Shown piece by piece: positions 1 through 64,000 of a stretch of 64,000 bases of DNA. The translations under genes and the position numbers were made by a program. How positions within the stretch are numbered: the stretch's first letter is position 1; each line of letters opens with the position of its first letter. This DNA is from Neobacillus vireti. Its GTDB lineage: Bacteria > Bacillota > Bacilli > Bacillales > Cytobacillaceae. The notes under the pieces were generated by a model that saw only the letters and a list, made by a program, of their open reading frames with translations, did no database searches and was not told the origin of the DNA. The stretch is from NCBI RefSeq assembly GCF_001026695.1, contig NZ_LDNB01000017.1:186206-250205 (forward strand), written 5' to 3'.

Positions 1-2
1 TT

Positions 3-341
3 GAAAGAAATCAGAAATACATGAGTGGTCCTCTTTCAGAAAGAATGCTAGAGCTGCTCCAAGCAAATAAAGCTTTTATTTGTGCGGGAGGAATTTCAAC
101 GGTTAATGGAATCACTGATTATGATATCAGCGGATCTAGTATCTCTCGAAAAATGATGGAACGTGCGGAAGAGGTAATCATTTTGGCGGATCATACCAAG
201 TTTGGGAAAACTACTTTTGCTAATATGTGCTCTTTAACAGATGCAACTAAGATTATCACGGATGATAGTTGCCCAAACGAATGGAAAAAAATAATAGCTG
301 AAAATGGAATCGAATTATTAATAGCAAACGAAATGAACTAG
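3..341 (+). CDS. DeoR-family transcriptional repressor, C-terminal part (5' end outside window)
   Basis: The reading frame is already open at the left edge, so this is the last ~112 codons of a longer gene; an internal ATG at 21 is not taken as the start. The segment matches the sugar-phosphate-sensing (DeoRC) domain of DeoR regulators: the CAGGIS stretch followed by GITDYD, then RAEEVIILADHTKFGK, where the D-x-[ST]-K-F pattern is typical of the end of that domain. The helix-turn-helix would lie upstream of the window. The next gene begins 65 bp downstream on the same strand with no obvious terminator, so it is probably the local regulator of the amino-alcohol/BMC operon. Effector unknown; a phosphorylated intermediate made by the kinase at 1692-2705 is a reasonable guess. 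Confidence 0.8.
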   Translation, partial: ERNQKYMSGPLSERMLELLQANKAFICAGGISTVNGITDYDISGSSISRKMMERAEEVIILADHTKFGKTTFANMCSLTDATKIITDDSCPNEWKKIIAENGIELLIANEMN

Positions 342-406
342 CAGCGAATATCAATAAATGTGAAACAAACTTATCCAAATGCTGTAAGAGAAGTGAGGAG
401 AAAAGT

Positions 407-1669
407 ATGGTTGAATTTGGCAGTAAACAAACAGTCATAGATCAATCCCTTCAATGGTGGAATCCAGGGAAAACAAGCCAGTGGCAAAAAGATGGTATTG
501 ACCTCGTTATGGGGAAACGTGAAGGGTATTACTTTTACGATATGAATGGCAAAAAATTAATGGATGTTCATTTAAATGGCGGAACCTATAATTTAGGGCA
601 TCGTAATCCTGAAATTATCGCTGCTTTGAAGGAAGCGTTAGATGATTTCGATATCGGCAATCATCATTTTCCAGCGATGACCCGTGCCAAGCTTGCTGAA
701 AAACTGTCACAATGCACACCTAATGGCCTACATTATTCTATCCTATCTGCGGGTGGAAGTGAAGCTATCGATGTTGCCTTAAAATGCGCTAGATATGCCA
801 CGAAACGGAAAAAAATCGTCTCGATCATTAATGGGTATCATGGCCATACAGGACTCGCTGTTTCATTAGGAAATGAACGGTATTCACGCTTGTTTTTGAG
901 TGAAGGGGACCCGACAGAGTTTATTCATGTTCCATTCAATGATTTAGATGCGATGGAGAGAGCATTAATGAATGAAGATGTTGCCTGTGTCATGATCGAA
1001 ACGATTCCGGCAACCTACGGATTCCCGCTTCCCGAAAGAGGATATCTTCCTTCAGTTAAAAGATTGTGTGAAAAATTTGGTACCCTATATATCGCGGATG
1101 AGGTTCAAACGGGCTTAATGCGGACAGGAAAACTTTGGGGGATTGAACACTATGGGGTGGAACCAGATATTTTAGTTACCTCTAAAGGCTTTAGCGGCGG
1201 AATTTATCCGATTGCAGCTACCGTTGTTAACAAAAAGGCGGGAAATTGGATGAATGAAGATGGATTTGCCCATATTTCCACATTTGGTGGTTCGGAATTA
1301 GGCTGTATTGTGGCTATGAAGGTGTTAGAAATCTCCCAGCGTAAGGAAATACAGCAGAACGTTGATTTTGTTGGACGTTATTTACGGACGGGACTAGAAA
1401 CAATTAAAAAGCAAAATCATGACTTTTTTGTGGGCATTCGCCAATTGGGCGTTGTAATGGGGCTGGAGTTTAGTCATCCGAAAGGTGCCATCTATGTCAT
1501 GCAGCAGCTTTTTAAAAATGGAGTTTGGGCCATTTATTCCATGCTCGATAATAAAGTCCTTCAATTTAAACCTGGTTTACTTTGTGATCAAGAATATTGT
1601 GATGAGTTACTGACAAAATGTGAACTTAGTATTACTCAAGCAGCAAAAATGGCCTATAGCTATAGTTAA
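407..1669 (+). CDS. PLP-dependent class-III aminotransferase-fold enzyme, probable amino-alcohol-phosphate phospholyase
   Basis: 420 aa, normal length for the class. Visible landmarks are GGSEAID (~116-122), GYHGHTG (143-149), the PLP-ring Asp in ADEVQTGLMRTG (~230-241) and the Schiff-base Lys260 in TSKGFSGGIYPI. A good SD (GTGAGGAGA) precedes ATG 407. The family includes true transaminases and also phospholyases that eliminate phosphate and ammonia from ethanolamine phosphate or 1-amino-2-propanol phosphate. The gene lies directly before an APH-fold kinase and within a shell-protein locus, as in the RMM-type metabolosomes, so phospholyase activity yielding an aldehyde is favoured over transamination. 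This reading rests on context; sequence alone cannot separate the two reactions. Confidence 0.78.
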   Translation: MVEFGSKQTVIDQSLQWWNPGKTSQWQKDGIDLVMGKREGYYFYDMNGKKLMDVHLNGGTYNLGHRNPEIIAALKEALDDFDIGNHHFPAMTRAKLAEKLSQCTPNGLHYSILSAGGSEAIDVALKCARYATKRKKIVSIINGYHGHTGLAVSLGNERYSRLFLSEGDPTEFIHVPFNDLDAMERALMNEDVACVMIETIPATYGFPLPERGYLPSVKRLCEKFGTLYIADEVQTGLMRTGKLWGIEHYGVEPDILVTSKGFSGGIYPIAATVVNKKAGNWMNEDGFAHISTFGGSELGCIVAMKVLEISQRKEIQQNVDFVGRYLRTGLETIKKQNHDFFVGIRQLGVVMGLEFSHPKGAIYVMQQLFKNGVWAIYSMLDNKVLQFKPGLLCDQEYCDELLTKCELSITQAAKMAYSYS

Positions 1670-1691
1670 CCATTAGAAGGGAGAAAAGAAA

Positions 1692-2705
1692 ATGAGCAAT
1701 CCCTCCGTTGACCCATTACAAGAATCCTTGAATAAATTTAATGAAATTGCAAATACCGCACTTCCTTCCTATCCATTTTTATCTCAATCTACGATTCAAC
1801 TATTAAATTACTCTGAAAATGCTACTTATCTTGTTACCGATTCGGGTAGGGGTGAAAAATATATTTTACGTGTCGGACGCCCGGGATATCATACAAAGAT
1901 GGAAGTGGAGAGCGAGCTTGAGTGGTTGAAGTCAATCCATAAGCACTCGTCTATTCATATTTCCTTGCCCATTTTAGGAGGGAACAGCGAATATATTCAA
2001 GTAGTTCAACATCAAAACGAGCAATATTACTGTACACTTTTCACATTTTTAGAAGGGGATGCGCCAAATGAAGAGAACGAAAGTGAGCTAATCAGCCAAT
2101 TTTTCAAGCTTGGCGAAATAACCGCACAATTACATGAACATAGCATCAATAATTGGGAAAGTCTTAGGAAAATCCGCAGACTCACCTGGGATTATGATAC
2201 CATTCTAGGCACTGCTCCAAAGTGGGGAAGATGGCAGGATGGATTAGCGATCACCGAGGAACGAGAGGAATTATTCACAAAGGTTTCAAAGAAAATTAGA
2301 GATAGACTGAATCGATTTGGAAAAGCCGCTAATCGTTATGGCTTAATCCATTCTGATTTACGTCTTGCTAACCTGTTGGTAGAGCGTGAACAAATTAAGG
2401 TCATCGACTTTGATGATTGTGGATTTGGCTGGTATCTCTATGATTTTGCTACTTCTCTAAGCTTTATCGAACATAAACCATATGTCCCAGCCTTAATTGC
2501 CTCTTGGTTAAAAGGGTATCGCAGGGTTCGCCCCCTTTCTGAAGAAGAAGAACAAGAGATTCCAACTTTTATTCTGATGCGAAGACTTCAGCTGATTGCT
2601 TGGGTAGGCAGCCGTGATAATGAAACAACCAGGGAGTTAGGAAACGGATTTACTGAAGACACTGACAAAATAGCAAAAAGATATCTGCAGAATGGAAAAA
2701 TATAA
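1692..2705 (+). CDS. APH/choline-kinase-fold phosphotransferase, probable amino-alcohol kinase
   Basis: 337 aa with the aminoglycoside-phosphotransferase fold. The catalytic loop HSDLRLANLL (~residues 221-230) supplies the Asp base and Asn metal ligand of the HxDxxxxN motif, and VIDFDDCGFGWYLYDFA holds the metal-binding Asp of the DFG-equivalent. The N-lobe contains YILRVGRPGY, where a Lys/Arg would contact ATP. It starts 22 bp after the aminotransferase-fold gene with SD AGAAGGGAGA, so the two are co-transcribed. In RMM-type BMC loci a kinase of this fold phosphorylates (S)-1-amino-2-propanol and the neighbouring PLP enzyme removes the phosphate. Ethanolamine or another small amino alcohol is equally possible. 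An antibiotic-resistance role is unlikely given the neighbours. Confidence 0.78.
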   Translation: MSNPSVDPLQESLNKFNEIANTALPSYPFLSQSTIQLLNYSENATYLVTDSGRGEKYILRVGRPGYHTKMEVESELEWLKSIHKHSSIHISLPILGGNSEYIQVVQHQNEQYYCTLFTFLEGDAPNEENESELISQFFKLGEITAQLHEHSINNWESLRKIRRLTWDYDTILGTAPKWGRWQDGLAITEEREELFTKVSKKIRDRLNRFGKAANRYGLIHSDLRLANLLVEREQIKVIDFDDCGFGWYLYDFATSLSFIEHKPYVPALIASWLKGYRRVRPLSEEEEQEIPTFILMRRLQLIAWVGSRDNETTRELGNGFTEDTDKIAKRYLQNGKI

Positions 2706-2745
2706 GGATGCCCATTAGATGAAGTTTTTTACAGGTGGTGAGAAA

Positions 2746-3072
2746 ATGGATGCCGATTTAGTTGAAAAGATTACGAGATTAGTACTTTCGCGGATAGAGG
2801 AACAGTCGAAACGTTCTGTTCTAAACGAATGGAGGGAACAATATTTATCAGTTGATGAAAGGGGAGAATATCCCCCACTTACGAAAGAGGAGATGAAACA
2901 ATGGAATAAAATTACCTCCACAGTGGGGTTTTCAAATAAAGCAGATGAAATATCTCCGCACGAAGTTCCGCTAACGTTGGAAGAATTGAAAACCTGGAAA
3001 GACCTTTCAGTTTCCATAAGCACGAAAGAACCGGGACAGGGTCGGGTGAAGTTTTTCCCGCATCACGAATGA
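2746..3072 (+). CDS. Small BMC-associated protein with encapsulation-helix-like N-terminus and two short repeats
   Basis: 108 aa from ATG 2746, which has SD GGTGGTGAG five bases upstream; an in-frame ATG at 2719 has no SD. I recognise no family. Residues 2-20 (DADLVEKITRLVLSRIEEQ) form an amphipathic helix with the hydrophobic spacing of the encapsulation peptides that carry cargo into microcompartments, and resemble the N-terminus of the PduL-like protein at 3604. The rest contains a repeated decapeptide, PLTKEEMKQW (44-53) and PLTLEELKTW (75-84), separated by a polar linker. No catalytic motif is seen. It lies between the kinase and the aldehyde dehydrogenase stub. A cargo adaptor or scaffold inside the shell is inferred, not shown. 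Confidence 0.6.
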   Translation: MDADLVEKITRLVLSRIEEQSKRSVLNEWREQYLSVDERGEYPPLTKEEMKQWNKITSTVGFSNKADEISPHEVPLTLEELKTWKDLSVSISTKEPGQGRVKFFPHHE

Positions 3073-3095
3073 AAGGGTGAGTTTATTAGAGAGGA

Positions 3096-3261
3096 GTGTT
3101 CCCCATTATTGAGTTCGATGATGATTTGAAATCGATCCAAGAGATGAGAGCGGCAGTCAAGCGGGCAAAAGCAGCGCAAGAAAAGTTTCAGTCGTATTCC
3201 CAGGAACAAGTTGACCGCATCGAAAAAATATGTCGCAGAAATGTATCTAATTGAAAATTAG
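3096..3261 (+). pseudogene. Remnant of CoA-acylating aldehyde dehydrogenase (N-terminal stub, frameshifted)
   Basis: From GTG 3096 the frame reads IIEFDDDLKSIQEMRAAVKR and continues AKAAQEKFQSYSQEQVDRI, which is the N-terminal capping region typical of PduP/EutE-like CoA-acylating aldehyde dehydrogenases. Near 3228 the frame breaks: the original frame ends at TGA 3252, while a one-base shift restores KYVAEMYLIEN before TAG 3259. About 400 or more codons that should follow, including the NAD-binding and catalytic Cys regions, are absent, and the SD of the next gene starts at once. This points to a frameshift plus a large internal deletion. The enzyme would have converted the aldehyde from the phospholyase to acyl-CoA for PduL, so its loss breaks the pathway unless another copy exists elsewhere. 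Confidence 0.75.
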
Positions 3262-3273
3262 GAGGAATGTTGC

Positions 3274-3558
3274 GTGGCTATTAATGGTGCACTTGGCATG
3301 ATTGAAACAAGGGGATTGGTGGCTTCTCTAGAAGCAGCGGATGCAATGGTAAAGGCAGCAAATGTCAATTTAATAGGGAAGATTCATGTCGGCGGCGGGA
3401 TTGTGACAGTGCTTGTAACCGGAGATGTGGGTGCAGTAAAAGCAGCAACAGAAGCCGGAAGTGAGGCGGCCGGGCGAGTAGGCGAGATTTTATCTGTTCA
3501 TGTCATCCCACGCCCACATAATGAACTGCAAATTATATTACCAAAATTTGAGGGATAA
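3274..3558 (+). CDS. BMC-H hexameric microcompartment shell protein (PduA/EutM type)
   Basis: 94 aa, one BMC domain (PF00936), starting at GTG with SD TAGGAGGAATG. It opens with [21 protein letters not shown], continues with AANVNLIGK and ends the fold with [19 protein letters not shown] and [10 protein letters not shown], all usual for shell hexamers. The loop that lines the central pore reads IHVGGGIVT, against KIGSG or KVGSG in common PduA/EutM proteins, so the pore may pass a different solute. It would tile facets of a polyhedral shell in the cytoplasm. It sits between the aldehyde dehydrogenase stub and pduL. The shell-protein call is firm; whether shells still assemble is unknown because no pentamer gene is in view. 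Confidence 0.95.
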
Positions 3559-3603
3559 TATCGCTAGTAAACTTATAAATGTTGAATGAGTGAGGCACAT
3601 ATG

Positions 3604-4536
3604 ATGAAAGAACTAAACTCACAACTAATTGTAAAAGAAGTAGTGAGGCGTCTACAAGAAAGGCAAAATGGAACTCCAACCATACCTATTGGCGTGTCAG
3701 CTAGGCATTGTCATTTAAAGGAAAAGGATTTAGAAATTCTTTTTGGAAAAGGGTACCGGCTTACGAAAAAGTCGGATTTATTACAGCCAGGCCAATTTGC
3801 GGCAAACGAAGTCGTGACAATCGCTGGACCACGGGGAAGCATTGAGAGGGTTAGAGTTCTCGGACCCTTAAGAAGAGTAACCCAAGTAGAAGTAAGCCAA
3901 ACAGATGCAATCAAGCTTGGATTGAATCCACCGATAAGGGAGTCAGGAAACCTACAAGGGTCTTCATGGGTTACAATCGTTGGTCCAAAAGGAAGTATTT
4001 ACCTTGAAGAGGGGTTAATCATAGCTCAAGCACATATTCATATGCCGTCAGAGCAGGCCTGCCAGCTTGATGTGAAAGATGGAGAATATGTAAAAGTGGA
4101 AATTGATCATCCGATTCGCCCGTTAAGTTTTGAAAAGGTACGGATTCGGATTTCAGATAACTATGTATTGGAAATGCATATTGATACAGATGAAGCCAAT
4201 GCCGGATTTATTAAAAGTGGACTTAAGGGTAAATTAATTAAAACAGGTAGATTCTTTAACGAAACAGGAGATGGTAAGGCAGGTCCTAACGTGAATGGAA
4301 TTTTGGGAACTACATTTGTGGCCGATTTTCATGAAAAGCTATTAACTAAAACGATTATTGATGGGTGGAAGAAAAGCATTATTACTATTAAGCCGAATAC
4401 GATTATCACGCCTTTAGCACGGGATGCGGCAAAAGAAAGAGGGATTTCGATCGTAATGAATGAAATTGGAAGGGGTGAGGCCGGTGACAAAGGCATTAGG
4501 AATGATAGAAACGCAAGGGTTGGCTACCTCGATTGA
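3604..4536 (+). CDS. pduL: PduL-like phosphotransacylase with C-terminal extension
   Basis: PduL-type enzymes exchange the CoA of an acyl-CoA for phosphate inside metabolosomes, recycling CoA. ATG 3604 is preferred (SD GTGAGG eight bases upstream); ATGs at 3601 and 3586 are in frame. After an encapsulation-like helix (LIVKEVVRRLQER) come the PTAC repeats, with the zinc-binding ARHCHL motif and AQAHIHMPSEQA in the second half. The domain ends near residue 220, and ~80 further residues include ITPLARDAAKERGI, a motif I recall near the ends of other BMC enzymes. The last ~17 codons overlap the next shell gene in another frame, so the tail may be a by-product of that overlap. Length 310 aa against ~210 for classical PduL. 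Confidence 0.88.
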   Translation: MKELNSQLIVKEVVRRLQERQNGTPTIPIGVSARHCHLKEKDLEILFGKGYRLTKKSDLLQPGQFAANEVVTIAGPRGSIERVRVLGPLRRVTQVEVSQTDAIKLGLNPPIRESGNLQGSSWVTIVGPKGSIYLEEGLIIAQAHIHMPSEQACQLDVKDGEYVKVEIDHPIRPLSFEKVRIRISDNYVLEMHIDTDEANAGFIKSGLKGKLIKTGRFFNETGDGKAGPNVNGILGTTFVADFHEKLLTKTIIDGWKKSIITIKPNTIITPLARDAAKERGISIVMNEIGRGEAGDKGIRNDRNARVGYLD

Positions 4537-4852
4537 GGCAGTAGACGTGATGTTAAAAAATTCTTATGTCCAACTTGTACAGCAATCGATGGTGGACGCT
4601 GCACTTGTGACAATTTTAATAGAAGGAGATGTAAGTGCGGTAAAAGCTGCAGTCGAAGCAGGTGTGGAACTAGCGAAAAGAAGGGGTGCCTTAGTTGCCT
4701 TTCATGTCATTCCTCATCCTGATTTGAGTACAAATCACTTAATTAGAATGAAAGCGGCGGATGGGTATGAAGCGAATAAAATGGACAATAAGCCTAATGT
4801 GAATAAAAAAGATGCAGAAAATGAAAGCAATCAAGATGAAGTGAAGGAGTAG
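4484..4852 (+). CDS. Second BMC-H shell protein, divergent pore loop and charged C-terminal tail
   Basis: 122 aa from GTG 4484, chosen because AGGGGTGAGG lies just upstream and the product then begins VTKALGMIETQGLATSIEAV as BMC-H proteins do; the ATG at 4460 adds eight residues without an SD. The fold is complete through FHVIPHPD. The pore-loop segment is QSMVDAALVT where PduA/EutM has a Gly-rich loop, and a Lys/Asp/Glu/Asn-rich tail of ~40 residues follows the domain. The gene overlaps the end of pduL by 53 bp. With two dissimilar hexamers the shell could have two kinds of facet pore. Identification as BMC-H is firm; the purpose of the tail is unknown. Confidence 0.9.
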   Translation: MTKALGMIETQGLATSIEAVDVMLKNSYVQLVQQSMVDAALVTILIEGDVSAVKAAVEAGVELAKRRGALVAFHVIPHPDLSTNHLIRMKAADGYEANKMDNKPNVNKKDAENESNQDEVKE

Positions 4853-4878
4853 TTTGCTCCCAAACTTATTTCATCTGA

Positions 4879-5070
<192 letters not shown>

Positions 5071-5218
5071 AAATTTTTAAAAATAATTGTCTTAATATTC
5101 AGAATCACTTAGAGGGGGGATAAATAGATACAATCATTGAAAATGGAAGGTTCGGTGCTGGAAAGTAATTGTGAATGTCACCCCAGTTGTTAACTTTTAA
5201 GGAGAGAAGGGAGAAAAA

Positions 5219-6820
5219 ATGTCTAAAGCTGGTCTCGCTTTGTTTGAACAAAAATCTACCGGTGGAATTGCACGGCAAATTAGTCCCATTGACACAATGA
5301 TTTACTCTGCTGCAAACCCAGGATTGATGTTTGCGCTCGTTTATATTATGTGGGCACCATTTTTATATCCAGGCGCTCATATGGTTTGGGCAATTTTGGC
5401 TGTTGCCCAGATGTTCATTATCGCAGGTCTCTATTGGTTATTATCAGTCTCGATGCCAAGGTCGGGCGGTGAATATATTTACATTAGCCGGATCCTTCAT
5501 CCGGCGATTGGACTGATGGCGAGCTTTATGATTACGTTTACTTCCATCTCGTGGACTGGAATCCTGTTAAACTGGATTATTAAATGGTCCGTAGTAGAAT
5601 TCTTCTATTCAATCGCACTTATTAATGGGAATGACTCAGGATGGCTTCATTTAGCGGAGTTTTTTAATAGTAATTACATGCATGCCATTATTGGCACAGG
5701 ATTGTTGCTGTTCATCTATTTTATCTATTATAAGGGAACAAAGTGGATGGTAAGATTAGCGTATTTAACATTGGGTGCTACCCTGGTAGGCGCTGTTGTC
5801 TTTATTATTGCTAACCTAATCACAGGGCAAGGAACCTTTGCCGCTAATTTTTCACAGCTTACAGGTTTAGCCTATAATGATGTCATTCAACTCGCAAAAG
5901 CAGATGGATATACGACTAAGTTCCTCTTCGGTGCGACTATTATGGCGGGTTCCACCTATATTATTCTCAATACACTAGGTTCCACATTTGGGGCAAATCT
6001 AGCAGGAGAAGTTCGAAACGTACAAAAATCTCAGTTGATGGCATTATTTGGCTCACTGGCGATATTAATGGTAGTTTGGGCGATTTTTTACTCGTTGTCC
6101 TATATCAACTTTGGCGATATCTGGTCCAATAGCCTGTATTATCTTTATAATTCCGGGCATGAAGCCTATCCGTTCAAGGGATATGATCCATTTATCACCA
6201 TCATGATTGGGATCATGACAAAGAGTCCCGTTTTTGTCTTTTTAATTGCGATCTGCTTTGCGGTTGCGACCTTTGGATCTGCTGCTGGTTTAGGTTTTGG
6301 ACCTTCACGTAATATGGTTGCTTGGTCGTTTGACCGTTTAATTCCTAGTAAATTTATGGAACTCAATAAAAAGACCAATTCACCTACGTACGCATTAAGA
6401 ACCGTTATCATTGGTGCCTGGTTTTTCTTAATGCTCGACATTTTCGTCCCATCTTGGACGGCAAATATCGCTTACACTATATTCACTTGGTTCTTAGCCT
6501 GGATCTTCCTGGGGATTGCTGGTATTGTTTTTTCAACCAGAAAGAAAATATTGTTTAACTCTTCACCTCCAATCGTAAAGACAAAATTCTTAGGGGTCCA
6601 TTTAGTTACCATTTTAGGCTGGCTAACCTTAGCAATCAGCGTCTCGATTTGTTACTATCTCCTAATTCCATTTTTAAGAGGAGATTTACCATTTACGATG
6701 ATTGTTGTCTCCCTGTGTTTAATGTTTATCCCAATCATCATTTATTTTGTGATGAAACGTCATCATGCTAAGAAAGGGATTGATATCGATATCCAATTCC
6801 AGGAGATTCCTTCAGATTGA
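5219..6820 (+). CDS. APC-superfamily amino acid/amine permease
   Basis: 533 aa integral membrane protein with about 12-14 hydrophobic helices. The N-terminal part carries DTMIYSAANPGLMFALVY and then SMPRSGGEYIYISRIL, the PRSGGEY motif of amino acid-polyamine-organocation (APC) permeases. A long extracellular-type loop lies between the hydrophobic blocks near residues 280-330, and the C-terminus is short and charged. ATG 5219 has SD AAGGAGAGAAGGGAG. It follows the shell genes and the mdh relic on the same strand after ~150 bp. Amino-alcohol BMC loci commonly include an APC permease, so uptake of the amine substrate is the best inference. The sequence alone does not give the substrate. Confidence 0.82.
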   Translation: MSKAGLALFEQKSTGGIARQISPIDTMIYSAANPGLMFALVYIMWAPFLYPGAHMVWAILAVAQMFIIAGLYWLLSVSMPRSGGEYIYISRILHPAIGLMASFMITFTSISWTGILLNWIIKWSVVEFFYSIALINGNDSGWLHLAEFFNSNYMHAIIGTGLLLFIYFIYYKGTKWMVRLAYLTLGATLVGAVVFIIANLITGQGTFAANFSQLTGLAYNDVIQLAKADGYTTKFLFGATIMAGSTYIILNTLGSTFGANLAGEVRNVQKSQLMALFGSLAILMVVWAIFYSLSYINFGDIWSNSLYYLYNSGHEAYPFKGYDPFITIMIGIMTKSPVFVFLIAICFAVATFGSAAGLGFGPSRNMVAWSFDRLIPSKFMELNKKTNSPTYALRTVIIGAWFFLMLDIFVPSWTANIAYTIFTWFLAWIFLGIAGIVFSTRKKILFNSSPPIVKTKFLGVHLVTILGWLTLAISVSICYYLLIPFLRGDLPFTMIVVSLCLMFIPIIIYFVMKRHHAKKGIDIDIQFQEIPSD

Positions 6821-6855
6821 TCAATTCTTCTAAAAAATAATATGGGGTGAGGAAT

Positions 6856-7788
6856 TTGAAAATTTTTTATGCAGGCGATCTGCATGGAGGAGAAACTGCG
6901 TTTCGAAAATTCACTAATGCCGGTAAGTTCTATATCGCCGATTTAGTCATATATGGCGGCGACTTTACAGGGAAAATGGTCGTCCCGATAGTTGAAAAGT
7001 CTGGCATTTATACGTGCCGATATTATGGATCTACTGTGAAAGTGAAAAAAGTAAATGAACTCCCAGATTTGGAACGGAATTTACGAGATGCAGGATTCTA
7101 TCCTTACTTAGTGTCAGAAAAAGAGCTAAATCAATTAAATGAGAGCGATGCAGAGCGGATTATTAAAGAGAAGCAAATAGAAGTGTTCAGGCAGTGGATC
7201 GAAATGGCTGATGAACGGTTTAAAGCAGCAGAAATTCCATGTATAATGATTCCTGGGAGCGTGGATGACTTTTATCTTGATGAGTTTCTCAATGCCGGAA
7301 GTTTTGTTCAAAATGGGGATGAAAAAATTATTGAGATAGATGGATTTGAAATTCTTTCAATTGGCGGTGGAAAGCCAAGTGTATTTAAGTATCCTCGTGA
7401 GTACAGTGAGGAAGAATTAGCGAAGAAAATTGAAAACGCTGCCAAACAGGTGAAGGATATGAATAAATGCATCTTTAATATTCACATCCCTCCTTACGAC
7501 ACTGATTTAGATCAAGGGACCTTGTACGATGAAGAGTTAAAGCCAGTTCTAGACGGTGATTCCCTAGCAACGGCGCCGATTGGCAGTAAAGCAGTGCGCG
7601 ATGCCATTGAAAAATATCAACCCATGCTTTCCTTACATGGTCATGTTCATGAAAGCCGTGGAGTGACCACTTTAGGCAGAACAATCTGTATTAATGCTGG
7701 TACAGATTATGACCAAGGCTTGCTTAGAGGAGCCCTGGTGGATGTTAGTGCAGATGGGAACGTGTCTTATACTTTAACAGCAGGTTAA
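6856..7788 (+). CDS. Calcineurin-like metallophosphoesterase
   Basis: About 310 aa. It has the order of metallophosphoesterase motifs: AGDLHGG at the N-terminus, GGDFTGK, PGSVDDFY in place of the usual GN(H/D)D motif, NIHIPPYD, and HGHVHESRG near the end. Replacement of the Asn of GNHD by Val is unusual and may change metal binding. TTG 6856 is preferred because GGGGTGAGG ends just before it; the GTG at 6847 lies inside that SD. It begins 35 bp after the permease gene and is probably in the same transcript. A cytosolic phosphatase acting on a small phosphorylated metabolite, perhaps to relieve phospho-amino-alcohol build-up, is inferred from position only. Confidence 0.8.
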   Translation: MKIFYAGDLHGGETAFRKFTNAGKFYIADLVIYGGDFTGKMVVPIVEKSGIYTCRYYGSTVKVKKVNELPDLERNLRDAGFYPYLVSEKELNQLNESDAERIIKEKQIEVFRQWIEMADERFKAAEIPCIMIPGSVDDFYLDEFLNAGSFVQNGDEKIIEIDGFEILSIGGGKPSVFKYPREYSEEELAKKIENAAKQVKDMNKCIFNIHIPPYDTDLDQGTLYDEELKPVLDGDSLATAPIGSKAVRDAIEKYQPMLSLHGHVHESRGVTTLGRTICINAGTDYDQGLLRGALVDVSADGNVSYTLTAG

Positions 7789-7853
7789 TGATATATTCCT
7801 ATTACTCTTTATGAAATTTTAAGATGGCTATTTCTAGATTGCTGCTTTCGTAG

Positions 7854-7915
7854 ATTCGCCGATTGAACAGCAAAAATAGCCGATAGAACCGTAAAATTCG
7901 CTGATAGACTGGCAG
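7854..7915 (+). repeat. Three tandem degenerate ~20-bp repeats
   Basis: Three imperfect copies follow each other: units at about 7854-7875, 7876-7895 and 7896-7915. The shared core is TCGCCGATAGAAC-G-AAAA (for example AGCCGATAGAACCGTAAAA and TTCGCTGATAGAC). They lie in the gap between the metallophosphoesterase and acetamidase genes and encode nothing evident. Function unknown; direct repeats of this kind can be regulator sites or neutral intergenic repeats. Confidence 0.5.
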
Positions 7916-7939
7916 TGGCTTGTAAACAATCAATAAAGT

Positions 7940-7955
7940 GGTGTAAATTTACACC
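7940..7955. promoter_or_regulatory. Perfect 16-bp palindrome, candidate operator
   Basis: GGTGTAAATTTACACC is its own reverse complement. It stands about 115 bp before the acetamidase start, at the expected distance for an operator of that gene and the peptidase behind it. I do not recognise the regulator; the box does not fit the TnrA or cre consensus. Confidence 0.5.
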
Positions 7956-8054
7956 GGTAATGGATTCTTTATAAGTTTGCCTATGATTTCTGCAAAAATG
8001 TTTACCAAAACAGCCTTAAAAATCGTTAAATTGTAAGAGGAAGGAGTCATAATG

Positions 8055-8954
8055 ATGGAAATTATTTATAAAGACCAGTGTGTACTGAATATGTCACGCA
8101 ACAATCCAGTTGTGAAAAAGGTACAGCCGGGAAGTACTGTCATTTTTGAAACGTATGATTGCTTCAGTAATCAAATTCAGCAGGAAGACCAGCCTTTTAG
8201 CTCAGTCGGCTGGGATAAAATAAATCCGGCTACGGGTCCATTATTTGTAGAAGGGGCGGAGCCGGGGGATATTTTAAAAGTGGAAATAGCAGATATTAAA
8301 ATCGAACACAAAGGTGTCATGACGACGGCTCCGAAACTTGGCGTACTTGGTGATATTGTGACCGGCGAAACGACAAAAATTATTGCCATTCAAGACGGAA
8401 AAGCGATTTTCAACGAGAAAATTCAGATTCCCATTAAACCGATGATTGGTGTAATTGGCACCGCACCTGCAGATGGGGATATTCCTACTGGAACTCCGGG
8501 TGATCATGGCGGCAATATGGACTGTAAAAAAATCATAAAAGGCTCCACCTTATATTTACCAGTCAATGTCTCCGGTGCGCTCCTGTCGATGGGCGATTTA
8601 CATGCGGTGATGGCCGACGGGGAAATTGTCATATGCGGATTAGAAATTCCGGGAGAAGTAACCATCAAAGTGGATGTTATAAAAGGAGAATCCTATCCTT
8701 TACCAATGCTTGTTAGTGAAGAGAGACTAATAATGATTGCCTCGGCAGAAACATTGGATGAAGCGGGCAAACTTGCAACGGTAAATATGCACACGTTTAT
8801 CGTCGAACAGCTTGGACTGCCAATTGACGAAGCTGCAATGCTCTTATCCTTAGTTGGTGACTTAAGAATATGTCAGGTTGTTGATCCATTAATGACAGCA
8901 CGAATGGAGCTGCCACAATGGATATTAGATCAATATAATTACAAAACAAAGTAG
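8055..8954 (+). CDS. Acetamidase/formamidase family protein
   Basis: 299 aa, the usual size of FmdA/AmdA-family amidases, which release ammonia from formamide, acetamide or similar short amides. Family landmarks are HGGNMDCKKI, TLYLPVNVSGALLSMGD with LHAVMADGE just after it, and a Pro/Gly-rich N-terminal half with EGAEPGDILKVEI. The ATG at 8055 is eight bases after AAGGAG; ATG 8052 is also possible. A gap of 260 bp with repeats and a palindrome separates it from the gene upstream, so it likely has its own promoter. With the P1 peptidase downstream it may form an amide/peptide-hydrolysis unit feeding amines into the preceding pathway. True substrate unknown. Confidence 0.85.
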   Translation: MEIIYKDQCVLNMSRNNPVVKKVQPGSTVIFETYDCFSNQIQQEDQPFSSVGWDKINPATGPLFVEGAEPGDILKVEIADIKIEHKGVMTTAPKLGVLGDIVTGETTKIIAIQDGKAIFNEKIQIPIKPMIGVIGTAPADGDIPTGTPGDHGGNMDCKKIIKGSTLYLPVNVSGALLSMGDLHAVMADGEIVICGLEIPGEVTIKVDVIKGESYPLPMLVSEERLIMIASAETLDEAGKLATVNMHTFIVEQLGLPIDEAAMLLSLVGDLRICQVVDPLMTARMELPQWILDQYNYKTK

Positions 8955-9028
8955 ACCTGCTTCATCAATCCCAATTTATTTTACAGAGAAAGTCATGAAT
9001 CGCAGATTTTATTAGAATTATGGAAAGC

Positions 9029-9069
9029 GGGTCAGTCCCACTTTTATGAAATAGAAGGGGAACTGACCC
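9029..9069. repeat. GGGTCAGT...ACTGACCC hairpin repeat
   Basis: Arms GGGTCAGT (9029-9036) and ACTGACCC (9062-9069) pair, and the inner bases extend the stem with mismatches. This is one member of the palindrome family seen elsewhere in the window. It lies between the acetamidase and peptidase genes and may attenuate or terminate transcription. Confidence 0.6.
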
Positions 9070-9138
9070 AAACAAAATCTGGAAATGAGGACTTTACTTT
9101 TTTTACATATCATCCGACTTAAAGGAAGGAAAAAGACT

Positions 9139-10239
9139 ATGAGCAAAAAGCGAGCACGAGATCTTGGATTGCCATTTCCCGGTATTCCAGGGGAATTTAA
9201 TGCATTAACAGATGTTCCAGGTGTAGAAATCGGGTTTACCACAATCATAGAAGGTGAAGGACAAGTTCAGATCGGTAAAGGTCCAATCCGAACTGGGGTG
9301 ACAGCCATTTTGCCTCGTGGTAAAAAAGAAAAAATGAAGCCGATTTGGGCAGGGTTTTACAGTCTAAATGGTAATGGTGAAATGACAGGCGTGCATTGGG
9401 TGAATGATGGCGGCTATTTTCTAAGTCCAATTTGTATAACAAATACCCATTCAGTTGGAATTGCTCACCATGCAACAACAAAATGGATGGTGAATAACTA
9501 TGAAAAACAATTCAGCACCGAACATTTATGGGCGATGCCCGTGATTGCTGAAACATATGACGGTGTTCTTAACGACATTAACGGGCAGCATATTACTGAA
9601 GAGCATGTTCTCTCAGCAATTGATGGGGCTCATCCAGGACCAGTATCCGAAGGGAATGTTGGCGGAGGGACGGGGATGATCTGTTACGAATTTAAAGGGG
9701 GAACGGGAACATCTTCACGTGTTGTCACGATTAATGGGCAACAACATCATATCGGTGTTCTTGTTCAAGCAAACTTTGGTTTACGTGAATGGCTTACCAT
9801 TATAGGTGTCCCTGTCGGAAAACATATGAGTAATGGAAAGCTTTTAGAAAATGAACAAGGTTCAATCATTGTCATTATAGGGACAGATATTCCAATGCTA
9901 CCCCATCAACTAAAAAGGGTTGCTAAGCGTGCCGCAATTGGTATTGGCAGGAGCGGGAGCCCTGGGGGAAATAGTTCAGGTGATATTTTTCTTGCCTTTT
10001 CAACTGCCAATGAAATGGATATTCTCCAATTATCACAAGAAAAATTGACGATGGAATTTGTCAATGATGAAGGATTTGACCCAATTTATGAAGCTGTTTG
10101 CCAAGCAGTGGATGAATCAGTCGTTAATGCTTTGATTGCCGCGGAATCAATGACTACCGTTAAACCATATGGGAAAATAGTCCACGCAATCAATCATGAA
10201 GAACTTTTGCGAGTAATGAGAGAATATAATCGGGTTTAA
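9139..10239 (+). CDS. P1-family (DmpA-type) aminopeptidase, self-processing Ntn hydrolase
   Basis: 366 aa from ATG 9139, which has SD AAAGGAAGGA; a TTG-type extension to 9085 is unsupported. The N-terminus shows LTDVPGVEIGFTT and the middle GNVGGGTGMICYEFKGGTG, both typical of L-aminopeptidase/D-esterase proteins. The processing site GGNSSGDIFLAFS sits at ~276-288; by family analogy the chain is cut before the second Ser (~S280), which becomes the N-terminal nucleophile of the beta chain. The residue before it is Ser where DmpA has Gly. Members act on N-terminal D/L or beta-amino acids. It follows the acetamidase on the same strand across a hairpin repeat. Confidence 0.87.
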   Translation: MSKKRARDLGLPFPGIPGEFNALTDVPGVEIGFTTIIEGEGQVQIGKGPIRTGVTAILPRGKKEKMKPIWAGFYSLNGNGEMTGVHWVNDGGYFLSPICITNTHSVGIAHHATTKWMVNNYEKQFSTEHLWAMPVIAETYDGVLNDINGQHITEEHVLSAIDGAHPGPVSEGNVGGGTGMICYEFKGGTGTSSRVVTINGQQHHIGVLVQANFGLREWLTIIGVPVGKHMSNGKLLENEQGSIIVIIGTDIPMLPHQLKRVAKRAAIGIGRSGSPGGNSSGDIFLAFSTANEMDILQLSQEKLTMEFVNDEGFDPIYEAVCQAVDESVVNALIAAESMTTVKPYGKIVHAINHEELLRVMREYNRV

Positions 10240-10351
10240 GAAGTTATTTGTGGAAGCCTTACCTACCACAATGTTGTTTAATATAGTAAAATAAGATGAA
10301 ATGATTAGAGTAAAGGCAACATTCGAATTTATACAGTGTGGAGGATATAAG

Positions 10352-11302
10352 GTGACGTATCATTTAAATAATAGATTTAAAATGTTTACATTGAATTCAA
10401 ATCAAACACTTGCAAACGAGATGGCCGAGCTTTTGGGCTGTGAGTTGGGCAAATGCTCTGTAACTAAATTTAGTGATGGAGAAATTCAAATTCATATCGA
10501 AGAAAGTGTACGTGGCAGTGAGGTATTTATTGTTCAATCGACCTCCTACCCGGTTAATGAAAATATCATGGAGCTTCTTATTATGCTGGATTCCTTTAAG
10601 AGGGCTTCTGCGAGAACAATTAATGTAGTTATTCCTTACTATGGGTATGGACGCCAAGATCGAAAGGCTCGTTCTCGGGAACCAATTACGGCGAAATTAG
10701 TGGCTAACCTATTAGAAGCTGCTGGAGCAACTAGAGTTCTTACAATGGATCTCCATACACCGCAGCTTCAAGGTTTTTTTGATATTCCAGTTGACCACTT
10801 AATAGGCGTCCCTATCCTAACACAGTATTTTAAAAATAAAGGATTAGACGATATTGTTGTCGTTGCGCCGCATAATGGCAGCATCGGCAGAGCGAGAAAA
10901 ATGGCCAATCTTTTACATGCTCCACTTGCGCTTATCGATAAACGAAAACTTGAGGAAAATGAACACGAATCCCTCAATGTCATTGGTAATGTTGAAGGGA
11001 AAAATGCCATCATCATTGATGATTTAATTGATACAGCTGAAACCATTACATCCGCAGCTAAGGCATTAGCAGAAAATGGGGCAACATCTATTTATGCCGG
11101 CTGTACCCATCCTGTTTTCACCGGGCAAGCGATTGAAAAAATTCAACTGTCACCGATTAAAGAATTAGTAGTGACGAATACGATAAAGTTACCGGAAGAG
11201 AAAATGATTGGAAAAATAAGAATGATATCCGTTGCACCATTGCTTGTAGAGGCAATTGATCGGATCCATAATGAAAAAGCCGTAAGTCCTTTATTTGAAT
11301 AG
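10352..11302 (+). CDS. Divergent ribose-phosphate pyrophosphokinase (PRPP synthetase) paralogue
   Basis: 316 aa from GTG 10352, seven bases after GGAGG. Much of the Prs fold is conserved: [34 protein letters not shown] (catalytic flexible loop), [18 protein letters not shown]. Other sites differ from Bacillus Prs: VVSPDHGGVTRARK is here [14 protein letters not shown]; the Arg/Pro-rich KRRPRPN segment is KRKLEEN; and the ribose-5-phosphate loop DDIIDTAGTIT is [11 protein letters not shown], putting Glu at a normally invariant Gly. It is therefore unlikely to be the housekeeping Prs, which is usually beside glmU. It may have reduced activity or a regulatory role. It stands alone with its own terminator. 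Confidence 0.85.
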
Positions 11303-11311
11303 GTTTAGTGG

Positions 11312-11345
11312 AAAGCTGACTGTCTAAGATAGTTGGCTTTTTCAT
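11312..11345 (+). terminator. Rho-independent terminator after the prs paralogue
   Basis: Stem AAGCTGACTGTC / GATAGTTGGCTT with G-T pairs and a TAA loop, followed by TTTTTC. It begins about 10 bp after the stop codon at 11302. Confidence 0.65.
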
Positions 11346-11415
11346 ATTGAAAGGAAATGTTTGCATTTTCGAGAATAAATGAATAAAAATCCCGTAATAC
11401 CATTGATTTTAAGTA

Positions 11416-11868
11416 TTAAAATGGTTTAATTGTCATTAGAATAATTAAAATAATTGCTGAAATGTATAAGGTATTATTTAGTGGAACAGCCTGTTTAGCT
11501 ACTAGAATATATTCCGCTGGAAGCTCTTCACCATCATGATTTTCGAGGATCTCCATTTGAAGCTTTGCTTTCTTCGGAAGCATCCCAGCGGCAATTGGCT
11601 GCACCGCTATGTAAATGACCATGGATACAATATACCAAATTTCCTTAAATAAGTCCGGATGCATGATGCCCATGATGATGCCTGTTACCAGCAAGGTGAT
11701 ACTTCCAATTTTGGCCAATTTCTCCGTTCCTTGTGAAACTGACAGAGCAAACTTAGCCTGGGAAACATTTCTAACCTTTCCCATTAAAATGGGCATGCCA
11801 AAAGTAGAACCCAATCCGACTACTGCTGCGACAATGTGAATGAGTAAAACGAATGAGTAAAATGTCAT
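11416..11868 (-). CDS. Small four-helix membrane protein (DUF2269-like)
   Basis: 150 aa with four hydrophobic helices: an N-terminal FVLLIHIVAAVVGLGSTF helix, two central ones (ITLLVTGIIMGIM and IWYIVSMVIYIAVQPIAAG) and a C-terminal LYISAIILIILMTI helix. ATG at 11868 is preferred because GGAGGAGTG lies about eight bases upstream; the GTG at 11877 is within that SD. The layout with an early His in helix 1 resembles DUF2269 integral membrane proteins, but I am not sure of the family. It is divergent from the MFS gene at 11963 with 94 bp between starts, so they share a promoter region. Function unknown. Confidence 0.65.
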   Translation of the reverse strand: MTFYSFVLLIHIVAAVVGLGSTFGMPILMGKVRNVSQAKFALSVSQGTEKLAKIGSITLLVTGIIMGIMHPDLFKEIWYIVSMVIYIAVQPIAAGMLPKKAKLQMEILENHDGEELPAEYILVAKQAVPLNNTLYISAIILIILMTIKPF

Positions 11869-11962
11869 GTTCTTCACTCCTCCTTTATTACTACTTTTTT
11901 ATTTTACTGAATATTTCGGAAAATTAGAACACCTATTTAAAAAGGAAAGGCGGTCTGATTGT

Positions 11963-13261
11963 TTGTCTTATACAGCAGATAATTCAAAAGCTTTAGAAAG
12001 TCAACCGGAGTGGATACAAAATTACATTGATTCTCCGGAAAAACAAAGGCAGTTATATAAACGGACGTTGATGGTTGTAGTTCTTTCACAAATTTTTGGA
12101 GGTGCCGGACTTGCAGCCGGAATTACGGTCGGGGCACTGATTGCCCAAGATATGCTAGGTACTGATCGATTTGCCGGCATTCCTACTGCATTGTTCACTT
12201 TAGGTTCTGCAGCAGCAGCCTATCTTGTAGGGCGGCTTTCTCAACGTTATGGACGCCGGTTTGGTCTTGCCGCAGGATTCATTACTGGCGGTATTGGCGC
12301 CATCGGAGTTGTGATTGCGGCATTGACTAATAATCTTCTATTGCTCTTTGCCTCTCTATTAATCTATGGAGCTGGTTCAGCAACCAACCTTCAAGCTCGT
12401 TATGCTGGTACCGACATGGCCAATACGAAACAGCGGGCTACAGCCATTAGTATTGCCATGGTGTCCACCACGTTTGGAGCTGTTTCAGGTCCAAACCTGG
12501 TTGATGTCATGGGGGGATTTGCTGCGTCAATCGGTGTTCCAGCTTTAGCCGGCCCTTTTATATTAGCAGCAACAGCTTTTATCCTAGCTGGCTTGGTGCA
12601 CTTAATTTTCCTTCGTCCTGACCCACTCCTAGTAGCTAACGGTCTTGCAGCAGTGAAAAGAAGTAAAAAGGAAATTATTTCAATTGTGAACTCCGGCGAT
12701 ACTCAAAGGTTAGAGGGGCGGGGTATCGTTGTTGGAACAGCACTCATGATTTTTACCCAAATGGTTATGGTTGGTATTATGACGATGACACCCGTCCACA
12801 TGAGGCATCATGGACATGGTTTGAGTGAAGTCGGAATGGTTATCAGCATTCATGTGGCCTTCATGTATCTGCCATCCTTCCTGACTGGCATACTCGTTGA
12901 TAAAATTGGCAGAACGGCAATGGCCATTGCTGCTGGTACCACGCTGCTTGCAGCCGGTGTTTTTGCCGCTCTTGCACCCGCTGATTCCATGCTGTTTCTC
13001 ATCATCGCACTTGCCTTGCTCGGGCTCGGCTGGAACTTCGGTTTGATTTGCGGCACAGCACTTATCGTAGACGCAACCCTTCCCTCAACTCGGGCCAAAA
13101 CGCAGGGCACTGTAGATGTTTTGATTGCATTATCAGGAGCGACAGGGGGAGCACTTTCGGGGATGGTTGTTGCCCAATCGAGTTATGCAACACTCTCACT
13201 TGCAGGAGGCATCTTTTCACTATTGCTGATCCCGGTTGTTTTATGGTCCCGTCATAAATGA
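11963..13261 (+). CDS. Major facilitator superfamily transporter
   Basis: 432 aa from TTG 11963, which lies nine bases after AAAGGAAAGGCGG; the longer frame from 11867 would run through the divergent promoter region. Twelve hydrophobic segments are evident. After helix 2, VGRLSQRYGRRFGLAAGFI is the MFS loop 2-3 signature (G-x-x-x-D-R-x-G-R-R-like), and its second-half counterpart is LVDKIGRTAMAIAAG. The long central loop around KRSKKEIISIVNSGDTQRLE separates the two six-helix halves. It is probably a drug or metabolite exporter of the inner membrane. Substrate unknown; no regulator gene is adjacent. Confidence 0.87.
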   Translation: MSYTADNSKALESQPEWIQNYIDSPEKQRQLYKRTLMVVVLSQIFGGAGLAAGITVGALIAQDMLGTDRFAGIPTALFTLGSAAAAYLVGRLSQRYGRRFGLAAGFITGGIGAIGVVIAALTNNLLLLFASLLIYGAGSATNLQARYAGTDMANTKQRATAISIAMVSTTFGAVSGPNLVDVMGGFAASIGVPALAGPFILAATAFILAGLVHLIFLRPDPLLVANGLAAVKRSKKEIISIVNSGDTQRLEGRGIVVGTALMIFTQMVMVGIMTMTPVHMRHHGHGLSEVGMVISIHVAFMYLPSFLTGILVDKIGRTAMAIAAGTTLLAAGVFAALAPADSMLFLIIALALLGLGWNFGLICGTALIVDATLPSTRAKTQGTVDVLIALSGATGGALSGMVVAQSSYATLSLAGGIFSLLLIPVVLWSRHK

Positions 13262-13381
13262 AAGGACAGAGGGAAAAGGAAGGCTGACCCACCTTCAGAT
13301 TAACTTCATATTGGTAAGTGGGACAATAAACCCTTCCATGTGTCTCACATAGAAATATAAAAAATTGAAAGGAAGTTGTTT

Positions 13382-14455
13382 ATGCGCCTAAACACTGAAC
13401 TATGCGAAATACTAGGTATTACCTATCCGATAATTCAAGCTGGAATGGCTGGAGGCCCAACAACCGTGGATTTGGTTGCCAATGTTTCTAATGCAGGTGG
13501 GTTAGGAACCTTAGGCGCAGCCTATATGAAACCAGATGAGATAAGAACAGCGATTCGACAAATAAAGGTGAGGACTACAAAGCCATTTGCCGTGAACTTA
13601 TTTTGTACCAATTGGCAAGATCACTATGAAGGAGTAGAAGAGTCTCAGAAGGTACTGAATCCAATTCGAGAAAAGTTAGGTTTGAAGTATTTGGATCAGC
13701 AGGTGATGACAAACAACTTTTTTGATAAACAATTTGAAGTCCTATTGGAAGAAAAAGTAACTGTACTGTCTACCGCTTTCGGTGTTCTTCCCCCGGATAA
13801 AATGGCGGCAGCCAAGAAACAGGGAGTAACAGTTACGACGATGATAACGACTGTTCGAGAAGCCCAACTGGCAGAAAATGAGGGCGCAGATATCATCATC
13901 GCCCAAGGTAGTGACGCTGGCGGTCATAGAGGAACATTTGAAATAGAAAAAGATACTCATGGTGCCGCGATCGGAACCTTTTCCCTTGTCCCCCAGGTAG
14001 TGGATGCTGTTTCGGTACCAGTGGTGGCTGCAGGTGGAATCATGGATAGCCGCGGCATTGTTGCAGCATTGGCATTAGGGGCACAAGCAGTTCAAATGGG
14101 AACGGCATTCTTAACTACTATAGAGTCTGGTGCTCATCCAGTATATAAACAAGCACTAATCAAAAGTACAGAAGAAAGTACAGTTATTACCAAAGTCTTT
14201 TCAGGACGTCCGGCTAGAGGAATTAAAAATGCTTTTATAGAAGCCTACCAAGATGCAAAAATACCACCAGCCGATTTCCCAACCCAAAACACGTTGACCA
14301 GTGACATTCGAAGGGCAGCAGCTTTTCACAATAATCCCGACTATATGTCGCTGTGGGCTGGGCAGGCTACAAGACTATTACTAAACGAAATAACTGCTGA
14401 GAACTTAATAAGAAAGTTAGTAGCAGGTGCAGATCGAATACTTTTTAGTAAATAA
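13382..14455 (+). CDS. Nitronate monooxygenase (2-nitropropane dioxygenase family)
   Basis: 357 aa FMN-dependent TIM-barrel enzyme. It opens with LGITYPIIQAGMAGG, has the catalytic-His motif IIAQGSDAGGHRGTF, and binds the FMN phosphate with PVVAAGGIMDSRGI and ALGAQAVQMGTAFL. These are shared with nitronate monooxygenases that oxidise propionate-3-nitronate and similar toxins, and with the FabK enoyl-ACP reductases. No FabK-type acyl synthesis genes are nearby, which favours NMO. ATG 13382 is preceded by GAAAGGAAG; TTG 13376 adds two residues. It is monocistronic, ending at a hairpin shared with the convergent gene at 14523. Confidence 0.88.
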   Translation: MRLNTELCEILGITYPIIQAGMAGGPTTVDLVANVSNAGGLGTLGAAYMKPDEIRTAIRQIKVRTTKPFAVNLFCTNWQDHYEGVEESQKVLNPIREKLGLKYLDQQVMTNNFFDKQFEVLLEEKVTVLSTAFGVLPPDKMAAAKKQGVTVTTMITTVREAQLAENEGADIIIAQGSDAGGHRGTFEIEKDTHGAAIGTFSLVPQVVDAVSVPVVAAGGIMDSRGIVAALALGAQAVQMGTAFLTTIESGAHPVYKQALIKSTEESTVITKVFSGRPARGIKNAFIEAYQDAKIPPADFPTQNTLTSDIRRAAAFHNNPDYMSLWAGQATRLLLNEITAENLIRKLVAGADRILFSK

Positions 14456-14464
14456 ATTACTTAA

Positions 14465-14516
14465 GGGTTCATTCCCCCGATGCAATAAAGCATTACAGCG
14501 CCGGGGGAATAACCCA
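14465..14516. terminator. Bidirectional hairpin between convergent genes (palindrome family)
   Basis: Nested arms: GGGTT/AACCC outside and ATTCCCCCG (14471-14479) with CGGGGGAAT (14502-14510) inside; the loop contains GATGCAATAAAGCATTACAGC. It stands between the stop codons of the nitronate monooxygenase and the leftward RMD1-like gene. The loop resembles those of the repeats at 42439 and 46616. Confidence 0.7.
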
Positions 14517-14522
14517 TTTTTA

Positions 14523-15344
14523 CTAGTATTTTATTATCGTCAGAATGATCTCGAAGAGGATGAGAAAGACGATAATCCATTCCACGAAGAGTCCACGGAT
14601 GGAATGACTAATGGTGGAAAAACCATTCATGATGTTATATAAAATATCTGTTTTATTTTTCAAAATAATATATCTATCATTTAATTCGAAAAACTCGACC
14701 ATCTTGTCGTAAAATTCGTTTGCTGTGCTGCTTGTCCATGTTATATCAGGTTTATCTAAAATCATGATATACGCAAGCGTGTTGTATTCGTGGCGGACGA
14801 TTTTCGCGGTCGTCCTCGCCAGTTCTTTATTGCCGATTCTCAGCCTGCCTTTTTCCAGCCGGTCAATCATCATTTCGAGTTTGTCATGGATATTTCCGAG
14901 CTGCTCCTCTGTTTTCTCAAGTGCCACCGATTTGGCAAGGACCGTGGAAATCAATTCAGGAAAATAAACCTCATATTCTGGAACTACAATATATTCGTCC
15001 GTCAATTCAATATTTTCGGTTTCTTTGATATGAAGACTATAATCGTCCGTATATCTATTAGCATTCTTGATTTCAATATCCGGTTCATAGGAATGGAGGT
15101 ATTTCAAAAAGCAGGTTATCTCATTTGAGTCCGAATGATTAATGAAGACAACGCTGCCAAAGGAAAAAACCATCACCATTTGTGAGTCGTCCAGCTTTTT
15201 TTGCACGATGGTTTGGAGAATTTCGCCTTTTAGAATTAAAGGCTGTTCCCAAGTGAACTTTTTAGGAATGCCGCATTGAATGGCAATTTGGTTTAAATCA
15301 ATTTCATTCGTAATCGCAAATGCCTTAAAGTGGATAGGCGTCAT
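14523..15344 (-). CDS. RMD1/YagE (DUF155) family protein
   Basis: About 273 aa. The N-terminal half has VVFINHSDSNEI after a FSFGSV strand and the middle carries LAKSVALEKTEEQLG with ARTTAKIVRHEYN, as in the RMD1/RMND1/YagE family. A single C-terminal membrane helix (FVEWIIVFLILFEIILTII) would tether it to the membrane, as in yeast and human homologues of mitochondrial translation. Bacterial function is not established. ATG 15344 is chosen; a GTG at 15353 is in frame and lies within GGAAAGAGTG. It is a single gene, convergent with the nitronate monooxygenase. Confidence 0.8.
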   Translation of the reverse strand: MTPIHFKAFAITNEIDLNQIAIQCGIPKKFTWEQPLILKGEILQTIVQKKLDDSQMVMVFSFGSVVFINHSDSNEITCFLKYLHSYEPDIEIKNANRYTDDYSLHIKETENIELTDEYIVVPEYEVYFPELISTVLAKSVALEKTEEQLGNIHDKLEMMIDRLEKGRLRIGNKELARTTAKIVRHEYNTLAYIMILDKPDITWTSSTANEFYDKMVEFFELNDRYIILKNKTDILYNIMNGFSTISHSIRGLFVEWIIVFLILFEIILTIIKY

Positions 15345-15467
15345 TCTAATCACTCTTTCCAGCGAAATATTTACCTTGCAAGTAGAAAAATAAAAATTTC
15401 TTTTAATCTCTTTCTACAATTATTTCTATGAGAAGAACTAGATTAGAATGACAATGTTTTCTTATTT

Positions 15468-16631
15468 TTAAACTGTCTTATTTTGCTCTTGTTTGTGTAA
15501 TGTTGTGGTTTTTTTAGTCTTTACTCCAAATAAAAATCGTGTCATTCCCATTCGCTTAATGATTAGTTCATAAATTAATAGCGAAGCGATTAGTGTTGAT
15601 AGCATTATCAGTGTAAATTTTGCCGGAACACGCATGTCTAATCGGATCACATAATAGCTGATCACCACTAAAACACTTTGATGAATGATATAAATTGGAA
15701 ACGCCGCTTCATTTAAGTAGGGCAATATTTTATGACGGAAATTTAGAAATTTATTACCAAATCCTAGGATAACAATTAGTCCAAGCAGTGTATTAAGTGA
15801 GCGGAATAACGTTAGAAATATAGAAATTGTGGAAAAACCTTTCGCGTCAAGGTTATGGACCACAAGAATTGCCCAGATTGGCACGAGTATTAACACCAAT
15901 ATTAATGCCTTGAAACGAATACGATTAAACATTTCTTGATACCTTGGATCACTGCAGGATATATATCCAATAAGGAGGATGGCCAGATAGTAGAAGGGGT
16001 TTTGACCTCCTGGTGCAGGCAATGCTTGGGTAATCGTTAAAACAATAAAAAGTAACATAAAAATGAGTGGTTGACTGAAAATCTTATGAAACTTATTCAC
16101 TTTTTCTTTTCTATTTTGATTATTTAATAACGAAAAGACTGGTATTGCGGCAACAGAAAGTACAAATAAATAAAGGATAAACCATAGATGTGCCGGAGTA
16201 AACGTTCCAAAATAACCTGACAAATCACTAAAATCAGTGAAAAAATTCTTTAAGAATATAAAATAGGAGCCTGAAGATTCCCCAGTATGATCAAGTATGG
16301 CAAAATAACCTTGCGGCGGAACAATGAAGAGGACTCCAAATAATAGCGGGATTAATAATCTACCGATTCTTTCATTTAGAAAAAATGATGTGGATTTCAC
16401 GCGAAGGGCATACCAACTGGCCGATCCGGCTAACCAGAAAAGCAGCGGCATAAACCATATATTTGCAACGGAAATAAACCAGCTTAATCCCCAGCTCAAT
16501 GTTTCATTTTTCACATAAAAAGGATCCCAGTGATCAAAAACTCTCGCAGCATGAAACGGGAATAGTAGCAATATTGCGAAATTTCTTAACCAATCAATAT
16601 CATATCTTCGTAAGGAATCTTTATTATCCAT
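15468..16631 (-). CDS. Acyltransferase-3 (OafA/YrhL-like) membrane protein
   Basis: 387 aa with about ten membrane helices. The N-terminal RRYDIDWLRNFAILLLFPFH contains the Arg and His conserved in acyltransferase-3 enzymes, which move acyl groups onto extracellular sugars or lipids. PAHLWFILYLF in the middle and FPIYIIHQSVLVVISYYV near the end are further family hallmarks. There is no C-terminal SGNH domain, so any partner hydrolase or transferase must be separate. ATG 16631 has SD AAAGGGGAA. It is divergent from the beta-lactamase-like gene at 16842, also an envelope protein. The acyl acceptor is unknown. Confidence 0.85.
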   Translation of the reverse strand: MDNKDSLRRYDIDWLRNFAILLLFPFHAARVFDHWDPFYVKNETLSWGLSWFISVANIWFMPLLFWLAGSASWYALRVKSTSFFLNERIGRLLIPLLFGVLFIVPPQGYFAILDHTGESSGSYFIFLKNFFTDFSDLSGYFGTFTPAHLWFILYLFVLSVAAIPVFSLLNNQNRKEKVNKFHKIFSQPLIFMLLFIVLTITQALPAPGGQNPFYYLAILLIGYISCSDPRYQEMFNRIRFKALILVLILVPIWAILVVHNLDAKGFSTISIFLTLFRSLNTLLGLIVILGFGNKFLNFRHKILPYLNEAAFPIYIIHQSVLVVISYYVIRLDMRVPAKFTLIMLSTLIASLLIYELIIKRMGMTRFLFGVKTKKTTTLHKQEQNKTV

Positions 16632-16790
16632 TGTTTTTCCCCTTTACATTTGTTTTTATTTCCAATTTTACCTCGGATAAGAAAATTTGAGTAGTCATTT
16701 TATGGGCTTTTATGGAAAGTGATAGAGCTATTGTCTTACTTTGTTTTTCCGCCTTTATGTTAAATTAGGAAAATAGTATTCATTTGAAAT

Positions 16791-16818
16791 TTAGTTAGTG
16801 GTACAATTTTCCTATAAT
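16791..16818 (+). promoter_or_regulatory. Putative sigma-A promoter of the cell-wall-binding gene
   Basis: TTAGTT (16791-16796) and a perfect TATAAT (16813-16818) are spaced 16 bp apart, 24 bp before the ATG at 16842. The -10 box is strong and the -35 weak. Confidence 0.5.
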
Positions 16819-16841
16819 AGAAGGTTGATAGGGTGGGGAGA

Positions 16842-18054
16842 ATGAAGATTGTTAAGAGCTTTATCCTGGTGTTTTTACTATTCTTAGTTTTTGAACAAGC
16901 TAAGGAGGCAAGCGCAGCTTCTGTTTCCAAAACGAATCAATTTAGAAATGATTTATCAGTGGATTTAAATCAGTACATTAAAGAGGCCGGCGGAACAATA
17001 ACTCTTCAGTATCAAGATTTAACCACAGGGGAAACGTTTGATATTAACGATAAAACAGCTGGGCGTGCGGCTAGTACGATTAAACTCCCGCTCGCATTAG
17101 CTGTAATGGAGCTTGCGAGTAATGGAAAACTCGATTTAAATGAAAAGTTGGTGTATCAACAGCGGCACTACTTTGGGGGAAGCGGGGTCATTCAATATGA
17201 AAGGGTTGGAACGTCTTATTCCATTCGTGATCTTGTTAGGAAAGCGATGATTCATAGTGATAACATTGCCTTTATCATGTTAAAAGAAAGAGTAGGCGCC
17301 AATCAGTTTATTTCTTACATGAAAAGCTTGGGTGCTCAATATACATATCCAAATGGATAAAAATTTGACTTCACCAAATGATTTAATTATCTATGCAAAA
17401 AAACTTTATCAATTTTCACTAACTAATTCGCTTGGAAAAGAGCTTGTCGGTTACCTTGAACAATCAGATTACAACACAACGATTCCCAAAGGAATTCCAG
17501 ATGTGCCGGTTGCTCATAAAGTTGGGATGATTCCAGATTCGCTTATTTATAATGATGTCGGAATTGTTTATGATAATTCCCCCTTTGCTGTAGCTATTAT
17601 GACCAAAAATATTTCATACACGAAGTCCCAACAAGTGATTGCTGATTTGGCAGCTATTGTATATAAAAACCATAAAAGCAAAGTAAGCGGCAAATGGACT
17701 TACACAGATAAAAAGTGGTACTACCTTGACGCTAATGATACAATTCAAACCAATAAATGGATACTGACCAGTGGTAAATGGTACTATGTTGCAAAGGATG
17801 GAGTCATGGCAACAAATACATGGATCCGTTCTAGCGGCAAATGGGATTATGTCGTTAAAGATGGTGCAATGCTATCAAATTCTACGCTTCTGAATAACGA
17901 TGATTGGTACTTTTTTAACGCAAAAGGTGAAATGCTAACAGGTTGGGTATTCATTAAAAAGAAATGGTATTACTTATTTAAAGATGGTAATATGGCAGTC
18001 AATACGACTATTGGAGATTACAGGATCGGTAATGATGGGGCATGGATTCAGTAG
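16842..18054 (+). pseudogene. Secreted beta-lactamase-fold serine hydrolase with cell-wall-binding repeats, frameshifted
   Basis: The first part (16842-17360) has a signal peptide ending EASAA and a class-A beta-lactamase-like domain with the active-site STIK and HSDN motifs. It stops at TAA 17358 just after YTYPNG. The second part continues in another frame with KNLTSPNDLIIYAKK, includes HKVG (the KTG-equivalent), and then about five choline-binding-type repeats such as SGKWYYVAKDGVM. Dropping one T at ~17358 joins the halves exactly (NG-KNLTSPND). It is either a true one-base frameshift or a sequence error; if the latter, the gene is an intact ~404-aa wall-anchored hydrolase, probably a peptidoglycan-active enzyme. 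A single motif set of SxxK, SDN and KxG argues against drug resistance as its main role. Confidence 0.78.
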
Positions 18055-18084
18055 TACGGGGATAATGGTTTTAATAGAACCACT

Positions 18085-18136
18085 AAGGGTGTCAGGCACC
18101 ATGTGAAAAATTCACATGGTGCCTGACACCCTTTTT
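18085..18136. repeat. Perfect 23-bp inverted repeat (GGTGTCAGGCACC family), terminator-like
   Basis: Arm 18085-18107 (AAGGGTGTCAGGCACC, then ATGTGAA) pairs without mismatch with 18111-18133 around an AAA loop, followed by a T run. It follows the cell-wall-binding gene by about 30 bp. Confidence 0.8.
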
Positions 18137-18287
18137 GTTCTGCCACTAGTATTTATTATTGGAATTTATGGAGCGGATTGTAGTGATTTAAGGTTTAGAT
18201 GGAAAAGAAAAGGGTACATTAGGCATTGAATAAGACTAAGGGAATATTTACATATTTATATAGGTTAATAAAAAGGAGTGTAGTGAA

Positions 18288-18731
18288 TTGTCAGGTCCGA
18301 GTTTGAGAAAACCAGATGCACATTCATCCATCCATGAAGCAGCGCTGAATGAGGCATTGGAATTGCGAAATTTATTACAAAAATGTCTAGATGATGGGGA
18401 AAGGGAAAAGGCCTTACAGGTTTTAGAAGTAACAATCGAACATTGGGAAACACGAACCCTGAAACATGCGGAAGCGGAAGAGGAAGGATTATATAAAGAT
18501 ATCGTTCAAGAAAATCCAGCACTAAAATCTACGGTTATCCAACTAACACGTGATCATGATCTTATGCGCCGGATCGTAGAAAACATGAAAGTGATGTTGC
18601 AAACACAGGAACCAGATAAACGGATGATTTCCATGTTAGACAGTCTTATCATCATTGATGAAATTCACAATGAAGATGAAATGAATAATCTGCTAGCAAT
18701 GGTAAAAAATAACCTAGGGAAAATTAGCTAA
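18288..18731 (+). CDS. Hemerythrin-like domain protein
   Basis: 147 aa from TTG 18288, eight bases after AAGGAGTG. Its His/Glu pattern fits a four-helix hemerythrin HHE domain with a di-iron centre: SSIHEAA (~H19), EHWETR, LKHAEAEEEGLY, and RDHDLMRRI. Such proteins bind O2 or NO or protect iron-sulfur centres. It is first of a run of same-strand genes leading into narG, with 21 bp to the next gene, so a role in sensing or scavenging oxygen or nitric oxide during nitrate respiration is likely. The set of ligands was judged by eye only. Confidence 0.8.
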   Translation: MSGPSLRKPDAHSSIHEAALNEALELRNLLQKCLDDGEREKALQVLEVTIEHWETRTLKHAEAEEEGLYKDIVQENPALKSTVIQLTRDHDLMRRIVENMKVMLQTQEPDKRMISMLDSLIIIDEIHNEDEMNNLLAMVKNNLGKIS

Positions 18732-18752
18732 CTTAGGGAAGTGGGGTTGAAG

Positions 18753-19064
18753 ATGGGGAATAAGCCCGTATTAGAGGAAAAATTATTGCGTTTTGCGGCA
18801 CCAGCGCTCTATCAGAAAATGTCAGAAACATTTTCAAATCTGAATATCCATCCTTTCGATGTCCATGGAACCGTTTTGAAGTGTGAAAATGGCTATGAAC
18901 TCACATTACGGTTTTCACCTTCATTTTCACAGTCGGCTACAACTAAGGTAAGCTTTGAACAAGCTTTAAATCCTGATGAAGAAGTGGTTCGTTTTTTTGA
19001 AGAAACAGCTGAAAAGTGTAAATCTCAGTTAATATCAGATTACTATAAAATGATCAAACTGTAG
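18753..19064 (+). CDS. Conserved small protein of the nar operon, unknown function
   Basis: 103 aa from ATG 18753; GTG 18741 and TTG 18747 are in-frame alternatives. I do not recognise a domain. It has an N-terminal amphipathic segment (EKLLRFAAPALYQKMSETF), a beta-rich middle (VHGTVLKCENGYELTLRF) and a C-terminal helix (EEVVRFFEETAEKCKSQL). No signal peptide or membrane helix is seen. It lies between the hemerythrin gene and the next small gene with spacings of 21 and 17 bp, so it is translated from the nar transcript. A sporulation- or respiration-related accessory role is possible but unproved. Confidence 0.6.
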   Translation: MGNKPVLEEKLLRFAAPALYQKMSETFSNLNIHPFDVHGTVLKCENGYELTLRFSPSFSQSATTKVSFEQALNPDEEVVRFFEETAEKCKSQLISDYYKMIKL

Positions 19065-19081
19065 AAGGAGTGAATAGTCCA

Positions 19082-19369
19082 TTGTTTTCATTTGAAACGG
19101 ATCCATTACTTGTCGATGATCGGGAGGACTTAATTGCCGTACTAAGGATGCGATTTGGTGAGATATCTGGAGAAATGATTCAACAAATCTATGAAATTGA
19201 GGATATGAATACGTTACAGCGACTTATCCTTGCAGCAGCAAATGCGGCCAATTGGAAGGTTTTCCTTGAGGAATTTCAGAGCGGTGAAGACTCGTTTCGC
19301 CTTTTGGGAGAAGAATTTAATCCATTAGGAGAAATTCTAAAAGGAAGAGGTGACGTTGATGCAGTCTAA
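19082..19369 (+). CDS. Small protein preceding narG, unknown function
   Basis: 95 aa from TTG 19082, nine bases after AAGGAGTG; the GTG at 19070 is too near that SD. The sequence is acidic and mainly helical (DDREDLIAVLRMRFG, then ISGEMIQQIYEIEDMN, TLQRLILAAANAANW). LAAANAANWKVFLEE resembles the end of short Bacillus proteins sometimes found with nitrate or nitrite metabolism genes, but I cannot name the family. Its end overlaps the start of narG by 11 bp, which indicates translational coupling to the reductase. Confidence 0.6.
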   Translation: MFSFETDPLLVDDREDLIAVLRMRFGEISGEMIQQIYEIEDMNTLQRLILAAANAANWKVFLEEFQSGEDSFRLLGEEFNPLGEILKGRGDVDAV

Positions 19370-22300
19370 AAAAAATAATCTGTTCGATTCCCTCAAGCAT
19401 TTAGTCCGCGGTGAACGGATTAATGATGGCTGGACTGAAGAGAATCCCCGTCCGCGCGATTGGGAGGATGTCTATAGAAAACGCTGGCAGTATGATAAGG
19501 TTGTCCGTTCGACGCATGGCGTGAACTGTACCGGCTCATGCAGTTGGAAAATTCACGTCAAGGATGGAATTATCGCTTGGGAGACGCAGCAGACAGATTA
19601 TCCGTCAACGGGTGATGATTTCCCCGAATACGAACCAAGGGGATGTCCGCGCGGGGCGAGCTTTTCATGGTATACATATAGTCCTACCCGGGTGAAGTAT
19701 CCGTATGTCCGCGGAGACTTGAATGCGTTATGGCAGGATGAGCTTAAAAAGGCAGAAAACCCAGTCCAGGCGTGGGAAAATATTGTAACTGATCCAAAAA
19801 AGCGAGAACAATATGTAAAGGCTCGTGGTAAAGGTGGTTTTGTCAGAGGGACGTGGAAGGACGTTTGTCAGATGATTGCCGCCTCCACTATTTATACGAT
19901 TAAAAAATATGGACCGGATCGGATTGTCGGTTTCAGCCCAATTCCGGCAATGTCAATGGTGAGCTATGCCGGCGGTTCGAGATTCCTATCGCTAATCGGC
20001 GGAACGATTTTAAGCTTTTACGATTGGTATGCCGATCTTCCGCCCGCTTCTCCGCAGGTTTGGGGGGATCAGACAGATGTTCCCGAAAGTGGTGACTGGT
20101 ATAATACGAAGTATTTTATCATTTGGGGGACTAATATTCCGCAAACAAGAACACCGGATGCTCACTTCATGGTGGAATCCCGTTATAACGGCACGAAGGT
20201 CGTTGGGGTAAGCCCTGATTATGCGGAATATGATAAGTTCGCAGATATGTGGCTGCCGGCAAAGGCAGGAACTGATGGCGCGCTTGCGATGGCGATGACG
20301 CATGTCATTTTAAAGGAATTTTATGTTGATAAAGAAACACCTTATTTTAGTGATTATGCTAAACAATACACGGACCTGCCCTATCTTGTCATATTAACGA
20401 AGAAGAATGGCAGCTATCGGTCCGATCGCTTTTTACGAGCATCTGATATTTCAGACCAAGAAGATAAATTAGCTGATTGGAAAACTGTTGTCTGGGATGA
20501 TAATCGCAAGAATTTTGCGATTCCAAACGGCAGTCAAGGGTTTAGATGGGATAATAGTAACAAATGGAATTTGGATTTGACGGCGGAAGATGGTTCCGAG
20601 ATTAATCCGCTGCTTAGCTTTTTAAATGAAAAAGATGCTGTGGCAATGGTTGAATTCCCGTATTTTGCTGAAAAAGATGGCGGAAAAAGCGAACGTGGTG
20701 TTCCGATTAAGCGAATCAAGGACCAAGCAGGAAATGAACTAATCATAACGACTGTCTATGATCTGATGCTGGCACATACAGGGATTAACAGGGGACTCCT
20801 AGGGGATTATCCTGCGGATTATAACGATGCCAATAAGCCGTATACACCTGCTTGGCAGGAAAGTATTACTGGTGTAAATAAAGCGCATGTGATCCAGGTG
20901 GCGAGAGAGTTTGCTGACAACGCTGCACGGACGCAAGGGAAATCAATGATTGCCATGGGCGGAGGAACAAACCACTGGTTCCATAGTGATCAAATTTACC
21001 GATCGATTTTAAATCTGGTTTTACTAACGGGTTCCCAAGGTGTGAATGGCGGGGGCTGGGCACATTACGTTGGCCAAGAAAAGGTTCGTCCTATAGAAGG
21101 TTTTTCACAAATTGCCTTTGCAAATGATTGGGTCAAATCGCCGCGCTTTATGAATGGTACGTCCTTTTTCTACTTTGCGACGGAACAATTCCGCTATGAA
21201 TATGATGTTGATGATTCAGAGACGGACTGGGGCAGTCAATATGCAAAAATGCACCCCGCGGACTTTAATGCTATGTCAGCACGGCTCGGCTGGCTGCCAA
21301 GCTTCCCGCAGCTTTCGCAAAATTCATTGGATGTCATGAAAGAGGCGCGGGCGCGTACGAGTGACGACCAGGCGCTGTTTAAGGATGTAGCTCAACAGCT
21401 GAAGGATGGAAAGCTAGATTTTGCGATTGAGAATCCCAATGACCCACGAAACTTTCCGAGGGTGTTTTTTAACTGGCGTTCAAATTTGCTTGGTGACAGC
21501 GGAAAGGGACACGAGTACTTTGTGAAACATCTAATTGGCTCCAAGGATTCGGTGCTATCAGATGTTGCAAACTCCAGGCAGCCTAAGGATGTGAATATTT
21601 CTGAAAAACCGCCGGAAGGGAAGACCGACCTGTTTGTCAGTATGGATTTCCGGATGACAAGCTCAGGACTTTTCTCTGATATTATCCTGCCGGCTGCGAC
21701 CTGGTACGAAAAACATGATATTAGCAGCACCGATCTCCATCCGTTTGTCCATCCATTTAATGCAGCGATTAACCCACCATGGGATACGAGAAGTGATTGG
21801 GATGCTTTCAGGGAAATTGCGAAAGCTTTTTCAGAGCTTGCTAAGGAACATCTCCCGGCCCAGGAAGACCTGATCATGTCACCTCTGGCACATGATACGA
21901 TAAATGAAATTGCCCAGCCATTTGGAAAAGTAATGGACTGGCGTAAAGGAGAAGTTGAAGCGATTCCAGGCAAAACGATGCCAAACTTCACGATTTTGAA
22001 ACGGGATTATCCCCACGTATATGATATGTGGATCACCGTCGGGCCAAATATTAAAAACGGCTACGGTACAAAGGGTGTGCGGATTCCGGGGGATAAGGTC
22101 TACAGGGATTTACTCCGCCGGCTTGGAACGTCCAAGCATGAGGGGATTGGAAAGGGCTATCCCGATTTATATTCCGATAAAAAAGCGATTAATGCCATCC
22201 TTTTAATGTCCGGGGCCACAAACGGGAAACGGGCGGTTGAGGGCTGGAAGTCAATGGAGGAAAAAACAGGTAAGAAACTGGCCCATATCTCCGAGGGACG

Positions 22301-23042
22301 GGAAGAAGAGGATTATACGCTCGATGCGTTAACGATTCAACCGCGTCAGGCGATTTCGACACCAGTTTGGAGCGGACTTGAGAATGATAACCGCCGCTAT
22401 TCGCCGTTTACAGTGAATAAGGAATTTCGGATTCCGTGGCATACATTGACAGGACGGCAAAGCTTCTACCTTGATCATGAGGTCATGCTCGATTACGGCG
22501 AGGGTCTTCCCTTGTATATTCCGCCAATTTCGAAGGGGCCGTTTATTAAGGGTGAAAACGAAATCGAGGGCAGTGGCAAATCGATTACACTCCGTTATAT
22601 GACTCCCCATCAAAAGTGGGGTATTCATACGATGTTTACCGATACAACCAATATGGTTCAGTTGTTCCGCGGCTGGCAGGTCGTCTGGATGAATGAAGAG
22701 GATGGAGCCGAAATTGGCATTAAAGATAATGATTGGATTGAGCTTTACAACCGTAACGGGGTGGTGACGGCGAGGGCTGTGCTGACTTACCGGATGCCGC
22801 GCGGTGCCGTTTATATGCACCACGCCCAGGACCGAACAATGGGTGTGCCGGGGAATACGATTAATAAAACGCGCGGCGGTACCCACAATAGTGTCACGAG
22901 GATTTATCCGAAGGCAACCCATATGATTGGCGGTTATTCACAGCTTAGCTACGGATTTAATTATTATGGGCCAACAGGCAGCCAGCGAGATACAATGGCG
23001 ATTATCCGGCCATTAAAGGAGGTCGATTGGCTTGAAAATTAA
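19359..23042 (+). CDS. narG: Respiratory nitrate reductase, alpha (catalytic) subunit
   Basis: 1227 aa, the normal Bacillus NarG length; ATG 19359 is preferred (SD AGAGGTGA), with GTG 19350 in frame. It reduces nitrate to nitrite at a molybdenum bis-MGD centre on the cytoplasmic face. The N-terminus has HGVNCTGSCSW, the His/Cys ligands of the FS0 cluster. The Mo-ligand Asp lies in FYDWYADLPPASPQVWGDQT, followed by TDVPESGDWYN. C-terminal RAVLTYRMPRGAVYMHHAQ and GGYSQLSYGFNYYGPTG are characteristic of NarG. It overlaps narH by 11 bp. The chain is uninterrupted and looks functional. Confidence 0.98.
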   Translation: MQSKKNNLFDSLKHLVRGERINDGWTEENPRPRDWEDVYRKRWQYDKVVRSTHGVNCTGSCSWKIHVKDGIIAWETQQTDYPSTGDDFPEYEPRGCPRGASFSWYTYSPTRVKYPYVRGDLNALWQDELKKAENPVQAWENIVTDPKKREQYVKARGKGGFVRGTWKDVCQMIAASTIYTIKKYGPDRIVGFSPIPAMSMVSYAGGSRFLSLIGGTILSFYDWYADLPPASPQVWGDQTDVPESGDWYNTKYFIIWGTNIPQTRTPDAHFMVESRYNGTKVVGVSPDYAEYDKFADMWLPAKAGTDGALAMAMTHVILKEFYVDKETPYFSDYAKQYTDLPYLVILTKKNGSYRSDRFLRASDISDQEDKLADWKTVVWDDNRKNFAIPNGSQGFRWDNSNKWNLDLTAEDGSEINPLLSFLNEKDAVAMVEFPYFAEKDGGKSERGVPIKRIKDQAGNELIITTVYDLMLAHTGINRGLLGDYPADYNDANKPYTPAWQESITGVNKAHVIQVAREFADNAARTQGKSMIAMGGGTNHWFHSDQIYRSILNLVLLTGSQGVNGGGWAHYVGQEKVRPIEGFSQIAFANDWVKSPRFMNGTSFFYFATEQFRYEYDVDDSETDWGSQYAKMHPADFNAMSARLGWLPSFPQLSQNSLDVMKEARARTSDDQALFKDVAQQLKDGKLDFAIENPNDPRNFPRVFFNWRSNLLGDSGKGHEYFVKHLIGSKDSVLSDVANSRQPKDVNISEKPPEGKTDLFVSMDFRMTSSGLFSDIILPAATWYEKHDISSTDLHPFVHPFNAAINPPWDTRSDWDAFREIAKAFSELAKEHLPAQEDLIMSPLAHDTINEIAQPFGKVMDWRKGEVEAIPGKTMPNFTILKRDYPHVYDMWITVGPNIKNGYGTKGVRIPGDKVYRDLLRRLGTSKHEGIGKGYPDLYSDKKAINAILLMSGATNGKRAVEGWKSMEEKTGKKLAHISEGREEEDYTLDALTIQPRQAISTPVWSGLENDNRRYSPFTVNKEFRIPWHTLTGRQSFYLDHEVMLDYGEGLPLYIPPISKGPFIKGENEIEGSGKSITLRYMTPHQKWGIHTMFTDTTNMVQLFRGWQVVWMNEEDGAEIGIKDNDWIELYNRNGVVTARAVLTYRMPRGAVYMHHAQDRTMGVPGNTINKTRGGTHNSVTRIYPKATHMIGGYSQLSYGFNYYGPTGSQRDTMAIIRPLKEVDWLEN

Positions 23043-24534
23043 AGCACAAGTGGCAATGGTCATGCACCTTGATAAATGTATTGGCTGCCATACTTGTTCT
23101 GTTACTTGTAAAAACGTCTGGACAAACCGTCCGGGGATGGAGTACGTCTGGTATAACAATGTGGAGACTCGCCCTGGACCTGGTTACCCTAAGGAATGGG
23201 AAAATACCGACCGATACAAGGGCGGCTGGGTTATGCGGAATGGCAGGCTGCATTTGCGCGCGGGCGGCCCAATCTCGAAGCTGGCGAATATTTTTTACAA
23301 TCCCGATATGGCGGAACTGGACGATTTTTATGAGCCTTGGACCTATGATTTTAAACATTTACATGAGAGTCCTAAGAAGGAAAATTTACCGGTAGCACAT
23401 CCGGTGTCAATGATAACGGGGAAGTATATCGATAAGCCTAAATGGGGACCGAACTGGGATGATGACCTGGCCGGCGGCAGTGCAGTGGTTCCGATGGATC
23501 CCAATGTCCAAAAGATTCAGGAACATATTGCGATGGAATATGAAAAAACTTTCATGATGTATTTGCCAAGAATTTGTGAACATTGTCTGAATCCATCCTG
23601 CGTTGCTTCGTGTCCAACCGGTGCTTTATATAAAAGGGACGAAGATGGGATTGTCCTTGTTGACCAGGATGCCTGCCGGGGCTGGCGTTTTTGTCAAAAT
23701 GGCTGCCCTTATCATAAGGTGTACTACAATTGGAATACCCATAAAGCGGAGAAATGTAATTTCTGTTATCCACGGACGGAAGCAGGTCTGCCGACGATTT
23801 GTTCAGAAACCTGTGTCGGACGGATTCGATATATCGGGGTGGTCTTGTATGATGCTGACAGGGTGAAGGAAGCCGCTTCTGTTGAAGATCCAAAGGAATT
23901 GTATGAAGCACAGCTTTCCGTCTTTTTAGATCCATTCGACCCTGAAGTTATTGAGAAGGCAGAAGAACAAGGCATTAATCATAGCTGGATTCAAAGCGCT
24001 CAGGAATCACCCATATACAAAATGGCGATGAAGTGGAAGATTGCCTTGCCGCTCCATCCGGAATATCGGACATTGCCGATGGTCTGGTATGTGCCGCCGC
24101 TCAGTCCGATCATGAATCATATTACCAATGAGCAGGAGTTATCGGCCGATGGCTATATTCCAGCCGTAGATCAAATGAGAATTCCAATGGAGTACTTAGC
24201 TTCTATTTTAGCTGCTGACGATACTGATGTGATTCGCAGAGTCCTTTTAAAAATGGCGGCAATGCGTGTTCATATGCGTGAAAAAACGGTGGGCGGAGGC
24301 GATAAGCTGAAGGTAAGCAAGCTGTTGGAAGAAGCGGGGACGACACCGGAAGAGGTAGAAGAAATGGCGCGCTTACTGGCAGTCGCCAAATATAATGAAC
24401 GATTCGTGATTCCGACAGGACGGCGGGAAATGGATGATGACTTACATTATAAGCAGGGGGCGTGCAGTATTGAAGACTTGGCACCGCCGGAAGGAATTAC
24501 GACCTATCCATATGAAAGAAGTGAAAGTCAATGA
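23032..24534 (+). CDS. narH: Respiratory nitrate reductase, beta (iron-sulfur) subunit
   Basis: 500 aa from TTG 23032 with SD AAAGGAGG nine bases upstream, inside the end of narG. It carries electrons from the NarI hemes to NarG through four Fe-S clusters. The Cys groups are [11 protein letters not shown] (~16-26), [17 protein letters not shown] (~184-200), [15 protein letters not shown], in which Trp replaces one Cys to make the [3Fe-4S] site, and [20 protein letters not shown]. The C-terminal third ([20 protein letters not shown]) matches the NarH tail. The following narJ starts at ATGA overlapping the stop, showing tight coupling. Confidence 0.98.
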
Positions 24535-25133
24535 CGAATGAATCTGCTGTACTTCTCTTCATCATGTCCCGGATGTTGGAGTATCCAAATAATTCTTTTT
24601 TCGAGGAGAAATCCGTCATTGAAGAATTTGTGAATGAAAACATTCACTCGGAAACGAATCGGAAAGAAATCTTAAAGAGGATTCAGCCTTTATATGAAAT
24701 GGGGCTCAAGGACCTGCAAGAACTATATGTCGAAACATTTGATTATAAGGAAAAAACAAGCCTCTATTTAACCGCTCATGAGCTGGGTGACAGCCGGAAA
24801 CGCGGTGCCGCATTGATTAAATTACAGAAGCTCATTTGTGAAGGCGGCTATGAATATGAAGGAAAGGAATTGGCTGATTATATCCCGATGCTCCTAGAGC
24901 TTTTGGCAGTCGCACCAGAGGAAGAGAATTTCATAAGACTAAAACGGCGCTTATCTTTTGCCATCCATCGTCTCTTGAACAATCTTCCCAGCAGCAATCC
25001 ATATTCTAAAGCCATAGATCTCCTGATGATGTTTGTATTTGAGGCACCTGGGCTGGAGGAAGTTGCATTATTAGAAAACGGACGAGAGGAAGCCGATTTG
25101 GATGAACTTCCATACCCCGTGATGTATCGCTAA
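24531..25133 (+). CDS. narJ: Nitrate reductase molybdenum-cofactor assembly chaperone
   Basis: 200 aa, a TorD/NarJ-family chaperone that binds the NarG N-terminus and permits cofactor insertion before membrane attachment; it is not part of the finished enzyme. Diagnostic is [19 protein letters not shown] followed by [16 protein letters not shown]. The rest is all-helical and acidic, with a proline-rich [10 protein letters not shown] end. It begins at ATG 24531, overlapping the narH stop by four bases (ATGA), and is followed by a 62-bp gap to narI. Confidence 0.95.
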
Positions 25134-25195
25134 AAAGGCTAAATATTGAACTCATGCTAACTGAGTGTCCTACAAGTTAATAAAGGAGGGAAGAA

Positions 25196-25885
25196 ATGGA
25201 ACAAATTTTTTGGTGGACCATTTTTCCTTATATATGTGGCACCATTCTAATCGTGGCAACATTTTACCGCTTTATCTTTCGTAGAAAAAGCTGGTATGCC
25301 CCATCAACAGAAATTTTTGAGAAAAAGTGGCTACGCATGGGTTCTGTCATTTTTCATTATGGGATTATCTTTGCCTTTATTGGTCATGTAATGGGCGTTT
25401 TGATTCCAATTGAGTTTTATGAGGCAATCGGAGTTAATGAACACCTGTACCATTTTGGTGCGATTGCAGGCGGTGGAATTGCTGGACTAATGGTAGTATT
25501 CGGTCTTATTGTCATGATCATTCGGAAGCTCTCGTTTCCACGGGTTCGGGTCCATACGACGTTTGGCGATTATTTTGCAATTGTTTTGCTCCTCATTATT
25601 GCGGCAATGGGGACCTATATGACGCTAATCTATAGTACGACTGTTGTAGCGTATGAGTATCGATTAACCATCGGACCTTGGTTTCGGAGCCTATTCACCT
25701 TCCAACCTCTGTCTAACTTAATGTTAGGAATCCCAACACTTTTTAAAGTCCATGTGATTTTGTCATTCTTTCTATTTGCATCCATTCCGTTTACACAACT
25801 TGTTCACATGTTCAGTTTCCCAGCACGTTATCCAATACGGGCGCCACAGCAATATCGGTCGCGGGACGGATATGATAAGAGCTAA
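25196..25885 (+). CDS. narI: Respiratory nitrate reductase, gamma subunit (cytochrome b)
   Basis: 229 aa integral membrane protein with five helices that oxidises menaquinol and passes electrons to NarH. The four axial heme ligands are in place: H54 (FHYGI) and H64 (GHVMG) in helix 2, H186 (KVHVIL) and H204 (QLVHMFS) in helix 5, matching the E. coli positions closely. The C-terminus RYPIRAPQQYRSRDGYD is also typical. ATG 25196 has SD AAAGGAGGG. It ends the operon and a palindromic terminator follows after 6 bp. Confidence 0.97.
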   Translation: MEQIFWWTIFPYICGTILIVATFYRFIFRRKSWYAPSTEIFEKKWLRMGSVIFHYGIIFAFIGHVMGVLIPIEFYEAIGVNEHLYHFGAIAGGGIAGLMVVFGLIVMIIRKLSFPRVRVHTTFGDYFAIVLLLIIAAMGTYMTLIYSTTVVAYEYRLTIGPWFRSLFTFQPLSNLMLGIPTLFKVHVILSFFLFASIPFTQLVHMFSFPARYPIRAPQQYRSRDGYDKS

Positions 25886-25891
25886 AAACAA

Positions 25892-25947
25892 GGTGTCAGT
25901 CCCCAAGAGAACTAAGCGTTAGCGTACTGGGGGGCTGACCCCTTTTT
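25892..25947 (+). terminator. Terminator of the nar operon (palindrome family)
   Basis: GGTGTCAGTCCCC (25892-25904) pairs with GGGGGGCTGACCCC (25929-25942) with two mismatches and is followed by TTTTT. Its loop contains CTAAGCGTTAGCG. It is a member of the window's dispersed palindrome family. Confidence 0.75.
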
Positions 25948-26039
25948 CATTTTTCTTTTTGGTAATAAAGATGATACTTATTGCTTATATTTAAATATAT
26001 TTTGATAGATTTTAAGAAAATATGAAGCAGAGGTATTGT

Positions 26040-28421
26040 ATGTACAGGATGAATGAGGAGTTAGTAAAAAATGCTGATGCATGCTACCGGCTGGCTGAGG
26101 AGAAGGCTGCTGATTATTTCCGAGTACTTTATGAGCTGGTCTCGCAGAAGACCTATGTTCCAGCCCTGACAAAGGATTTTCTATCTTGGAAACAAAACCA
26201 TATTCATCATCCTTCCTTATTATCCTTTTTTAACCTTGGAAAGGGAAAACCCGATTCTCGGGAGTATTACAATTATATCCAATGGCTGGATTACACAGGT
26301 AAACTCGGATCATATCTGGAGCGAAGCATCTCCTATATTTTCATGCGAGACCTAGGGAAACCGCTTGACTCAACTGAAACAATGAATAGGGTACGACAGG
26401 CCGTTGACAGAATCAAGAATCACTTGACAACAGAGCGGGAAGCTAAAACGGGGTCATTTAGCATGACAGGTTTGTACCGATGGGCACAGAAGGAAGGTGT
26501 GGAATCCACAATAATCTGGCTAGTCGAAAAACTAAAGACAGTTTCCTCCAATATTCCAATCGGAATCGATGCTGAACAGGCACAGAGAAAACTGATTAAA
26601 ATCATTGCCGGAGTCCTTATGCAGCAGGTTGAAGAAATGAGTTCGGAGATTTCTACTGAAGAGCGGACTCAGAAACTAGATAAAGCGATTCGGCTTGGGC
26701 TTTCTTATGGTCTGACTTATCCTTACATTGACGATCTCCTGGATTCAGACGTTTTGTCCACTAAGGAGAAAAATCAATATTCCGATTTGATCCGTACCAC
26801 CCTTATCACAGGATCTGTGCCGCTATTAGGTAAGTGGACTGGAAAAAACAAGGAGCTTATTCGATCTATTCATAGCCAACTACGGGAGGCCTTTGAGTAT
26901 ATTAAGGTTCGCCAGCGGCCGAAGTTTAGGAGCAAATTTTTCGAGCAAGCCTATGTGTTTTTTCATTCCCAGGAAGTCGACCGTGTAAAGGATCTATCCT
27001 ATGGAAAGTACACCAATGAAGAGCTTTATATCCCGATCATATTAAAATCCTCTTCATCAAGATTGATTGCCCGTTCGGTCCTCAGTGCTCCTGAAGATGA
27101 GGGTTTTGACAACCGCACATTCTATTATGGCATTTACAACCAGCTAGCGGATGATTTTGCTGATATGTTTGATGACATGAAAGATGGCGCCGTGACACCG
27201 TATACCTATTATTTGACATATCATGATAAGCGTTCAGATTTGATCAATCCCTTTGAATTATACTGGACAGTGATTTACCATTTAATTCATAACGTCTACC
27301 ACTCTGATACCAAGACGAGTGAGGTGATGTTAGATCGTGCCATAAATGGGTTAAAACGTTTTAAAGAACGAATTGGAACAAAAAAATACAATGAAGTAAT
27401 GAAGTTGTTTGCTTCTGGAAATCTGAATTTCAAACGTACCATCGAAAAAATGGTTCGAAAGGCGGATGATGTGGATTTCTTTGATAAATTGCTTCGAGAC
27501 CATATAATCACAATTTTGAAAAGTGAACGGAAGGAGCAGGAGGAATTTTTAGATACGATTAAGACCGTTCGTCATCAGATTAACGACATCTTGCCTATCG
27601 CTATAATTAATGATAACACTTTGGTGGTAGAGCCCATCATTGATGCGGCAAATTACAGTTTAAAAGGAGACGGAAAGCGACTCCGTCCTATCGTTGCCTG
27701 GGTTATGGGCGTTAATGAATACGGATTAAAAAGTTCTACAATCGAGCCGCTTTTGAAATCTTTGGAATATATGCATACCGCCTCACTTATCTTCGATGAT
27801 CTGCCATCACAGGATAATGCTTCCATCCGCAGGGGGCGTCCAACCCTGCATAAGATGTATAACATCGCCATTGCAGAATTAACCGCTCTCTTTCTTACCC
27901 AGAAGGCTACTGAGGAACAAGCATCTCTTGACCAGTTCGATTCGAAAACCGTGCTTAAGCTAATTCAATATTCTGCCCAAATGACAGCAGCTATGTGTAA
28001 GGGACAGGCGATGGACTTGGATTCCAAAGGGAAGCCAATGACACTAGATCAATTGAATCTGATGTGCTTCAATAAAACTGGCATCGGTTTCGAAGCTTCA
28101 CTCATCATGCCTGCGATTCTCGCACAGACAAATGAATTGGAAATAAGTGCATTAAAAAAATATGCCTACCATACCGGCATTGCTTTTCAGATAAAGGATG
28201 ATTTGCTTGACGTTGAAGGTGAGCTGTTCAAACTAGGAAAAGCGATAGGTAAAGATGCTGAAAACAAAAATTCAACCTTTGTATCAATCCTAGGTCTAGA
28301 AGGTGCCAGAAAGGCGATGTGGGAACATTACTGTTCAGCCATGGAAGCATTGCAAGAGGTGCAGCTAAAGACGACTTTTTTGAAGCATTTATTGAATTAT
28401 ATTGTGAACCGGGACCATTAA
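26040..28421 (+). CDS. Large fusion protein: class-I terpenoid-fold-like N-terminal region plus trans-isoprenyl diphosphate synthase
   Basis: 793 aa from ATG 26040 (AGAGGT six bases upstream; ATG 26022 is also in frame). The C-terminal ~290 residues are a polyprenyl synthetase: LKGDGKRLRPIVAWVMG, the first Asp-rich motif DDLPSQD (586-592) with RRGRPTLHK, GQAMDLDSKGK, and the second Asp-rich motif QIKDDLLD (720-724 for the Asp positions). These bind Mg2+ and the allylic/homoallylic diphosphates. The N-terminal ~500 residues are helical and include NQLADDFADMFDD (Asp 371-379), which looks like another metal-binding Asp-rich motif of the class-I fold. This suggests two active domains in one chain, one building a prenyl diphosphate and one using it. 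The gene stands alone between nar and selO. The product is unknown. Confidence 0.75.
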   Translation: MYRMNEELVKNADACYRLAEEKAADYFRVLYELVSQKTYVPALTKDFLSWKQNHIHHPSLLSFFNLGKGKPDSREYYNYIQWLDYTGKLGSYLERSISYIFMRDLGKPLDSTETMNRVRQAVDRIKNHLTTEREAKTGSFSMTGLYRWAQKEGVESTIIWLVEKLKTVSSNIPIGIDAEQAQRKLIKIIAGVLMQQVEEMSSEISTEERTQKLDKAIRLGLSYGLTYPYIDDLLDSDVLSTKEKNQYSDLIRTTLITGSVPLLGKWTGKNKELIRSIHSQLREAFEYIKVRQRPKFRSKFFEQAYVFFHSQEVDRVKDLSYGKYTNEELYIPIILKSSSSRLIARSVLSAPEDEGFDNRTFYYGIYNQLADDFADMFDDMKDGAVTPYTYYLTYHDKRSDLINPFELYWTVIYHLIHNVYHSDTKTSEVMLDRAINGLKRFKERIGTKKYNEVMKLFASGNLNFKRTIEKMVRKADDVDFFDKLLRDHIITILKSERKEQEEFLDTIKTVRHQINDILPIAIINDNTLVVEPIIDAANYSLKGDGKRLRPIVAWVMGVNEYGLKSSTIEPLLKSLEYMHTASLIFDDLPSQDNASIRRGRPTLHKMYNIAIAELTALFLTQKATEEQASLDQFDSKTVLKLIQYSAQMTAAMCKGQAMDLDSKGKPMTLDQLNLMCFNKTGIGFEASLIMPAILAQTNELEISALKKYAYHTGIAFQIKDDLLDVEGELFKLGKAIGKDAENKNSTFVSILGLEGARKAMWEHYCSAMEALQEVQLKTTFLKHLLNYIVNRDH

Positions 28422-28611
28422 ACGTTTGTGCTATCTAAATATTCAGGTTGCATAAAAGGACTTTAAAAATACTGAAGCACCTAAGCAAATAGACAAAGTT
28501 AAATTAGTTTATAAATGGATAATAATGATATATTAATTAGAGTAGGATAAAATATTTGAAATAAAAAATTATATCTCAGCACGAATGATCAAAAGAAGAA
28601 AAGGAGATACG

Positions 28612-30081
28612 ATGACAAAAGAAATAAAAGATCTAGGATGGAACTTCGATAACAGTTATTCCCGTCTGCCGAAATCATTTTTTTCAAGCGTCAACCCAAC
28701 TGCTGTAAGCTCGCCGAAATTGATTATTTTCAATCATCCGTTAGCTGCATCCTTGGGGTTGAACGAAGAGGCATTACAATGTGATGATGGCGCAGCTGTT
28801 TTTGCCGGCAACCGAATTCCGGAAGGCGCTTCGCCGCTTGCTCAAGCTTACGCGGGGCATCAATTTGGACACTTTACGATGTTAGGGGACGGCAGGGCTA
28901 TACTGCTTGGCGAGCAGATTACTCCCAAAGGTAATCGGGTTGATATTCAGCTCAAGGGTCCAGGCAGAACGCCGTACTCCCGCGGGGGGGATGGCCGGGC
29001 GGCACTGGGACCGATGCTGCGCGAATACATCATTAGCGAAGCCATGCATGCGCTAGGTATCCCTACCACTCGCGGTCTAGCAGTGGTGACAACCGGTGAG
29101 TCAGTAATCCGCGAAACCGAACTGCCCGGTGCGATTCTGACCCGTGTGGCTGCAAGTCATTTGCGTGTCGCCACCTTTCAATACGTTGCAAAATGGGGCA
29201 CAGTGGAGGAACTCCGGGTCCTGGCTGATTATACGCTTAAGCGTCATTTTCCCGACCTTGAAGCTAATGAGAGTCGATATCTTTCATTGCTTCAGGAAGT
29301 GATTAAGCGTCAGGCCATGTTAATCGCCAAATGGCAGCTAGTTGGTTTTATCCACGGAGTGATGAATACCGATAACATGGCAATAAGTGGTGAAACGATT
29401 GACTATGGTCCATGCGCCTTTATGGATGAATACGACCCAGAAACAGTATTCAGTTCTATTGACAGGCACGGCCGTTATGCTTATGGCAATCAGCCGTATA
29501 TTGGCGGGTGGAATCTCGCTCGCTTTGCCGAATCCCTATTGCCGCTGCTGCATGAGGATCAGGAACAGGCTGTTAAACTTGCCCAGGATGCAATTTCAGA
29601 TTATATGGTGCAGTATAAAAGCAATTGGCTCTCGGGGATGAGGGCGAAACTAGGGATATTTAATGAAGAGGCAGCGGACGAGGCTCTATTTGAAAACCTT
29701 CTCACGATGATGCAGAAGTATCATGCGGACTATACCAATACCTTCCGCGCATTAACCTTTGAAAAATATGAGGATATGGCTCTGTTTAGGACACCGGAAT
29801 TTGCTCAGTGGAATGAACAGTGGCAGGCAAGGAAAGAAAGACAGGAGGAATCGAAAGCCTCCTCGAATCAGTTGATGCAAAACAGCAATCCGGCGGTTAT
29901 CCCACGGAACCACCGGGTAGAAGAGGCACTTGAAGCGGCAGTGCAGCATGGAGATTATAGCCTGATGGAGAAGCTTCTTGAAGTTCTTTCAAGCCCATTC
30001 GCGCACACGAGCGAACAGGCTGCTTATTCCACACTTCCAGCGCCATCAACCCAACCTTACCGGACCTTTTGCGGGACATGA
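28612..30081 (+). CDS. selO: SelO-family protein adenylyltransferase (AMPylator)
   Basis: 489 aa from ATG 28612 with SD AAAGGAGAT; an upstream ATG at 28585 lacks support. SelO pseudokinases transfer AMP from ATP, bound in inverted orientation, to protein hydroxyls. Landmarks are [40 protein letters not shown] with the ATP-binding Lys, [15 protein letters not shown] (catalytic-loop equivalent) and [12 protein letters not shown] (DFG equivalent). The protein ends PYRTFCGT, the usual C-terminus, with an ordinary Cys where some eukaryotic members have selenocysteine. In other bacteria the family is linked with oxidative-stress response. It is a single-gene unit. Confidence 0.95.
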
Positions 30082-30091
30082 CAAGGGAAAT

Positions 30092-30170
30092 GGGGACAGG
30101 CACAGTGTTCCACATTCAATTTGATTTGTTTAACTTTATAGATTTTCTGTGGGACAAAAAGCCTGTCCCC
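30092..30170. repeat. Long GGGGACAGGC...GCCTGTCCCC hairpin
   Basis: Arms at 30092-30101 and 30161-30170 pair perfectly; inner TTCCACA and TGTGGGA pair with one mismatch, leaving an AT-rich loop. It lies between selO and the next gene and belongs with the other GC-rich palindromes of the window. Confidence 0.7.
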
Positions 30171-30190
30171 TTGTTCCGTGGTGATGGCAT

Positions 30191-30904
30191 TTGAAGGAAA
30201 TGAAAAAGCTGCTAGAGGTAGATTTATACAAGCCGATTCAGTCATACTTTTTAGGTGAAGAGTATGAGGTATATGGGGAAGTTAAAGATTGTGATATAGC
30301 TGCAGTAAAAGGCGATGAGTTGGTTATTATTGAATTAAAGCTCACCTTAAGTGTGGACCTGCTAATCCAGGCTGCAAAACGGCAACGGTTAACGGATCAG
30401 GTTTACATTGCGATACCAAAACCAAAATATCGACTAAATTCTAGGCGATGGGCAGATAAATGCCATTTAGTTAGAAGGTTGGAGTTGGGATTGATTGTTG
30501 TTTCATATTCAGGGAAGTATGCAAAAGCAGAAATAATTTTTCATCCTACTCCGTTTAATCGCCGTAAAAGTATCGGTCAAAGCAAGCAAAAGAGAGCAGC
30601 GATAATGAAAGAAATCAATGGTCGGAGTGCGGACTTCAATGTGGGTGGTAGTAATCAGACAAAAATCATGACGGCCTATAAAGAAAATTCTATCCAAATT
30701 GCCTGTTATCTTCAAAAGTCAGGTCCATTATCCCCCAAGGAGTTAATTCAAATGGGAACTGGCGAGAAAACTTCCACGATTATTACTAAAAACTATTATG
30801 GATGGTTTAAAAGAATCAAACGAGGAACCTATGTAATTAGTAAGAAGGGGGTACAAGAGATAAAGGAGTACCCGGATCTTATGAGATATTATTTGGAAAA
30901 ATAG
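30191..30904 (+). CDS. DUF2161-like protein, putative PD-(D/E)XK phosphodiesterase fold
   Basis: 237 aa from TTG 30191 after GTGGTGATGG. The N-terminal region has a PD-(D/E)XK-like core: EVYGEVKDCDIAAVKGDEL followed by VIIELKL, in which D33 (about) and the E-x-K of ELK could bind metal. This pattern and the following AAKRQRLTDQVYIAIPKP fit the DUF2161 family of putative nucleases. The C-terminal ~80 residues (LQKSGPLSPKELIQMGTGEK and KRIKRGTYVISKKG) look like a winged-helix DNA-binding module. A nuclease role is a fold-based inference. No restriction or methylase partner is adjacent. Confidence 0.65.
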   Translation: MKEMKKLLEVDLYKPIQSYFLGEEYEVYGEVKDCDIAAVKGDELVIIELKLTLSVDLLIQAAKRQRLTDQVYIAIPKPKYRLNSRRWADKCHLVRRLELGLIVVSYSGKYAKAEIIFHPTPFNRRKSIGQSKQKRAAIMKEINGRSADFNVGGSNQTKIMTAYKENSIQIACYLQKSGPLSPKELIQMGTGEKTSTIITKNYYGWFKRIKRGTYVISKKGVQEIKEYPDLMRYYLEK

Positions 30905-30962
30905 GTAAAAGGGATGCGTTAGATTAAACTGTTTAAATTGGGTTTTGGAAAACCGCAGTAAA

Positions 30963-31061
30963 GACATTTTTACAGTTAAAAACGATGGGTTAACAAAGGC
31001 GGTTCAAGCTGTAAAGAATCACATCGGGGAACAGACAATTATATTATCCGCATTGAATTGA
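30963..31061 (+). pseudogene. Short relic of 2-dehydropantoate 2-reductase (PanE/ApbA)
   Basis: Thirty-two codons read DIFTVKNDGLTKAVQAVKNH and continue IGEQTIILSALN before TGA 31059. This matches the internal ketopantoate-reductase segment ending at the beta-strand that precedes NGISSE. The Rossmann GxGxxG start and the C-terminal helical domain are missing and no SD or start codon precedes it. It is a degraded gene fragment between the DUF2161-like gene and the CPBP-like gene. Confidence 0.5.
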
Positions 31062-31144
31062 CTTTTTCAGAATATTTTGTAAAGATTAGGATAAAGGAAA
31101 TATTGACCATTTCCTTTATCCTATTTGTATTGGAGGTTGTAAGT

Positions 31145-31903
31145 ATGGGAAAATTGCAAGTTCATTCCTCGCAAAAGGTTGACATTGTTACGCAAAATCG
31201 ACTACTAAATTTACCATTAATGGTTCTCCCTGCAAGAACTATTTTGTTTGCCGCAATCCAATTTCTTTTTGTTTATCTATTAGGCTTTACGTGGCAACAA
31301 TCGGTTGCTTGGTGGCCGTTTTTTGCGATCATTACGAATATCATCATGTATATTTTGTTATCAAATCTTGCAAGAAGAGAAGGGAATACCTATTTGGATT
31401 TAATTCATTTTGACAAAATACTCTTTAAACAGGATCTAAAAAAGGTCTTATGGGTGCTCCCCATTGGCGGGGGCGTGGGGTTTGCAGGCATGTATGCAGC
31501 TAGTTACGTAATGTATGGGAATCCGATACCACCCGATAATATGATATTACCTTTACCTTTATGGGCCGGATTCATAGCCTTAATCGTCTTTCCAATTACG
31601 AATTCATTAGTAGAGATTCCGACATATATGGGTTATTGTTTTCCTAGACTTGAGATTCTATGGAAGTCGAAAATCGCAACTCTTGTAGTTTCGGCGTTTT
31701 TCCTTTCCTTTCAGCATTTTACATTGCCAATTATCATTAACGATGGTAAGTATATGCTTTGGCATTTTATTTGCTTTATCCCGCTCGCACTAGTAGTTGG
31801 TTTTATATATATTAAAATACGAAGACTTGTACCAATCATGATTGTTCATTGGCTAATGGATGTCTTGGCAGTTTTAGGAGTTTTTATCCTTTCCATTTCG
31901 TAA
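31145..31903 (+). CDS. CPBP/Abi-like intramembrane protein
   Basis: 252 aa from ATG 31145, which has GGAGG eight bases upstream; the frame is open back to 31058. About seven membrane helices are visible. The order of motifs follows CPBP intramembrane proteases: NSLVEIPTYMGY where EExxxR is usual, FLSFQHF (His of motif 2) and IVHWLMD (His and Asp of motif 3). The paired Glu is only VE and the Arg is absent, so protease activity is doubtful. Members process membrane proteins or confer bacteriocin immunity. A 4-bp hairpin with a T run follows. Confidence 0.7.
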   Translation: MGKLQVHSSQKVDIVTQNRLLNLPLMVLPARTILFAAIQFLFVYLLGFTWQQSVAWWPFFAIITNIIMYILLSNLARREGNTYLDLIHFDKILFKQDLKKVLWVLPIGGGVGFAGMYAASYVMYGNPIPPDNMILPLPLWAGFIALIVFPITNSLVEIPTYMGYCFPRLEILWKSKIATLVVSAFFLSFQHFTLPIIINDGKYMLWHFICFIPLALVVGFIYIKIRRLVPIMIVHWLMDVLAVLGVFILSIS

Positions 31904-31926
31904 TAGGATAGAACTTGCTTGACAAG

Positions 31927-31946
31927 AGGCTTATGGCCTTTTTTTG
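31927..31946 (+). terminator. Weak terminator after the CPBP-like gene
   Basis: AGGC-TTATG-GCCT followed by a run of seven T. Confidence 0.45.
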
Positions 31947-32115
31947 GGGGATTTTTTTCTTTATGGTAAACTAAGTCAATAAAATGGCCGGAATAGATTT
32001 GGTTCTCTTAAAAGTGTGGAGTTAAAAATTTTGAGTCGTTTGTTCGCTACTTGGTATGACTTTTTTATTGAGTCGGGAAATAAATAGTTTTGTATTCAGG
32101 ATTGGAGAGGGAAGG

Positions 32116-33021
32116 ATGAAGATTGTTATTGCTGGCGGTTCCGGATTTATCGGTCAGAAATTAACGGACATCCTACTTGCAGAAGGGCATCAAATTGTTA
32201 TTTTAACAAGGAAGGATATGCAGCCTGCTGGGACTGTGACGTACGTAAAGTGGCTTGAAGAAGGCACTTCTCCGGAAAAAGAAATAAAAAATGCTGATGT
32301 ATTTATTAATTTGGCAGGCGTTTCCATAAACGACGGCAGATGGACTACAAATCATCAAAAACAAATTTATGAAAGTCGGATGAAAGCAACAGACGAGTTA
32401 TTAAGAATAATCGCAGGATTGCCTGAAAAGCCATCTGTACTAATCAATGCCAGTGCAATCGGCATTTACCCTGCCTCAGCAAAAAATATCTATACGGAAA
32501 ATTCATCAGAAACAGCCAATGATTTTCTTGGGAAGACGGTACTTGACTGGGAGAACAAAGCGAAACAGGCAGAGGCACAGGGAATTCGTGTTGTCTTTAT
32601 GAGATTCGGCGTTGTCCTTGGCAATGAAGGCGGCGCACTTCCCCTCATGGCTTTGCCCTATAAATTGTTCGTCGGTGGGGTCGTTGGTTCGGGTAAGCAG
32701 TGGGTTTCATGGGTACATGTAATGGATGTTGTCCGAGCTATTCAATTTGCCATTGACCATGACAAATTGAGCGGACCTGTTAATGTCACTTCGCCGTCAC
32801 CAATCCAGATGAAGGATTTCGGTAAAACCATTGGTTCTGTTTTACATCGACCTCACTGGATTCCAGTACCTGGATTTGCTATGAAATTGGCCTTGGGACA
32901 AAAAAGCACACTTGTTCTTGAAGGGCAGCATGTTGTGCCCAAATTGTTAGTAGAAGAAGGGTTTGAATTTATGTTCCCCTCACTCCACACTGCATTGGAA
33001 GATCTACTGATAAAAAATTGA
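32116..33021 (+). CDS. NAD(P)-binding epimerase of the YfcH/YfhF (TIGR01777) type
   Basis: 301 aa from ATG 32116 with SD GAGAGGGAAGG. The N-terminus MKIVIAGGSGFIGQKL is the Rossmann dinucleotide loop. VLINASAIGIYP supplies the family's conserved strand and YP(A/G) motif, DWENKAKQAEAQGIRVVFMR precedes the substrate region, and GSGKQWVSWVHVMDVVRAI is the SWVHxxD signature. The C-terminal ALGQKSTLVLEGQHVVP segment completes the TIGR01777 pattern. Substrate unknown; in Bacillus this protein is a single cytosolic gene. It is convergent with the MFS gene, sharing a terminator. Confidence 0.88.
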   Translation: MKIVIAGGSGFIGQKLTDILLAEGHQIVILTRKDMQPAGTVTYVKWLEEGTSPEKEIKNADVFINLAGVSINDGRWTTNHQKQIYESRMKATDELLRIIAGLPEKPSVLINASAIGIYPASAKNIYTENSSETANDFLGKTVLDWENKAKQAEAQGIRVVFMRFGVVLGNEGGALPLMALPYKLFVGGVVGSGKQWVSWVHVMDVVRAIQFAIDHDKLSGPVNVTSPSPIQMKDFGKTIGSVLHRPHWIPVPGFAMKLALGQKSTLVLEGQHVVPKLLVEEGFEFMFPSLHTALEDLLIKN

Positions 33022-33023
33022 AA

Positions 33024-33048
33024 AAGGATCTGCACCAGGCAGATCCTT
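33024..33048. terminator. Bidirectional terminator between convergent genes
   Basis: Perfect 10-bp stem AAGGATCTGC / GCAGATCCTT with loop ACCAG; A-rich upstream and pyrimidine-rich downstream, so it can act on both strands. Confidence 0.8.
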
Positions 33049-33056
33049 CCTATTAA

Positions 33057-34301
33057 TTAATGACCAGCACCAGACTGATCGACGTGCTTCACATGTTTAT
33101 GATTCATGCCAATAAATAGCACGGAAATTAGAACAAACGTAGCCCCAACAATAAAGGGAACATGCGGGTTGTACCATTCAGCCAATTTACCTGCAAGAAA
33201 GGGTGCAATCGCGCCTCCAAGGAACCGCAAGAAGCTATAAGCTGCAGATGCTGTTGAGCGTTCAACAGGGGCAGAGTTCATTACGGCTGTTGTAATTAAC
33301 GTATTGTTATTTCCTAATAATGCTCCAGCTAATATAACCGCGGCGATAACGACCCATTGAGTTGAAGTCCAGATACCCATTACTAAGAGTAGGAGAGCAA
33401 ATAAGACTAACATAAGTGACATGGATTTAATCGTTCCGAACGCTTGTTGAAGTTTTGGCGCCATGAAAACTGAGGTGACGGCGAGCAATAACCCCCAACC
33501 TAGGAATACAAAGCCTAAACCATGTTCATCTAATCCCAATACGAAAGGCGCGTAAGCAAGCAGGGTGAAAAATCCAAAGTTGTAAAGGGCTGCTGCTATT
33601 CCGAAAGTTAAAAGCGAACGGTGTTTTAAAGCACGGAACGGATCCAGTATGGATGTTTTGGTTTTTACAGTTGTATTGGAATTAGATTTTGGCATTAAGA
33701 TGGAAAGGCCAATAAAGGCAATCACCATCAATGTTGCCACTCCAAGGAACGGACCTCTCCATGACATACCACCTAACCAGCCGCCAAGCAGTGGTCCAAC
33801 GGAAATGCCAAGTCCAATTGCGGCTTCATATAATATGATGGCTTTTGCAGTTCCGCTATTTGAAAGGGAGACAATTGCGGCAAGTGAGGTAGCGACAAAC
33901 AGGGCATTGCCGAGACCCCAGCCCCCACGTAGACCGACGAGTCCCCAGATATTATTCGAAGCTCCCCCAAGGGCTGAAAATAACGCAATAATGATAATAC
34001 CAGTTAAGAGTGTCCACTTGACTCCAATTCTTGAAGAAATAGCACCGGTAATAAGCATTGCCACTGCCATTACAGCGTTGTAGCTAGTGAAAAGTAAGGT
34101 TACCTCACTCTGTGAGGCGTCTAATTGTTTGGCGATGGCCGGCAAAATCGGATCAACAAGACCAAGCCCCATGAAAGCGATAATACAGGCAAAAAAGACG
34201 GCCCATACTGCTTTAGGTTGTTTTAGAAGACTCGGATTTACTCCGGTTGCAGAAAGTGCTTTTGCCTGAGTTGCCGGCGCAGATTGTGTTCTAACTGACA
34301 T
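33057..34301 (-). CDS. MFS multidrug-type efflux transporter
   Basis: 414 aa from ATG 34301 after GAAGAGGGGAAA; the frame extends upstream without support. Twelve membrane helices. ITGAISSRIGVKWTLLTGII is the loop 2-3 motif, and WGLGNALFVATSLAAIVSL with YEAAIGLGISVGPLLGGWLG is the motif-C region of proton-driven drug antiporters, with GPLLGG the telling part. The gene follows the CBS-domain gene on the same strand after 64 bp. A MarR-type regulator lies upstream in the opposite direction, a usual arrangement for an efflux pump under MarR control. Substrate unknown. Confidence 0.85.
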   Translation of the reverse strand: MSVRTQSAPATQAKALSATGVNPSLLKQPKAVWAVFFACIIAFMGLGLVDPILPAIAKQLDASQSEVTLLFTSYNAVMAVAMLITGAISSRIGVKWTLLTGIIIIALFSALGGASNNIWGLVGLRGGWGLGNALFVATSLAAIVSLSNSGTAKAIILYEAAIGLGISVGPLLGGWLGGMSWRGPFLGVATLMVIAFIGLSILMPKSNSNTTVKTKTSILDPFRALKHRSLLTFGIAAALYNFGFFTLLAYAPFVLGLDEHGLGFVFLGWGLLLAVTSVFMAPKLQQAFGTIKSMSLMLVLFALLLLVMGIWTSTQWVVIAAVILAGALLGNNNTLITTAVMNSAPVERSTASAAYSFLRFLGGAIAPFLAGKLAEWYNPHVPFIVGATFVLISVLFIGMNHKHVKHVDQSGAGH

Positions 34302-34365
34302 AGTATTTCCCCTCTTCTGTAAAAAAAATTCCGAAAAACAATCAAGGATGTGAGCAAAGCCAGTT

Positions 34366-34821
34366 TTACAGCAGGGCTTTAAAGGAATGTCTGATGACAT
34401 CGCCGCGGCTGATAATTCCGACCAATACCCCATTCCGTTCGACAGGAAGTTTTTTAATTTGTCTTTTTCCTAGAATCGCAGCAATGTTCTCCAATTTCTC
34501 ATCCCAGGCGACTTTGATAACCTTTTTATTGGCAATTTCAAGCACATTTAAATTCAATAGTTTTTGTTCTCGTTCCTGGAAATCTTCATCATCTCCCTTT
34601 ATCACAAATGTATAATAGATAGCATCCACAATTCGATCATCATGTTTACCGATGTAACGCATAATATCCCCATCACTTAAGAAGGCAATAATTTCATTTC
34701 TGTCATTAACCACGGGAAGTCCGCTGATATGATACTCAATAAATTTTTCAATAACGGAACGGACTGTGTCGGTTTCCTTCACCTTATGGACTTGGCTAAT
34801 CATGATTTCATGTGCGAGCAT
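34366..34821 (-). CDS. CBS-domain pair protein
   Basis: 151 aa consisting of two CBS motifs. The first spans MISQVHKVKETDTVRSVIEKF to GLPVVNDRNEIIAFLSDGDIM, the second runs from NKKVIKVAWDEKLENIA to LPVERNGVLVGIISRGDVIR. Bateman modules bind adenosyl ligands such as ATP, AMP or c-di-AMP. A charged insert (IKGDDEDFQEREQKLL) separates the motifs. ATG 34821 has SD TTGGGGGA. It precedes the MFS gene on the same strand and may be co-transcribed; the functional link is not evident. Confidence 0.88.
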   Translation of the reverse strand: MLAHEIMISQVHKVKETDTVRSVIEKFIEYHISGLPVVNDRNEIIAFLSDGDIMRYIGKHDDRIVDAIYYTFVIKGDDEDFQEREQKLLNLNVLEIANKKVIKVAWDEKLENIAAILGKRQIKKLPVERNGVLVGIISRGDVIRHSFKALL

Positions 34822-34883
34822 ATTAAATCCCCCAATAATTAATTTCCTTCTTTTTCAAAAAGTTGTATGATGAAACTATGTAA

Positions 34884-34896
34884 TTGTATTATACAA
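34884..34896. promoter_or_regulatory. Palindrome TTGTAT-T-ATACAA, candidate MarR operator
   Basis: A perfect 13-bp inverted repeat 63 bp upstream of the CBS gene start and in the divergent region before marR. Partial flanking arms GTTGTAT (34862) and ATACAAC extend the symmetry. TTGTA-N-TACAA spacing is common in MarR-family sites. Confidence 0.5.
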
Positions 34897-35069
34897 CCAT
34901 TTTCCGCGATGTCAATACTGTTTTTATAGTACAGCGTTTCCATTTTGAACTCGAATTATTGCGAATTCACAAGGAAATTAAAGCGAAGGCAATGATACAA
35001 CTGCTACCTGTAACAATACTAAGTGATTTCAAAGTTAATAGTGATTATGCTATCATAGGTCTAGAAAAT

Positions 35070-35081
35070 ACTGTTAACAGT
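35070..35081. promoter_or_regulatory. Palindrome ACTGTTAACAGT before marR
   Basis: A perfect 12-bp palindrome directly upstream of the marR SD and 14 bp before its ATG, the place for autorepression by blocking initiation. Confidence 0.45.
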
Positions 35082-35095
35082 GAGGAAGATATAAC

Positions 35096-35527
35096 ATGAA
35101 TGAACATGTGTTGGAAATGATTGAACTGGAACTGGCCATCTTGATTCGCCGGACCACGTCAATTTCATCCCATAAGAAATTCGGCAATCTTGACCGATCT
35201 GCCTATCTATTATTACACCAAATAATCTCGAATGGGGCAGCGGGGGTAAAGGCTTTGGCTGGTGAATTCCAATTGGATATTTCCACAGTAAGCAGGCAAA
35301 CTGCAGCACTTGAGCAAAAAGGATATGTGTACAGAATTCCGGATCCACTAGATGGAAGAGCGTACTCTCTCCAAATTACGGAACTGGGAAAAAAGGAATA
35401 TACTGAAAACAAGCGTGAACGTTTGACGAGAATTGTTGAAGTTTTGGAAAGTTGGTCTGAGGAAGAAAGCAAAGTATTTGGAGACCTTTTGAAAAAATTT
35501 AATCAATGTGCGATTCAAGAGCAGTAA
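35096..35527 (+). CDS. MarR-family transcriptional regulator
   Basis: 143 aa. The winged helix is clear: AYLLLHQIISNGAAGVKALA, the recognition part LDISTVSRQTAALEQKGYV, and the wing YRIPDPLDGRAYSLQIT. N- and C-terminal helices would form the dimer interface. ATG 35096 has SD GAGGAAG. No Cys suggests thiol sensing in the usual OhrR position, so the ligand is unknown. Palindromes at 34884 and 35070 are candidate sites, suggesting control of itself and of the divergent CBS/MFS genes. Confidence 0.9.
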   Translation: MNEHVLEMIELELAILIRRTTSISSHKKFGNLDRSAYLLLHQIISNGAAGVKALAGEFQLDISTVSRQTAALEQKGYVYRIPDPLDGRAYSLQITELGKKEYTENKRERLTRIVEVLESWSEEESKVFGDLLKKFNQCAIQEQ

Positions 35528-35540
35528 GAGGGAAGGGCAA

Positions 35541-35905
35541 GTGTCCGCACCCCCAGCATTTTTAACGGAATCCAAATCAATAGAGGCAGGGCTGGAGAAA
35601 GCATATCAATGGAAGATTCCTTATTTATTTGTAACAATGGGAGGTAATGGTGCATTTGCTGTTTATAATGGGACCAGAGTAAATGTTCCTGGTGTGCAAG
35701 TATATGCGATTGACACTACAGTGCAGGTGATACATTTAGAGCTGCGATTTAATATTGCTTTCATGAAAAAGGGATGCCAGCGGAACCTTCCCAGTTAACT
35801 GAATACATCCATTTTACCAATCATGCAGGTGCTGATGTGACAACAGAGTTAGGGTCCTTGTCCGCTAAATTTGATATGACAGAGTTAAAAAACAATTCCT
35901 TATAG
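35541..35905 (+). pseudogene. Degraded PfkB/ribokinase-family sugar kinase, C-terminal part
   Basis: The frame reads SIEAGLEKAYQWKIPYLFVT then MGGNGAFAVYNGTRVNVPGV and AIDTT, matching PfkB kinases up to the catalytic DTTGAGD motif. A one-base shift at ~35722 moves the rest to another frame, where GDTFRAAI and then an in-frame TAA at ~35754 occur, followed by YCFHEKGMPAEPSQLTEYIH and NHAGADVTTELGS to TAG 35905. The N-terminal half of the gene is absent. It is a clear relic with a frameshift, a nonsense codon and 5' truncation, lying between marR and the next gene. Confidence 0.75.
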
Positions 35906-35918
35906 GAAGGACTAATCA

Positions 35919-36554
35919 TTGATACTAACAACTATCTTATTTGCAGTCATTTTTTTAAGTGGAATTTATTATTTAATCCGAAATCTTTTGAATTTGAAAA
36001 AAGCAGCTGAGCTCTCAAAGGATGCACTTTATCCAATGAATGAGGTTGATTTTGCAGGCATCATTATCCCAAATGAATGGAAACAGATGGAGCCCCTGAC
36101 AAAAAACACGAAGTCCTATCGATACGTACTATGGGGAACGGTGGCTGCTCTTGTTGTATTAACTGTTCTTTTGGTGATTGTCCTTACTACCAATTGGATA
36201 GACTCTTCATATTTTAGTTTGGCCTATTTGTTTTTCGCCATCATTAGCTCGATTCGGCATCGCGGGAATCTATTTATTTTGCCAAAAGGGATCGTTCTAA
36301 ATGGAAAATATTTTACCTATAGTCAAATTAAAAATTATGAGAGTGAGCAAATCATCCGATGGCATAACCTATATGGTCTAGATTCGAAGGTAAACAATGC
36401 CTATAAATTGACAATCCACGTGAAAAGGAATCTATTTCACTCGAATTTCCTTGTAATAGGAAATTCTGCACAACTTGAACAAATTACAACTTTACTTCAT
36501 CAGAAAGGGGTTCGGTGCAAAACAAACCCTTCTGAACAAATGAGAGGAAGCTAG
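35919..36554 (+). CDS. Unknown membrane protein with three helices
   Basis: 211 aa from TTG 35919, eight bases after GGAAGGA. An N-terminal helix (ILTTILFAVIFLSGIYYLI) is followed by a soluble stretch, two more helices (YVLWGTVAALVVLTVLLVIV and FSLAYLFFAIISSI), and then a C-terminal cytosolic domain of ~100 residues with FILPKGIVLNGKYFTYSQI. That domain looks like a PH-like beta fold common in Bacillus DUF proteins. I do not recognise the family. It ends two bases before the nitroreductase ATG, so the two form an operon. Confidence 0.6.
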   Translation: MILTTILFAVIFLSGIYYLIRNLLNLKKAAELSKDALYPMNEVDFAGIIIPNEWKQMEPLTKNTKSYRYVLWGTVAALVVLTVLLVIVLTTNWIDSSYFSLAYLFFAIISSIRHRGNLFILPKGIVLNGKYFTYSQIKNYESEQIIRWHNLYGLDSKVNNAYKLTIHVKRNLFHSNFLVIGNSAQLEQITTLLHQKGVRCKTNPSEQMRGS

Positions 36555-36556
36555 AT

Positions 36557-37042
36557 ATGAATATGATTGATTTGATTAAATCACGCCGGAATATAAAAAA
36601 TTTTAAGACGGATCAGGTCGATGAAACCATGATTAAAATATGGTTAGATGCCGCTGCGATGGCACCCAATCACCGTATGACTGAGCCGTGGGAGATTTAT
36701 TTTATCGGTCCAGAAACAAGAGGAACATTAAATCATAAAACAAATTTTGGCAACGCACCTACGTTAATGGCGGTATTATCAAAGCACGGGGCTTCTAAGG
36801 TTGAAACCGAAGAAAATGCCGCTGCAACAGCCTGCTTTATCCAAAATTTTAATTTAGCAGCATGGTCCGAGGGAGTAGGGACATTTTGGTCGTCAATTGG
36901 GATAACAGAACAAAAACGTGCACTTCTAAACGTGCCTGATAACTATGATTTGCTTGGTGTTCTTGCAGTTGGATATCCTGAGATGATCCCAGACCCTAAA
37001 CCACGAACTCCGATTGAAAATAAAATCAAATATTTACCCTAA
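36557..37042 (+). CDS. Nitroreductase-family FMN protein
   Basis: 161 aa, shorter than most nitroreductases (~200). It begins MNMIDLIKSRRNIKNFKTD, the usual I-x-x-R-R-S-x-R-x-F region that binds FMN phosphate, followed by AAMAPNHRMTEPWEIYFIG. The C-terminus has LLGVLAVGYPEMIP, the second FMN-contacting strand. Such enzymes reduce nitro groups, quinones or flavins with NAD(P)H. SD GAGAGGAAG precedes ATG 36557. The gene is the last on its strand before a hairpin facing the por operon. Confidence 0.85.
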   Translation: MNMIDLIKSRRNIKNFKTDQVDETMIKIWLDAAAMAPNHRMTEPWEIYFIGPETRGTLNHKTNFGNAPTLMAVLSKHGASKVETEENAAATACFIQNFNLAAWSEGVGTFWSSIGITEQKRALLNVPDNYDLLGVLAVGYPEMIPDPKPRTPIENKIKYLP

Positions 37043-37077
37043 ACATTGATTCTATTCAACAATCAAATTGAAAGAAT

Positions 37078-37108
37078 ACGGTCGCCAATTGGGCTAATTG
37101 GCGACCGT
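37078..37108. terminator. Perfect 13-bp hairpin between convergent genes
   Basis: ACGGTCGCCAATT / AATTGGCGACCGT with loop GGGCT. There is no T run on the plus side, so it may stabilise 3' ends rather than terminate rightward transcripts; on the minus strand it follows the por gene by ~40 bp. Confidence 0.7.
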
Positions 37109-37147
37109 AACAGTTCATCTCTCAATCTCTAATTGGCATAGTTACCC

Positions 37148-39460
37148 TTATAGATAAGGACTTTCGTGCTTCGCTTTGAGCCGGTTCCAACGGCGTTCGA
37201 CCTCATCATCAAACATTTGCAGCATGGCTTGGCTGTCTTCTTTTAGCATATGCTTTGTTTTCCCCATCAACTTCAGCCACTCCGTTACGGCTAACCGTTT
37301 ATTCTTAGCCTCAGGATCATAGGTAATCGTCGTAATTCCGCGTTCCACCTCATAGAGCGGGAAGAAGTTGGAGTTGACGGCAGCCTCAACAATTGTTTGG
37401 CCTAATTCATCCTTCGATTTCCAGTTCAATGGGCAGGTAATCAAAATCTTACCATAAACAAGTCCTTCATTTTTAGCATACCAACCGGCTTTTGCCGCTT
37501 TCTTTAATAGGTCGCGGTCAAATGCCTCTGTTCCTGTAAATACATAAGGAATATGAGTTGCAGCCATGATTTGGGCTGTATCCTTATGATGGAACGGCTT
37601 CCCGTTCTGGAAGGAGCCAACATTTGAGGTGCTCGTCATATGTCCCATCGGTGTCGAATAGGAGAGCTGACTGCCCGTGTTCATGTAGCCTTCGTTATCA
37701 TATTCTAGGATAATCATTTTATGGTTGCGCAGTGCAGTTCCGATGGCAGGACCCATTCCAATATCCATGCCGCCGTCACCTGTAACCATGACAAAGGTAA
37801 AATCATCGCTCAAGCCCAGTTCAGCCAATTCACCGCGCCGTTTTCGTTCATGGAACATTTCCACCAGACCCGATAACGTCGCCGAGCCATTTTGGAAGAG
37901 ATTGTGGATGTAAGTCGCTTTATGGGCGCTATATGGAAAACCGGTCGTAACGACCATCGCACAGCCCGTATGGAATAATGCGACAATGTCTCCTTCAATT
38001 CCTTTAAAAAACAATTCGAGCCCTGAGAAAATGCCGCAGCCTGGACATGCTCCGTGTCCGGAAGCTAACCGTTTTGGTTTTTTCGTTAAGCTCCTAAGCG
38101 GCGGGATTTTCACCTTTAGTTCACCGGTATTTTCGTCAGGGGTGACGGTGATTAAACCGGTATTCAAATCTTCTTTTTTCATTGGATTTAAGACGCGCTT
38201 AGGTGCGAATTCTGGTCTGCCGGGATTATGGCCAAAGTAGTCAAATCCCCTTTCAACAAAGCTAGTTTCCGCCGCATCAATCGCTAACCGGAAAAAGTGT
38301 TCTGCATCATCGGCATAAAAATCTTTACCACCTAAACCGTAGATGCGGTTAATCACCTTTGTCCTGACATTTCCAACGGTTTGCAGCGCCGCTCTTAATT
38401 CAAGTGCCATGTTTCCGCCATGTGCACCGTACGAGTCGGCCCTGTCCCCAACTGTAATCGCTTTCACGTTTTTCAATGCTTCTGCTAATTTTGCTTGCGG
38501 GAAGGGGCGAATCATATTAGGAGAGATGACCCCGGCTTTTATCCCTTGTACGCGAAGTCTGTCGGCTACGTCTTTACAAACCTCAGCGGCTGAGTTTAGC
38601 ATAAATACCGCAACTTCTGCATCATCCATACGATATAAATCAAGGACTGGATATTCCCGGCCTGTTAATTCCGTATATTCCTTCGAAATTCTCTCGAAGA
38701 CTTGCTCTGCATTATACATGGCCTCCGATTGTTGATAACAGTTATTAATATAATCAGGTTCATTCATATAAGGACCAATTGTGACCGGATTCTCGCGATC
38801 TAACGCATGCGGGAAGTTCCTTGGAGGATCGCCGATAAACGTATGAACATCTTGTTTATTTTTCAATACCTGGACCCGTCGCTTTTGATGGGATGTGAAG
38901 TAACCATCGAACGATACAATCACCGGAAGTCGAACTTCAGGATCTTCTGCTAGTTTAATAGCAATCAAGTTCATATCATAGACGATTTGCGGGTCACGGG
39001 CCATTAAGATTGGCCATCCAGTATTTAACGCGAAATATAAATCGGAATGATCTCCGTGAATATTTAACGGCCCCGAGACAGAGCGGTTGACCAAATTCAA
39101 TACCATCGGGAATCTAGTCCCAGATTGAACAGGCAGCTGCTCTAACATATAAAGAAACCCATTGGCGCTGGTTGCGTTAAACACACGTCCGCCGCCAGTT
39201 GATGCCCCGTAACAAATGCCGGCGGATCCGTGTTCACCATCAGCAGGAATTAACACGATATCATGTTCTCCTTTGGCCTTCATCCCATCGAGGAACTGGG
39301 CGACTTCAGTAGAAGGGGAAATCGGAAAATAGCCCATAACATGATAATTAATTTGGTGTGCTGCATAGGCAGCCATTTCATTACCTGATTCAAAAACAAC
39401 AGTTTGTTCAACGGACCCTGTTTTTATCGATCCCTTTTCTTGTTCTAAATTAATCGACAT
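37148..39460 (-). CDS. 2-oxoacid:ferredoxin oxidoreductase, fused alpha-beta subunits
   Basis: 770 aa. The N-terminal part is the PorA domain (PISPSTEVAQFLDG, NATSANGFLYMLEQLPVQSG), with the middle domain VRLPVIVSFDGYFTSHQKRR typical of pyruvate-type enzymes. The C-terminal ~300 residues are PorB: GHGACPGCGIFSGLEL with Cys for a [4Fe-4S] cluster, HTGCAMVVTTGFPY, and the TPP-binding VTGDGGMDIGMGPAIGTAL. It decarboxylates a 2-oxoacid, likely pyruvate, to acyl-CoA and reduced ferredoxin. A linker of ~20 residues joins domains that are usually separate. It is cotranscribed with the gene at 39479-40489, 18 bp apart. Confidence 0.9.
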   Translation of the reverse strand: MSINLEQEKGSIKTGSVEQTVVFESGNEMAAYAAHQINYHVMGYFPISPSTEVAQFLDGMKAKGEHDIVLIPADGEHGSAGICYGASTGGGRVFNATSANGFLYMLEQLPVQSGTRFPMVLNLVNRSVSGPLNIHGDHSDLYFALNTGWPILMARDPQIVYDMNLIAIKLAEDPEVRLPVIVSFDGYFTSHQKRRVQVLKNKQDVHTFIGDPPRNFPHALDRENPVTIGPYMNEPDYINNCYQQSEAMYNAEQVFERISKEYTELTGREYPVLDLYRMDDAEVAVFMLNSAAEVCKDVADRLRVQGIKAGVISPNMIRPFPQAKLAEALKNVKAITVGDRADSYGAHGGNMALELRAALQTVGNVRTKVINRIYGLGGKDFYADDAEHFFRLAIDAAETSFVERGFDYFGHNPGRPEFAPKRVLNPMKKEDLNTGLITVTPDENTGELKVKIPPLRSLTKKPKRLASGHGACPGCGIFSGLELFFKGIEGDIVALFHTGCAMVVTTGFPYSAHKATYIHNLFQNGSATLSGLVEMFHERKRRGELAELGLSDDFTFVMVTGDGGMDIGMGPAIGTALRNHKMIILEYDNEGYMNTGSQLSYSTPMGHMTSTSNVGSFQNGKPFHHKDTAQIMAATHIPYVFTGTEAFDRDLLKKAAKAGWYAKNEGLVYGKILITCPLNWKSKDELGQTIVEAAVNSNFFPLYEVERGITTITYDPEAKNKRLAVTEWLKLMGKTKHMLKEDSQAMLQMFDDEVERRWNRLKAKHESPYL

Positions 39461-39478
39461 GAAAATCCCGCCCTTTCC

Positions 39479-40489
39479 TTAAATTGAGGTTGCCAAATCA
39501 TATAAATGCGGCACACGATTCTTGTCGGCATAACCGTCATTAAATTCTCTTTCGCCTGATAATGCTTCAACAGGACATGCTGTGACGCATTTCAAGCAGC
39601 CTTTGCAATATTGGTAGTCAATCCCTTGGAGGAACATTTGCGGCCGGCCGCGTTTGTCTGCCTTTTCTTCCCAAACAAAGCAAAAGTCAGGGCAAGCCGT
39701 ATCACAGGCTGCACAATTAATGCATTTTTCTTCGTGAAAATGCGGCAGCATCCCGGCACGGGAAATGCTTAAATCTTTTAATATGCTGTTCCCTGGATTT
39801 GTAATGGTCCCGCCAATCGCTTGGGTTTGATAGCCTAGGAGCGGTTCAGCTCTCATAAATGGTTGTGGCTCGTAGCCATCATCAACAAAATAGGTTTTGA
39901 ATTCGACTTCATTGTATCCGCGCTCAAACGTCCGAATATTCGGTTCAACAAGGTGTGGATACTTTTTCTCAAATGTACGGCGAATCGTTTGTTTCATAGA
40001 TTCTGGGTCTAAGAAGCCAATAATTCGATAAAGCGCTCCCAACATTGCCGTGTTGGCTTTTGTTTGTTCTTCCAAAGCAATACCGGTTGCATCAACAATG
40101 GCGATTGTTCCACCAGTAATTTTCATTAATGTCTTAAGTTCGTCAGGGGATTTTTGTGAATTGACTAAGATGTTACTGTCAGGGTAAACCCCGCTTGTAC
40201 AATCGATAGTTTTAAAAAGGGCATCATGGAAAATCCCTACAACATGTGGGCGTTCAATGGGTGTTGTGTCTCTGATGTTTGTTTCAGGTTCGCAAAAACG
40301 AATATGTGCTTTTACAGGGGAGCCTTTTTTCTCTGATCCATAAGATGAAAAACCGACTCCGTTAAGTCCGTTTCCAACAACACCATCTTCGGAAAGCATT
40401 TTTCCAGCTAAGTTAGCTCCCAATCCGCCGATTGATTCAAGGCGAATTTCAAAAAAACCTAATTCATTGGTTTTCGGCAGTTTTGACAA
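39479..40489 (-). CDS. 2-oxoacid:ferredoxin oxidoreductase, fused gamma-delta subunits
   Basis: 336 aa from TTG 40489 with SD AGGAGGAATACG. Residues ~12-190 are the gamma domain (EIRLESIGGLGANLAGKML, RPHVVGIFHDALFKT), which holds CoA. The end is a delta-type ferredoxin domain with two [4Fe-4S] sites: CINCAACDTACPDFC and CKGCLKCVTACPVEAL. These pass electrons from the TPP centre to ferredoxin. The enzyme is O2-sensitive in most anaerobes, so its presence in this otherwise respiratory genome fits anaerobic or microaerobic life. First gene of the two-gene operon, with a good promoter at 40564-40592. Confidence 0.9.
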   Translation of the reverse strand: MSKLPKTNELGFFEIRLESIGGLGANLAGKMLSEDGVVGNGLNGVGFSSYGSEKKGSPVKAHIRFCEPETNIRDTTPIERPHVVGIFHDALFKTIDCTSGVYPDSNILVNSQKSPDELKTLMKITGGTIAIVDATGIALEEQTKANTAMLGALYRIIGFLDPESMKQTIRRTFEKKYPHLVEPNIRTFERGYNEVEFKTYFVDDGYEPQPFMRAEPLLGYQTQAIGGTITNPGNSILKDLSISRAGMLPHFHEEKCINCAACDTACPDFCFVWEEKADKRGRPQMFLQGIDYQYCKGCLKCVTACPVEALSGEREFNDGYADKNRVPHLYDLATSI

Positions 40490-40873
40490 ACGTATTCCTC
40501 CTATCTGTTTAAATCAATCTAACAATTGGAATTTTATAAATTTTCTATAAATTATCCATTTTTATTGTAACAGGATACAAAATCAATGACAACAGATTAT
40601 TAAGGGGAAAATTAACAATTCCCTTGAATCCCTGTATTTTAACACTTTTAAATAATTATTAATGTTTTAGTTTATTTAAAATCACAATCTGATGTAATAC
40701 AGTTTTTTAATGTTTTATAACAGTGGAAGAAATCTTAGAACAAACAGGTGTAATATTCGGTCATTTTCTATTAAACCCTATAAAACTGTAGCAAAAAACG
40801 TATAAAGAGATATAATTAACCCAATATGTGTTTGTTTATAAATGAATCACAAAGCTGTATGGGGGAACGGTTT
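40490..40873. other. Intergenic region, 384 bp, AT-rich, divergent promoters
   Basis: No reading frame or hairpin of note. The left part holds the leftward por promoter; the right part must hold the promoter of the gene at 40874. I find no clear Rex, Fnr or cre box here by eye. Confidence 0.5.
40564..40592 (-). promoter_or_regulatory. Sigma-A promoter of the por operon
   Basis: On the minus strand TTGTCA (40592-40587) and TACAAT (40569-40564) are separated by 17 bp, ~75 bp before the TTG start at 40489. Confidence 0.65.
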
Positions 40874-41374
40874 ATGGTTGGAATAAAAAGTATAAAAATT
40901 GATGGTGAAAGTATTCATGTCTTTAAAAGTGCCATCTATATTTTTGAATCAAGCTCGGGATTCACCTTGGAATTGGATATTATCGTTAGTGAAATTGTGG
41001 TGAAAAAATATAAAAAGTTTGAAAACCTGATAATGGAGATTGAGTTAGAGGATGGTAGATTGATAAATTCAATTATGCATCTAAAAATCCTGTCAGGCGG
41101 ATTGCCGCAGCTTAATTTATTCTGCGAACTTAATGACATTCAAGAGTATGATGATTTCGATAAAGTGAACGAACATGATACATGGTTTCCGAATATAGAA
41201 GAAGGCATAACAATAGAAGAAATTAGAAAAGTGGAAATGCCAATTGAAGAAGTTAGTTTAAAATTAAAATTGCCAATTGACCAGGTTGAATGGTTAAAAT
41301 CTCAAAAAAAGGGAGCATTAAACGAAATGTTCCAAACATTCATTTCTGATTATTGGAAAAAGCTGAAAAGCTAA
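40874..41374 (+). CDS. Unknown cytosolic protein
   Basis: 166 aa from ATG 40874 with GGGGGAACGG upstream; ATG 40859 is in frame. I do not recognise it. The first 70 residues look beta-rich (KSIKIDGESIHVFKSAIYIF, then GFTLELDIIVSEIVVKK). The rest is helical and acidic with IEEVSLKLKLPIDQVEWLKS, a region like a helix-turn-helix. No signal peptide or membrane helix. Monocistronic, with a strong terminator immediately after. Confidence 0.55.
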   Translation: MVGIKSIKIDGESIHVFKSAIYIFESSSGFTLELDIIVSEIVVKKYKKFENLIMEIELEDGRLINSIMHLKILSGGLPQLNLFCELNDIQEYDDFDKVNEHDTWFPNIEEGITIEEIRKVEMPIEEVSLKLKLPIDQVEWLKSQKKGALNEMFQTFISDYWKKLKS

Positions 41375-41377
41375 TCC

Positions 41378-41406
41378 AAAGCACTCTTTGGAGTGCTTTT
41401 TTAAAT
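41378..41406 (+). terminator. Rho-independent terminator
   Basis: AAAGCACTC-TTTG-GAGTGCTTT followed by T residues, four bases after the stop codon at 41374. Confidence 0.85.
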
Positions 41407-41560
41407 TTTCATATGCCAATGGGAAAAATGATTTCCTCAATCCACAAAATTTGTAAAGTTCCTCCGACTTATTACGCATTTTTAAAATTAAAAGCGAAAA
41501 AAATTCGTTTTGGATGTATAATAAGGACTTGTTATTTATATGAAGGAGGAAATTATTTTG

Positions 41561-41941
41561 ATGGTATGGACTTTAGGCGGATTGTTTGTGATATCCGTTT
41601 TATTGCTGATCATTTCAATATTAAAATCTACTCAAGTGGCAAAAATGGAACATAATCAAATTGACGTGATTCATATATCCACTATGAAAGAAATCAATGC
41701 CCTTCAAGAATCAATTCGCAATATTGAGCTTGATATAGAAGTGGTAATGAAGGAAGCAGGGATCCAACTTTCTCCTGAGGAAAAGGTTTTCATGCGTGAA
41801 GTACTAGACTTATATAAACGCAATTACTCGATTGAAAGCATCGCTAAACAAAAACAAGTAGAAGAAAGTGAGATTGAACAGAGATTGGCTCCTTTTCAGA
41901 AAATAAAGGATGAAGGGAGAAAAGTTGCCAATGAGAATTAA
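41561..41941 (+). CDS. Small membrane-anchored coiled-coil/HTH-like protein
   Basis: 126 aa from ATG 41561; TTG 41558 is better spaced from AGGAGG and may be the true start. An N-terminal membrane helix (LGGLFVISVLLLIISIL) is followed by a coiled-coil-like stretch (NALQESIRNIELDIEVVM) and a C-terminal LYKRNYSIESIAKQKQVEES segment resembling a helix-turn-helix in which SIESIAKQKQV is the core. Such layouts occur in Bacillus proteins of cell-surface or motility control. I cannot name it. It is translationally coupled with the next gene (11-bp overlap). Confidence 0.6.
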   Translation: MVWTLGGLFVISVLLLIISILKSTQVAKMEHNQIDVIHISTMKEINALQESIRNIELDIEVVMKEAGIQLSPEEKVFMREVLDLYKRNYSIESIAKQKQVEESEIEQRLAPFQKIKDEGRKVANEN

Positions 41942-42425
41942 CTTATTAAGCAGCTTTGCAGCAGGAATCCTTATTGCAACAACTATTTCTGGAATTGTTT
42001 ACTTTTCTAGTACAGGTGATGCGCCGAAAACAGCTGCTAAAATATCCAATAACCAAAAAACGGTTAAGGTTCAAACATCTGAAAAAGAAATGAAACAAAA
42101 GCTTGAAACAAAAGGCTATGTCGTTCAGTCGAAAGCTGAATATGACAAGAATATGAAAGCGGCAAAAGCATCTGTTCAAAAACAAGCCCCGGCTGATGAC
42201 AAAAAGCCTGCTAAAGAGGTAACACGGGTGGTCGTCAACGTATCCGATGGTATGACCAGTATCGATGTCGGCAAAAGCCTAGAAAAAGCCAAATTGATTC
42301 CGAATGGATTTAATTTCTCTATGGATGTTGAGAAAAAAGGGCTAGATAAAAACTTGCGCCCCGGAACCTATGTAGTCGATAGTGAAATGTCCACAGACCA
42401 AATGATCACAACTATTTTTAAGTAA
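41931..42425 (+). CDS. MltG/YceG-N-domain-like membrane protein, no catalytic domain
   Basis: 164 aa from ATG 41931 (SD GAAGGGAG). An N-terminal membrane helix (SFAAGILIATTISGIVYF) precedes a Lys/Gln-rich linker. The C-terminus VNVSDGMTSIDVGKSLEKAK, NGFNFSMDV and RPGTYVVDSEMSTDQMITTI resembles the LysM-like N-terminal part of endolytic transglycosylase MltG, whose catalytic Glu domain should follow and is absent. It would sit outside the membrane and might bind peptidoglycan or a divisome partner. Overlaps the preceding gene by 11 bp. A palindromic terminator follows. Confidence 0.68.
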   Translation: MRINLLSSFAAGILIATTISGIVYFSSTGDAPKTAAKISNNQKTVKVQTSEKEMKQKLETKGYVVQSKAEYDKNMKAAKASVQKQAPADDKKPAKEVTRVVVNVSDGMTSIDVGKSLEKAKLIPNGFNFSMDVEKKGLDKNLRPGTYVVDSEMSTDQMITTIFK

Positions 42426-42438
42426 ACGTAAGTATATT

Positions 42439-42497
42439 AAGGTGCCTTTCCCCCAGTGATGTAACGCTTTAAAGCAGCGGGGGTCAGGCACCTTTTC
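42439..42497 (+). terminator. GGTGCC...GGCACC palindromic terminator
   Basis: Outer arms AAGGTGCC / GGCACCTT and inner CCCCC (42450-42454) / GGGGG (42479-42483), loop AGTGATGTAACGCTTTAAAGC with its own symmetry, then TT. A member of the dispersed family. Confidence 0.75.
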
Positions 42498-42520
42498 CCA
42501 TTCTTTAAAGATTTCAATTT

Positions 42521-42538
42521 TTGTTCATTATTTCACAA
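42521..42538. promoter_or_regulatory. Degenerate Rex-like box upstream of the 75-aa gene
   Basis: TTGTTCA-TTAT-TTCACAA has the length and spacing of the Rex operator with two mismatches in the left arm. Weak by itself; noted because a perfect Rex box follows 340 bp on. Confidence 0.3.
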
Positions 42539-42595
42539 ACTCTTATTCCATTTTGGTGGTATGATGGATTCATAAGATAACAAGGAGTGATATCG

Positions 42596-42823
42596 ATGAT
42601 GATTTGTGAATGGAAGACTTTCTCAACAGATTCCGAAACATATACCTTGGAAGCTTTTGAAGCAGCAGTTGGCGATGAATTTGAGGCAATGATGTTTAAA
42701 GAAAATGAAAACATTCCCGCTTATATTTGGACAGTTAATTTTGTGATTATTGTAAAAAGATCTTCAAAAATACTGACAGACATTTCATTTGAAAAGATTC
42801 CCCGAAATCCAGTTTGCGAATAG
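42596..42823 (+). CDS. Small hypothetical protein
   Basis: 75 aa from ATG 42596, eight bases after AAGGAG. The N-terminus is acidic (SETYTLEAFEAAVGDEFEAM) and a short hydrophobic strand (YIWTVNFVIIVKRSS) follows. There is no signal peptide and no family I recognise. The strong SD and the position of a possible Rex-like box suggest a real gene, perhaps expressed under reducing conditions with adhE. Confidence 0.5.
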   Translation: MMICEWKTFSTDSETYTLEAFEAAVGDEFEAMMFKENENIPAYIWTVNFVIIVKRSSKILTDISFEKIPRNPVCE

Positions 42824-42873
42824 CAAGAATGACGATATCAGTAAATTGTAGGATATTATTTTTTTAATTCAAC

Positions 42874-42891
42874 TTGTGAAATTATTCACAA
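42874..42891. promoter_or_regulatory. Rex operator upstream of adhE
   Basis: TTGTGAA-ATTA-TTCACAA is a perfect inverted repeat and an exact fit to the Rex consensus. It lies 61 bp before the adhE ATG. Rex releases DNA when NADH rises, which would induce adhE on loss of oxygen. Confidence 0.85.
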
Positions 42892-42952
42892 ACTCTAAAG
42901 AATATTTAATTTAGAATGTTTTACTAATTTTTGACCAAATGGAGTGATTGCA

Positions 42953-45550
42953 ATGGCAGAGAAAGCAATGGCTGAAAAGCAAAGTGTACCTACGATGATT
43001 GACTGCATGGTGGTGAATGCTCTTCAAGCTTTGGAAGAGTTCCGCACCTTTGACCAAAAAATGATTGACGAGATAGTTAAGCAAATGGCTCTCGCTGGTC
43101 TTGATCAGCATATGCCCCTGGCAAAACTGGCTGTTGAGGAAACGAAAAGAGGCGTCTATGAAGATAAAATCATTAAAAACATGTTTGCCACTGAATATGT
43201 CTATCATAATATTAAATATGATAAAACGGTCGGCATCATTAACGAAAATGAGCATGAAGGGATCATCGAAATCGCTGAACCAGTTGGCGTGATAGCTGGG
43301 GTAACACCTGTTACTAACCCGACTTCGACAACGATGTTTAAAGCACTGATTTCAATAAAAACGAGAAATCCTATCGTTTTCGCATTTCATCCTTCTGCAC
43401 AAAAATGCAGCAGTGAAGCAGCGCGAGTCTTGAGGGACGCCGCAATCAAAGCTGGAGCGCCTGCGAACTGTATTCAGTGGATTGAAACGCCATCTCTTGA
43501 GGCAACGCAAGCTTTAATGAACCATTCGAATGTATCGATGATTCTTGCAACAGGCGGTGCTGGGATGGTTAAATCGGCATACAGCTCTGGAAAACCGGCC
43601 CTCGGAGTAGGCCCTGGTAACGTTCCTTGTTATATTGAAAAAACGGCCCATCTCTACCAAGCTGTCAATGACTTAATTTTATCAAAAACATTTGATAATG
43701 GCATGATATGTGCGTCCGAGCAAGCCGTTATCATTGATAAAGAAATTTACGACGCGGTTAGAAAAGAGATGATTGCAAATAGTTGTTATTTCTTAAATGA
43801 TGAAGAAAAGGAGAAAGTCGAAAAATTAGTCATTAATGAACATTCATGTGCGGTAAATCCCGATATTGTCGGAATGGCTGCCGCAAAAATTGCGGCTATG
43901 GCAGGAGTAATGGTCCCTGATGAGACAAAAATTCTTGTCGCTGAATTAAACGGCGTCGGACCAGGATACCCGTTATCAAGAGAAAAATTGAGTCCGGTGT
44001 TAGCATGCTATACGGTTAGCAGTTTAGAAGAGGGATTAACGAGAGCGGAAGAAATGTTGGAATTTGGCGGTCTAGGGCATTCAGCCGTGATTCACTCCAC
44101 GGATCAACCCGCTATCAAGCAGTTTGGTTTACGGATGAAAGCAGGGCGGATTATTGTGAATGCACCTTCCTCACAAGGAGCGATCGGCGATATATATAAT
44201 GCCTTTATGCCTTCCTTGACACTTGGCTGCGGCACGTATGGAGGAAACTCTGTTTCTACAAACGTTGGCGCCATTCATTTGATTAATATTAAAAAAGTGG
44301 CCAAAAGGAATGTCAATATGCAATGGTTTAAAGTGCCATCCAAAATATATTTTGAGAAAAATTCCACTCAGTATTTAGCTAAAATGCCGAAGATCTCTAA
44401 AGCATTCATTGTAACCGACCCAGGAATGGTTAGATTAGGCTATGTTGATCGGGTGCTTTATTATTTAAGAAAGCGTCCGGATTACGTCCATTGCGAAATT
44501 TTTTCAGAGGTGGAACCAGATCCATCCATCGATACGGTTATGAAAGGCGCAGAAATGATGGCAAGATTCCAGCCGGATGTCATCATTGCCCTGGGCGGTG
44601 GTTCTGCAATGGATGCGGCAAAAGGAATGTGGCTGTTCTATGAACATCCAGATGCCGAATTCTTTGGACTGAAACAAAAATTCCTAGATATTAGAAAACG
44701 AATTGTGAAATATCCGCGTTTAGGAGAGAGAGCACAGTTCGTGGCGATTCCGACGACCTCTGGCACAGGATCGGAAGTAACATCATTCTCTGTTATCACC
44801 GATAAGGAAGCAAATATGAAATATCCGCTCGCTGATTATGAATTGACACCAGATGTAGCGATAATTGATCCACAGTTTGTGATGACGGTGCCAAAACATA
44901 TAACTGCTGATACAGGAATGGACGTTTTAACCCATGCCATCGAAGCTTATGTGTCCTGTATGGCCAATGATTATACAGATGGCCTCGCCATGAAAGCAAT
45001 CCAGCTTATATTTGAGTATTTGCCAAGAGCCTATAAAAATGGAAGTGACGAATTAGCCCGCGAAAAAGTGCATAATGCATCAACAATTGCCGGTATGGCC
45101 TTTGCCAACGCATTCCTTGGCATCAACCATAGTCTTGCACATAAACTTGGGGCAGAATTCCATATTGCGCACGGACGGGCCAATACAATTTTGCTGCCAC
45201 ATGTGATTCGCTATAATGCAGCAAAACCAAGGAAGTATACAGCATTTCCTAAATATGACCATTTCATTGCTGACAAGCGCTATGCGGAAATTGCGAGAAT
45301 ACTTGGTCTTCCGGCTAGGACAACGGGAGAAGGAGTCGAAAGTCTTGTTCAAGCTATTATTAAGTTAGCAGGAGAGCTTGAAATTCCGATGAGCCTTGAG
45401 GCAAATCATGTCGAAAAATCTCTTTTCGAAAGCAAGATCGACTATCTCGCTGAAAAGGCATTTGAAGACCAATGTACAACCGCCAATCCTAAGCTTCCAT
45501 TGGTTGCGGAATTAGCTGATATTTATCGGCAAGCATATAAAGGGGTTTAA
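42953..45550 (+). CDS. adhE: Bifunctional acetaldehyde-CoA/alcohol dehydrogenase
   Basis: 865 aa from ATG 42953 with GGAGTG upstream. The N-terminal half is the CoA-acylating aldehyde dehydrogenase: GVIAGVTPVTNPTSTTMFKA, and the catalytic Cys253 in FDNGMICASEQAVI. The C-terminal half is an iron-dependent alcohol dehydrogenase, with ALGGGSAMDAAKGMW (NAD binding) and the metal His in NHSLAHKLGAEFHIAHGRAN. It turns acetyl-CoA to ethanol using two NADH, and forms spirosomes. The Rex box directly upstream and the terminator downstream make it a single regulated unit. Its aldehyde dehydrogenase domain could in principle replace the lost BMC enzyme, though outside any shell. Confidence 0.97.
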   Translation: MAEKAMAEKQSVPTMIDCMVVNALQALEEFRTFDQKMIDEIVKQMALAGLDQHMPLAKLAVEETKRGVYEDKIIKNMFATEYVYHNIKYDKTVGIINENEHEGIIEIAEPVGVIAGVTPVTNPTSTTMFKALISIKTRNPIVFAFHPSAQKCSSEAARVLRDAAIKAGAPANCIQWIETPSLEATQALMNHSNVSMILATGGAGMVKSAYSSGKPALGVGPGNVPCYIEKTAHLYQAVNDLILSKTFDNGMICASEQAVIIDKEIYDAVRKEMIANSCYFLNDEEKEKVEKLVINEHSCAVNPDIVGMAAAKIAAMAGVMVPDETKILVAELNGVGPGYPLSREKLSPVLACYTVSSLEEGLTRAEEMLEFGGLGHSAVIHSTDQPAIKQFGLRMKAGRIIVNAPSSQGAIGDIYNAFMPSLTLGCGTYGGNSVSTNVGAIHLINIKKVAKRNVNMQWFKVPSKIYFEKNSTQYLAKMPKISKAFIVTDPGMVRLGYVDRVLYYLRKRPDYVHCEIFSEVEPDPSIDTVMKGAEMMARFQPDVIIALGGGSAMDAAKGMWLFYEHPDAEFFGLKQKFLDIRKRIVKYPRLGERAQFVAIPTTSGTGSEVTSFSVITDKEANMKYPLADYELTPDVAIIDPQFVMTVPKHITADTGMDVLTHAIEAYVSCMANDYTDGLAMKAIQLIFEYLPRAYKNGSDELAREKVHNASTIAGMAFANAFLGINHSLAHKLGAEFHIAHGRANTILLPHVIRYNAAKPRKYTAFPKYDHFIADKRYAEIARILGLPARTTGEGVESLVQAIIKLAGELEIPMSLEANHVEKSLFESKIDYLAEKAFEDQCTTANPKLPLVAELADIYRQAYKGV

Positions 45551-45585
45551 CCTTCAAGGTCGAAATAAATTGAAAAAAGTAACAG

Positions 45586-45623
45586 GCAGTGCAGTCGTTT
45601 GGCAAAATGCACTGCTTTTTTTT
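45586..45623 (+). terminator. Terminator of adhE
   Basis: GCAGTGCA (45586-45593) pairs with TGCACTGC (45608-45615), followed by eight T. Confidence 0.85.
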
Positions 45624-45656
45624 GCATTTTCAGCAGTTACGTTGGCAAACAAATAC

Positions 45657-45670
45657 GGAAAGCGCTTTCA
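45657..45670. promoter_or_regulatory. cre (CcpA) site upstream of the FNT channel gene
   Basis: GGAAAGCGCTTTCA contains the perfect palindrome GAAAGCGCTTTC and fits the cre consensus except at one outer base. It lies 108 bp before the ATG at 45778, so catabolite repression or activation of this gene by CcpA is expected. Confidence 0.7.
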
Positions 45671-45777
45671 AATAGTTAAAGAAAAATTCACAAGTTTAAG
45701 GGGAAAATTATTATAGAATAAGAGTATGTTAGGTATTTCACAAAATGAGAGAAACTATTTTTTAAGGAGTTCACAAT

Positions 45778-46605
45778 ATGGGATACAGTAAACCAGAAAA
45801 GATTATCGAAATCACCATAGGAAATGGGGTTAAAAAAACAAATTATCCGGCAGTACAGACCATGATTTTAGGTTTCGAAGCGGGGGCATTTATAGCTTTA
45901 GGTTACTTACTATTCATCCGAGTAACAGGAACTTTATCTGGAAATTTACAAGGGTTAAGCAATCTGATAGGGGCCTCCGTATTTCCAATCGGGCTAATTC
46001 TTACCTTACTAGCTGGTGGAGAGCTTCTGACCGGGAATATGATGGCTGTTCCGCTGGCAAGGATGGCTAAACGAGTTACTTCTGGACAGGTTTTCAAAAA
46101 TTGGTTTTTAGTAACCGTCAGTAACTTTCTTGGTGCAGTGTTTGTCGCCTATTTTTTCGGACACCTGGTTGGACTTACTGAAACGGTACCTTACTTGGAA
46201 AAAACAATTAGTATCGCCGAACATAAACTTGACGCCTCTTTTCTCCAGGCGTTTATTTCGGGAATTGGCTGTAATTGGCTCGTTGCTTCCGCTGTGTGGC
46301 TTTCATATGGAGCAGACGATATGACAGGGAAAATTACAGGTATCTGGTTTCCAACTATGGCATTTGTCGCGATCGGTTTTCAACACGTTATTGCCAATAT
46401 GTTTGTCATTCCTGCAGCCATATTTTCAGGACATTTTACTTGGTTGGAGTACATTCATAATTTTATCCCTGTTTTTTTAGGAAATGCAGTTGGTGGAACC
46501 ATATTTATTGCCATGGCTTATTGGTACGCGTATAAGAAAGATGAATCTAATTACTCTAAGTCCAAGGTTATTCAGCCTGTGGTGAAAAGTAATAGGGTGA
46601 GATAG
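45778..46605 (+). CDS. Formate/nitrite transporter family channel (FocA/NirC type)
   Basis: 275 aa with six membrane helices, the FNT pentamer fold. LLAGGELLTGNMMAVPLARM and GIGCNWLVASAVWLSYGADD are family signatures, and the gating His is in GFQHVIANMFVIPAA. Such channels move formate, nitrite or other small monovalent anions. ATG 45778 has SD AAGGAG. The window also has nitrate reductase, which makes nitrite, and mixed-acid fermentation genes, which make formate, so either ion is possible. A cre site lies upstream; a palindromic terminator follows. Confidence 0.92.
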   Translation: MGYSKPEKIIEITIGNGVKKTNYPAVQTMILGFEAGAFIALGYLLFIRVTGTLSGNLQGLSNLIGASVFPIGLILTLLAGGELLTGNMMAVPLARMAKRVTSGQVFKNWFLVTVSNFLGAVFVAYFFGHLVGLTETVPYLEKTISIAEHKLDASFLQAFISGIGCNWLVASAVWLSYGADDMTGKITGIWFPTMAFVAIGFQHVIANMFVIPAAIFSGHFTWLEYIHNFIPVFLGNAVGGTIFIAMAYWYAYKKDESNYSKSKVIQPVVKSNRVR

Positions 46606-46615
46606 ATTCCCCAGA

Positions 46616-46665
46616 AAAAGGTGCCTGACCCCTAGTGATGTATCGCTGGGGGTCAGGCACCTTTT
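46616..46665. terminator. Perfect GGTGCCTGACCCC palindrome between convergent genes
   Basis: AAAAGGTGCCTGACCCC pairs fully with GGGGTCAGGCACCTTTT (to 46665); loop TAGTGATGTATCGCTG. A on one side and T on the other let it terminate both the FNT and pabB genes. Best-preserved member of the family. Confidence 0.85.
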
Positions 46666-46666
46666 A

Positions 46667-48424
46667 TTAATGATCCAATCGAACTTCGAGCCATTTCCGT
46701 ACACTATTGATAAACCAGATCTTTGTGCTTTTTTGTAGGTCTCCAATGGTTAAAATCTTCTCGTGAATTTCCCCAGTTTTAAGTAACTTTTCACGAAATG
46801 TTCCAGCTAATAAGCCGCTTATCACGGGAGGTGTCCACAATAATCCATCGATTTCTAAAACAAGATTCCCATTGGTAAACTCAGTCAACTCACCGTCTTC
46901 ATTCCAAAGAAGCACATCGAAAACATCATCAGAATTCTTAATTTGAAAGGAAGAGTAAACGTTCCGATTGGTCGTTTTATGATACAGAAAGAGGATGTTT
47001 TTATTTAGCGGTTCGTCGGCAAGCATCACCTTCAGTACACCCTCAGGTGATGTAATCGGGTTTCCTTCAATGATAATTTCCCCGTCATTTGCCAAAAGGA
47101 GCCGAACTTTTAACTTTCCAGCTTTATTTTTTCTCGTAAACTCTTGTAAAGTCTTGTTGATATCCACCAAATCGCATGGAAAACCAAAGTATTGGGCGGA
47201 ATTTTTCAAGCGATTGAGATGTTCTTCTAATAAGAAATAGGTACCGTTGTCTAGTAATAAGCTTTCCAGCAATTGAAACGTCGGTCTGTTTTCTTCGAGT
47301 AATCTTGCTTTTGCAAGTATTTCGTCATATTCACCTTCAGTAGTCGAATCCCAGGTAATCCCACCGCCAACACCATAGGTGGCTTCCCCAGAATGGTGGT
47401 CAATCAATACTGTTCTGATTGGTACATTAAAAATAGCTTCCTTATTCGGTGTAATAAAACCAACCGCCCCACAATAGACATTACGCGCTGACGTTTCTAA
47501 ATCAGCAATAATGTTCATCGTGCTGATTTTTGGAGCACCCGTAATCGAGCCGCAAGGGAATAGGGCTTTAAAAATATCTACGAGTTTCGTATTGGCTGAA
47601 ACGCTAGCTGTAATGGTCGAAGTCATTTGATGAACGGTAGGATAATGTTCAATTTCAAAAAGCTTTGGAACGGAAACCGTACCAGGTTCAGCGATCATAC
47701 CTAAGTCATTGCGCAGCAGATCAACAATCATGAGATTTTCAGCACGGTTTTTTTCAGAATGATAGAGCCAGTTGGCGTTTTCTTCATCCTCTGCAAGGGT
47801 TTTTCCTCTTTTCGTTGTCCCTTTCATCGGTCGAGTAGTAATATTGTCACCCTCTAAATGAAAAAACAGTTCAGGGGATGCGGACAAAATACTATGCTCA
47901 CCTGTGTTGATGTAGGCACAATAATCGGAAGCTTGAGCTCTCTTTAATTTCTCGAAATAAGCGATATCGTCCCCTTGGAAGTGAGCGTTCAGTCGAATCG
48001 TATAGTTTGTCTGGTAGGTATCGCCAGATTCAATCGCTTGTTTTATCGAAAGAATCGATTTATCGTATTCATCTGTACTAACAGAAGGGTTCCATTCGGT
48101 ATGTGTATACGTACCATTACTGCTGAGCGGTTGATGGAGCGGTTCCGAAAAGATTCCAAACCATAGCAGCGGCATTGAACTCTTGTCTTTGACTAGATAA
48201 GCAGAATCGAAGGCGGGTGCACTTTCGTATGATAAAAAACCAGCAGCGTAATAACCGTTATCTACCGCATCCTGGACAAGTTGAAAGCATGGCAGGACAT
48301 CCTCGATTGTATCCGCCATTATCACCTGGATTGGATATTGAAATGTAAGCGGTTTTACGTTGCCGTGCGAATCGGCAAATTCAAACGATAACAGCGGGTG
48401 TTGTTTAATATTATTTGTCTTCAT
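46667..48424 (-). CDS. pabB: Aminodeoxychorismate synthase component I fused to aminodeoxychorismate lyase
   Basis: 585 aa. Residues ~1-350 are the chorismate-binding PabB domain: TYQTNYTIRLNAHF, STRPMKGT-like TTRPMKGTTKRG, FPCGSITGAPKISTM, and YGVGGGITWDSTTEGEYDEI. The last ~220 residues are a class-IV aminotransferase domain (LLDNGTYFLLEEHLNRLKNS, ELTEFTNGNLVLEI), which as PabC removes pyruvate to give p-aminobenzoate for folate. Component II (glutaminase) is not adjacent. ATG 48424 has SD AAAGGAA. The fusion is known in several lineages and explains the large size. Confidence 0.93.
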   Translation of the reverse strand: MKTNNIKQHPLLSFEFADSHGNVKPLTFQYPIQVIMADTIEDVLPCFQLVQDAVDNGYYAAGFLSYESAPAFDSAYLVKDKSSMPLLWFGIFSEPLHQPLSSNGTYTHTEWNPSVSTDEYDKSILSIKQAIESGDTYQTNYTIRLNAHFQGDDIAYFEKLKRAQASDYCAYINTGEHSILSASPELFFHLEGDNITTRPMKGTTKRGKTLAEDEENANWLYHSEKNRAENLMIVDLLRNDLGMIAEPGTVSVPKLFEIEHYPTVHQMTSTITASVSANTKLVDIFKALFPCGSITGAPKISTMNIIADLETSARNVYCGAVGFITPNKEAIFNVPIRTVLIDHHSGEATYGVGGGITWDSTTEGEYDEILAKARLLEENRPTFQLLESLLLDNGTYFLLEEHLNRLKNSAQYFGFPCDLVDINKTLQEFTRKNKAGKLKVRLLLANDGEIIIEGNPITSPEGVLKVMLADEPLNKNILFLYHKTTNRNVYSSFQIKNSDDVFDVLLWNEDGELTEFTNGNLVLEIDGLLWTPPVISGLLAGTFREKLLKTGEIHEKILTIGDLQKSTKIWFINSVRKWLEVRLDH

Positions 48425-48652
48425 CTTTGGGTTCCTTTACTTTTTGTAAAAAATTTAATTCTTTGCCTGAAGTATTTCGAAAAACTGAAAGCCTTTAAAA
48501 AGAATTTCACCAATCAGTTTAATTACAGACCAAGATTACAATAAATTTAAAACCATTCGATGTCAATGTTTAAATGGAAAAACGTAAGTATAGGAATCCT
48601 TAGTTCAATATTATACAATGGGAATAATAGACAAAAAATAGGATGATGATCC

Positions 48653-50140
48653 ATGGATTCAACAATGAAAAAAATAATAGAGGCCAGTTATTTAACAGCC
48701 GACTCCGCGGCACACTATCGAACGATTCTTCGCTATTTTTATCACCAGCACGAAAGAATGAGAGATTTTATTGCACCGGAAGAGTTATTGGAACATATGC
48801 GTTCGATACCTGCCTTCGCGGACTTTCAAGAGGACCAGCTCCACCAGCAATTAGCGCAGCTTGTAAAATGGAATAATTTAATTGCCAGGCAGGATATGAC
48901 AAACGCAAAAACAATTGAAGAATATAAAAAGAAACGGTTCCGTTATCAATGTACACCCTACACGGTTGAGATTGAGAGAATGATTGTGCAACTAGAAAAA
49001 TTAGGAGATACGTTCCAAGGGTCGTTAGAACGCTCCCAATTTGATCGCCTTTTCCAAGCAATAACCAGCCTTCAAAATGAACTAGAGAATGACCTAAACA
49101 AATCGGCAGAAGAATATATGCGGATTTGGGAGGACGTATTTCGCTATTTTCAAACGATTCGTACCAGCACTGCTGATTATATTGCTTATATTAATAGTGA
49201 ACAAACCGATCAACGAATGCAAACAGAGGCATTTCTAGTCTATAAAAATCAGTTTACAACATATTTGCGAGATTTTATTGTATCCTTGCAAAAAACATCG
49301 CTGCAAATCCAGCATTCATTATCAGAATTAACCTTGGAACGGTTACAGCATTTTTTTCAAAAATTAATCGAGCATCGCGGGGCAATTCCCCGTCTTGAGG
49401 ATGTTTCGTCATCTACAAACGATTGGCTTACTGAATATGAGGAATATTGGTTTTCATTACGGCAGTGGTTTTTAGGGTCGGCTGTTCAGCAAAGTGAACT
49501 AGATATCCTTCAGTGGCAGACCAATGAAATGATTCGCCGGATGACAAGATACGTTCAGCGCATCGGTGAAAGGCAGCAGCATTTTCGCAGCCGAAAAAAG
49601 GACTATCTGCAATTATCAAAATGGTTTGTTGAATGCAGGGATAGTGAGGAAGCTCATAAACTTTCAGCAGTTGTATTCGGCTCGATGACGATTCAACATC
49701 TCCAGCTTGAGGAAGCGACCACTGAAAACCTTCATGTCGATACATGGGATGAGGCACCGACTGAATTAACGATAAAACCGAGAACGGTCCGCTACCGTGA
49801 AAAAACAAAACCGGGATCGTTTAACTCGAATGAACAGAAGAAAAAAGAGCAGCGAGAACTCTATTTAAAGGAAAGAGAACAAGAGAAAAAGTTAATCGAA
49901 AAATATATGACCCAAGGTAAAATTACGCTTTCAGCACTCTCGACAGTTGAACCATTCATCCGCAAGGTTTTGTTAAGCTGGATTGGGAAATCAATGGCGG
50001 CCAAAAATCGCATGGTCAAGACTGATTACGGGCTTCACGTAAAGGTAATGCTTGATTATGAGAAAACTATTACCTTACAAGCTGAGGATGGCAATTTACT
50101 AATGCCTGATGCGACATTCTTGTTTGAGGAGACTAGGTGA
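48653..50140 (+). CDS. jetA: Wadjet-type defence protein JetA (DUF2397/TIGR02677)
   Basis: 495 aa. The order LTADSAAHYRTILRYFYHQH and later FVECRDSEEAHKLSAVVFGS is recognisable for TIGR02677 proteins. In Wadjet, JetA is the kleisin-like subunit that closes the SMC ring of JetC. The sequence is helical with a Lys/Glu-rich hinge at ~405-430 (SNEQKKKEQRELYLK). ATG 48653 follows AGGATGATGATCC. The gene starts the operon; its stop overlaps the SD of jetB, and all four genes overlap or abut, so the set is co-expressed in fixed ratio. Confidence 0.85.
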   Translation: MDSTMKKIIEASYLTADSAAHYRTILRYFYHQHERMRDFIAPEELLEHMRSIPAFADFQEDQLHQQLAQLVKWNNLIARQDMTNAKTIEEYKKKRFRYQCTPYTVEIERMIVQLEKLGDTFQGSLERSQFDRLFQAITSLQNELENDLNKSAEEYMRIWEDVFRYFQTIRTSTADYIAYINSEQTDQRMQTEAFLVYKNQFTTYLRDFIVSLQKTSLQIQHSLSELTLERLQHFFQKLIEHRGAIPRLEDVSSSTNDWLTEYEEYWFSLRQWFLGSAVQQSELDILQWQTNEMIRRMTRYVQRIGERQQHFRSRKKDYLQLSKWFVECRDSEEAHKLSAVVFGSMTIQHLQLEEATTENLHVDTWDEAPTELTIKPRTVRYREKTKPGSFNSNEQKKKEQRELYLKEREQEKKLIEKYMTQGKITLSALSTVEPFIRKVLLSWIGKSMAAKNRMVKTDYGLHVKVMLDYEKTITLQAEDGNLLMPDATFLFEETR

Positions 50141-50145
50141 TGATA

Positions 50146-51306
50146 ATGGAACAAACGCAATTATTCGATGAAAAGGCAATCCAAGGAATGGACATCTTGT
50201 TTCATCATTACTGGATCTTACGTGCCGAACAACCTGAATGGTATCAGCTGATTCGTGAGCGGGAGAAGGTATTGCGCCGCTATCTTGATGAAAAGTTCGG
50301 CCTGCGGCTAATTGTTCATCAACATTTTATTAAACTGGAAAAAATTCCTGTTGAACCGGAAGGCTGGATGGGCATCCAAGATTTCCAAGAGCCAATGGAC
50401 TATGCGATTTTTTGCTGCGCACTTGCCTTTTTAGAGGGGAAAGCAGTGGATGAACAGTTTTTGCTTTCCGAACTATGTCAAGAGATTCAAGCCGATTATC
50501 CTGGAGATTTTCCGCTTGATTGGACGCTCTATACCCACCGGAAATCATTGATAAGAGCTGTAAAAGTTTTGATGGAATTTCAGCTCATACGAACCATTGA
50601 TGGGGATATCGGCCGCTTCGATCAAAATGAAGAGCAGGAAGTTTTATATGAAGCTAGCACCTATAGTCGATATTTCATGAGAACATATCCAGATGATTTT
50701 TCGAGCTATCAGCACTGGAGCGAGTTACTAAAAGAAGATTGGAAATTGAACCAAGAGGATGAACGTAGGAAGCGGGTGTACCGCAAGCTGTTCTTTTCAC
50801 CTGGTTTGCATCGGCTAGATCAACAGGATCCTGATTTTCTCTATATCCGGAACTATCGTAACCGCTTAGCAGAAGATATTGAAAAGCACAGTGAGTATAA
50901 ACTCCATGTCTATAAAAATACGGCATTTTTATCGATTGCGGAGCCAAGGCAATATCAACAGGTTTTTCCTAATTCCAAGGCATCCACTGACATTATCCTT
51001 CAGTTGTCAAAGTACATTCATGGGGAGCCTGAGCGCTTCAAAGCAAACGAAAATGGTGAAATACTGATGACGGAAGGTGAGTTTGAACAAGTTGTGGATG
51101 ATTTACGGCAGCAATTTGGAACAGGCTGGGCAAAGTATTTTCGCGATATGAGTACAAAAGGAATTCGAACGGAACTGCTTCGTGCCATGAAGGATTGGAT
51201 GATGGCGGAAGTGGATTCAGAAACTTCTCTTATTCGGATTAAGTCATTAACAGGGGTCATGACGGGGGAATATCCGAGTGATTTTCAAACAGGAGGAACA
51301 GAATGA
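50146..51306 (+). CDS. jetB: Wadjet-type defence protein JetB (DUF2398/TIGR02678)
   Basis: 386 aa from ATG 50146, which has the near-perfect SD AGGTGATG; ATG 50140 and GTG 50137 are in frame. Features of DUF2398 are FCCALAFLEGKAVDEQFLL, LIRAVKVLMEFQLIRTIDG (a winged-helix region), EVLYEASTYSRYFMRTYPDD and FSPGLHRLDQQDPDFLYIR. The kite-like JetB binds JetA and helps load the complex. It overlaps jetC by four bases. The family has no enzymatic motif. Confidence 0.85.
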   Translation: MEQTQLFDEKAIQGMDILFHHYWILRAEQPEWYQLIREREKVLRRYLDEKFGLRLIVHQHFIKLEKIPVEPEGWMGIQDFQEPMDYAIFCCALAFLEGKAVDEQFLLSELCQEIQADYPGDFPLDWTLYTHRKSLIRAVKVLMEFQLIRTIDGDIGRFDQNEEQEVLYEASTYSRYFMRTYPDDFSSYQHWSELLKEDWKLNQEDERRKRVYRKLFFSPGLHRLDQQDPDFLYIRNYRNRLAEDIEKHSEYKLHVYKNTAFLSIAEPRQYQQVFPNSKASTDIILQLSKYIHGEPERFKANENGEILMTEGEFEQVVDDLRQQFGTGWAKYFRDMSTKGIRTELLRAMKDWMMAEVDSETSLIRIKSLTGVMTGEYPSDFQTGGTE

Positions 51307-54300
51307 TGACAGAGGCAAAATGGGTGATGAACCGTGCGGGGTTATTGAATTTTTGGTATTACGATGATGAAATTTTTCCTTTCTCGGATGGAAAGCTACT
51401 GCTTAGGGGAACGAACGGCTCCGGGAAATCTGTAACCATGCAAAGCTTCCTGCCTGTTTTGTTAGACGGGAAAAAATCACCTGACCGACTCGATCCATTT
51501 GGATCTAAAGCCCGCAGAATGGAAGATTATTTACTCGGGGAAAAAGAGGTGGTCGATCGTGATGAGCGTACAGGGTATCTTTTTATCGAATATAAAAAGG
51601 CCGGCGTAGAGCGATACATTACAACTGGGATCGGGATGCAAGCCAAGCGGCATAAAGGAATTAAGTCTTGGTATTTTGTGATTACCGATAATCGCAGAAT
51701 TGGATATGATTTTGAACTTGCACATTCGCAACTAGGAGACCGAGTTCCTTTTTCCGCAAAGGAACTGGAAAATCGGATCGGAGAGGGCGGCTATGTTGTT
51801 CATACCCAGCGCGAATATATGGAGCTGGTGAATAAATATATTTTTGGTTTCCAATCAAATGAAGCTTATGAAGACTTGATCAAGCTTTTAATCCAATTAC
51901 GAAGTCCTAAACTTTCGAAGGATTTTAAACCGACAGTGATTTATGAAATATTAGAGTCGGCCTTGCCTCCTTTGACCGATGATGAGTTAAGGCATCTATC
52001 TGATACCATTGAAAGTATGGATCAAACCCAGCAGCAGCTCGAACAGTTGGAACGGGAATTTGCCTCTAGCAGCAGGCTGGTTAACCAGTATCATTCCTAT
52101 AATCAATATATTTTGGCCGAACGGGCAGGGAAGTGGCAGGATGCCTTAAAAAGGTACACTGTTGCTGAGGAACATGTAAAAGGTTTAACAGCCCAAGACG
52201 AAGAATTGACTCAAGAAATTAAACAAGAAGAGGAACAGAAGCAGCAATTTGCCCAGCAGCAAGAAATTGCCTTAGAAGAAAAAAAGCGGTTGGAGCGCCA
52301 TGAGGTTTGGAATCTGGAAGAGGATAAGCGTAAGAAAATAGAAAATACAAAATCTTTAAGTAGTGAAATAAATTCCTTACAAAAGAAATGGGACCACAAA
52401 AACAGTCAGTACAATCGTCTATGGCAGGAGCGGGAGCAGAGTCAAAACCAGATAAGGCAGCATGAAAGCGGCATGGAAGATTTATTAGGGGAGCTGCAAT
52501 TTGATGCGGAAGAGGCTGCTTTTTCAGAGCATGAGGTTAACGTCCATGATTTCGAACGTCATCAGGAGGAGGAGTTTGATTTTTCCATCTGGATTGGTGA
52601 GATTGGCAGTCATGAACAATTACTTGCGAATTTAAATCAATTAGCTGATGAGGAAAATCGTCTGTCAGAAGAGCATAACCGGCTCCAACGGCAATCCTCT
52701 GAGAAAAAGAAAGAGGTAGATGCAATCCGCAAGAATCTCGATCATTTAGCCGATTGGTTTACGGAAGAGAAGCAAAGGTTGGAGCATCAGGTATTTACTT
52801 GGATTGAGCAGCATCCAAAGCTTATTTTTTCAAATGAAAGACGCCAAGAAATCGCCCGATCAATCGAAGGTTTATATGAAGAAAATCGGTACGAGCAAGT
52901 GAGGGAAAAACTCCTTGCTGTGGTTAATGATTATATTACCGATATCAGTACGAAGAAAAAGCTCATGGAGACAAAAATAGAAGATAAAAAGCACGAATTG
53001 GAAGCAGCACGAGCAGAATTGCATCACTGGAAGACATTAAAAATGCCAAACCCGGATCGTGCTAAGGATACAGAGGCATTTCGCTTGCAGCTGCTAGAAG
53101 ACGGGCAGGCATTTATTCCGTTTTATGCGGCCGTTGAGTTCCAAGATGATGTGACCGAAGAACAGAAAGAGCGGATTGAATCTGCGTTAAAACAAACGGG
53201 CATATTGGACAGCTTGATCACTGAAAATGCCCTTGCCCCAACCCATGATCGGGTAATTCGTCCTGAGCCGCAATTACTCGGATATACGTTAGCAGATTAT
53301 TTGCGTCCGGATTTAGAGGCAGACAGTCTTATTTCAAACAAACTTGTTGATGAAATATTACGGAGCATCTCCCTTGAACAGGAAGGGGCAGGTTTTCATG
53401 TGGATGTCGATGGATCATATTCACTTGGTTGTTTAGTGGGGCATGCACCAAATGAAGGGCCGTCTAAATATATCGGCCGCTCATCCCGCAAACGATACCA
53501 GCAAGAGAAAATCAAAGAATGTCAGGAAACCATTGAGCAACTCCAATTAGAGTTAGAGGAGCTAAAGGTGCAACTCAGTCAATACGAAGAGAATCTCCTC
53601 CAAGCAGCACAATGGAAGCAGACCATGCCAACAGATCAGGAACTTAATGACTTGAATGTTCAGATTGAAAAGACCGGCCATCAATTGGAGGAGCAAAAAA
53701 AGGTTCTTTTTCAGCTGGATGAACAGTGGAAGCAAGTACACGGTCACCTCCAAGTGATTAAAATACAGCTCCATCAAGAAGGCCGCCAGCTAAATCTTTC
53801 TTTAACTAAAGAAGTCTTAGGGCAAGCATTAATCTCAGCTAAAAACTATCGTGATCAACTCTATAGCTTTAAAGATCTTTTTCAAAAATGTTTATTTGCC
53901 CGGAAAAGAATAGAGGATTTAACTCATCGCTTATTTGAAATGGAAACGGAACTGGACGATCTTAAAGGGGATCAAAATGTCAAGGAATCACAGTTGCGGA
54001 AAGAAAAGGCTGAAATTGAGTCAATTGAGCAACAGCTGAAGCTAAAAGGGATCGAGGAAGTAAGACTTCGGATTCAACAAGTGCAGCAGGAGCTAAGGGA
54101 AGCAACAGAAGGCATCAATCATCTACTTGAAACCATTCCTCAGAAGAAAGCAAAACAAGAAACCTGTCAAAATGAATTAGCAGCAGCTAAAACAAGTGCG
54201 GAATTCTGGTCAAATATGGCGGACGAATGGGAACAGATGGTGAGAGCGGATATCGCCCGTGGTTTTGTAGAAGTTGTTGAAATGGATCCTGTTAAAATCG

Positions 54301-55415
54301 TTAAACAGCTGGAATCCATTTTAGGAAAATATGACCGTTCGAAGCTAAATGAACAGCTAACAAAGACGTTCATCAATGAACAGATATTTTTAACGGAGTA
54401 CAGGATGTTTGAATACCCGGAAGAGACCGAGCGTCCAGAGTGGTTTTCGAAGGAATGGGGCGAATACTATGAACCATTTATGAATGAATGGAATCAGCTT
54501 CAAAGCCGCCGTTTAATTCTAATGGAATATAAAGGCCAGCGTGTCAGTCCGTATTTTGTGTTCACATCACTGGAAAAAGAGTTAGAAGACCAAAAAGGTT
54601 GGCTTGATGAACAAGACCGCCAACTCTATGAGGATATTATCGTCAATACAGTTGGAGTAATCTTACGAAATCGAATCAAACGTGCCGAAAAATGGGTGAG
54701 TGAGATGGACAAAATCATGGAAAGCCGTGATAATTCATCTGGATTAACGTTCTCGATTGCATGGAAACCATTAACGGCCGAATCGGAACAAGAATTGGAT
54801 ACAAAAGACTTGGTTAAGCTTTTGCAGCGGAATAGTAAGTTTTTGAACGAGGATGATTTAAATCGGATTACAAAACACTTCCAATCGAGAATAGGAAAAG
54901 CGAAGGAATTAATTCAGTTACGGAATGAAGGATCGACGCTTCATCAAGTGTTAAAAGAAGTGTTGGATTATCGGAAGTGGTTCACTTTTGTTCTTTCATT
55001 TAAACGTGTAAATGAACCGAAACGAGAATTGACGAACAATGCCTTCTTTAAATTTAGCGGCGGCGAGAAGGCAATGGCGATGTATATTCCGTTGTTTACG
55101 GCGGCCTATTCAAGATATAAAGAAGCAGGAGAGATGGCGCCGTATATCATTTCACTCGATGAGGCCTTTGCCGGGGTCGATGAGAATAATATCCGTGACA
55201 TGTTTGAAGTGGTGGAACAGCTTGGCTTTAACTATATAATGAACTCACAAGCCTTATGGGGAGATTATGACACCATTTCAAGTCTATCAATTTGCGAGTT
55301 AGTACGGCCAAAGAATGCCGACTTTGTTACTGTGATTCGCTATCAATGGGACGGGAAACAGCGCACCTTTGTGGTGGACGATGAGCACGTTGAGGAGCTA
55401 GTGACACATGATTGA
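51303..55415 (+). CDS. jetC: Wadjet-type SMC/MukB-like ATPase JetC (TIGR02680)
   Basis: 1370 aa. The Walker A is GTNGSGKS (36-43) near the N-terminus; the ABC signature FSGGEKAM (~1251-1258) and Walker B IISLDEAFAGVD (~D1286/E1287) are near the C-terminus. Between lie long coiled coils (about 230-480 and 740-1010) separated by a globular hinge around residues 600-730. This is the layout of SMC motors that extrude DNA loops. Wadjet uses loop extrusion to detect small circular DNA, which is then cut by JetD. SD GGAGGAACAG precedes adjacent ATGs at 51303 and 51306. Intact, with no stop or frameshift. Confidence 0.93.
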   Translation: MMTEAKWVMNRAGLLNFWYYDDEIFPFSDGKLLLRGTNGSGKSVTMQSFLPVLLDGKKSPDRLDPFGSKARRMEDYLLGEKEVVDRDERTGYLFIEYKKAGVERYITTGIGMQAKRHKGIKSWYFVITDNRRIGYDFELAHSQLGDRVPFSAKELENRIGEGGYVVHTQREYMELVNKYIFGFQSNEAYEDLIKLLIQLRSPKLSKDFKPTVIYEILESALPPLTDDELRHLSDTIESMDQTQQQLEQLEREFASSSRLVNQYHSYNQYILAERAGKWQDALKRYTVAEEHVKGLTAQDEELTQEIKQEEEQKQQFAQQQEIALEEKKRLERHEVWNLEEDKRKKIENTKSLSSEINSLQKKWDHKNSQYNRLWQEREQSQNQIRQHESGMEDLLGELQFDAEEAAFSEHEVNVHDFERHQEEEFDFSIWIGEIGSHEQLLANLNQLADEENRLSEEHNRLQRQSSEKKKEVDAIRKNLDHLADWFTEEKQRLEHQVFTWIEQHPKLIFSNERRQEIARSIEGLYEENRYEQVREKLLAVVNDYITDISTKKKLMETKIEDKKHELEAARAELHHWKTLKMPNPDRAKDTEAFRLQLLEDGQAFIPFYAAVEFQDDVTEEQKERIESALKQTGILDSLITENALAPTHDRVIRPEPQLLGYTLADYLRPDLEADSLISNKLVDEILRSISLEQEGAGFHVDVDGSYSLGCLVGHAPNEGPSKYIGRSSRKRYQQEKIKECQETIEQLQLELEELKVQLSQYEENLLQAAQWKQTMPTDQELNDLNVQIEKTGHQLEEQKKVLFQLDEQWKQVHGHLQVIKIQLHQEGRQLNLSLTKEVLGQALISAKNYRDQLYSFKDLFQKCLFARKRIEDLTHRLFEMETELDDLKGDQNVKESQLRKEKAEIESIEQQLKLKGIEEVRLRIQQVQQELREATEGINHLLETIPQKKAKQETCQNELAAAKTSAEFWSNMADEWEQMVRADIARGFVEVVEMDPVKIVKQLESILGKYDRSKLNEQLTKTFINEQIFLTEYRMFEYPEETERPEWFSKEWGEYYEPFMNEWNQLQSRRLILMEYKGQRVSPYFVFTSLEKELEDQKGWLDEQDRQLYEDIIVNTVGVILRNRIKRAEKWVSEMDKIMESRDNSSGLTFSIAWKPLTAESEQELDTKDLVKLLQRNSKFLNEDDLNRITKHFQSRIGKAKELIQLRNEGSTLHQVLKEVLDYRKWFTFVLSFKRVNEPKRELTNNAFFKFSGGEKAMAMYIPLFTAAYSRYKEAGEMAPYIISLDEAFAGVDENNIRDMFEVVEQLGFNYIMNSQALWGDYDTISSLSICELVRPKNADFVTVIRYQWDGKQRTFVVDDEHVEELVTHD

Positions 55416-56703
55416 CAAAGTACAGGTGTTTAGGGACGAACCAGGTTTTGTTAAATTGTTTACCCTATTTAAAGAAAAATACCGTTCAATCGGGAGAATC
55501 GGCGGCATGGTGAGTTTGGATGGCTTTTCCTATGATGAGGTGGAATCAATTGCCGGCTTTTTGGGACAGTCTGTTGAAGCGCTCCTTGAAAAAGGGAAGG
55601 TTTCATTACTTTCTTTTGAAAAAGAATTACCGTTGACCGGTTTTGCAGAGTATTCCCTTATTGAATTGCTTGAAGAAGTGCTCGGGGAGTCGATACTTAC
55701 TAAACATGAGGAAAGTGGCATTGAAGAAGAGAAAGAAAAGAGGTTTTTACAAGAGTTATCTTTTATATGTCCTGAGGGAAGTTGGTGGTGGGACTGGATT
55801 GAGTCGAAACCGCCGGATTCCCGGTGGATTTGGTCGCTTTATAAGCAGGATGCGGTTGGTTTAATGGAAAAATTCATCACCGTTTTTAAAGCATATCAAG
55901 ATCTTCCCTGTAAGGAGAATAAGTATGAAAGACTGCCGCTGTTTGCCCAACGAACAACGGGAAATCCACATATTTTCGATAATAATCAACTAACTGGGAA
56001 ATTGCTCGTCAATTGCCTGCAGGTAGATCAACAGCTTAAGGGGCGACGCGTACCGGGAATGCCGAAAACAACAGAGGATCTAAATGATTTGCTAGGTTTG
56101 TATGGTTTGATGAGGGATGATTTGTGGAGTTTTGTTTCCTGCCGCGGATTACTTGCGGAAGGTGAAATGGGGATTCATCCTGTTTGGAAAGCCGCAGCTG
56201 AAACTGACACAGTTCTAAACGTTCCGCTTAAGGAATTACTGAAAATAAAAAGAATCTGGCCCGCTGCAGGAAAAAAGGTTTGGATTGTTGAAAATTCAAG
56301 TGTTTGTTCGACGATTGTTGATGAGGTTGCTGATGCTCCTGTAATCTGCACCCACGGGCAATTTCGGGCTGCGAGCTGGATATTGTTGGAGTTATTAGTG
56401 GAAGCGGGCTGTCACCTTTACTATTCGGGTGACCTAGATCCGGAAGGGGTATCGATGGCACAGCGGCTTTTCGATCGTTATCAGGGTCATGTAACTTGTT
56501 GGAGGATGGATGTTGAATCCTATGATAAAACCATTTCAGATGAGGATATTTCTGGCAGGCTTTCTAAATTGGAGTCAATAACTGCACCTGAACTTCTTGA
56601 AGTAGTGAATGTCCTTAAAATGCGGCAAAAAGCGGGCTATCAAGAAGGTTTAGTTGAGCAACTTGTTCAGGATATTAAAAACGAGTTTAATGTGTTACTT
56701 TAG
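55408..56703 (+). CDS. jetD: Wadjet-type nuclease JetD (DUF2399/TIGR02679, TOPRIM)
   Basis: 431 aa, overlapping jetC by eight bases. The N-terminal half is a TIGR02679-type domain. The C-terminal half is TOPRIM-like: IVENSSVCSTIV supplies the Glu and YYSGDLDPEGVSMAQRLFDR the D-x-D pair (D342, D344) that binds Mg2+. JetD cleaves plasmid DNA once the SMC complex has reeled it in. All catalytic acids I would expect are present, so the operon appears active. The class (DUF2397/DUF2398/DUF2399) I take to be type III, which I am less sure of than of the family. Confidence 0.88.
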   Translation: MIDKVQVFRDEPGFVKLFTLFKEKYRSIGRIGGMVSLDGFSYDEVESIAGFLGQSVEALLEKGKVSLLSFEKELPLTGFAEYSLIELLEEVLGESILTKHEESGIEEEKEKRFLQELSFICPEGSWWWDWIESKPPDSRWIWSLYKQDAVGLMEKFITVFKAYQDLPCKENKYERLPLFAQRTTGNPHIFDNNQLTGKLLVNCLQVDQQLKGRRVPGMPKTTEDLNDLLGLYGLMRDDLWSFVSCRGLLAEGEMGIHPVWKAAAETDTVLNVPLKELLKIKRIWPAAGKKVWIVENSSVCSTIVDEVADAPVICTHGQFRAASWILLELLVEAGCHLYYSGDLDPEGVSMAQRLFDRYQGHVTCWRMDVESYDKTISDEDISGRLSKLESITAPELLEVVNVLKMRQKAGYQEGLVEQLVQDIKNEFNVLL

Positions 56704-56756
56704 GTTGAATCAAATATAGTAGGAATCCAGTTGGATCCCCACCACAAAAAGCGCTA

Positions 56757-58100
56757 TTACTCTACTGTAACCGACAACGATTTAACTAAAACCGAAGGGG
56801 AGCCGATCGGTGAAAGCGGGAATGTTAAATCAGAGCCAATTTCCTCGACATGCTGCAATAATTGATAAAAGTTACCTGCAATGGTCATTAAATTAACTGG
56901 GTATTGTACCTTTCCATCTGCAACATAGAACCCATTTGCGGCAATTGAAAAGTCACCTGAGACTGTGTTGGCGCCTGAATGCAAACCAGATAGACTTGTA
57001 ATCAAAATACCTTCGTCCATGGTAGCGAGCAAATCTTCAAAGGAGAGATCGGAAGGTTCAATATATAGGTTAGATGGACCGACCTTGACAGCACTTTTAT
57101 AGGAATCCTTATGGGCATGGCCAGTAGTTTCAGCCTGCTCTTTTTTTGCTGTTTTTTGATTGTGAAGTAAGGATTGCAGCACACCTGACTCTACTAATGT
57201 AAGTTTCTTAGTTGCAACTCCTTCACTGTCAAACGTCCTGCTAGCAAGGCCATCTTCAAGGAATGGATCATCAACAATGGTAATCTTATGATTGGCTATC
57301 TGTGTTCCGAGCTTATCTTTTAAAGATGAAATCCCTGCTTGTGTATTTTCCGCTGAAAAATTTGGCGAGTATGTTGCCAATAGATTTGCTGCGGCATCAT
57401 TTCTTAAAAGAACCGGATAGTCCTTGCTAACGATATTCTTTGAACCTAATTGAGAAAGTGCTTCTTCAGCAGCTTTTTTGGCGATTTCCTTTGCATTTAA
57501 GTTATGGAAGTCTTTAGACACTGTAAATTCAAATGATGTTTTTGTTTCGTCCCCGTCCTTAACAATCGCTTCCACGATGACATACAAATAATTCATTCCA
57601 TCCGTTAATGACAAACCTTTATTATTTGAAAGAGATCGCGAAACCGTTTCTGTTCGAATCATGCAATAGTCTGTCGCAACAATTCTTGTATCTAATGCAA
57701 GTAGTTCTCGTTCCACATCTTTAATAAATTGTATTTTTTCAGGGATGGTTACTTCATATAAGGCAGTAGAGAAAAAGTTTCCTTGCTCATAGTGACTGCT
57801 GCCGGCAAAGATTTCTTCTCTATCTTCATCATTTATGATCAACGTGTTTTCTTTCGCGTTATCCAACAAGAAGGGGATGGAGGCATCGTCGATTTTTTCG
57901 GTATAGGCATAGCCCATTTTTCCATTAAATATCCCGCGGAAGGAAATGCCGCCGTCCTCGGCAATTTCATATTGATCAATTTCCCCTTTGAATATTTGGC
58001 AGCCAAATACTTCTTTCTTTTCATAATACATTTCAACATCCGTAAAACCGCTGGCTAGTGCCGCACTAAATAGGTTCGCTTGAAATTCCTGTATATTCAT
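56757..58100 (-). CDS. tldE: TldE/PmbA-type metalloprotease subunit
   Basis: 447 aa from ATG 58100 (SD AAAGGGGGAATAAG); the frame extends to 58145 inside tldD without support. TldE is the non-catalytic partner of TldD. Landmarks are FKGEIDQYEIAEDGG, GYAYTEKIDD at the N-terminus, and GLHSGANTVSGDFSIAANGF near the C-terminus, a typical PmbA segment. The zinc HExxxH of TldD is absent here, as expected. The pair degrades unfolded peptides and can process ribosomal peptides such as microcin B17 leader. Co-transcribed with tldD, four bases apart. Confidence 0.92.
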   Translation of the reverse strand: MNIQEFQANLFSAALASGFTDVEMYYEKKEVFGCQIFKGEIDQYEIAEDGGISFRGIFNGKMGYAYTEKIDDASIPFLLDNAKENTLIINDEDREEIFAGSSHYEQGNFFSTALYEVTIPEKIQFIKDVERELLALDTRIVATDYCMIRTETVSRSLSNNKGLSLTDGMNYLYVIVEAIVKDGDETKTSFEFTVSKDFHNLNAKEIAKKAAEEALSQLGSKNIVSKDYPVLLRNDAAANLLATYSPNFSAENTQAGISSLKDKLGTQIANHKITIVDDPFLEDGLASRTFDSEGVATKKLTLVESGVLQSLLHNQKTAKKEQAETTGHAHKDSYKSAVKVGPSNLYIEPSDLSFEDLLATMDEGILITSLSGLHSGANTVSGDFSIAANGFYVADGKVQYPVNLMTIAGNFYQLLQHVEEIGSDLTFPLSPIGSPSVLVKSLSVTVE

Positions 58101-58104
58101 GCAC

Positions 58105-59493
58105 TTATTCCCCCTTTGTCCCACCGACGGTAATTTCGCTGACACGGATCATTGGCTGTCCGACGTTAACCGGAATACTTCCACTTAGCGAACCGCACAT
58201 TCCAGCGCCATGCCCTAAATTATTTCCGACCATATCTACAAGCTGCAAGGTTTTAGGTCCATTTCCGATTAAGGTGGCACCTTTTAATGGCTTACCGAGC
58301 TTTCCGTTTTTCACCTCATACGCTTCCATAACCGCAAAGTTATAATCACCTGTAGATGGGTTAACCTGACCGCCGCCCATATATTTGGTATAAATACCAT
58401 GTTCGGTATTGGCAATGATTTCTTCAGGAGTTGATGTTCCTGGGGCAATATACGTATTTGTCATCCTCGAGGTCGGCGCATAGCGGAAGGATTGTCTTCT
58501 TCCCGAACCAGTCGATTCCATGCCCATTCGTCTTGAATTAAATTTATCAATTAAATAGCCTTTGAGAATACCATTTTCAATGAGAACATTTTTGCGCGTC
58601 TTTTCACCTTCATCATCAATATTGTTGGAACCCCATTCATTTTGAATCGTGCCGTCATCGATATATGTAACAATGGACGGTGCAACCTTTTCACCAATGC
58701 GGTTCGCAAACACAGAGTTGTTTTTCGCAACAGCGGTTGCCTCTAATCCATGGCCACAGGCTTCATGAAAAATAACGCCGCCGAAATCATTATCGATAAT
58801 CACAGGGAATTTCCCACTTGGACAAGGGCTTGCGTCTAACATCGTCACAGCAATTCGGGCTGCTTCATTCGCAAAATGGTCGATATTTAAATTCTCGAAA
58901 AATTCAAAGCCTTGATGGGCGCCCGGTCCATGAAAACCTGTTTCCATTTGATTATCACGCACTGCTACTGCCTGAATCGCCAGCCTTGAACGCACTCGTT
59001 TGTCTTCGGCAAATTTCCCTTCCGAATTGGCAATCAGGACATTTTGCTCTTCATCCATGTAACGGACAGTAACCTGTGAAATACTAGAATGGTAGTTTTT
59101 TGCCGAATCATAAGCATTTTTCATGATCGATGCCTTGCGGGATTTATCGACCTCTTGCGGGTTGAGATGGATAGGATGGATGTTTTCGACTGACTCGTGA
59201 ACAAAAGGGGCCAGCTGAATGATTGAATTCCCGCTAATCGCCTGTGCCGCATTTTTAGCTGCTTTCAGAAGACCTTCTTTACTGTGATCGGTTGTATAGG
59301 CGTAGACGCTTTGCAATCCTTTAAAAACACGGATGCCAATCCCAAAATCACGCCCGGAAAGGCAGGTTTCAATTTTTCCGCTCTGCAAGGTAAAGTTATT
59401 CGTAAAACGATCCTCGACGAAAATCTCCGAAAAATCCCCACCCGTTGATAAAGCTGCTGTCAGTACGTCTTCAATTAAAGATTGACTTAGCAT
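58105..59493 (-). CDS. tldD: TldD-type metalloprotease, catalytic subunit
   Basis: 462 aa with SD GGGAGG before ATG 59493. The zinc motif is HEACGHGLEATAVAKNNSVF (HExxxH plus downstream residues), preceded by IIDNDFGGVIF. MGGGQVNPSTGDYNFAVMEA and GAGMCGSLSGSIPVNVGQP complete the TldD C-terminus; the Cys of GMCGS is the other zinc ligand. The heterodimer forms a closed chamber that admits only flexible peptides. No ribosomal peptide precursor is visible nearby, so a housekeeping role is more likely than a biosynthetic one. Confidence 0.95.
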   Translation of the reverse strand: MLSQSLIEDVLTAALSTGGDFSEIFVEDRFTNNFTLQSGKIETCLSGRDFGIGIRVFKGLQSVYAYTTDHSKEGLLKAAKNAAQAISGNSIIQLAPFVHESVENIHPIHLNPQEVDKSRKASIMKNAYDSAKNYHSSISQVTVRYMDEEQNVLIANSEGKFAEDKRVRSRLAIQAVAVRDNQMETGFHGPGAHQGFEFFENLNIDHFANEAARIAVTMLDASPCPSGKFPVIIDNDFGGVIFHEACGHGLEATAVAKNNSVFANRIGEKVAPSIVTYIDDGTIQNEWGSNNIDDEGEKTRKNVLIENGILKGYLIDKFNSRRMGMESTGSGRRQSFRYAPTSRMTNTYIAPGTSTPEEIIANTEHGIYTKYMGGGQVNPSTGDYNFAVMEAYEVKNGKLGKPLKGATLIGNGPKTLQLVDMVGNNLGHGAGMCGSLSGSIPVNVGQPMIRVSEITVGGTKGE

Positions 59494-59686
59494 TTTAAAC
59501 CTCCCAGATTCTTTTTAATAAATAGAAAGATTCTGATTTCTACAGTTAGAATCCACCTATGGGATGATACCTATTTATCATACAACATTTTCTCTATTAT
59601 GGGTAATTTTACCTCTAAAGTGTTGTGATCATTTGAAAAGGTAAAATAGAAAGAGGGTTTCCTTTTTTGACTTCCGCGATTACAGG

Positions 59687-60523
59687 TTATTGCTTTAGCT
59701 TTTTTATTATTACAGCTTCAATGGTTTTCCAGGGCAGGATGGTTTTTAGCAACAGATTTTTCTTTACACCTTTACCAATCGAATATCTAAGGGCTGGATT
59801 TTTCTGCTGTGAGGCAATTTGAGCTACTAGTTTAGCAACCTCCATGGGATTGCCATGTTCTGCTTTTCCGGTTTCCATTTCTTTTAACATACTCTCCATA
59901 TAGGATTTGTAGGGTGAATCAGTACGGATTTCCATCTGGTCAACGCTAGACCAAATATTGGTTTGATACGACCCCGGTTCGATTATCGATACATCAATCC
60001 CAAAAGGTTTGAGCTCAAGTCTTAAGCTTTCGCTATACCCTTCTAGAGCATGCTTGGATGATGTATAAGCAGATAAACCCGGGAATCCGAATCTCCCGCT
60101 AATGCTGCCCATGTTGATAATCCTGCCTTGATTTCTAACTCTCATAAAAGGAAGGACTGCATTGGTCACAGCAATCACACCAAAGAAGTTGGTTTCAAAT
60201 TGCTGCCGGTAATCTTCTAGTGAAAGCTCCTCGCTAAAACCTCCCTGGGCAAAACCTGCATTGTTTACCAGCACATCTACAGATGGATAGTCAGATAGAA
60301 TCGTTTCAAAGTTATTAATTGAATCAGCCGATGTGACGTCGAGTGGTTGAATATGAATGAATTCAGCCACATTGTTTTCGTTCGCGCGTTCTAGTAATGC
60401 TTTAGCTTTATTACTATCTCTCATTGTCGCAATCACCGTAAAGCCCTTCAATGCCAGTTCAATGACGCACAACAAACCAAAGCCGCTCGAGGACCCAGTA
60501 ACGATTGCTGTTTTTTTGTTCAT
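59687..60523 (-). CDS. Short-chain dehydrogenase/reductase
   Basis: 278 aa classical SDR. The cofactor loop is VTGSSSGFGLLCVIELALKG, the NNAG motif is LVNNAGFAQGG, and the catalytic triad is S in NMGSISGRFGFPG and Y/K in YTSSKHALEGYSES. FGIDVSIIEPGSYQTNIW is the usual strand beyond the active site. Such SDRs include Bacillus YqjQ-like and retinol-type reductases; the substrate is not evident. ATG 60523 with SD AAAGGAGA. Single gene. Confidence 0.9.
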   Translation of the reverse strand: MNKKTAIVTGSSSGFGLLCVIELALKGFTVIATMRDSNKAKALLERANENNVAEFIHIQPLDVTSADSINNFETILSDYPSVDVLVNNAGFAQGGFSEELSLEDYRQQFETNFFGVIAVTNAVLPFMRVRNQGRIINMGSISGRFGFPGLSAYTSSKHALEGYSESLRLELKPFGIDVSIIEPGSYQTNIWSSVDQMEIRTDSPYKSYMESMLKEMETGKAEHGNPMEVAKLVAQIASQQKNPALRYSIGKGVKKNLLLKTILPWKTIEAVIIKKLKQ

Positions 60524-60595
60524 GTTATCTCCTTTAAAAATCGCCTTTATTTTTATTAAACCTTAATAAAGAGGGAATTGTATAGTATTAAACGA

Positions 60596-60630
60596 AAAAG
60601 GGAGCCCCAATATTGGGACACCCTGATTCG
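60596..60630 (-). terminator. Terminator of the spore-protein gene
   Basis: On the minus strand GGGTGTCCCAATATTGGGGCTCCC forms a stem with palindromic CCCAATATTGGG core, then TTTTT, just after the stop at 60642. Confidence 0.75.
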
Positions 60631-60641
60631 GAAATCGCAGG

Positions 60642-60836
60642 TTATTGACCTTGTTGATTTCGTAATGATTGTTCAGCTAAAGCGACAAGCCGTTTTGTCA
60701 TTTCACCGCCAACTGCACCGTTTGCTCGTGCGGTCGTATCAGCACCAAGCTGAACTCCAAACTCGCCCGCAATTTCTTCTTTCATTTGATCCAGAACACT
60801 GCCTGCACCCGGAACTAAAAGTTTGTTTCTAGCCAT
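60642..60836 (-). CDS. Alpha/beta-type small acid-soluble spore protein
   Basis: 64 aa. [20 protein letters not shown] with the GPR protease-recognition Glu-Phe (E-[FI]-A-x-E-like region) and [20 protein letters not shown] are the two conserved blocks of alpha/beta-type SASPs, which coat and protect DNA in the dormant spore. The N-terminus [15 protein letters not shown] is typical of Bacillus members. SD GGGAGTGATGG. It should be read by sigma-G in the forespore. It establishes the host as a spore former. Confidence 0.95.
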
Positions 60837-60936
60837 GATCCATCACTCCCGCCGAAGTTTTTTGAGCAATAGAAAAAAATTGCTCATATTTACTTTGTCC
60901 TATTTGAAAATACTGATTCGTTTTAAATAGTAACAA

Positions 60937-61911
60937 CTAGTTCAACACATCAGGATTAATCAAATTTTTAGGACGTTTACCAGTTAATCCAGCATGCAGA
61001 TTCTCGACTGCAAGCTTGGCCATTTTTAGTTCGGTTTCATAGGTTGATGACCCGATATGCGGTGTTGTCACCACATTAGCAAACTGGAGTAGGGGATGGT
61101 CCGCCCTTACTGGCTCTGTTTGGTAAACGTCTAAGGCAGCACCATGAATTTCTTTATTTCTTAATGCCTCAATCAGTGCTCTTTCATCAACGGTTTTTCC
61201 ACGCGAGCCATTGACAAAAATACAGGATTTTTTCATCAATTTAAATTCTCGTTCGCCGATTAAATTCTCTGTTTCAGGTGTCAGCGGGGTCATTAAGCAA
61301 ACAAAATCGGATTCCTTTAACAATGTATCAAGGTCACAGTATGAAGCATGATATTTTTCCTCGGTCTCTGGGTTCCGAGTGCGATTGTGGTACAAAATCT
61401 TCATATCAAAGCCGAAATGCCCGCGTTTAGCGATGGTTGAACCGATTTTTCCCATGCCAATGATACCTAATGTTTTATGGTGAACATCGACTGCATATTG
61501 TTCGATGGTTAAATGCTGCTTCCAATTCCCCGCCTTCACAAAGTGATCGAGCTCGGGAATGCGCCTTGCCGCCGCAAGGAGTATGCCGAAGATGGCATCC
61601 GCTGTTGTATCTTCTAGAACTCCCGGGGTATGTGTCCCCATAACGCCGCGCTTTGTCATCTCTTCAATCGAGAGGTTATTATAACCTGTTGAGTTATTAG
61701 CAACAATTTTTAAATTTGGAGCCCTGTCCAGTAATGCTTTATCTACCGGGAGTGCTAGGCCGACAATGCCTTCCGCCTCTTGGAGGGCCTTTAAAAAAGC
61801 TAGATCTGTTTTTGGGTCAATTCCTTCAAAAAAATCTACTTCAAATCTGTCATCTAATTGTTCAAGGGCCTCAGTTAAGACAAAGTTATAGGCAATAATT
61901 TTTCTACTCAT
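60937..61911 (-). CDS. D-2-hydroxyacid dehydrogenase (D-isomer-specific family)
   Basis: 324 aa. NAD binding is in TLGIIGMGKIGSTIAKRG, followed by the acidic or polar residue that selects cofactor in YHNRT. The catalytic Arg is in FVNGSRGKTVDERAL, the Glu in ALDVYQTEPV and the His in TTPHIGSSTYE. It resembles glyoxylate/hydroxypyruvate reductases (GyaR-like). ATG 61911 has SD GAGAGGAG. The neighbour PucR regulator 36 bp upstream on the same strand may control it; glyoxylate is a product of purine degradation. Confidence 0.9.
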   Translation of the reverse strand: MSRKIIAYNFVLTEALEQLDDRFEVDFFEGIDPKTDLAFLKALQEAEGIVGLALPVDKALLDRAPNLKIVANNSTGYNNLSIEEMTKRGVMGTHTPGVLEDTTADAIFGILLAAARRIPELDHFVKAGNWKQHLTIEQYAVDVHHKTLGIIGMGKIGSTIAKRGHFGFDMKILYHNRTRNPETEEKYHASYCDLDTLLKESDFVCLMTPLTPETENLIGEREFKLMKKSCIFVNGSRGKTVDERALIEALRNKEIHGAALDVYQTEPVRADHPLLQFANVVTTPHIGSSTYETELKMAKLAVENLHAGLTGKRPKNLINPDVLN

Positions 61912-61947
61912 TAGGAGTGAGCTCCTCTCCGCTTTAGCTTTATCCGT

Positions 61948-63522
61948 TTATTTTAGCATTTTCATAATTTTAATGGCGACGAATATTTTTAGCATGTCAT
62001 CAAGCTGATTAAAATCAATATTTAAGATCGATTCAAGCTTTTTTAACCGCTTCCTTAGGGTGTTTGGATGAATATAGAGATGTTCAGCCGTTTGATTAAT
62101 ATCACCATTGTTATAATAAAATACTTCCAATGTTTCAAGGTAAAAATCATCATTTGCTTCATCTATTAGTATGAGTTCCCCCAACGTTTCTTCATAGTAT
62201 TCATGCAGTAAGTCATTATGAATATTAGAAAGAAGTCTTGCGATTCCAATATCCTCGAAATGCCGAACGGAACTTTTTTTGGTTTCATACTTTCCCAACT
62301 CCAGTGCAACCTTTGCTTCATAGAAGCTGCGAAACAACTCCATATTAGACGGGTAATGCCGCCCTAAGCCAATGTGGCATTCCATGTTTGGCTGGGAAAA
62401 TTCGATCTCCTTTTGAATTTTATTTGCCAAGGAAATCATGAACTCTTTCCGTTTTTTAGGCGTATTGTCACGGTCATCAAAAACAATGATGACAATATTG
62501 CCCTGAATAGGGAAGGTGATTGCCTGTAGGAAAGCAGAAGAAACGAGAGAGCGGATTTTCCGGATAATCGCTTCGATATCGATTGTAAATTTTGCAATGT
62601 CTGATTTGGCATTTAATCTCATCACCATTAGTTGGGTAGGTATGGTGAAGTCCCAGCCCCATTGCTTCCCCTGTGAGATTAACCCCTGCTCAGATTCTAG
62701 ATTATTATAGAGAAGATTATAAAGGAAATGCTGTTTATAGGAACGATGTGCCTCCAAAACAGCCTCTTCCTTCATTAAATATGTAACAATTGCTGGAAGG
62801 GCATGGGTGATTTGTTCGATACAAATGTCAATCATCATCCCGGGCTGTTCTTGAAACAGGAGATATCCAAAATGCTTTTCTCCAGAATGTAACTGAAAAA
62901 GAAGATAATCATCGGCCCCACTTTTTAATAATGAAAAGGTTTCTTGATTGTTTGGTCCATGCTGATTGGCAATGGATTTTAAAAATGGCTCATGGACACT
63001 CGTCCAAGCTCCTTCATCTAATGAAAAAATCTGTAACTCCTCATTTACTAATAGGATTTCTTGACCTAGAATAAGCCGAAGACGACGGAGTACCCCTGCC
63101 AAACCACTGTCATTTATCAATTGCAGCCAAAAGCTGGTAGATCGTTCCCAAACATAGTGGAAGAGGCCCGATGTTTTAAGCTGCTTTAGGTCAGCAAACT
63201 TTTGGATGATACTGTCAGGGTTCGTATCTTTTATCAGTAAGACCGGTTTTTTATAACTGTCAGCGGCGTCACTAGCGGCAGGTGGGATAAATAGGTCATC
63301 ATTTCCATATATAAGAATTCCTTGGACATATGAAACAGAAAGGTATTCATGCAGCTGGATGACGGTGCTTGCTGATTTTGGAAGTAGGACTAGTGAAGGT
63401 TCCTCTAGCCGGATTGAATTATGTTGCATGCTGGTAAATTGCCGAACATTCCCTTCCCAACCGCCAATAATTTCGGCGTGATGAAAGGGGGAGGCGCTTA
63501 TCATTTCTTGAAAGGTGAGCAT
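61948..63522 (-). CDS. PucR-type transcriptional activator
   Basis: 524 aa. The N-terminal ~120 residues resemble the PucR domain (LPKSASTVIQLHEYLSVSYV), a GAF-like middle follows, and the C-terminus ends in the PucR helix-turn-helix YYNNGDINQTAEHLYIHPNT with LRKRLKKLESILNI. In B. subtilis PucR activates purine catabolism; other members respond to different ligands. It stands between a D-2-hydroxyacid dehydrogenase and a Fe-S oxidoreductase subunit, one of which is likely its target. ATG 63522 follows AAGGAG. Confidence 0.88.
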   Translation of the reverse strand: MLTFQEMISASPFHHAEIIGGWEGNVRQFTSMQHNSIRLEEPSLVLLPKSASTVIQLHEYLSVSYVQGILIYGNDDLFIPPAASDAADSYKKPVLLIKDTNPDSIIQKFADLKQLKTSGLFHYVWERSTSFWLQLINDSGLAGVLRRLRLILGQEILLVNEELQIFSLDEGAWTSVHEPFLKSIANQHGPNNQETFSLLKSGADDYLLFQLHSGEKHFGYLLFQEQPGMMIDICIEQITHALPAIVTYLMKEEAVLEAHRSYKQHFLYNLLYNNLESEQGLISQGKQWGWDFTIPTQLMVMRLNAKSDIAKFTIDIEAIIRKIRSLVSSAFLQAITFPIQGNIVIIVFDDRDNTPKKRKEFMISLANKIQKEIEFSQPNMECHIGLGRHYPSNMELFRSFYEAKVALELGKYETKKSSVRHFEDIGIARLLSNIHNDLLHEYYEETLGELILIDEANDDFYLETLEVFYYNNGDINQTAEHLYIHPNTLRKRLKKLESILNIDFNQLDDMLKIFVAIKIMKMLK

Positions 63523-63540
63523 AACGTTGAAGTCTCCTTT

Positions 63541-64000
63541 TTATCTACACCAAAATTGCTGGATATCTTCTTTTTTCTTGTGAAATCGTATTGATGGATT
63601 CGTCATCTTTTTCATTTCAAATCCATAAATCGCTTTATCATAATGGCTACTTTGTGGGTCGTTAATGTCAATGATTTCAAGGGCTTTGACCGGACACGCA
63701 GACACACATATTGTAGGTTTCCCTTGCAGTTGCCGCTCATAACACATATCGCATTTATCCGCCTTCGCTGTTAGCGGGTTCATTTTTATGGCATCAAAAG
63801 GGCAGGTTGTTTCACATTTCCCACACCCAGAACATTTCACCTTATCAATTATGACAACTCCATTAGGCTTCTTCTTAATGGCACCCTCTGGACAAGCAGC
63901 CATACATGCCGGGTTTTCACAGTGATTACAAGCCATGGAAAAATGGTGAAAACTATGACCCTTTTTATTTTCTTCATCTTCGAATGAATGGATTTTTCTC
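63541..64000 (-). CDS. 4Fe-4S ferredoxin-type oxidoreductase subunit (DmsB/HybA-like), 5' end outside window
   Basis: The frame is open through 64000, so the ATG at 63936 is internal; upstream codons read HSFHHFSMACNHCENPACMA, the DMSO-reductase-type junction. The four-cluster Cys pattern is visible in CNHCENPACMAACP, CSGCGKCETTCPFDAI and CDMCYERQLQGKPTICVSACP. It would carry electrons between a membrane or soluble donor and a molybdopterin catalytic subunit, which should lie to the right of the window. PucR-type control suggests a purine or amine oxidoreductase rather than DMSO. Truncated only by the window edge. Confidence 0.85.
   Translation of the reverse strand, partial: RKIHSFEDEENKKGHSFHHFSMACNHCENPACMAACPEGAIKKKPNGVVIIDKVKCSGCGKCETTCPFDAIKMNPLTAKADKCDMCYERQLQGKPTICVSACPVKALEIIDINDPQSSHYDKAIYGFEMKKMTNPSIRFHKKKEDIQQFWCR

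Follow-up and report, generated by a model that had tools for sequence, protein, structure and literature searches.

What role can a metabolosome locus retain once its core aldehyde dehydrogenase (ALDH) is broken? This question is raised in Neobacillus vireti by the start of a 64,000-nucleotide stretch of contig C9 (the window), which carries genes for amino-alcohol degradation and two hexameric shell proteins (BMC-H), all on the forward strand, together with a mere remnant of an ALDH gene. A first-pass annotation offered three options: a decaying compartment, a second ALDH working elsewhere, or a shell that now houses a shorter reaction. We tentatively favour, with a little less than even confidence, the view that a complete amino-alcohol metabolosome is turning into a satellite that borrows the core of another compartment.

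Gene content and predicted chemistry

The window opens inside a DeoR-family regulator gene (C-terminal part at 1..341; full gene at L004 9550-10341), and reading upstream of position 1 revealed the start of this gene and an SDR gene. There follow a class III aminotransferase-fold enzyme (407..1669; Pfam Aminotran_3), an APH-fold kinase that probably acts on amino alcohols (1692..2705; Pfam APH), a small protein with a putative encapsulation tag (2746..3072, in a frame open from 2719), the ALDH remnant, the BMC-H proteins H1 (3274..3558; Pfam BMC, E 1.2e-27) and H2 (4460..4852; Pfam BMC, E 6.7e-25), between them the phosphotransacylase PduL (3586..4536; Pfam PTAC), an APC-family permease (5219..6820; Pfam AA_permease_2) that is probably an amino-alcohol importer, and a calcineurin-like metallophosphoesterase (6847..7788; Pfam), which also lies 3' of the permease in several related loci. 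These positions agree with those first annotated for the lyase, kinase, PduL, permease and both BMC-H genes. A search for Rfam regulators in six loci gave a PyrR site in one relative (L030) as its sole match.

The best PDB relative of the kinase was 6ef6 (E 1.6e-69), and the best solved relatives of the SDR were 6ci9/6ci8 (E ~7e-94); we take all of these to be M. smegmatis enzymes of RMM aminopropanol metabolism, although the files name them generically. The PLP enzyme had no match in the PDB at E 1e-60, and at E 1e-35 none of 32 matching sequences was named a phospholyase, so that its assignment as a probable amino-alcohol-phosphate phospholyase comes from gene context. The RMM-type chemistry initially proposed is thus supported by sequence relatives for the kinase and SDR, and by context for the lyase step.

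RMM/AUT (1-amino-2-propanol) loci are described as combining a phosphotransferase, a class III aminotransferase, an SDR, an amino acid permease and BMC-H (Axen et al. 2014, PMC4207490; PMC6620236). The window locus has this same enzyme set with BMC-H, including homologues of the kinase and SDR. The Bacilli form differs in having a DeoR-type regulator rather than the GntR regulator of those accounts (PMC4207490; PMC6620236) and in adding PduL, a PduM-like gene, a malate dehydrogenase and the tagged protein, and the window copy differs further in lacking ALDH and BMC-P.

Several genes of the locus are broken

The frameshifted stub reported at 3096-3261 proved to be a genuine ALDH remnant (3090..3247), comprising the N-terminal 46-52 codons followed by a frameshift, with the remainder deleted. 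Positions 3090-3227 match residues 2-47 of the intact ALDH of a related locus, L031 (76% identity, E 1e-15), beyond which comes the frameshift, with YVAEMY in the next frame, cf. HVAETAY in L030. From ~3243 the sequence again matches the end of the ALDH gene and the spacer behind it, ~1.39 kb being absent relative to L031. The ALDH is intact in L030, L031 and other relatives. In the remnant, 5 amino acids occur in the window only (counted in this way, six intact relatives score 2-7) and omega vs L030 is 0.13; judging from these sequences, the ALDH deletion in this strain is recent. The low divergence of the remnant speaks against dating the loss before the split from the sister genome G039, a date under which H1 conservation would have shown use after the loss.

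Two further lesions had escaped the first-pass annotation. The PduL frame continues into the final part of a PduM-like gene (PduM family match at residues 245-289 of the fusion, E 1.9e-7, under the curated cut-off), whereas L030 and L031 have two separate genes. Moreover, a malate/lactate dehydrogenase is reduced to its last 63 codons (4879..5067), which align with residues 262-324 of its L031 counterpart (81% identity, E 5e-28) and include an in-frame stop; the intact counterpart matches malate dehydrogenase models. As first noted, the locus has no BMC-P gene, and a search of window positions 1-8000 with the L031 protein as the only query gave no BMC-P remnant.

Several lesions in one locus, one of them a frameshift and one a stop, suggest plain decay, i.e. 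a metabolosome that has been inactivated and is being lost, its remaining open genes having simply escaped so far. The recent ALDH loss fits this, as do the still greater losses in G039, the 9 window-only residues (stop included) of the malate dehydrogenase remnant vs 2-6 in five intact relatives, and the fast evolution of the tagged protein (omega 0.49 vs G039). Against it, the SDR, regulator, lyase, kinase and permease all have open frames with omega values of 0.02-0.10 vs G039; BMC-P loss is old by its distribution, as all six genomes of one supported clade (98/97) share it and 4/6 of them keep an intact ALDH; and comparable reduced loci are found in distinct lineages. H1 is also conserved (dN/dS 0.028 vs G039), but as the ALDH loss is recent this conservation may predate it, and the same picture would be expected of a locus broken only lately. 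Decay therefore describes several genes well; for the locus as a whole, it is a real if doubtful possibility.

We consider it highly improbable that the living strain has an intact ALDH and that the lesion is an artefact of assembly or strain. A single assembly of the species was examined, but G039 also lacks the ALDH here, with different end points, and the lesions are mainly large deletions rather than single-base errors.

A second metabolosome on the same contig

When the genome was searched for another ALDH and BMC-P, both were found in one SPU-type metabolosome (L005) ~87 kb downstream on C9, which encodes PduL, ALDH, RpiB, a DeoC-type aldolase, two BMC-H and three BMC-P. It combines the pfam01791 aldolase and pfam02502 RpiB of SPU loci with shell genes (DeoC 49.6 bits, cut-off 23.8; LacAB_rpiB 171 bits, cut-off 24.7). 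The genome also has a EUT module (EutA, EutB, EutC and EutL-/EutS-like BMC proteins), beside which no BMC-P or ALDH was found. Of the three options originally listed, a second ALDH elsewhere fits best; nothing was found in support of a shorter reaction. Since both parts lost from the window locus are present in the SPU-type locus, the former may plug into the latter rather than simply die.

An AdhE gene with aldehyde and alcohol dehydrogenase domains lies in the window at ~42950-45547, and there is a further AdhE-size frame on contig C12. In a shell-less scheme, the kinase and lyase would be cytosolic, AdhE or some other dehydrogenase would take their aldehyde, and the shell genes would be leftovers. 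In keeping with such shell-less use, lyase and kinase loci occur in four genomes (G016, G077, G078 and G081) that have no BMC-H among the matches listed. We nonetheless find it quite unlikely, because the loci of those four (L174, L052, L053, L104) lack the tagged protein, which the window, G039 and G013 keep, and H1 matches the enzymes in its degree of conservation, subject to the caveat on timing given above.

Co-occurrence in related genomes

The combination of genes was at first called unfamiliar in Bacillaceae, but complete loci are present in several related Bacillaceae and Paenibacillaceae. A pared-down set occurs in three lineages, with G039, Compostibacillus humi and B. piscicola having the lyase, kinase and tagged protein plus one or two BMC-H; no remnant was found in them. 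In N. citreus (G002) and N. rhizophilus (G027), the amino-alcohol locus has ALDH and PduL without BMC-P, and the EUT locus has BMC-P with no ALDH or PduL match; the two loci are thus reciprocal in content.

Co-occurrence was counted in 27 genomes (the window's included) with Bacilli-lineage loci carrying BMC genes or the tagged protein, drawn from 80 loci plus genus-level matches and coded by hand. Six loci in which no shell gene was seen (L040, L051, L052, L053, L104, L174) and loci of other phyla (L054-L087, L089-L102, L105, L106) were left out, and G012, G014 and G015, with a 62-64% kinase and no lyase or BMC match within 20 kb, were omitted. An ALDH elsewhere was defined as a match to the SPU ALDH at E 1e-40 in a frame under ~620 codons; location in the locus was taken generously for G054, G074 and G076, where the ALDH lies behind Eut genes; and BMC-H counts refer to the matches listed. 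BMC-P was present elsewhere in the genome for 10/10 loci lacking it, cf. 9/17 loci with it (Fisher p 0.012), and another ALDH of non-AdhE size for 6/6 loci lacking one, cf. 11/21 with one (p 0.057). The loci of the 8 genomes without another copy carry both. Removal of G013 changed these values to p 0.023 (BMC-P) and 0.12 (ALDH), and dropping eight near relatives to p 0.11 and 0.10, respectively. As this thinning of kin weakened the associations, we hold the satellite reading slightly less firmly, and decay and shell-less use slightly more so.

The small tagged protein

Alignment of 18 orthologues of the tagged protein showed an encapsulation-peptide-like N-terminal helix, two PLTxEExxxW motifs and a C-terminal VKF motif, with helices predicted by AlphaFold. 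Its presence was scored by a profile search of all frames of at least 50 codons in 87 loci, on which absences rest, because tblastn missed the protein in some BMC-linked loci. By profile, it was present in 27/27 BMC-linked loci (18 used for the model, 9 not) and 0/6 shell-less Bacilli-type loci; the 55 loci numbered from L054 upward, L088 and L103 excluded, gave no match. G013 retains it in a locus without a shell gene, in a genome that has shell genes.

In a crude comparison of encapsulation peptides against shuffles (11 sequences, uncorrected), its N-terminus scored above shuffles with the SPU DERA (0.6% of shuffles reached the score) and SPU PduL (1.8%). It did not do so with the window PduL (12%), the SPU ALDH (19%), the SPU 250 aa protein (24%), TIM (32%) or RpiB (66%), and the kinase and lyase gave no signal. 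The kinase and lyase, which are untagged, may reach the shell by way of the tagged protein. If so, shell engineering would gain a small cargo adaptor of natural origin.

A possible satellite of another compartment's core

Under the reading that we favour, the ancestor would have been a complete RMM/AUT-like locus with SDR, regulator, phospholyase, kinase, tagged protein, ALDH, BMC-H, PduL, PduM-like gene, BMC-P, a second BMC-H, malate dehydrogenase and permease. The satellite would retain what is specific to the substrate (import, kinase, lyase, tagged protein and BMC-H) and shed generic parts (ALDH, BMC-P and a dehydrogenase), the SPU-type locus having both ALDH and BMC-P. The permease would take in an amino alcohol, presumably ethanolamine or 1-amino-2-propanol, which the kinase would convert to its O-phosphate; elimination of phosphate and ammonia by the PLP enzyme would then yield an aldehyde, to be turned into acyl-CoA by the SPU-locus ALDH and into acyl-phosphate by PduL. 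Shells would be built from SPU BMC-P and BMC-H together with H1/H2, presumably under joint expression. A broader version, which we think rather unlikely, has one shared compartment: the SPU locus (DNA sugar), the EUT module (ethanolamine) and the window locus (phosphorylated amino alcohol) would feed one shell and ALDH, and the tagged protein with its tryptophan motifs would be a dedicated adaptor for carrying untagged kinase and lyase into shells of another locus. Counting against the sharing of parts, Pdu and Eut components do harm in Salmonella when mixed, which regulation serves to avoid. In its favour, BMC-H of different BMC types have been described as able to associate in Klebsiella (PMC12058022).

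By the definitions of Axen et al. 2014 (PMC4207490), a metabolosome has a core AldDH in its locus, where the window has only a remnant. Of their satellite features, the window locus shows shell genes of only one of PF00936 and PF03319, and a main locus (SPU-type) in the same genome; its shell genes are not contiguous and free of other BMC genes, and because PduL lies between H1 and H2 their terminology makes it satellite-like. Measured against a main locus in the sense of Sutter et al. 2021 (PMC8217296), it has two BMC-H and no BMC-P, and it lies distal from the SPU-type locus, ~87 kb apart on C9, as their satellites do. Sutter et al. read EUT modules of SPU3, SPU6 and HO BMCs as a functional extension, and the EUT module of this genome is a satellite of the kind they describe. 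The window locus resembles these in having signature enzymes and shell protein without a full core, alongside an SPU-type main locus with DeoC-type aldolase, RpiB, ALDH, PduL, BMC-H and BMC-P, but differs in pairing kinase, lyase and BMC-H rather than EutABC and EutL, and in that intermediates of its reduction are visible in relatives. Satellite loci are thus already known, and the amino-alcohol form looks like a new variation on them; a literature search, judged mostly without full texts, returned nothing on Neobacillus BMCs or an amino-alcohol satellite.

If the satellite reading is right, BMC loci are not self-contained, and a genome with a second metabolosome may shed the generic core of the first, of which a plug-in module would be left. 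Between complete loci and small modules, Neobacillus and its relatives would then offer a series of graded steps, and single gene deletions could test whether metabolosomes share shell and ALDH, an idea that otherwise rests on co-occurrence.

Anatomy of the locus in the window

All gene positions assigned by the first-pass annotation to the amino-alcohol metabolosome genes (lyase, kinase, aldehyde dehydrogenase stub, shell proteins H1 and H2, PduL and permease) were confirmed. Its claim that the CoA-acylating aldehyde dehydrogenase (ALDH) is reduced to a stub was borne out, as positions 3090–3227 matched residues 2–47 of the intact ALDH of Bacillus sp. V3-13 with 76% identity, with a frameshift after 3227 followed by a deletion reaching about the gene end. 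Similarly, the locus holds no pentamer shell gene (BMC-P), as had been stated, and a search for a BMC-P trace found none. A DeoR-family regulator gene begins upstream of window position 1, where there is also an SDR gene. Between the kinase and the ALDH stub lies an open frame whose start resembles an encapsulation peptide (hereafter, the tagged protein). Two features were absent from that annotation: PduL and the tail of a PduM-like gene (weakly assigned by score, its 31 bits falling short of the cut-off of 50; E 1.9e-7) form one reading frame, these being two separate genes in Neobacillus sp. Marseille-Q6967 and Bacillus sp. V3-13, and malate dehydrogenase, whole in N. citreus, N. rhizophilus and Bacillus sp. 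V3-13, is a remnant of 63 codons with an in-frame stop. The original observation is right, and the anatomy of the locus is richer than it stated.

After the locus come an acetamidase/formamidase-family gene (window 8052–8954) and then a peptidase family S58 gene (9085–10239), in the same order in the sister genome G039. Upstream, about 4.6 kb from the regulator of the locus, own-genome region L004 carries another gene for an APH-like kinase (3957–4970; 24% to the kinase of the window).

Complete and reduced loci in relatives

A lyase scan for relatives covered the best 80 of 102 loci, and the closest named relatives by the window lyase were Bacillus sp. FJAT-29814 and Neobacillus species. Comparison of relatives for an intact ALDH, as proposed earlier, revealed complete loci in Bacillus sp. 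V3-13, B. canaveralius and Virgibacillus oceani, comprising SDR, regulator, lyase, kinase, tagged protein, ALDH, BMC-H, PduL, PduM-like, BMC-P, BMC-H, malate dehydrogenase, permease and phosphoesterase. Nearer relatives of the window showed stepwise losses: N. citreus and N. rhizophilus lacked PduM-like and BMC-P; both BMC-P and malate dehydrogenase were missing from Neobacillus sp. Marseille-Q6967, and PduL, PduM-like, BMC-P and malate dehydrogenase from Bacillus sp. FJAT-29814; in G039, the kinase-to-permease stretch held nothing but the tagged protein and H1; and N. massiliamazoniensis kept only the tagged protein. Outside the clade, Compostibacillus humi had lyase, kinase, tagged protein and two BMC-H genes, B. 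piscicola had this set plus a permease and (by reading) a HAD-like frame, and Lysinibacillus antri lacked ALDH and BMC-P. Three loci (L047, L048 and L050) combined the lyase with EutS, EutA, EutB and EutL on a single core and shell, and thus two chemistries can share a locus. In Neobacillus sp. Marseille-Q6967, a repeat-rich stretch that is open in several reading frames (L030 14297–14719) lies between ALDH and BMC-H.

Order of losses

In the lyase tree (35 rows), the window and G039 were sisters (100/95), nested in a clade of six (98/97). BMC-P was seen in none of these six loci and was present in those of the neighbouring pair, Bacillus sp. V3-13 and B. canaveralius, indicating that its loss is old; ALDH stayed whole thereafter in four of the six. 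The window ALDH remnant carried 5 amino acids absent from six relatives (on this measure the relatives themselves had 2–7 each, with the low values in V3-13 and B. canaveralius, a close pair) and had an omega (dN/dS) of 0.13 relative to Marseille-Q6967, and both observations argue that the window deletion is recent. The ALDH deletions of the window and G039 are probably separate; no ALDH remnant was found in the ~56-base G039 spacer between tagged protein and H1. H1 showed an omega of 0.028 at a dS of 0.87 between the window and G039. Because the ALDH deletion is recent, the claim of selection after this loss is weakened, and much of the H1 conservation may be older than it. Decay of the window locus is to be weighed as a serious rival to a continuing function supported from elsewhere in the genome.

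Other compartment loci and aldehyde enzymes

The 5.3-Mb genome of the window's strain encodes six PF00936 BMC domains and three BMC-P proteins, all on the window's contig (C9, of which the window takes up 186206–250205). The suggested genome-wide search for BMC-P and a second ALDH found both in a sugar phosphate utilization (SPU)-type locus at ~280.8–288.2 kb of C9, ~87 kb beyond the window locus, with genes for a regulator, PduL, a 250 aa protein, BMC-P, ALDH, BMC-H, N-terminally extended triose phosphate isomerase, RpiB, BMC-P, BMC-H, BMC-P and a DeoC-type aldolase. An ethanolamine (EUT) group at ~21–27 kb comprised two BMC proteins, which read as EutL- and EutS-like, along with EutP, EutA, EutB, EutC and a permease, with no BMC-P or ALDH match there and no EutD/PduL among frames of ≥100 codons within the 19.5 kb read. 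The remaining two genomic ALDH matches (E 1e-40) were of the size of AdhE, and the one inside the window (~42935–45547) is an AdhE with confirmed aldehyde and iron alcohol dehydrogenase domains, by which the aldehyde might be handled instead.

The EutC frame (13397–14452 of own-genome region L137; C9 ~25.9–27.0 kb) has ~120 residues ahead of the EutC domain that hold a repeated NCRxEYPNCR-like stretch, as if the gene start had been invaded by a minisatellite.

Across 27 hand-coded genomes with such a locus, using statistics that ignore kinship, BMC-P was found elsewhere in 10/10 genomes missing it from the locus and 9/17 of those with it (p 0.012), and another non-AdhE-size ALDH in 6/6 and 11/21, respectively (p 0.057). 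All eight genomes without BMC-P or ALDH elsewhere had both in the locus. Leaving out N. massiliamazoniensis, whose locus lacks shell genes, gave p 0.023 (BMC-P) and 0.12 (ALDH), and dropping eight near relatives gave 0.11 and 0.10; on the tree, about five or six events account for the ALDH losses. N. citreus and N. rhizophilus were reciprocal, with ALDH and PduL in the lyase locus and BMC-P in the EUT locus, within 20 kb of which there was no ALDH or PduL match; their remaining ALDH matches were AdhE-size.

The tagged protein

Eighteen aligned orthologues shared an N-terminal pattern (~MDxxLVEKITRLVLxKLEE) and two or three PLTxEExxxW-like motifs joined by linkers of varying length, with a VKF-like C-terminal motif in most. 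AlphaFold predicted helices at 3–33, 47–60 and 78–92 in no fixed arrangement (mean pLDDT 73.5, pTM 0.25). The window protein had no NCBIfam or Pfam match; a sub-threshold Vasculin (Pfam) match of the Marseille-Q6967 protein was taken as chance. An alignment profile run over 87 loci (L032 and L138 being one place) detected the tagged protein in 27/27 BMC-linked Bacilli-lineage loci (the profile was built from 18 of these) and in 0/6 loci with lyase and kinase and no shell gene (L040, L051, L052, L053, L104 and L174). None was detected in other-phylum loci (L054–L087, L089–L102, L105 and L106), among which are RMM-like loci of Actinobacteria and Proteobacteria that carry BMC genes. At least 12 of 193 genomes of the window's family had it (E 1e-6), nine of the 12 being genomes with BMC genes (G090, G091 and G093 coincide with G067, G061 and G065 in contig number and position). 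In N. massiliamazoniensis, where the locus lacks shell genes, it is retained, with the VKF end missing. The protein evolves fast (omega 0.49 relative to G039), and no tag-like start was found in the kinase or lyase. Our guess, which fits these facts, is that it is an adaptor.

A possible metabolosome-to-satellite transition

Aminopropanol kinase and dehydrogenase structures, and the mixing of Pdu and Eut components in Salmonella, are subjects of earlier work. Satellite and RMM loci are defined in Axen et al. 2014 (PMC4207490), and EUT modules are described as satellites of SPU3, SPU6 and HO loci in Sutter et al. 2021 (PMC8217296), the main text of which contains neither "aminotransferase" nor "phosphotransferase". 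One account of the AUT pathway (PMC6620236) predicts an aminotransferase, not a phospholyase, and BMC-H proteins are reported to be cross-compatible between BMC types (PMC12058022). The likeliest reading is that the window locus is a metabolosome becoming a satellite, leaning on the SPU-type locus.
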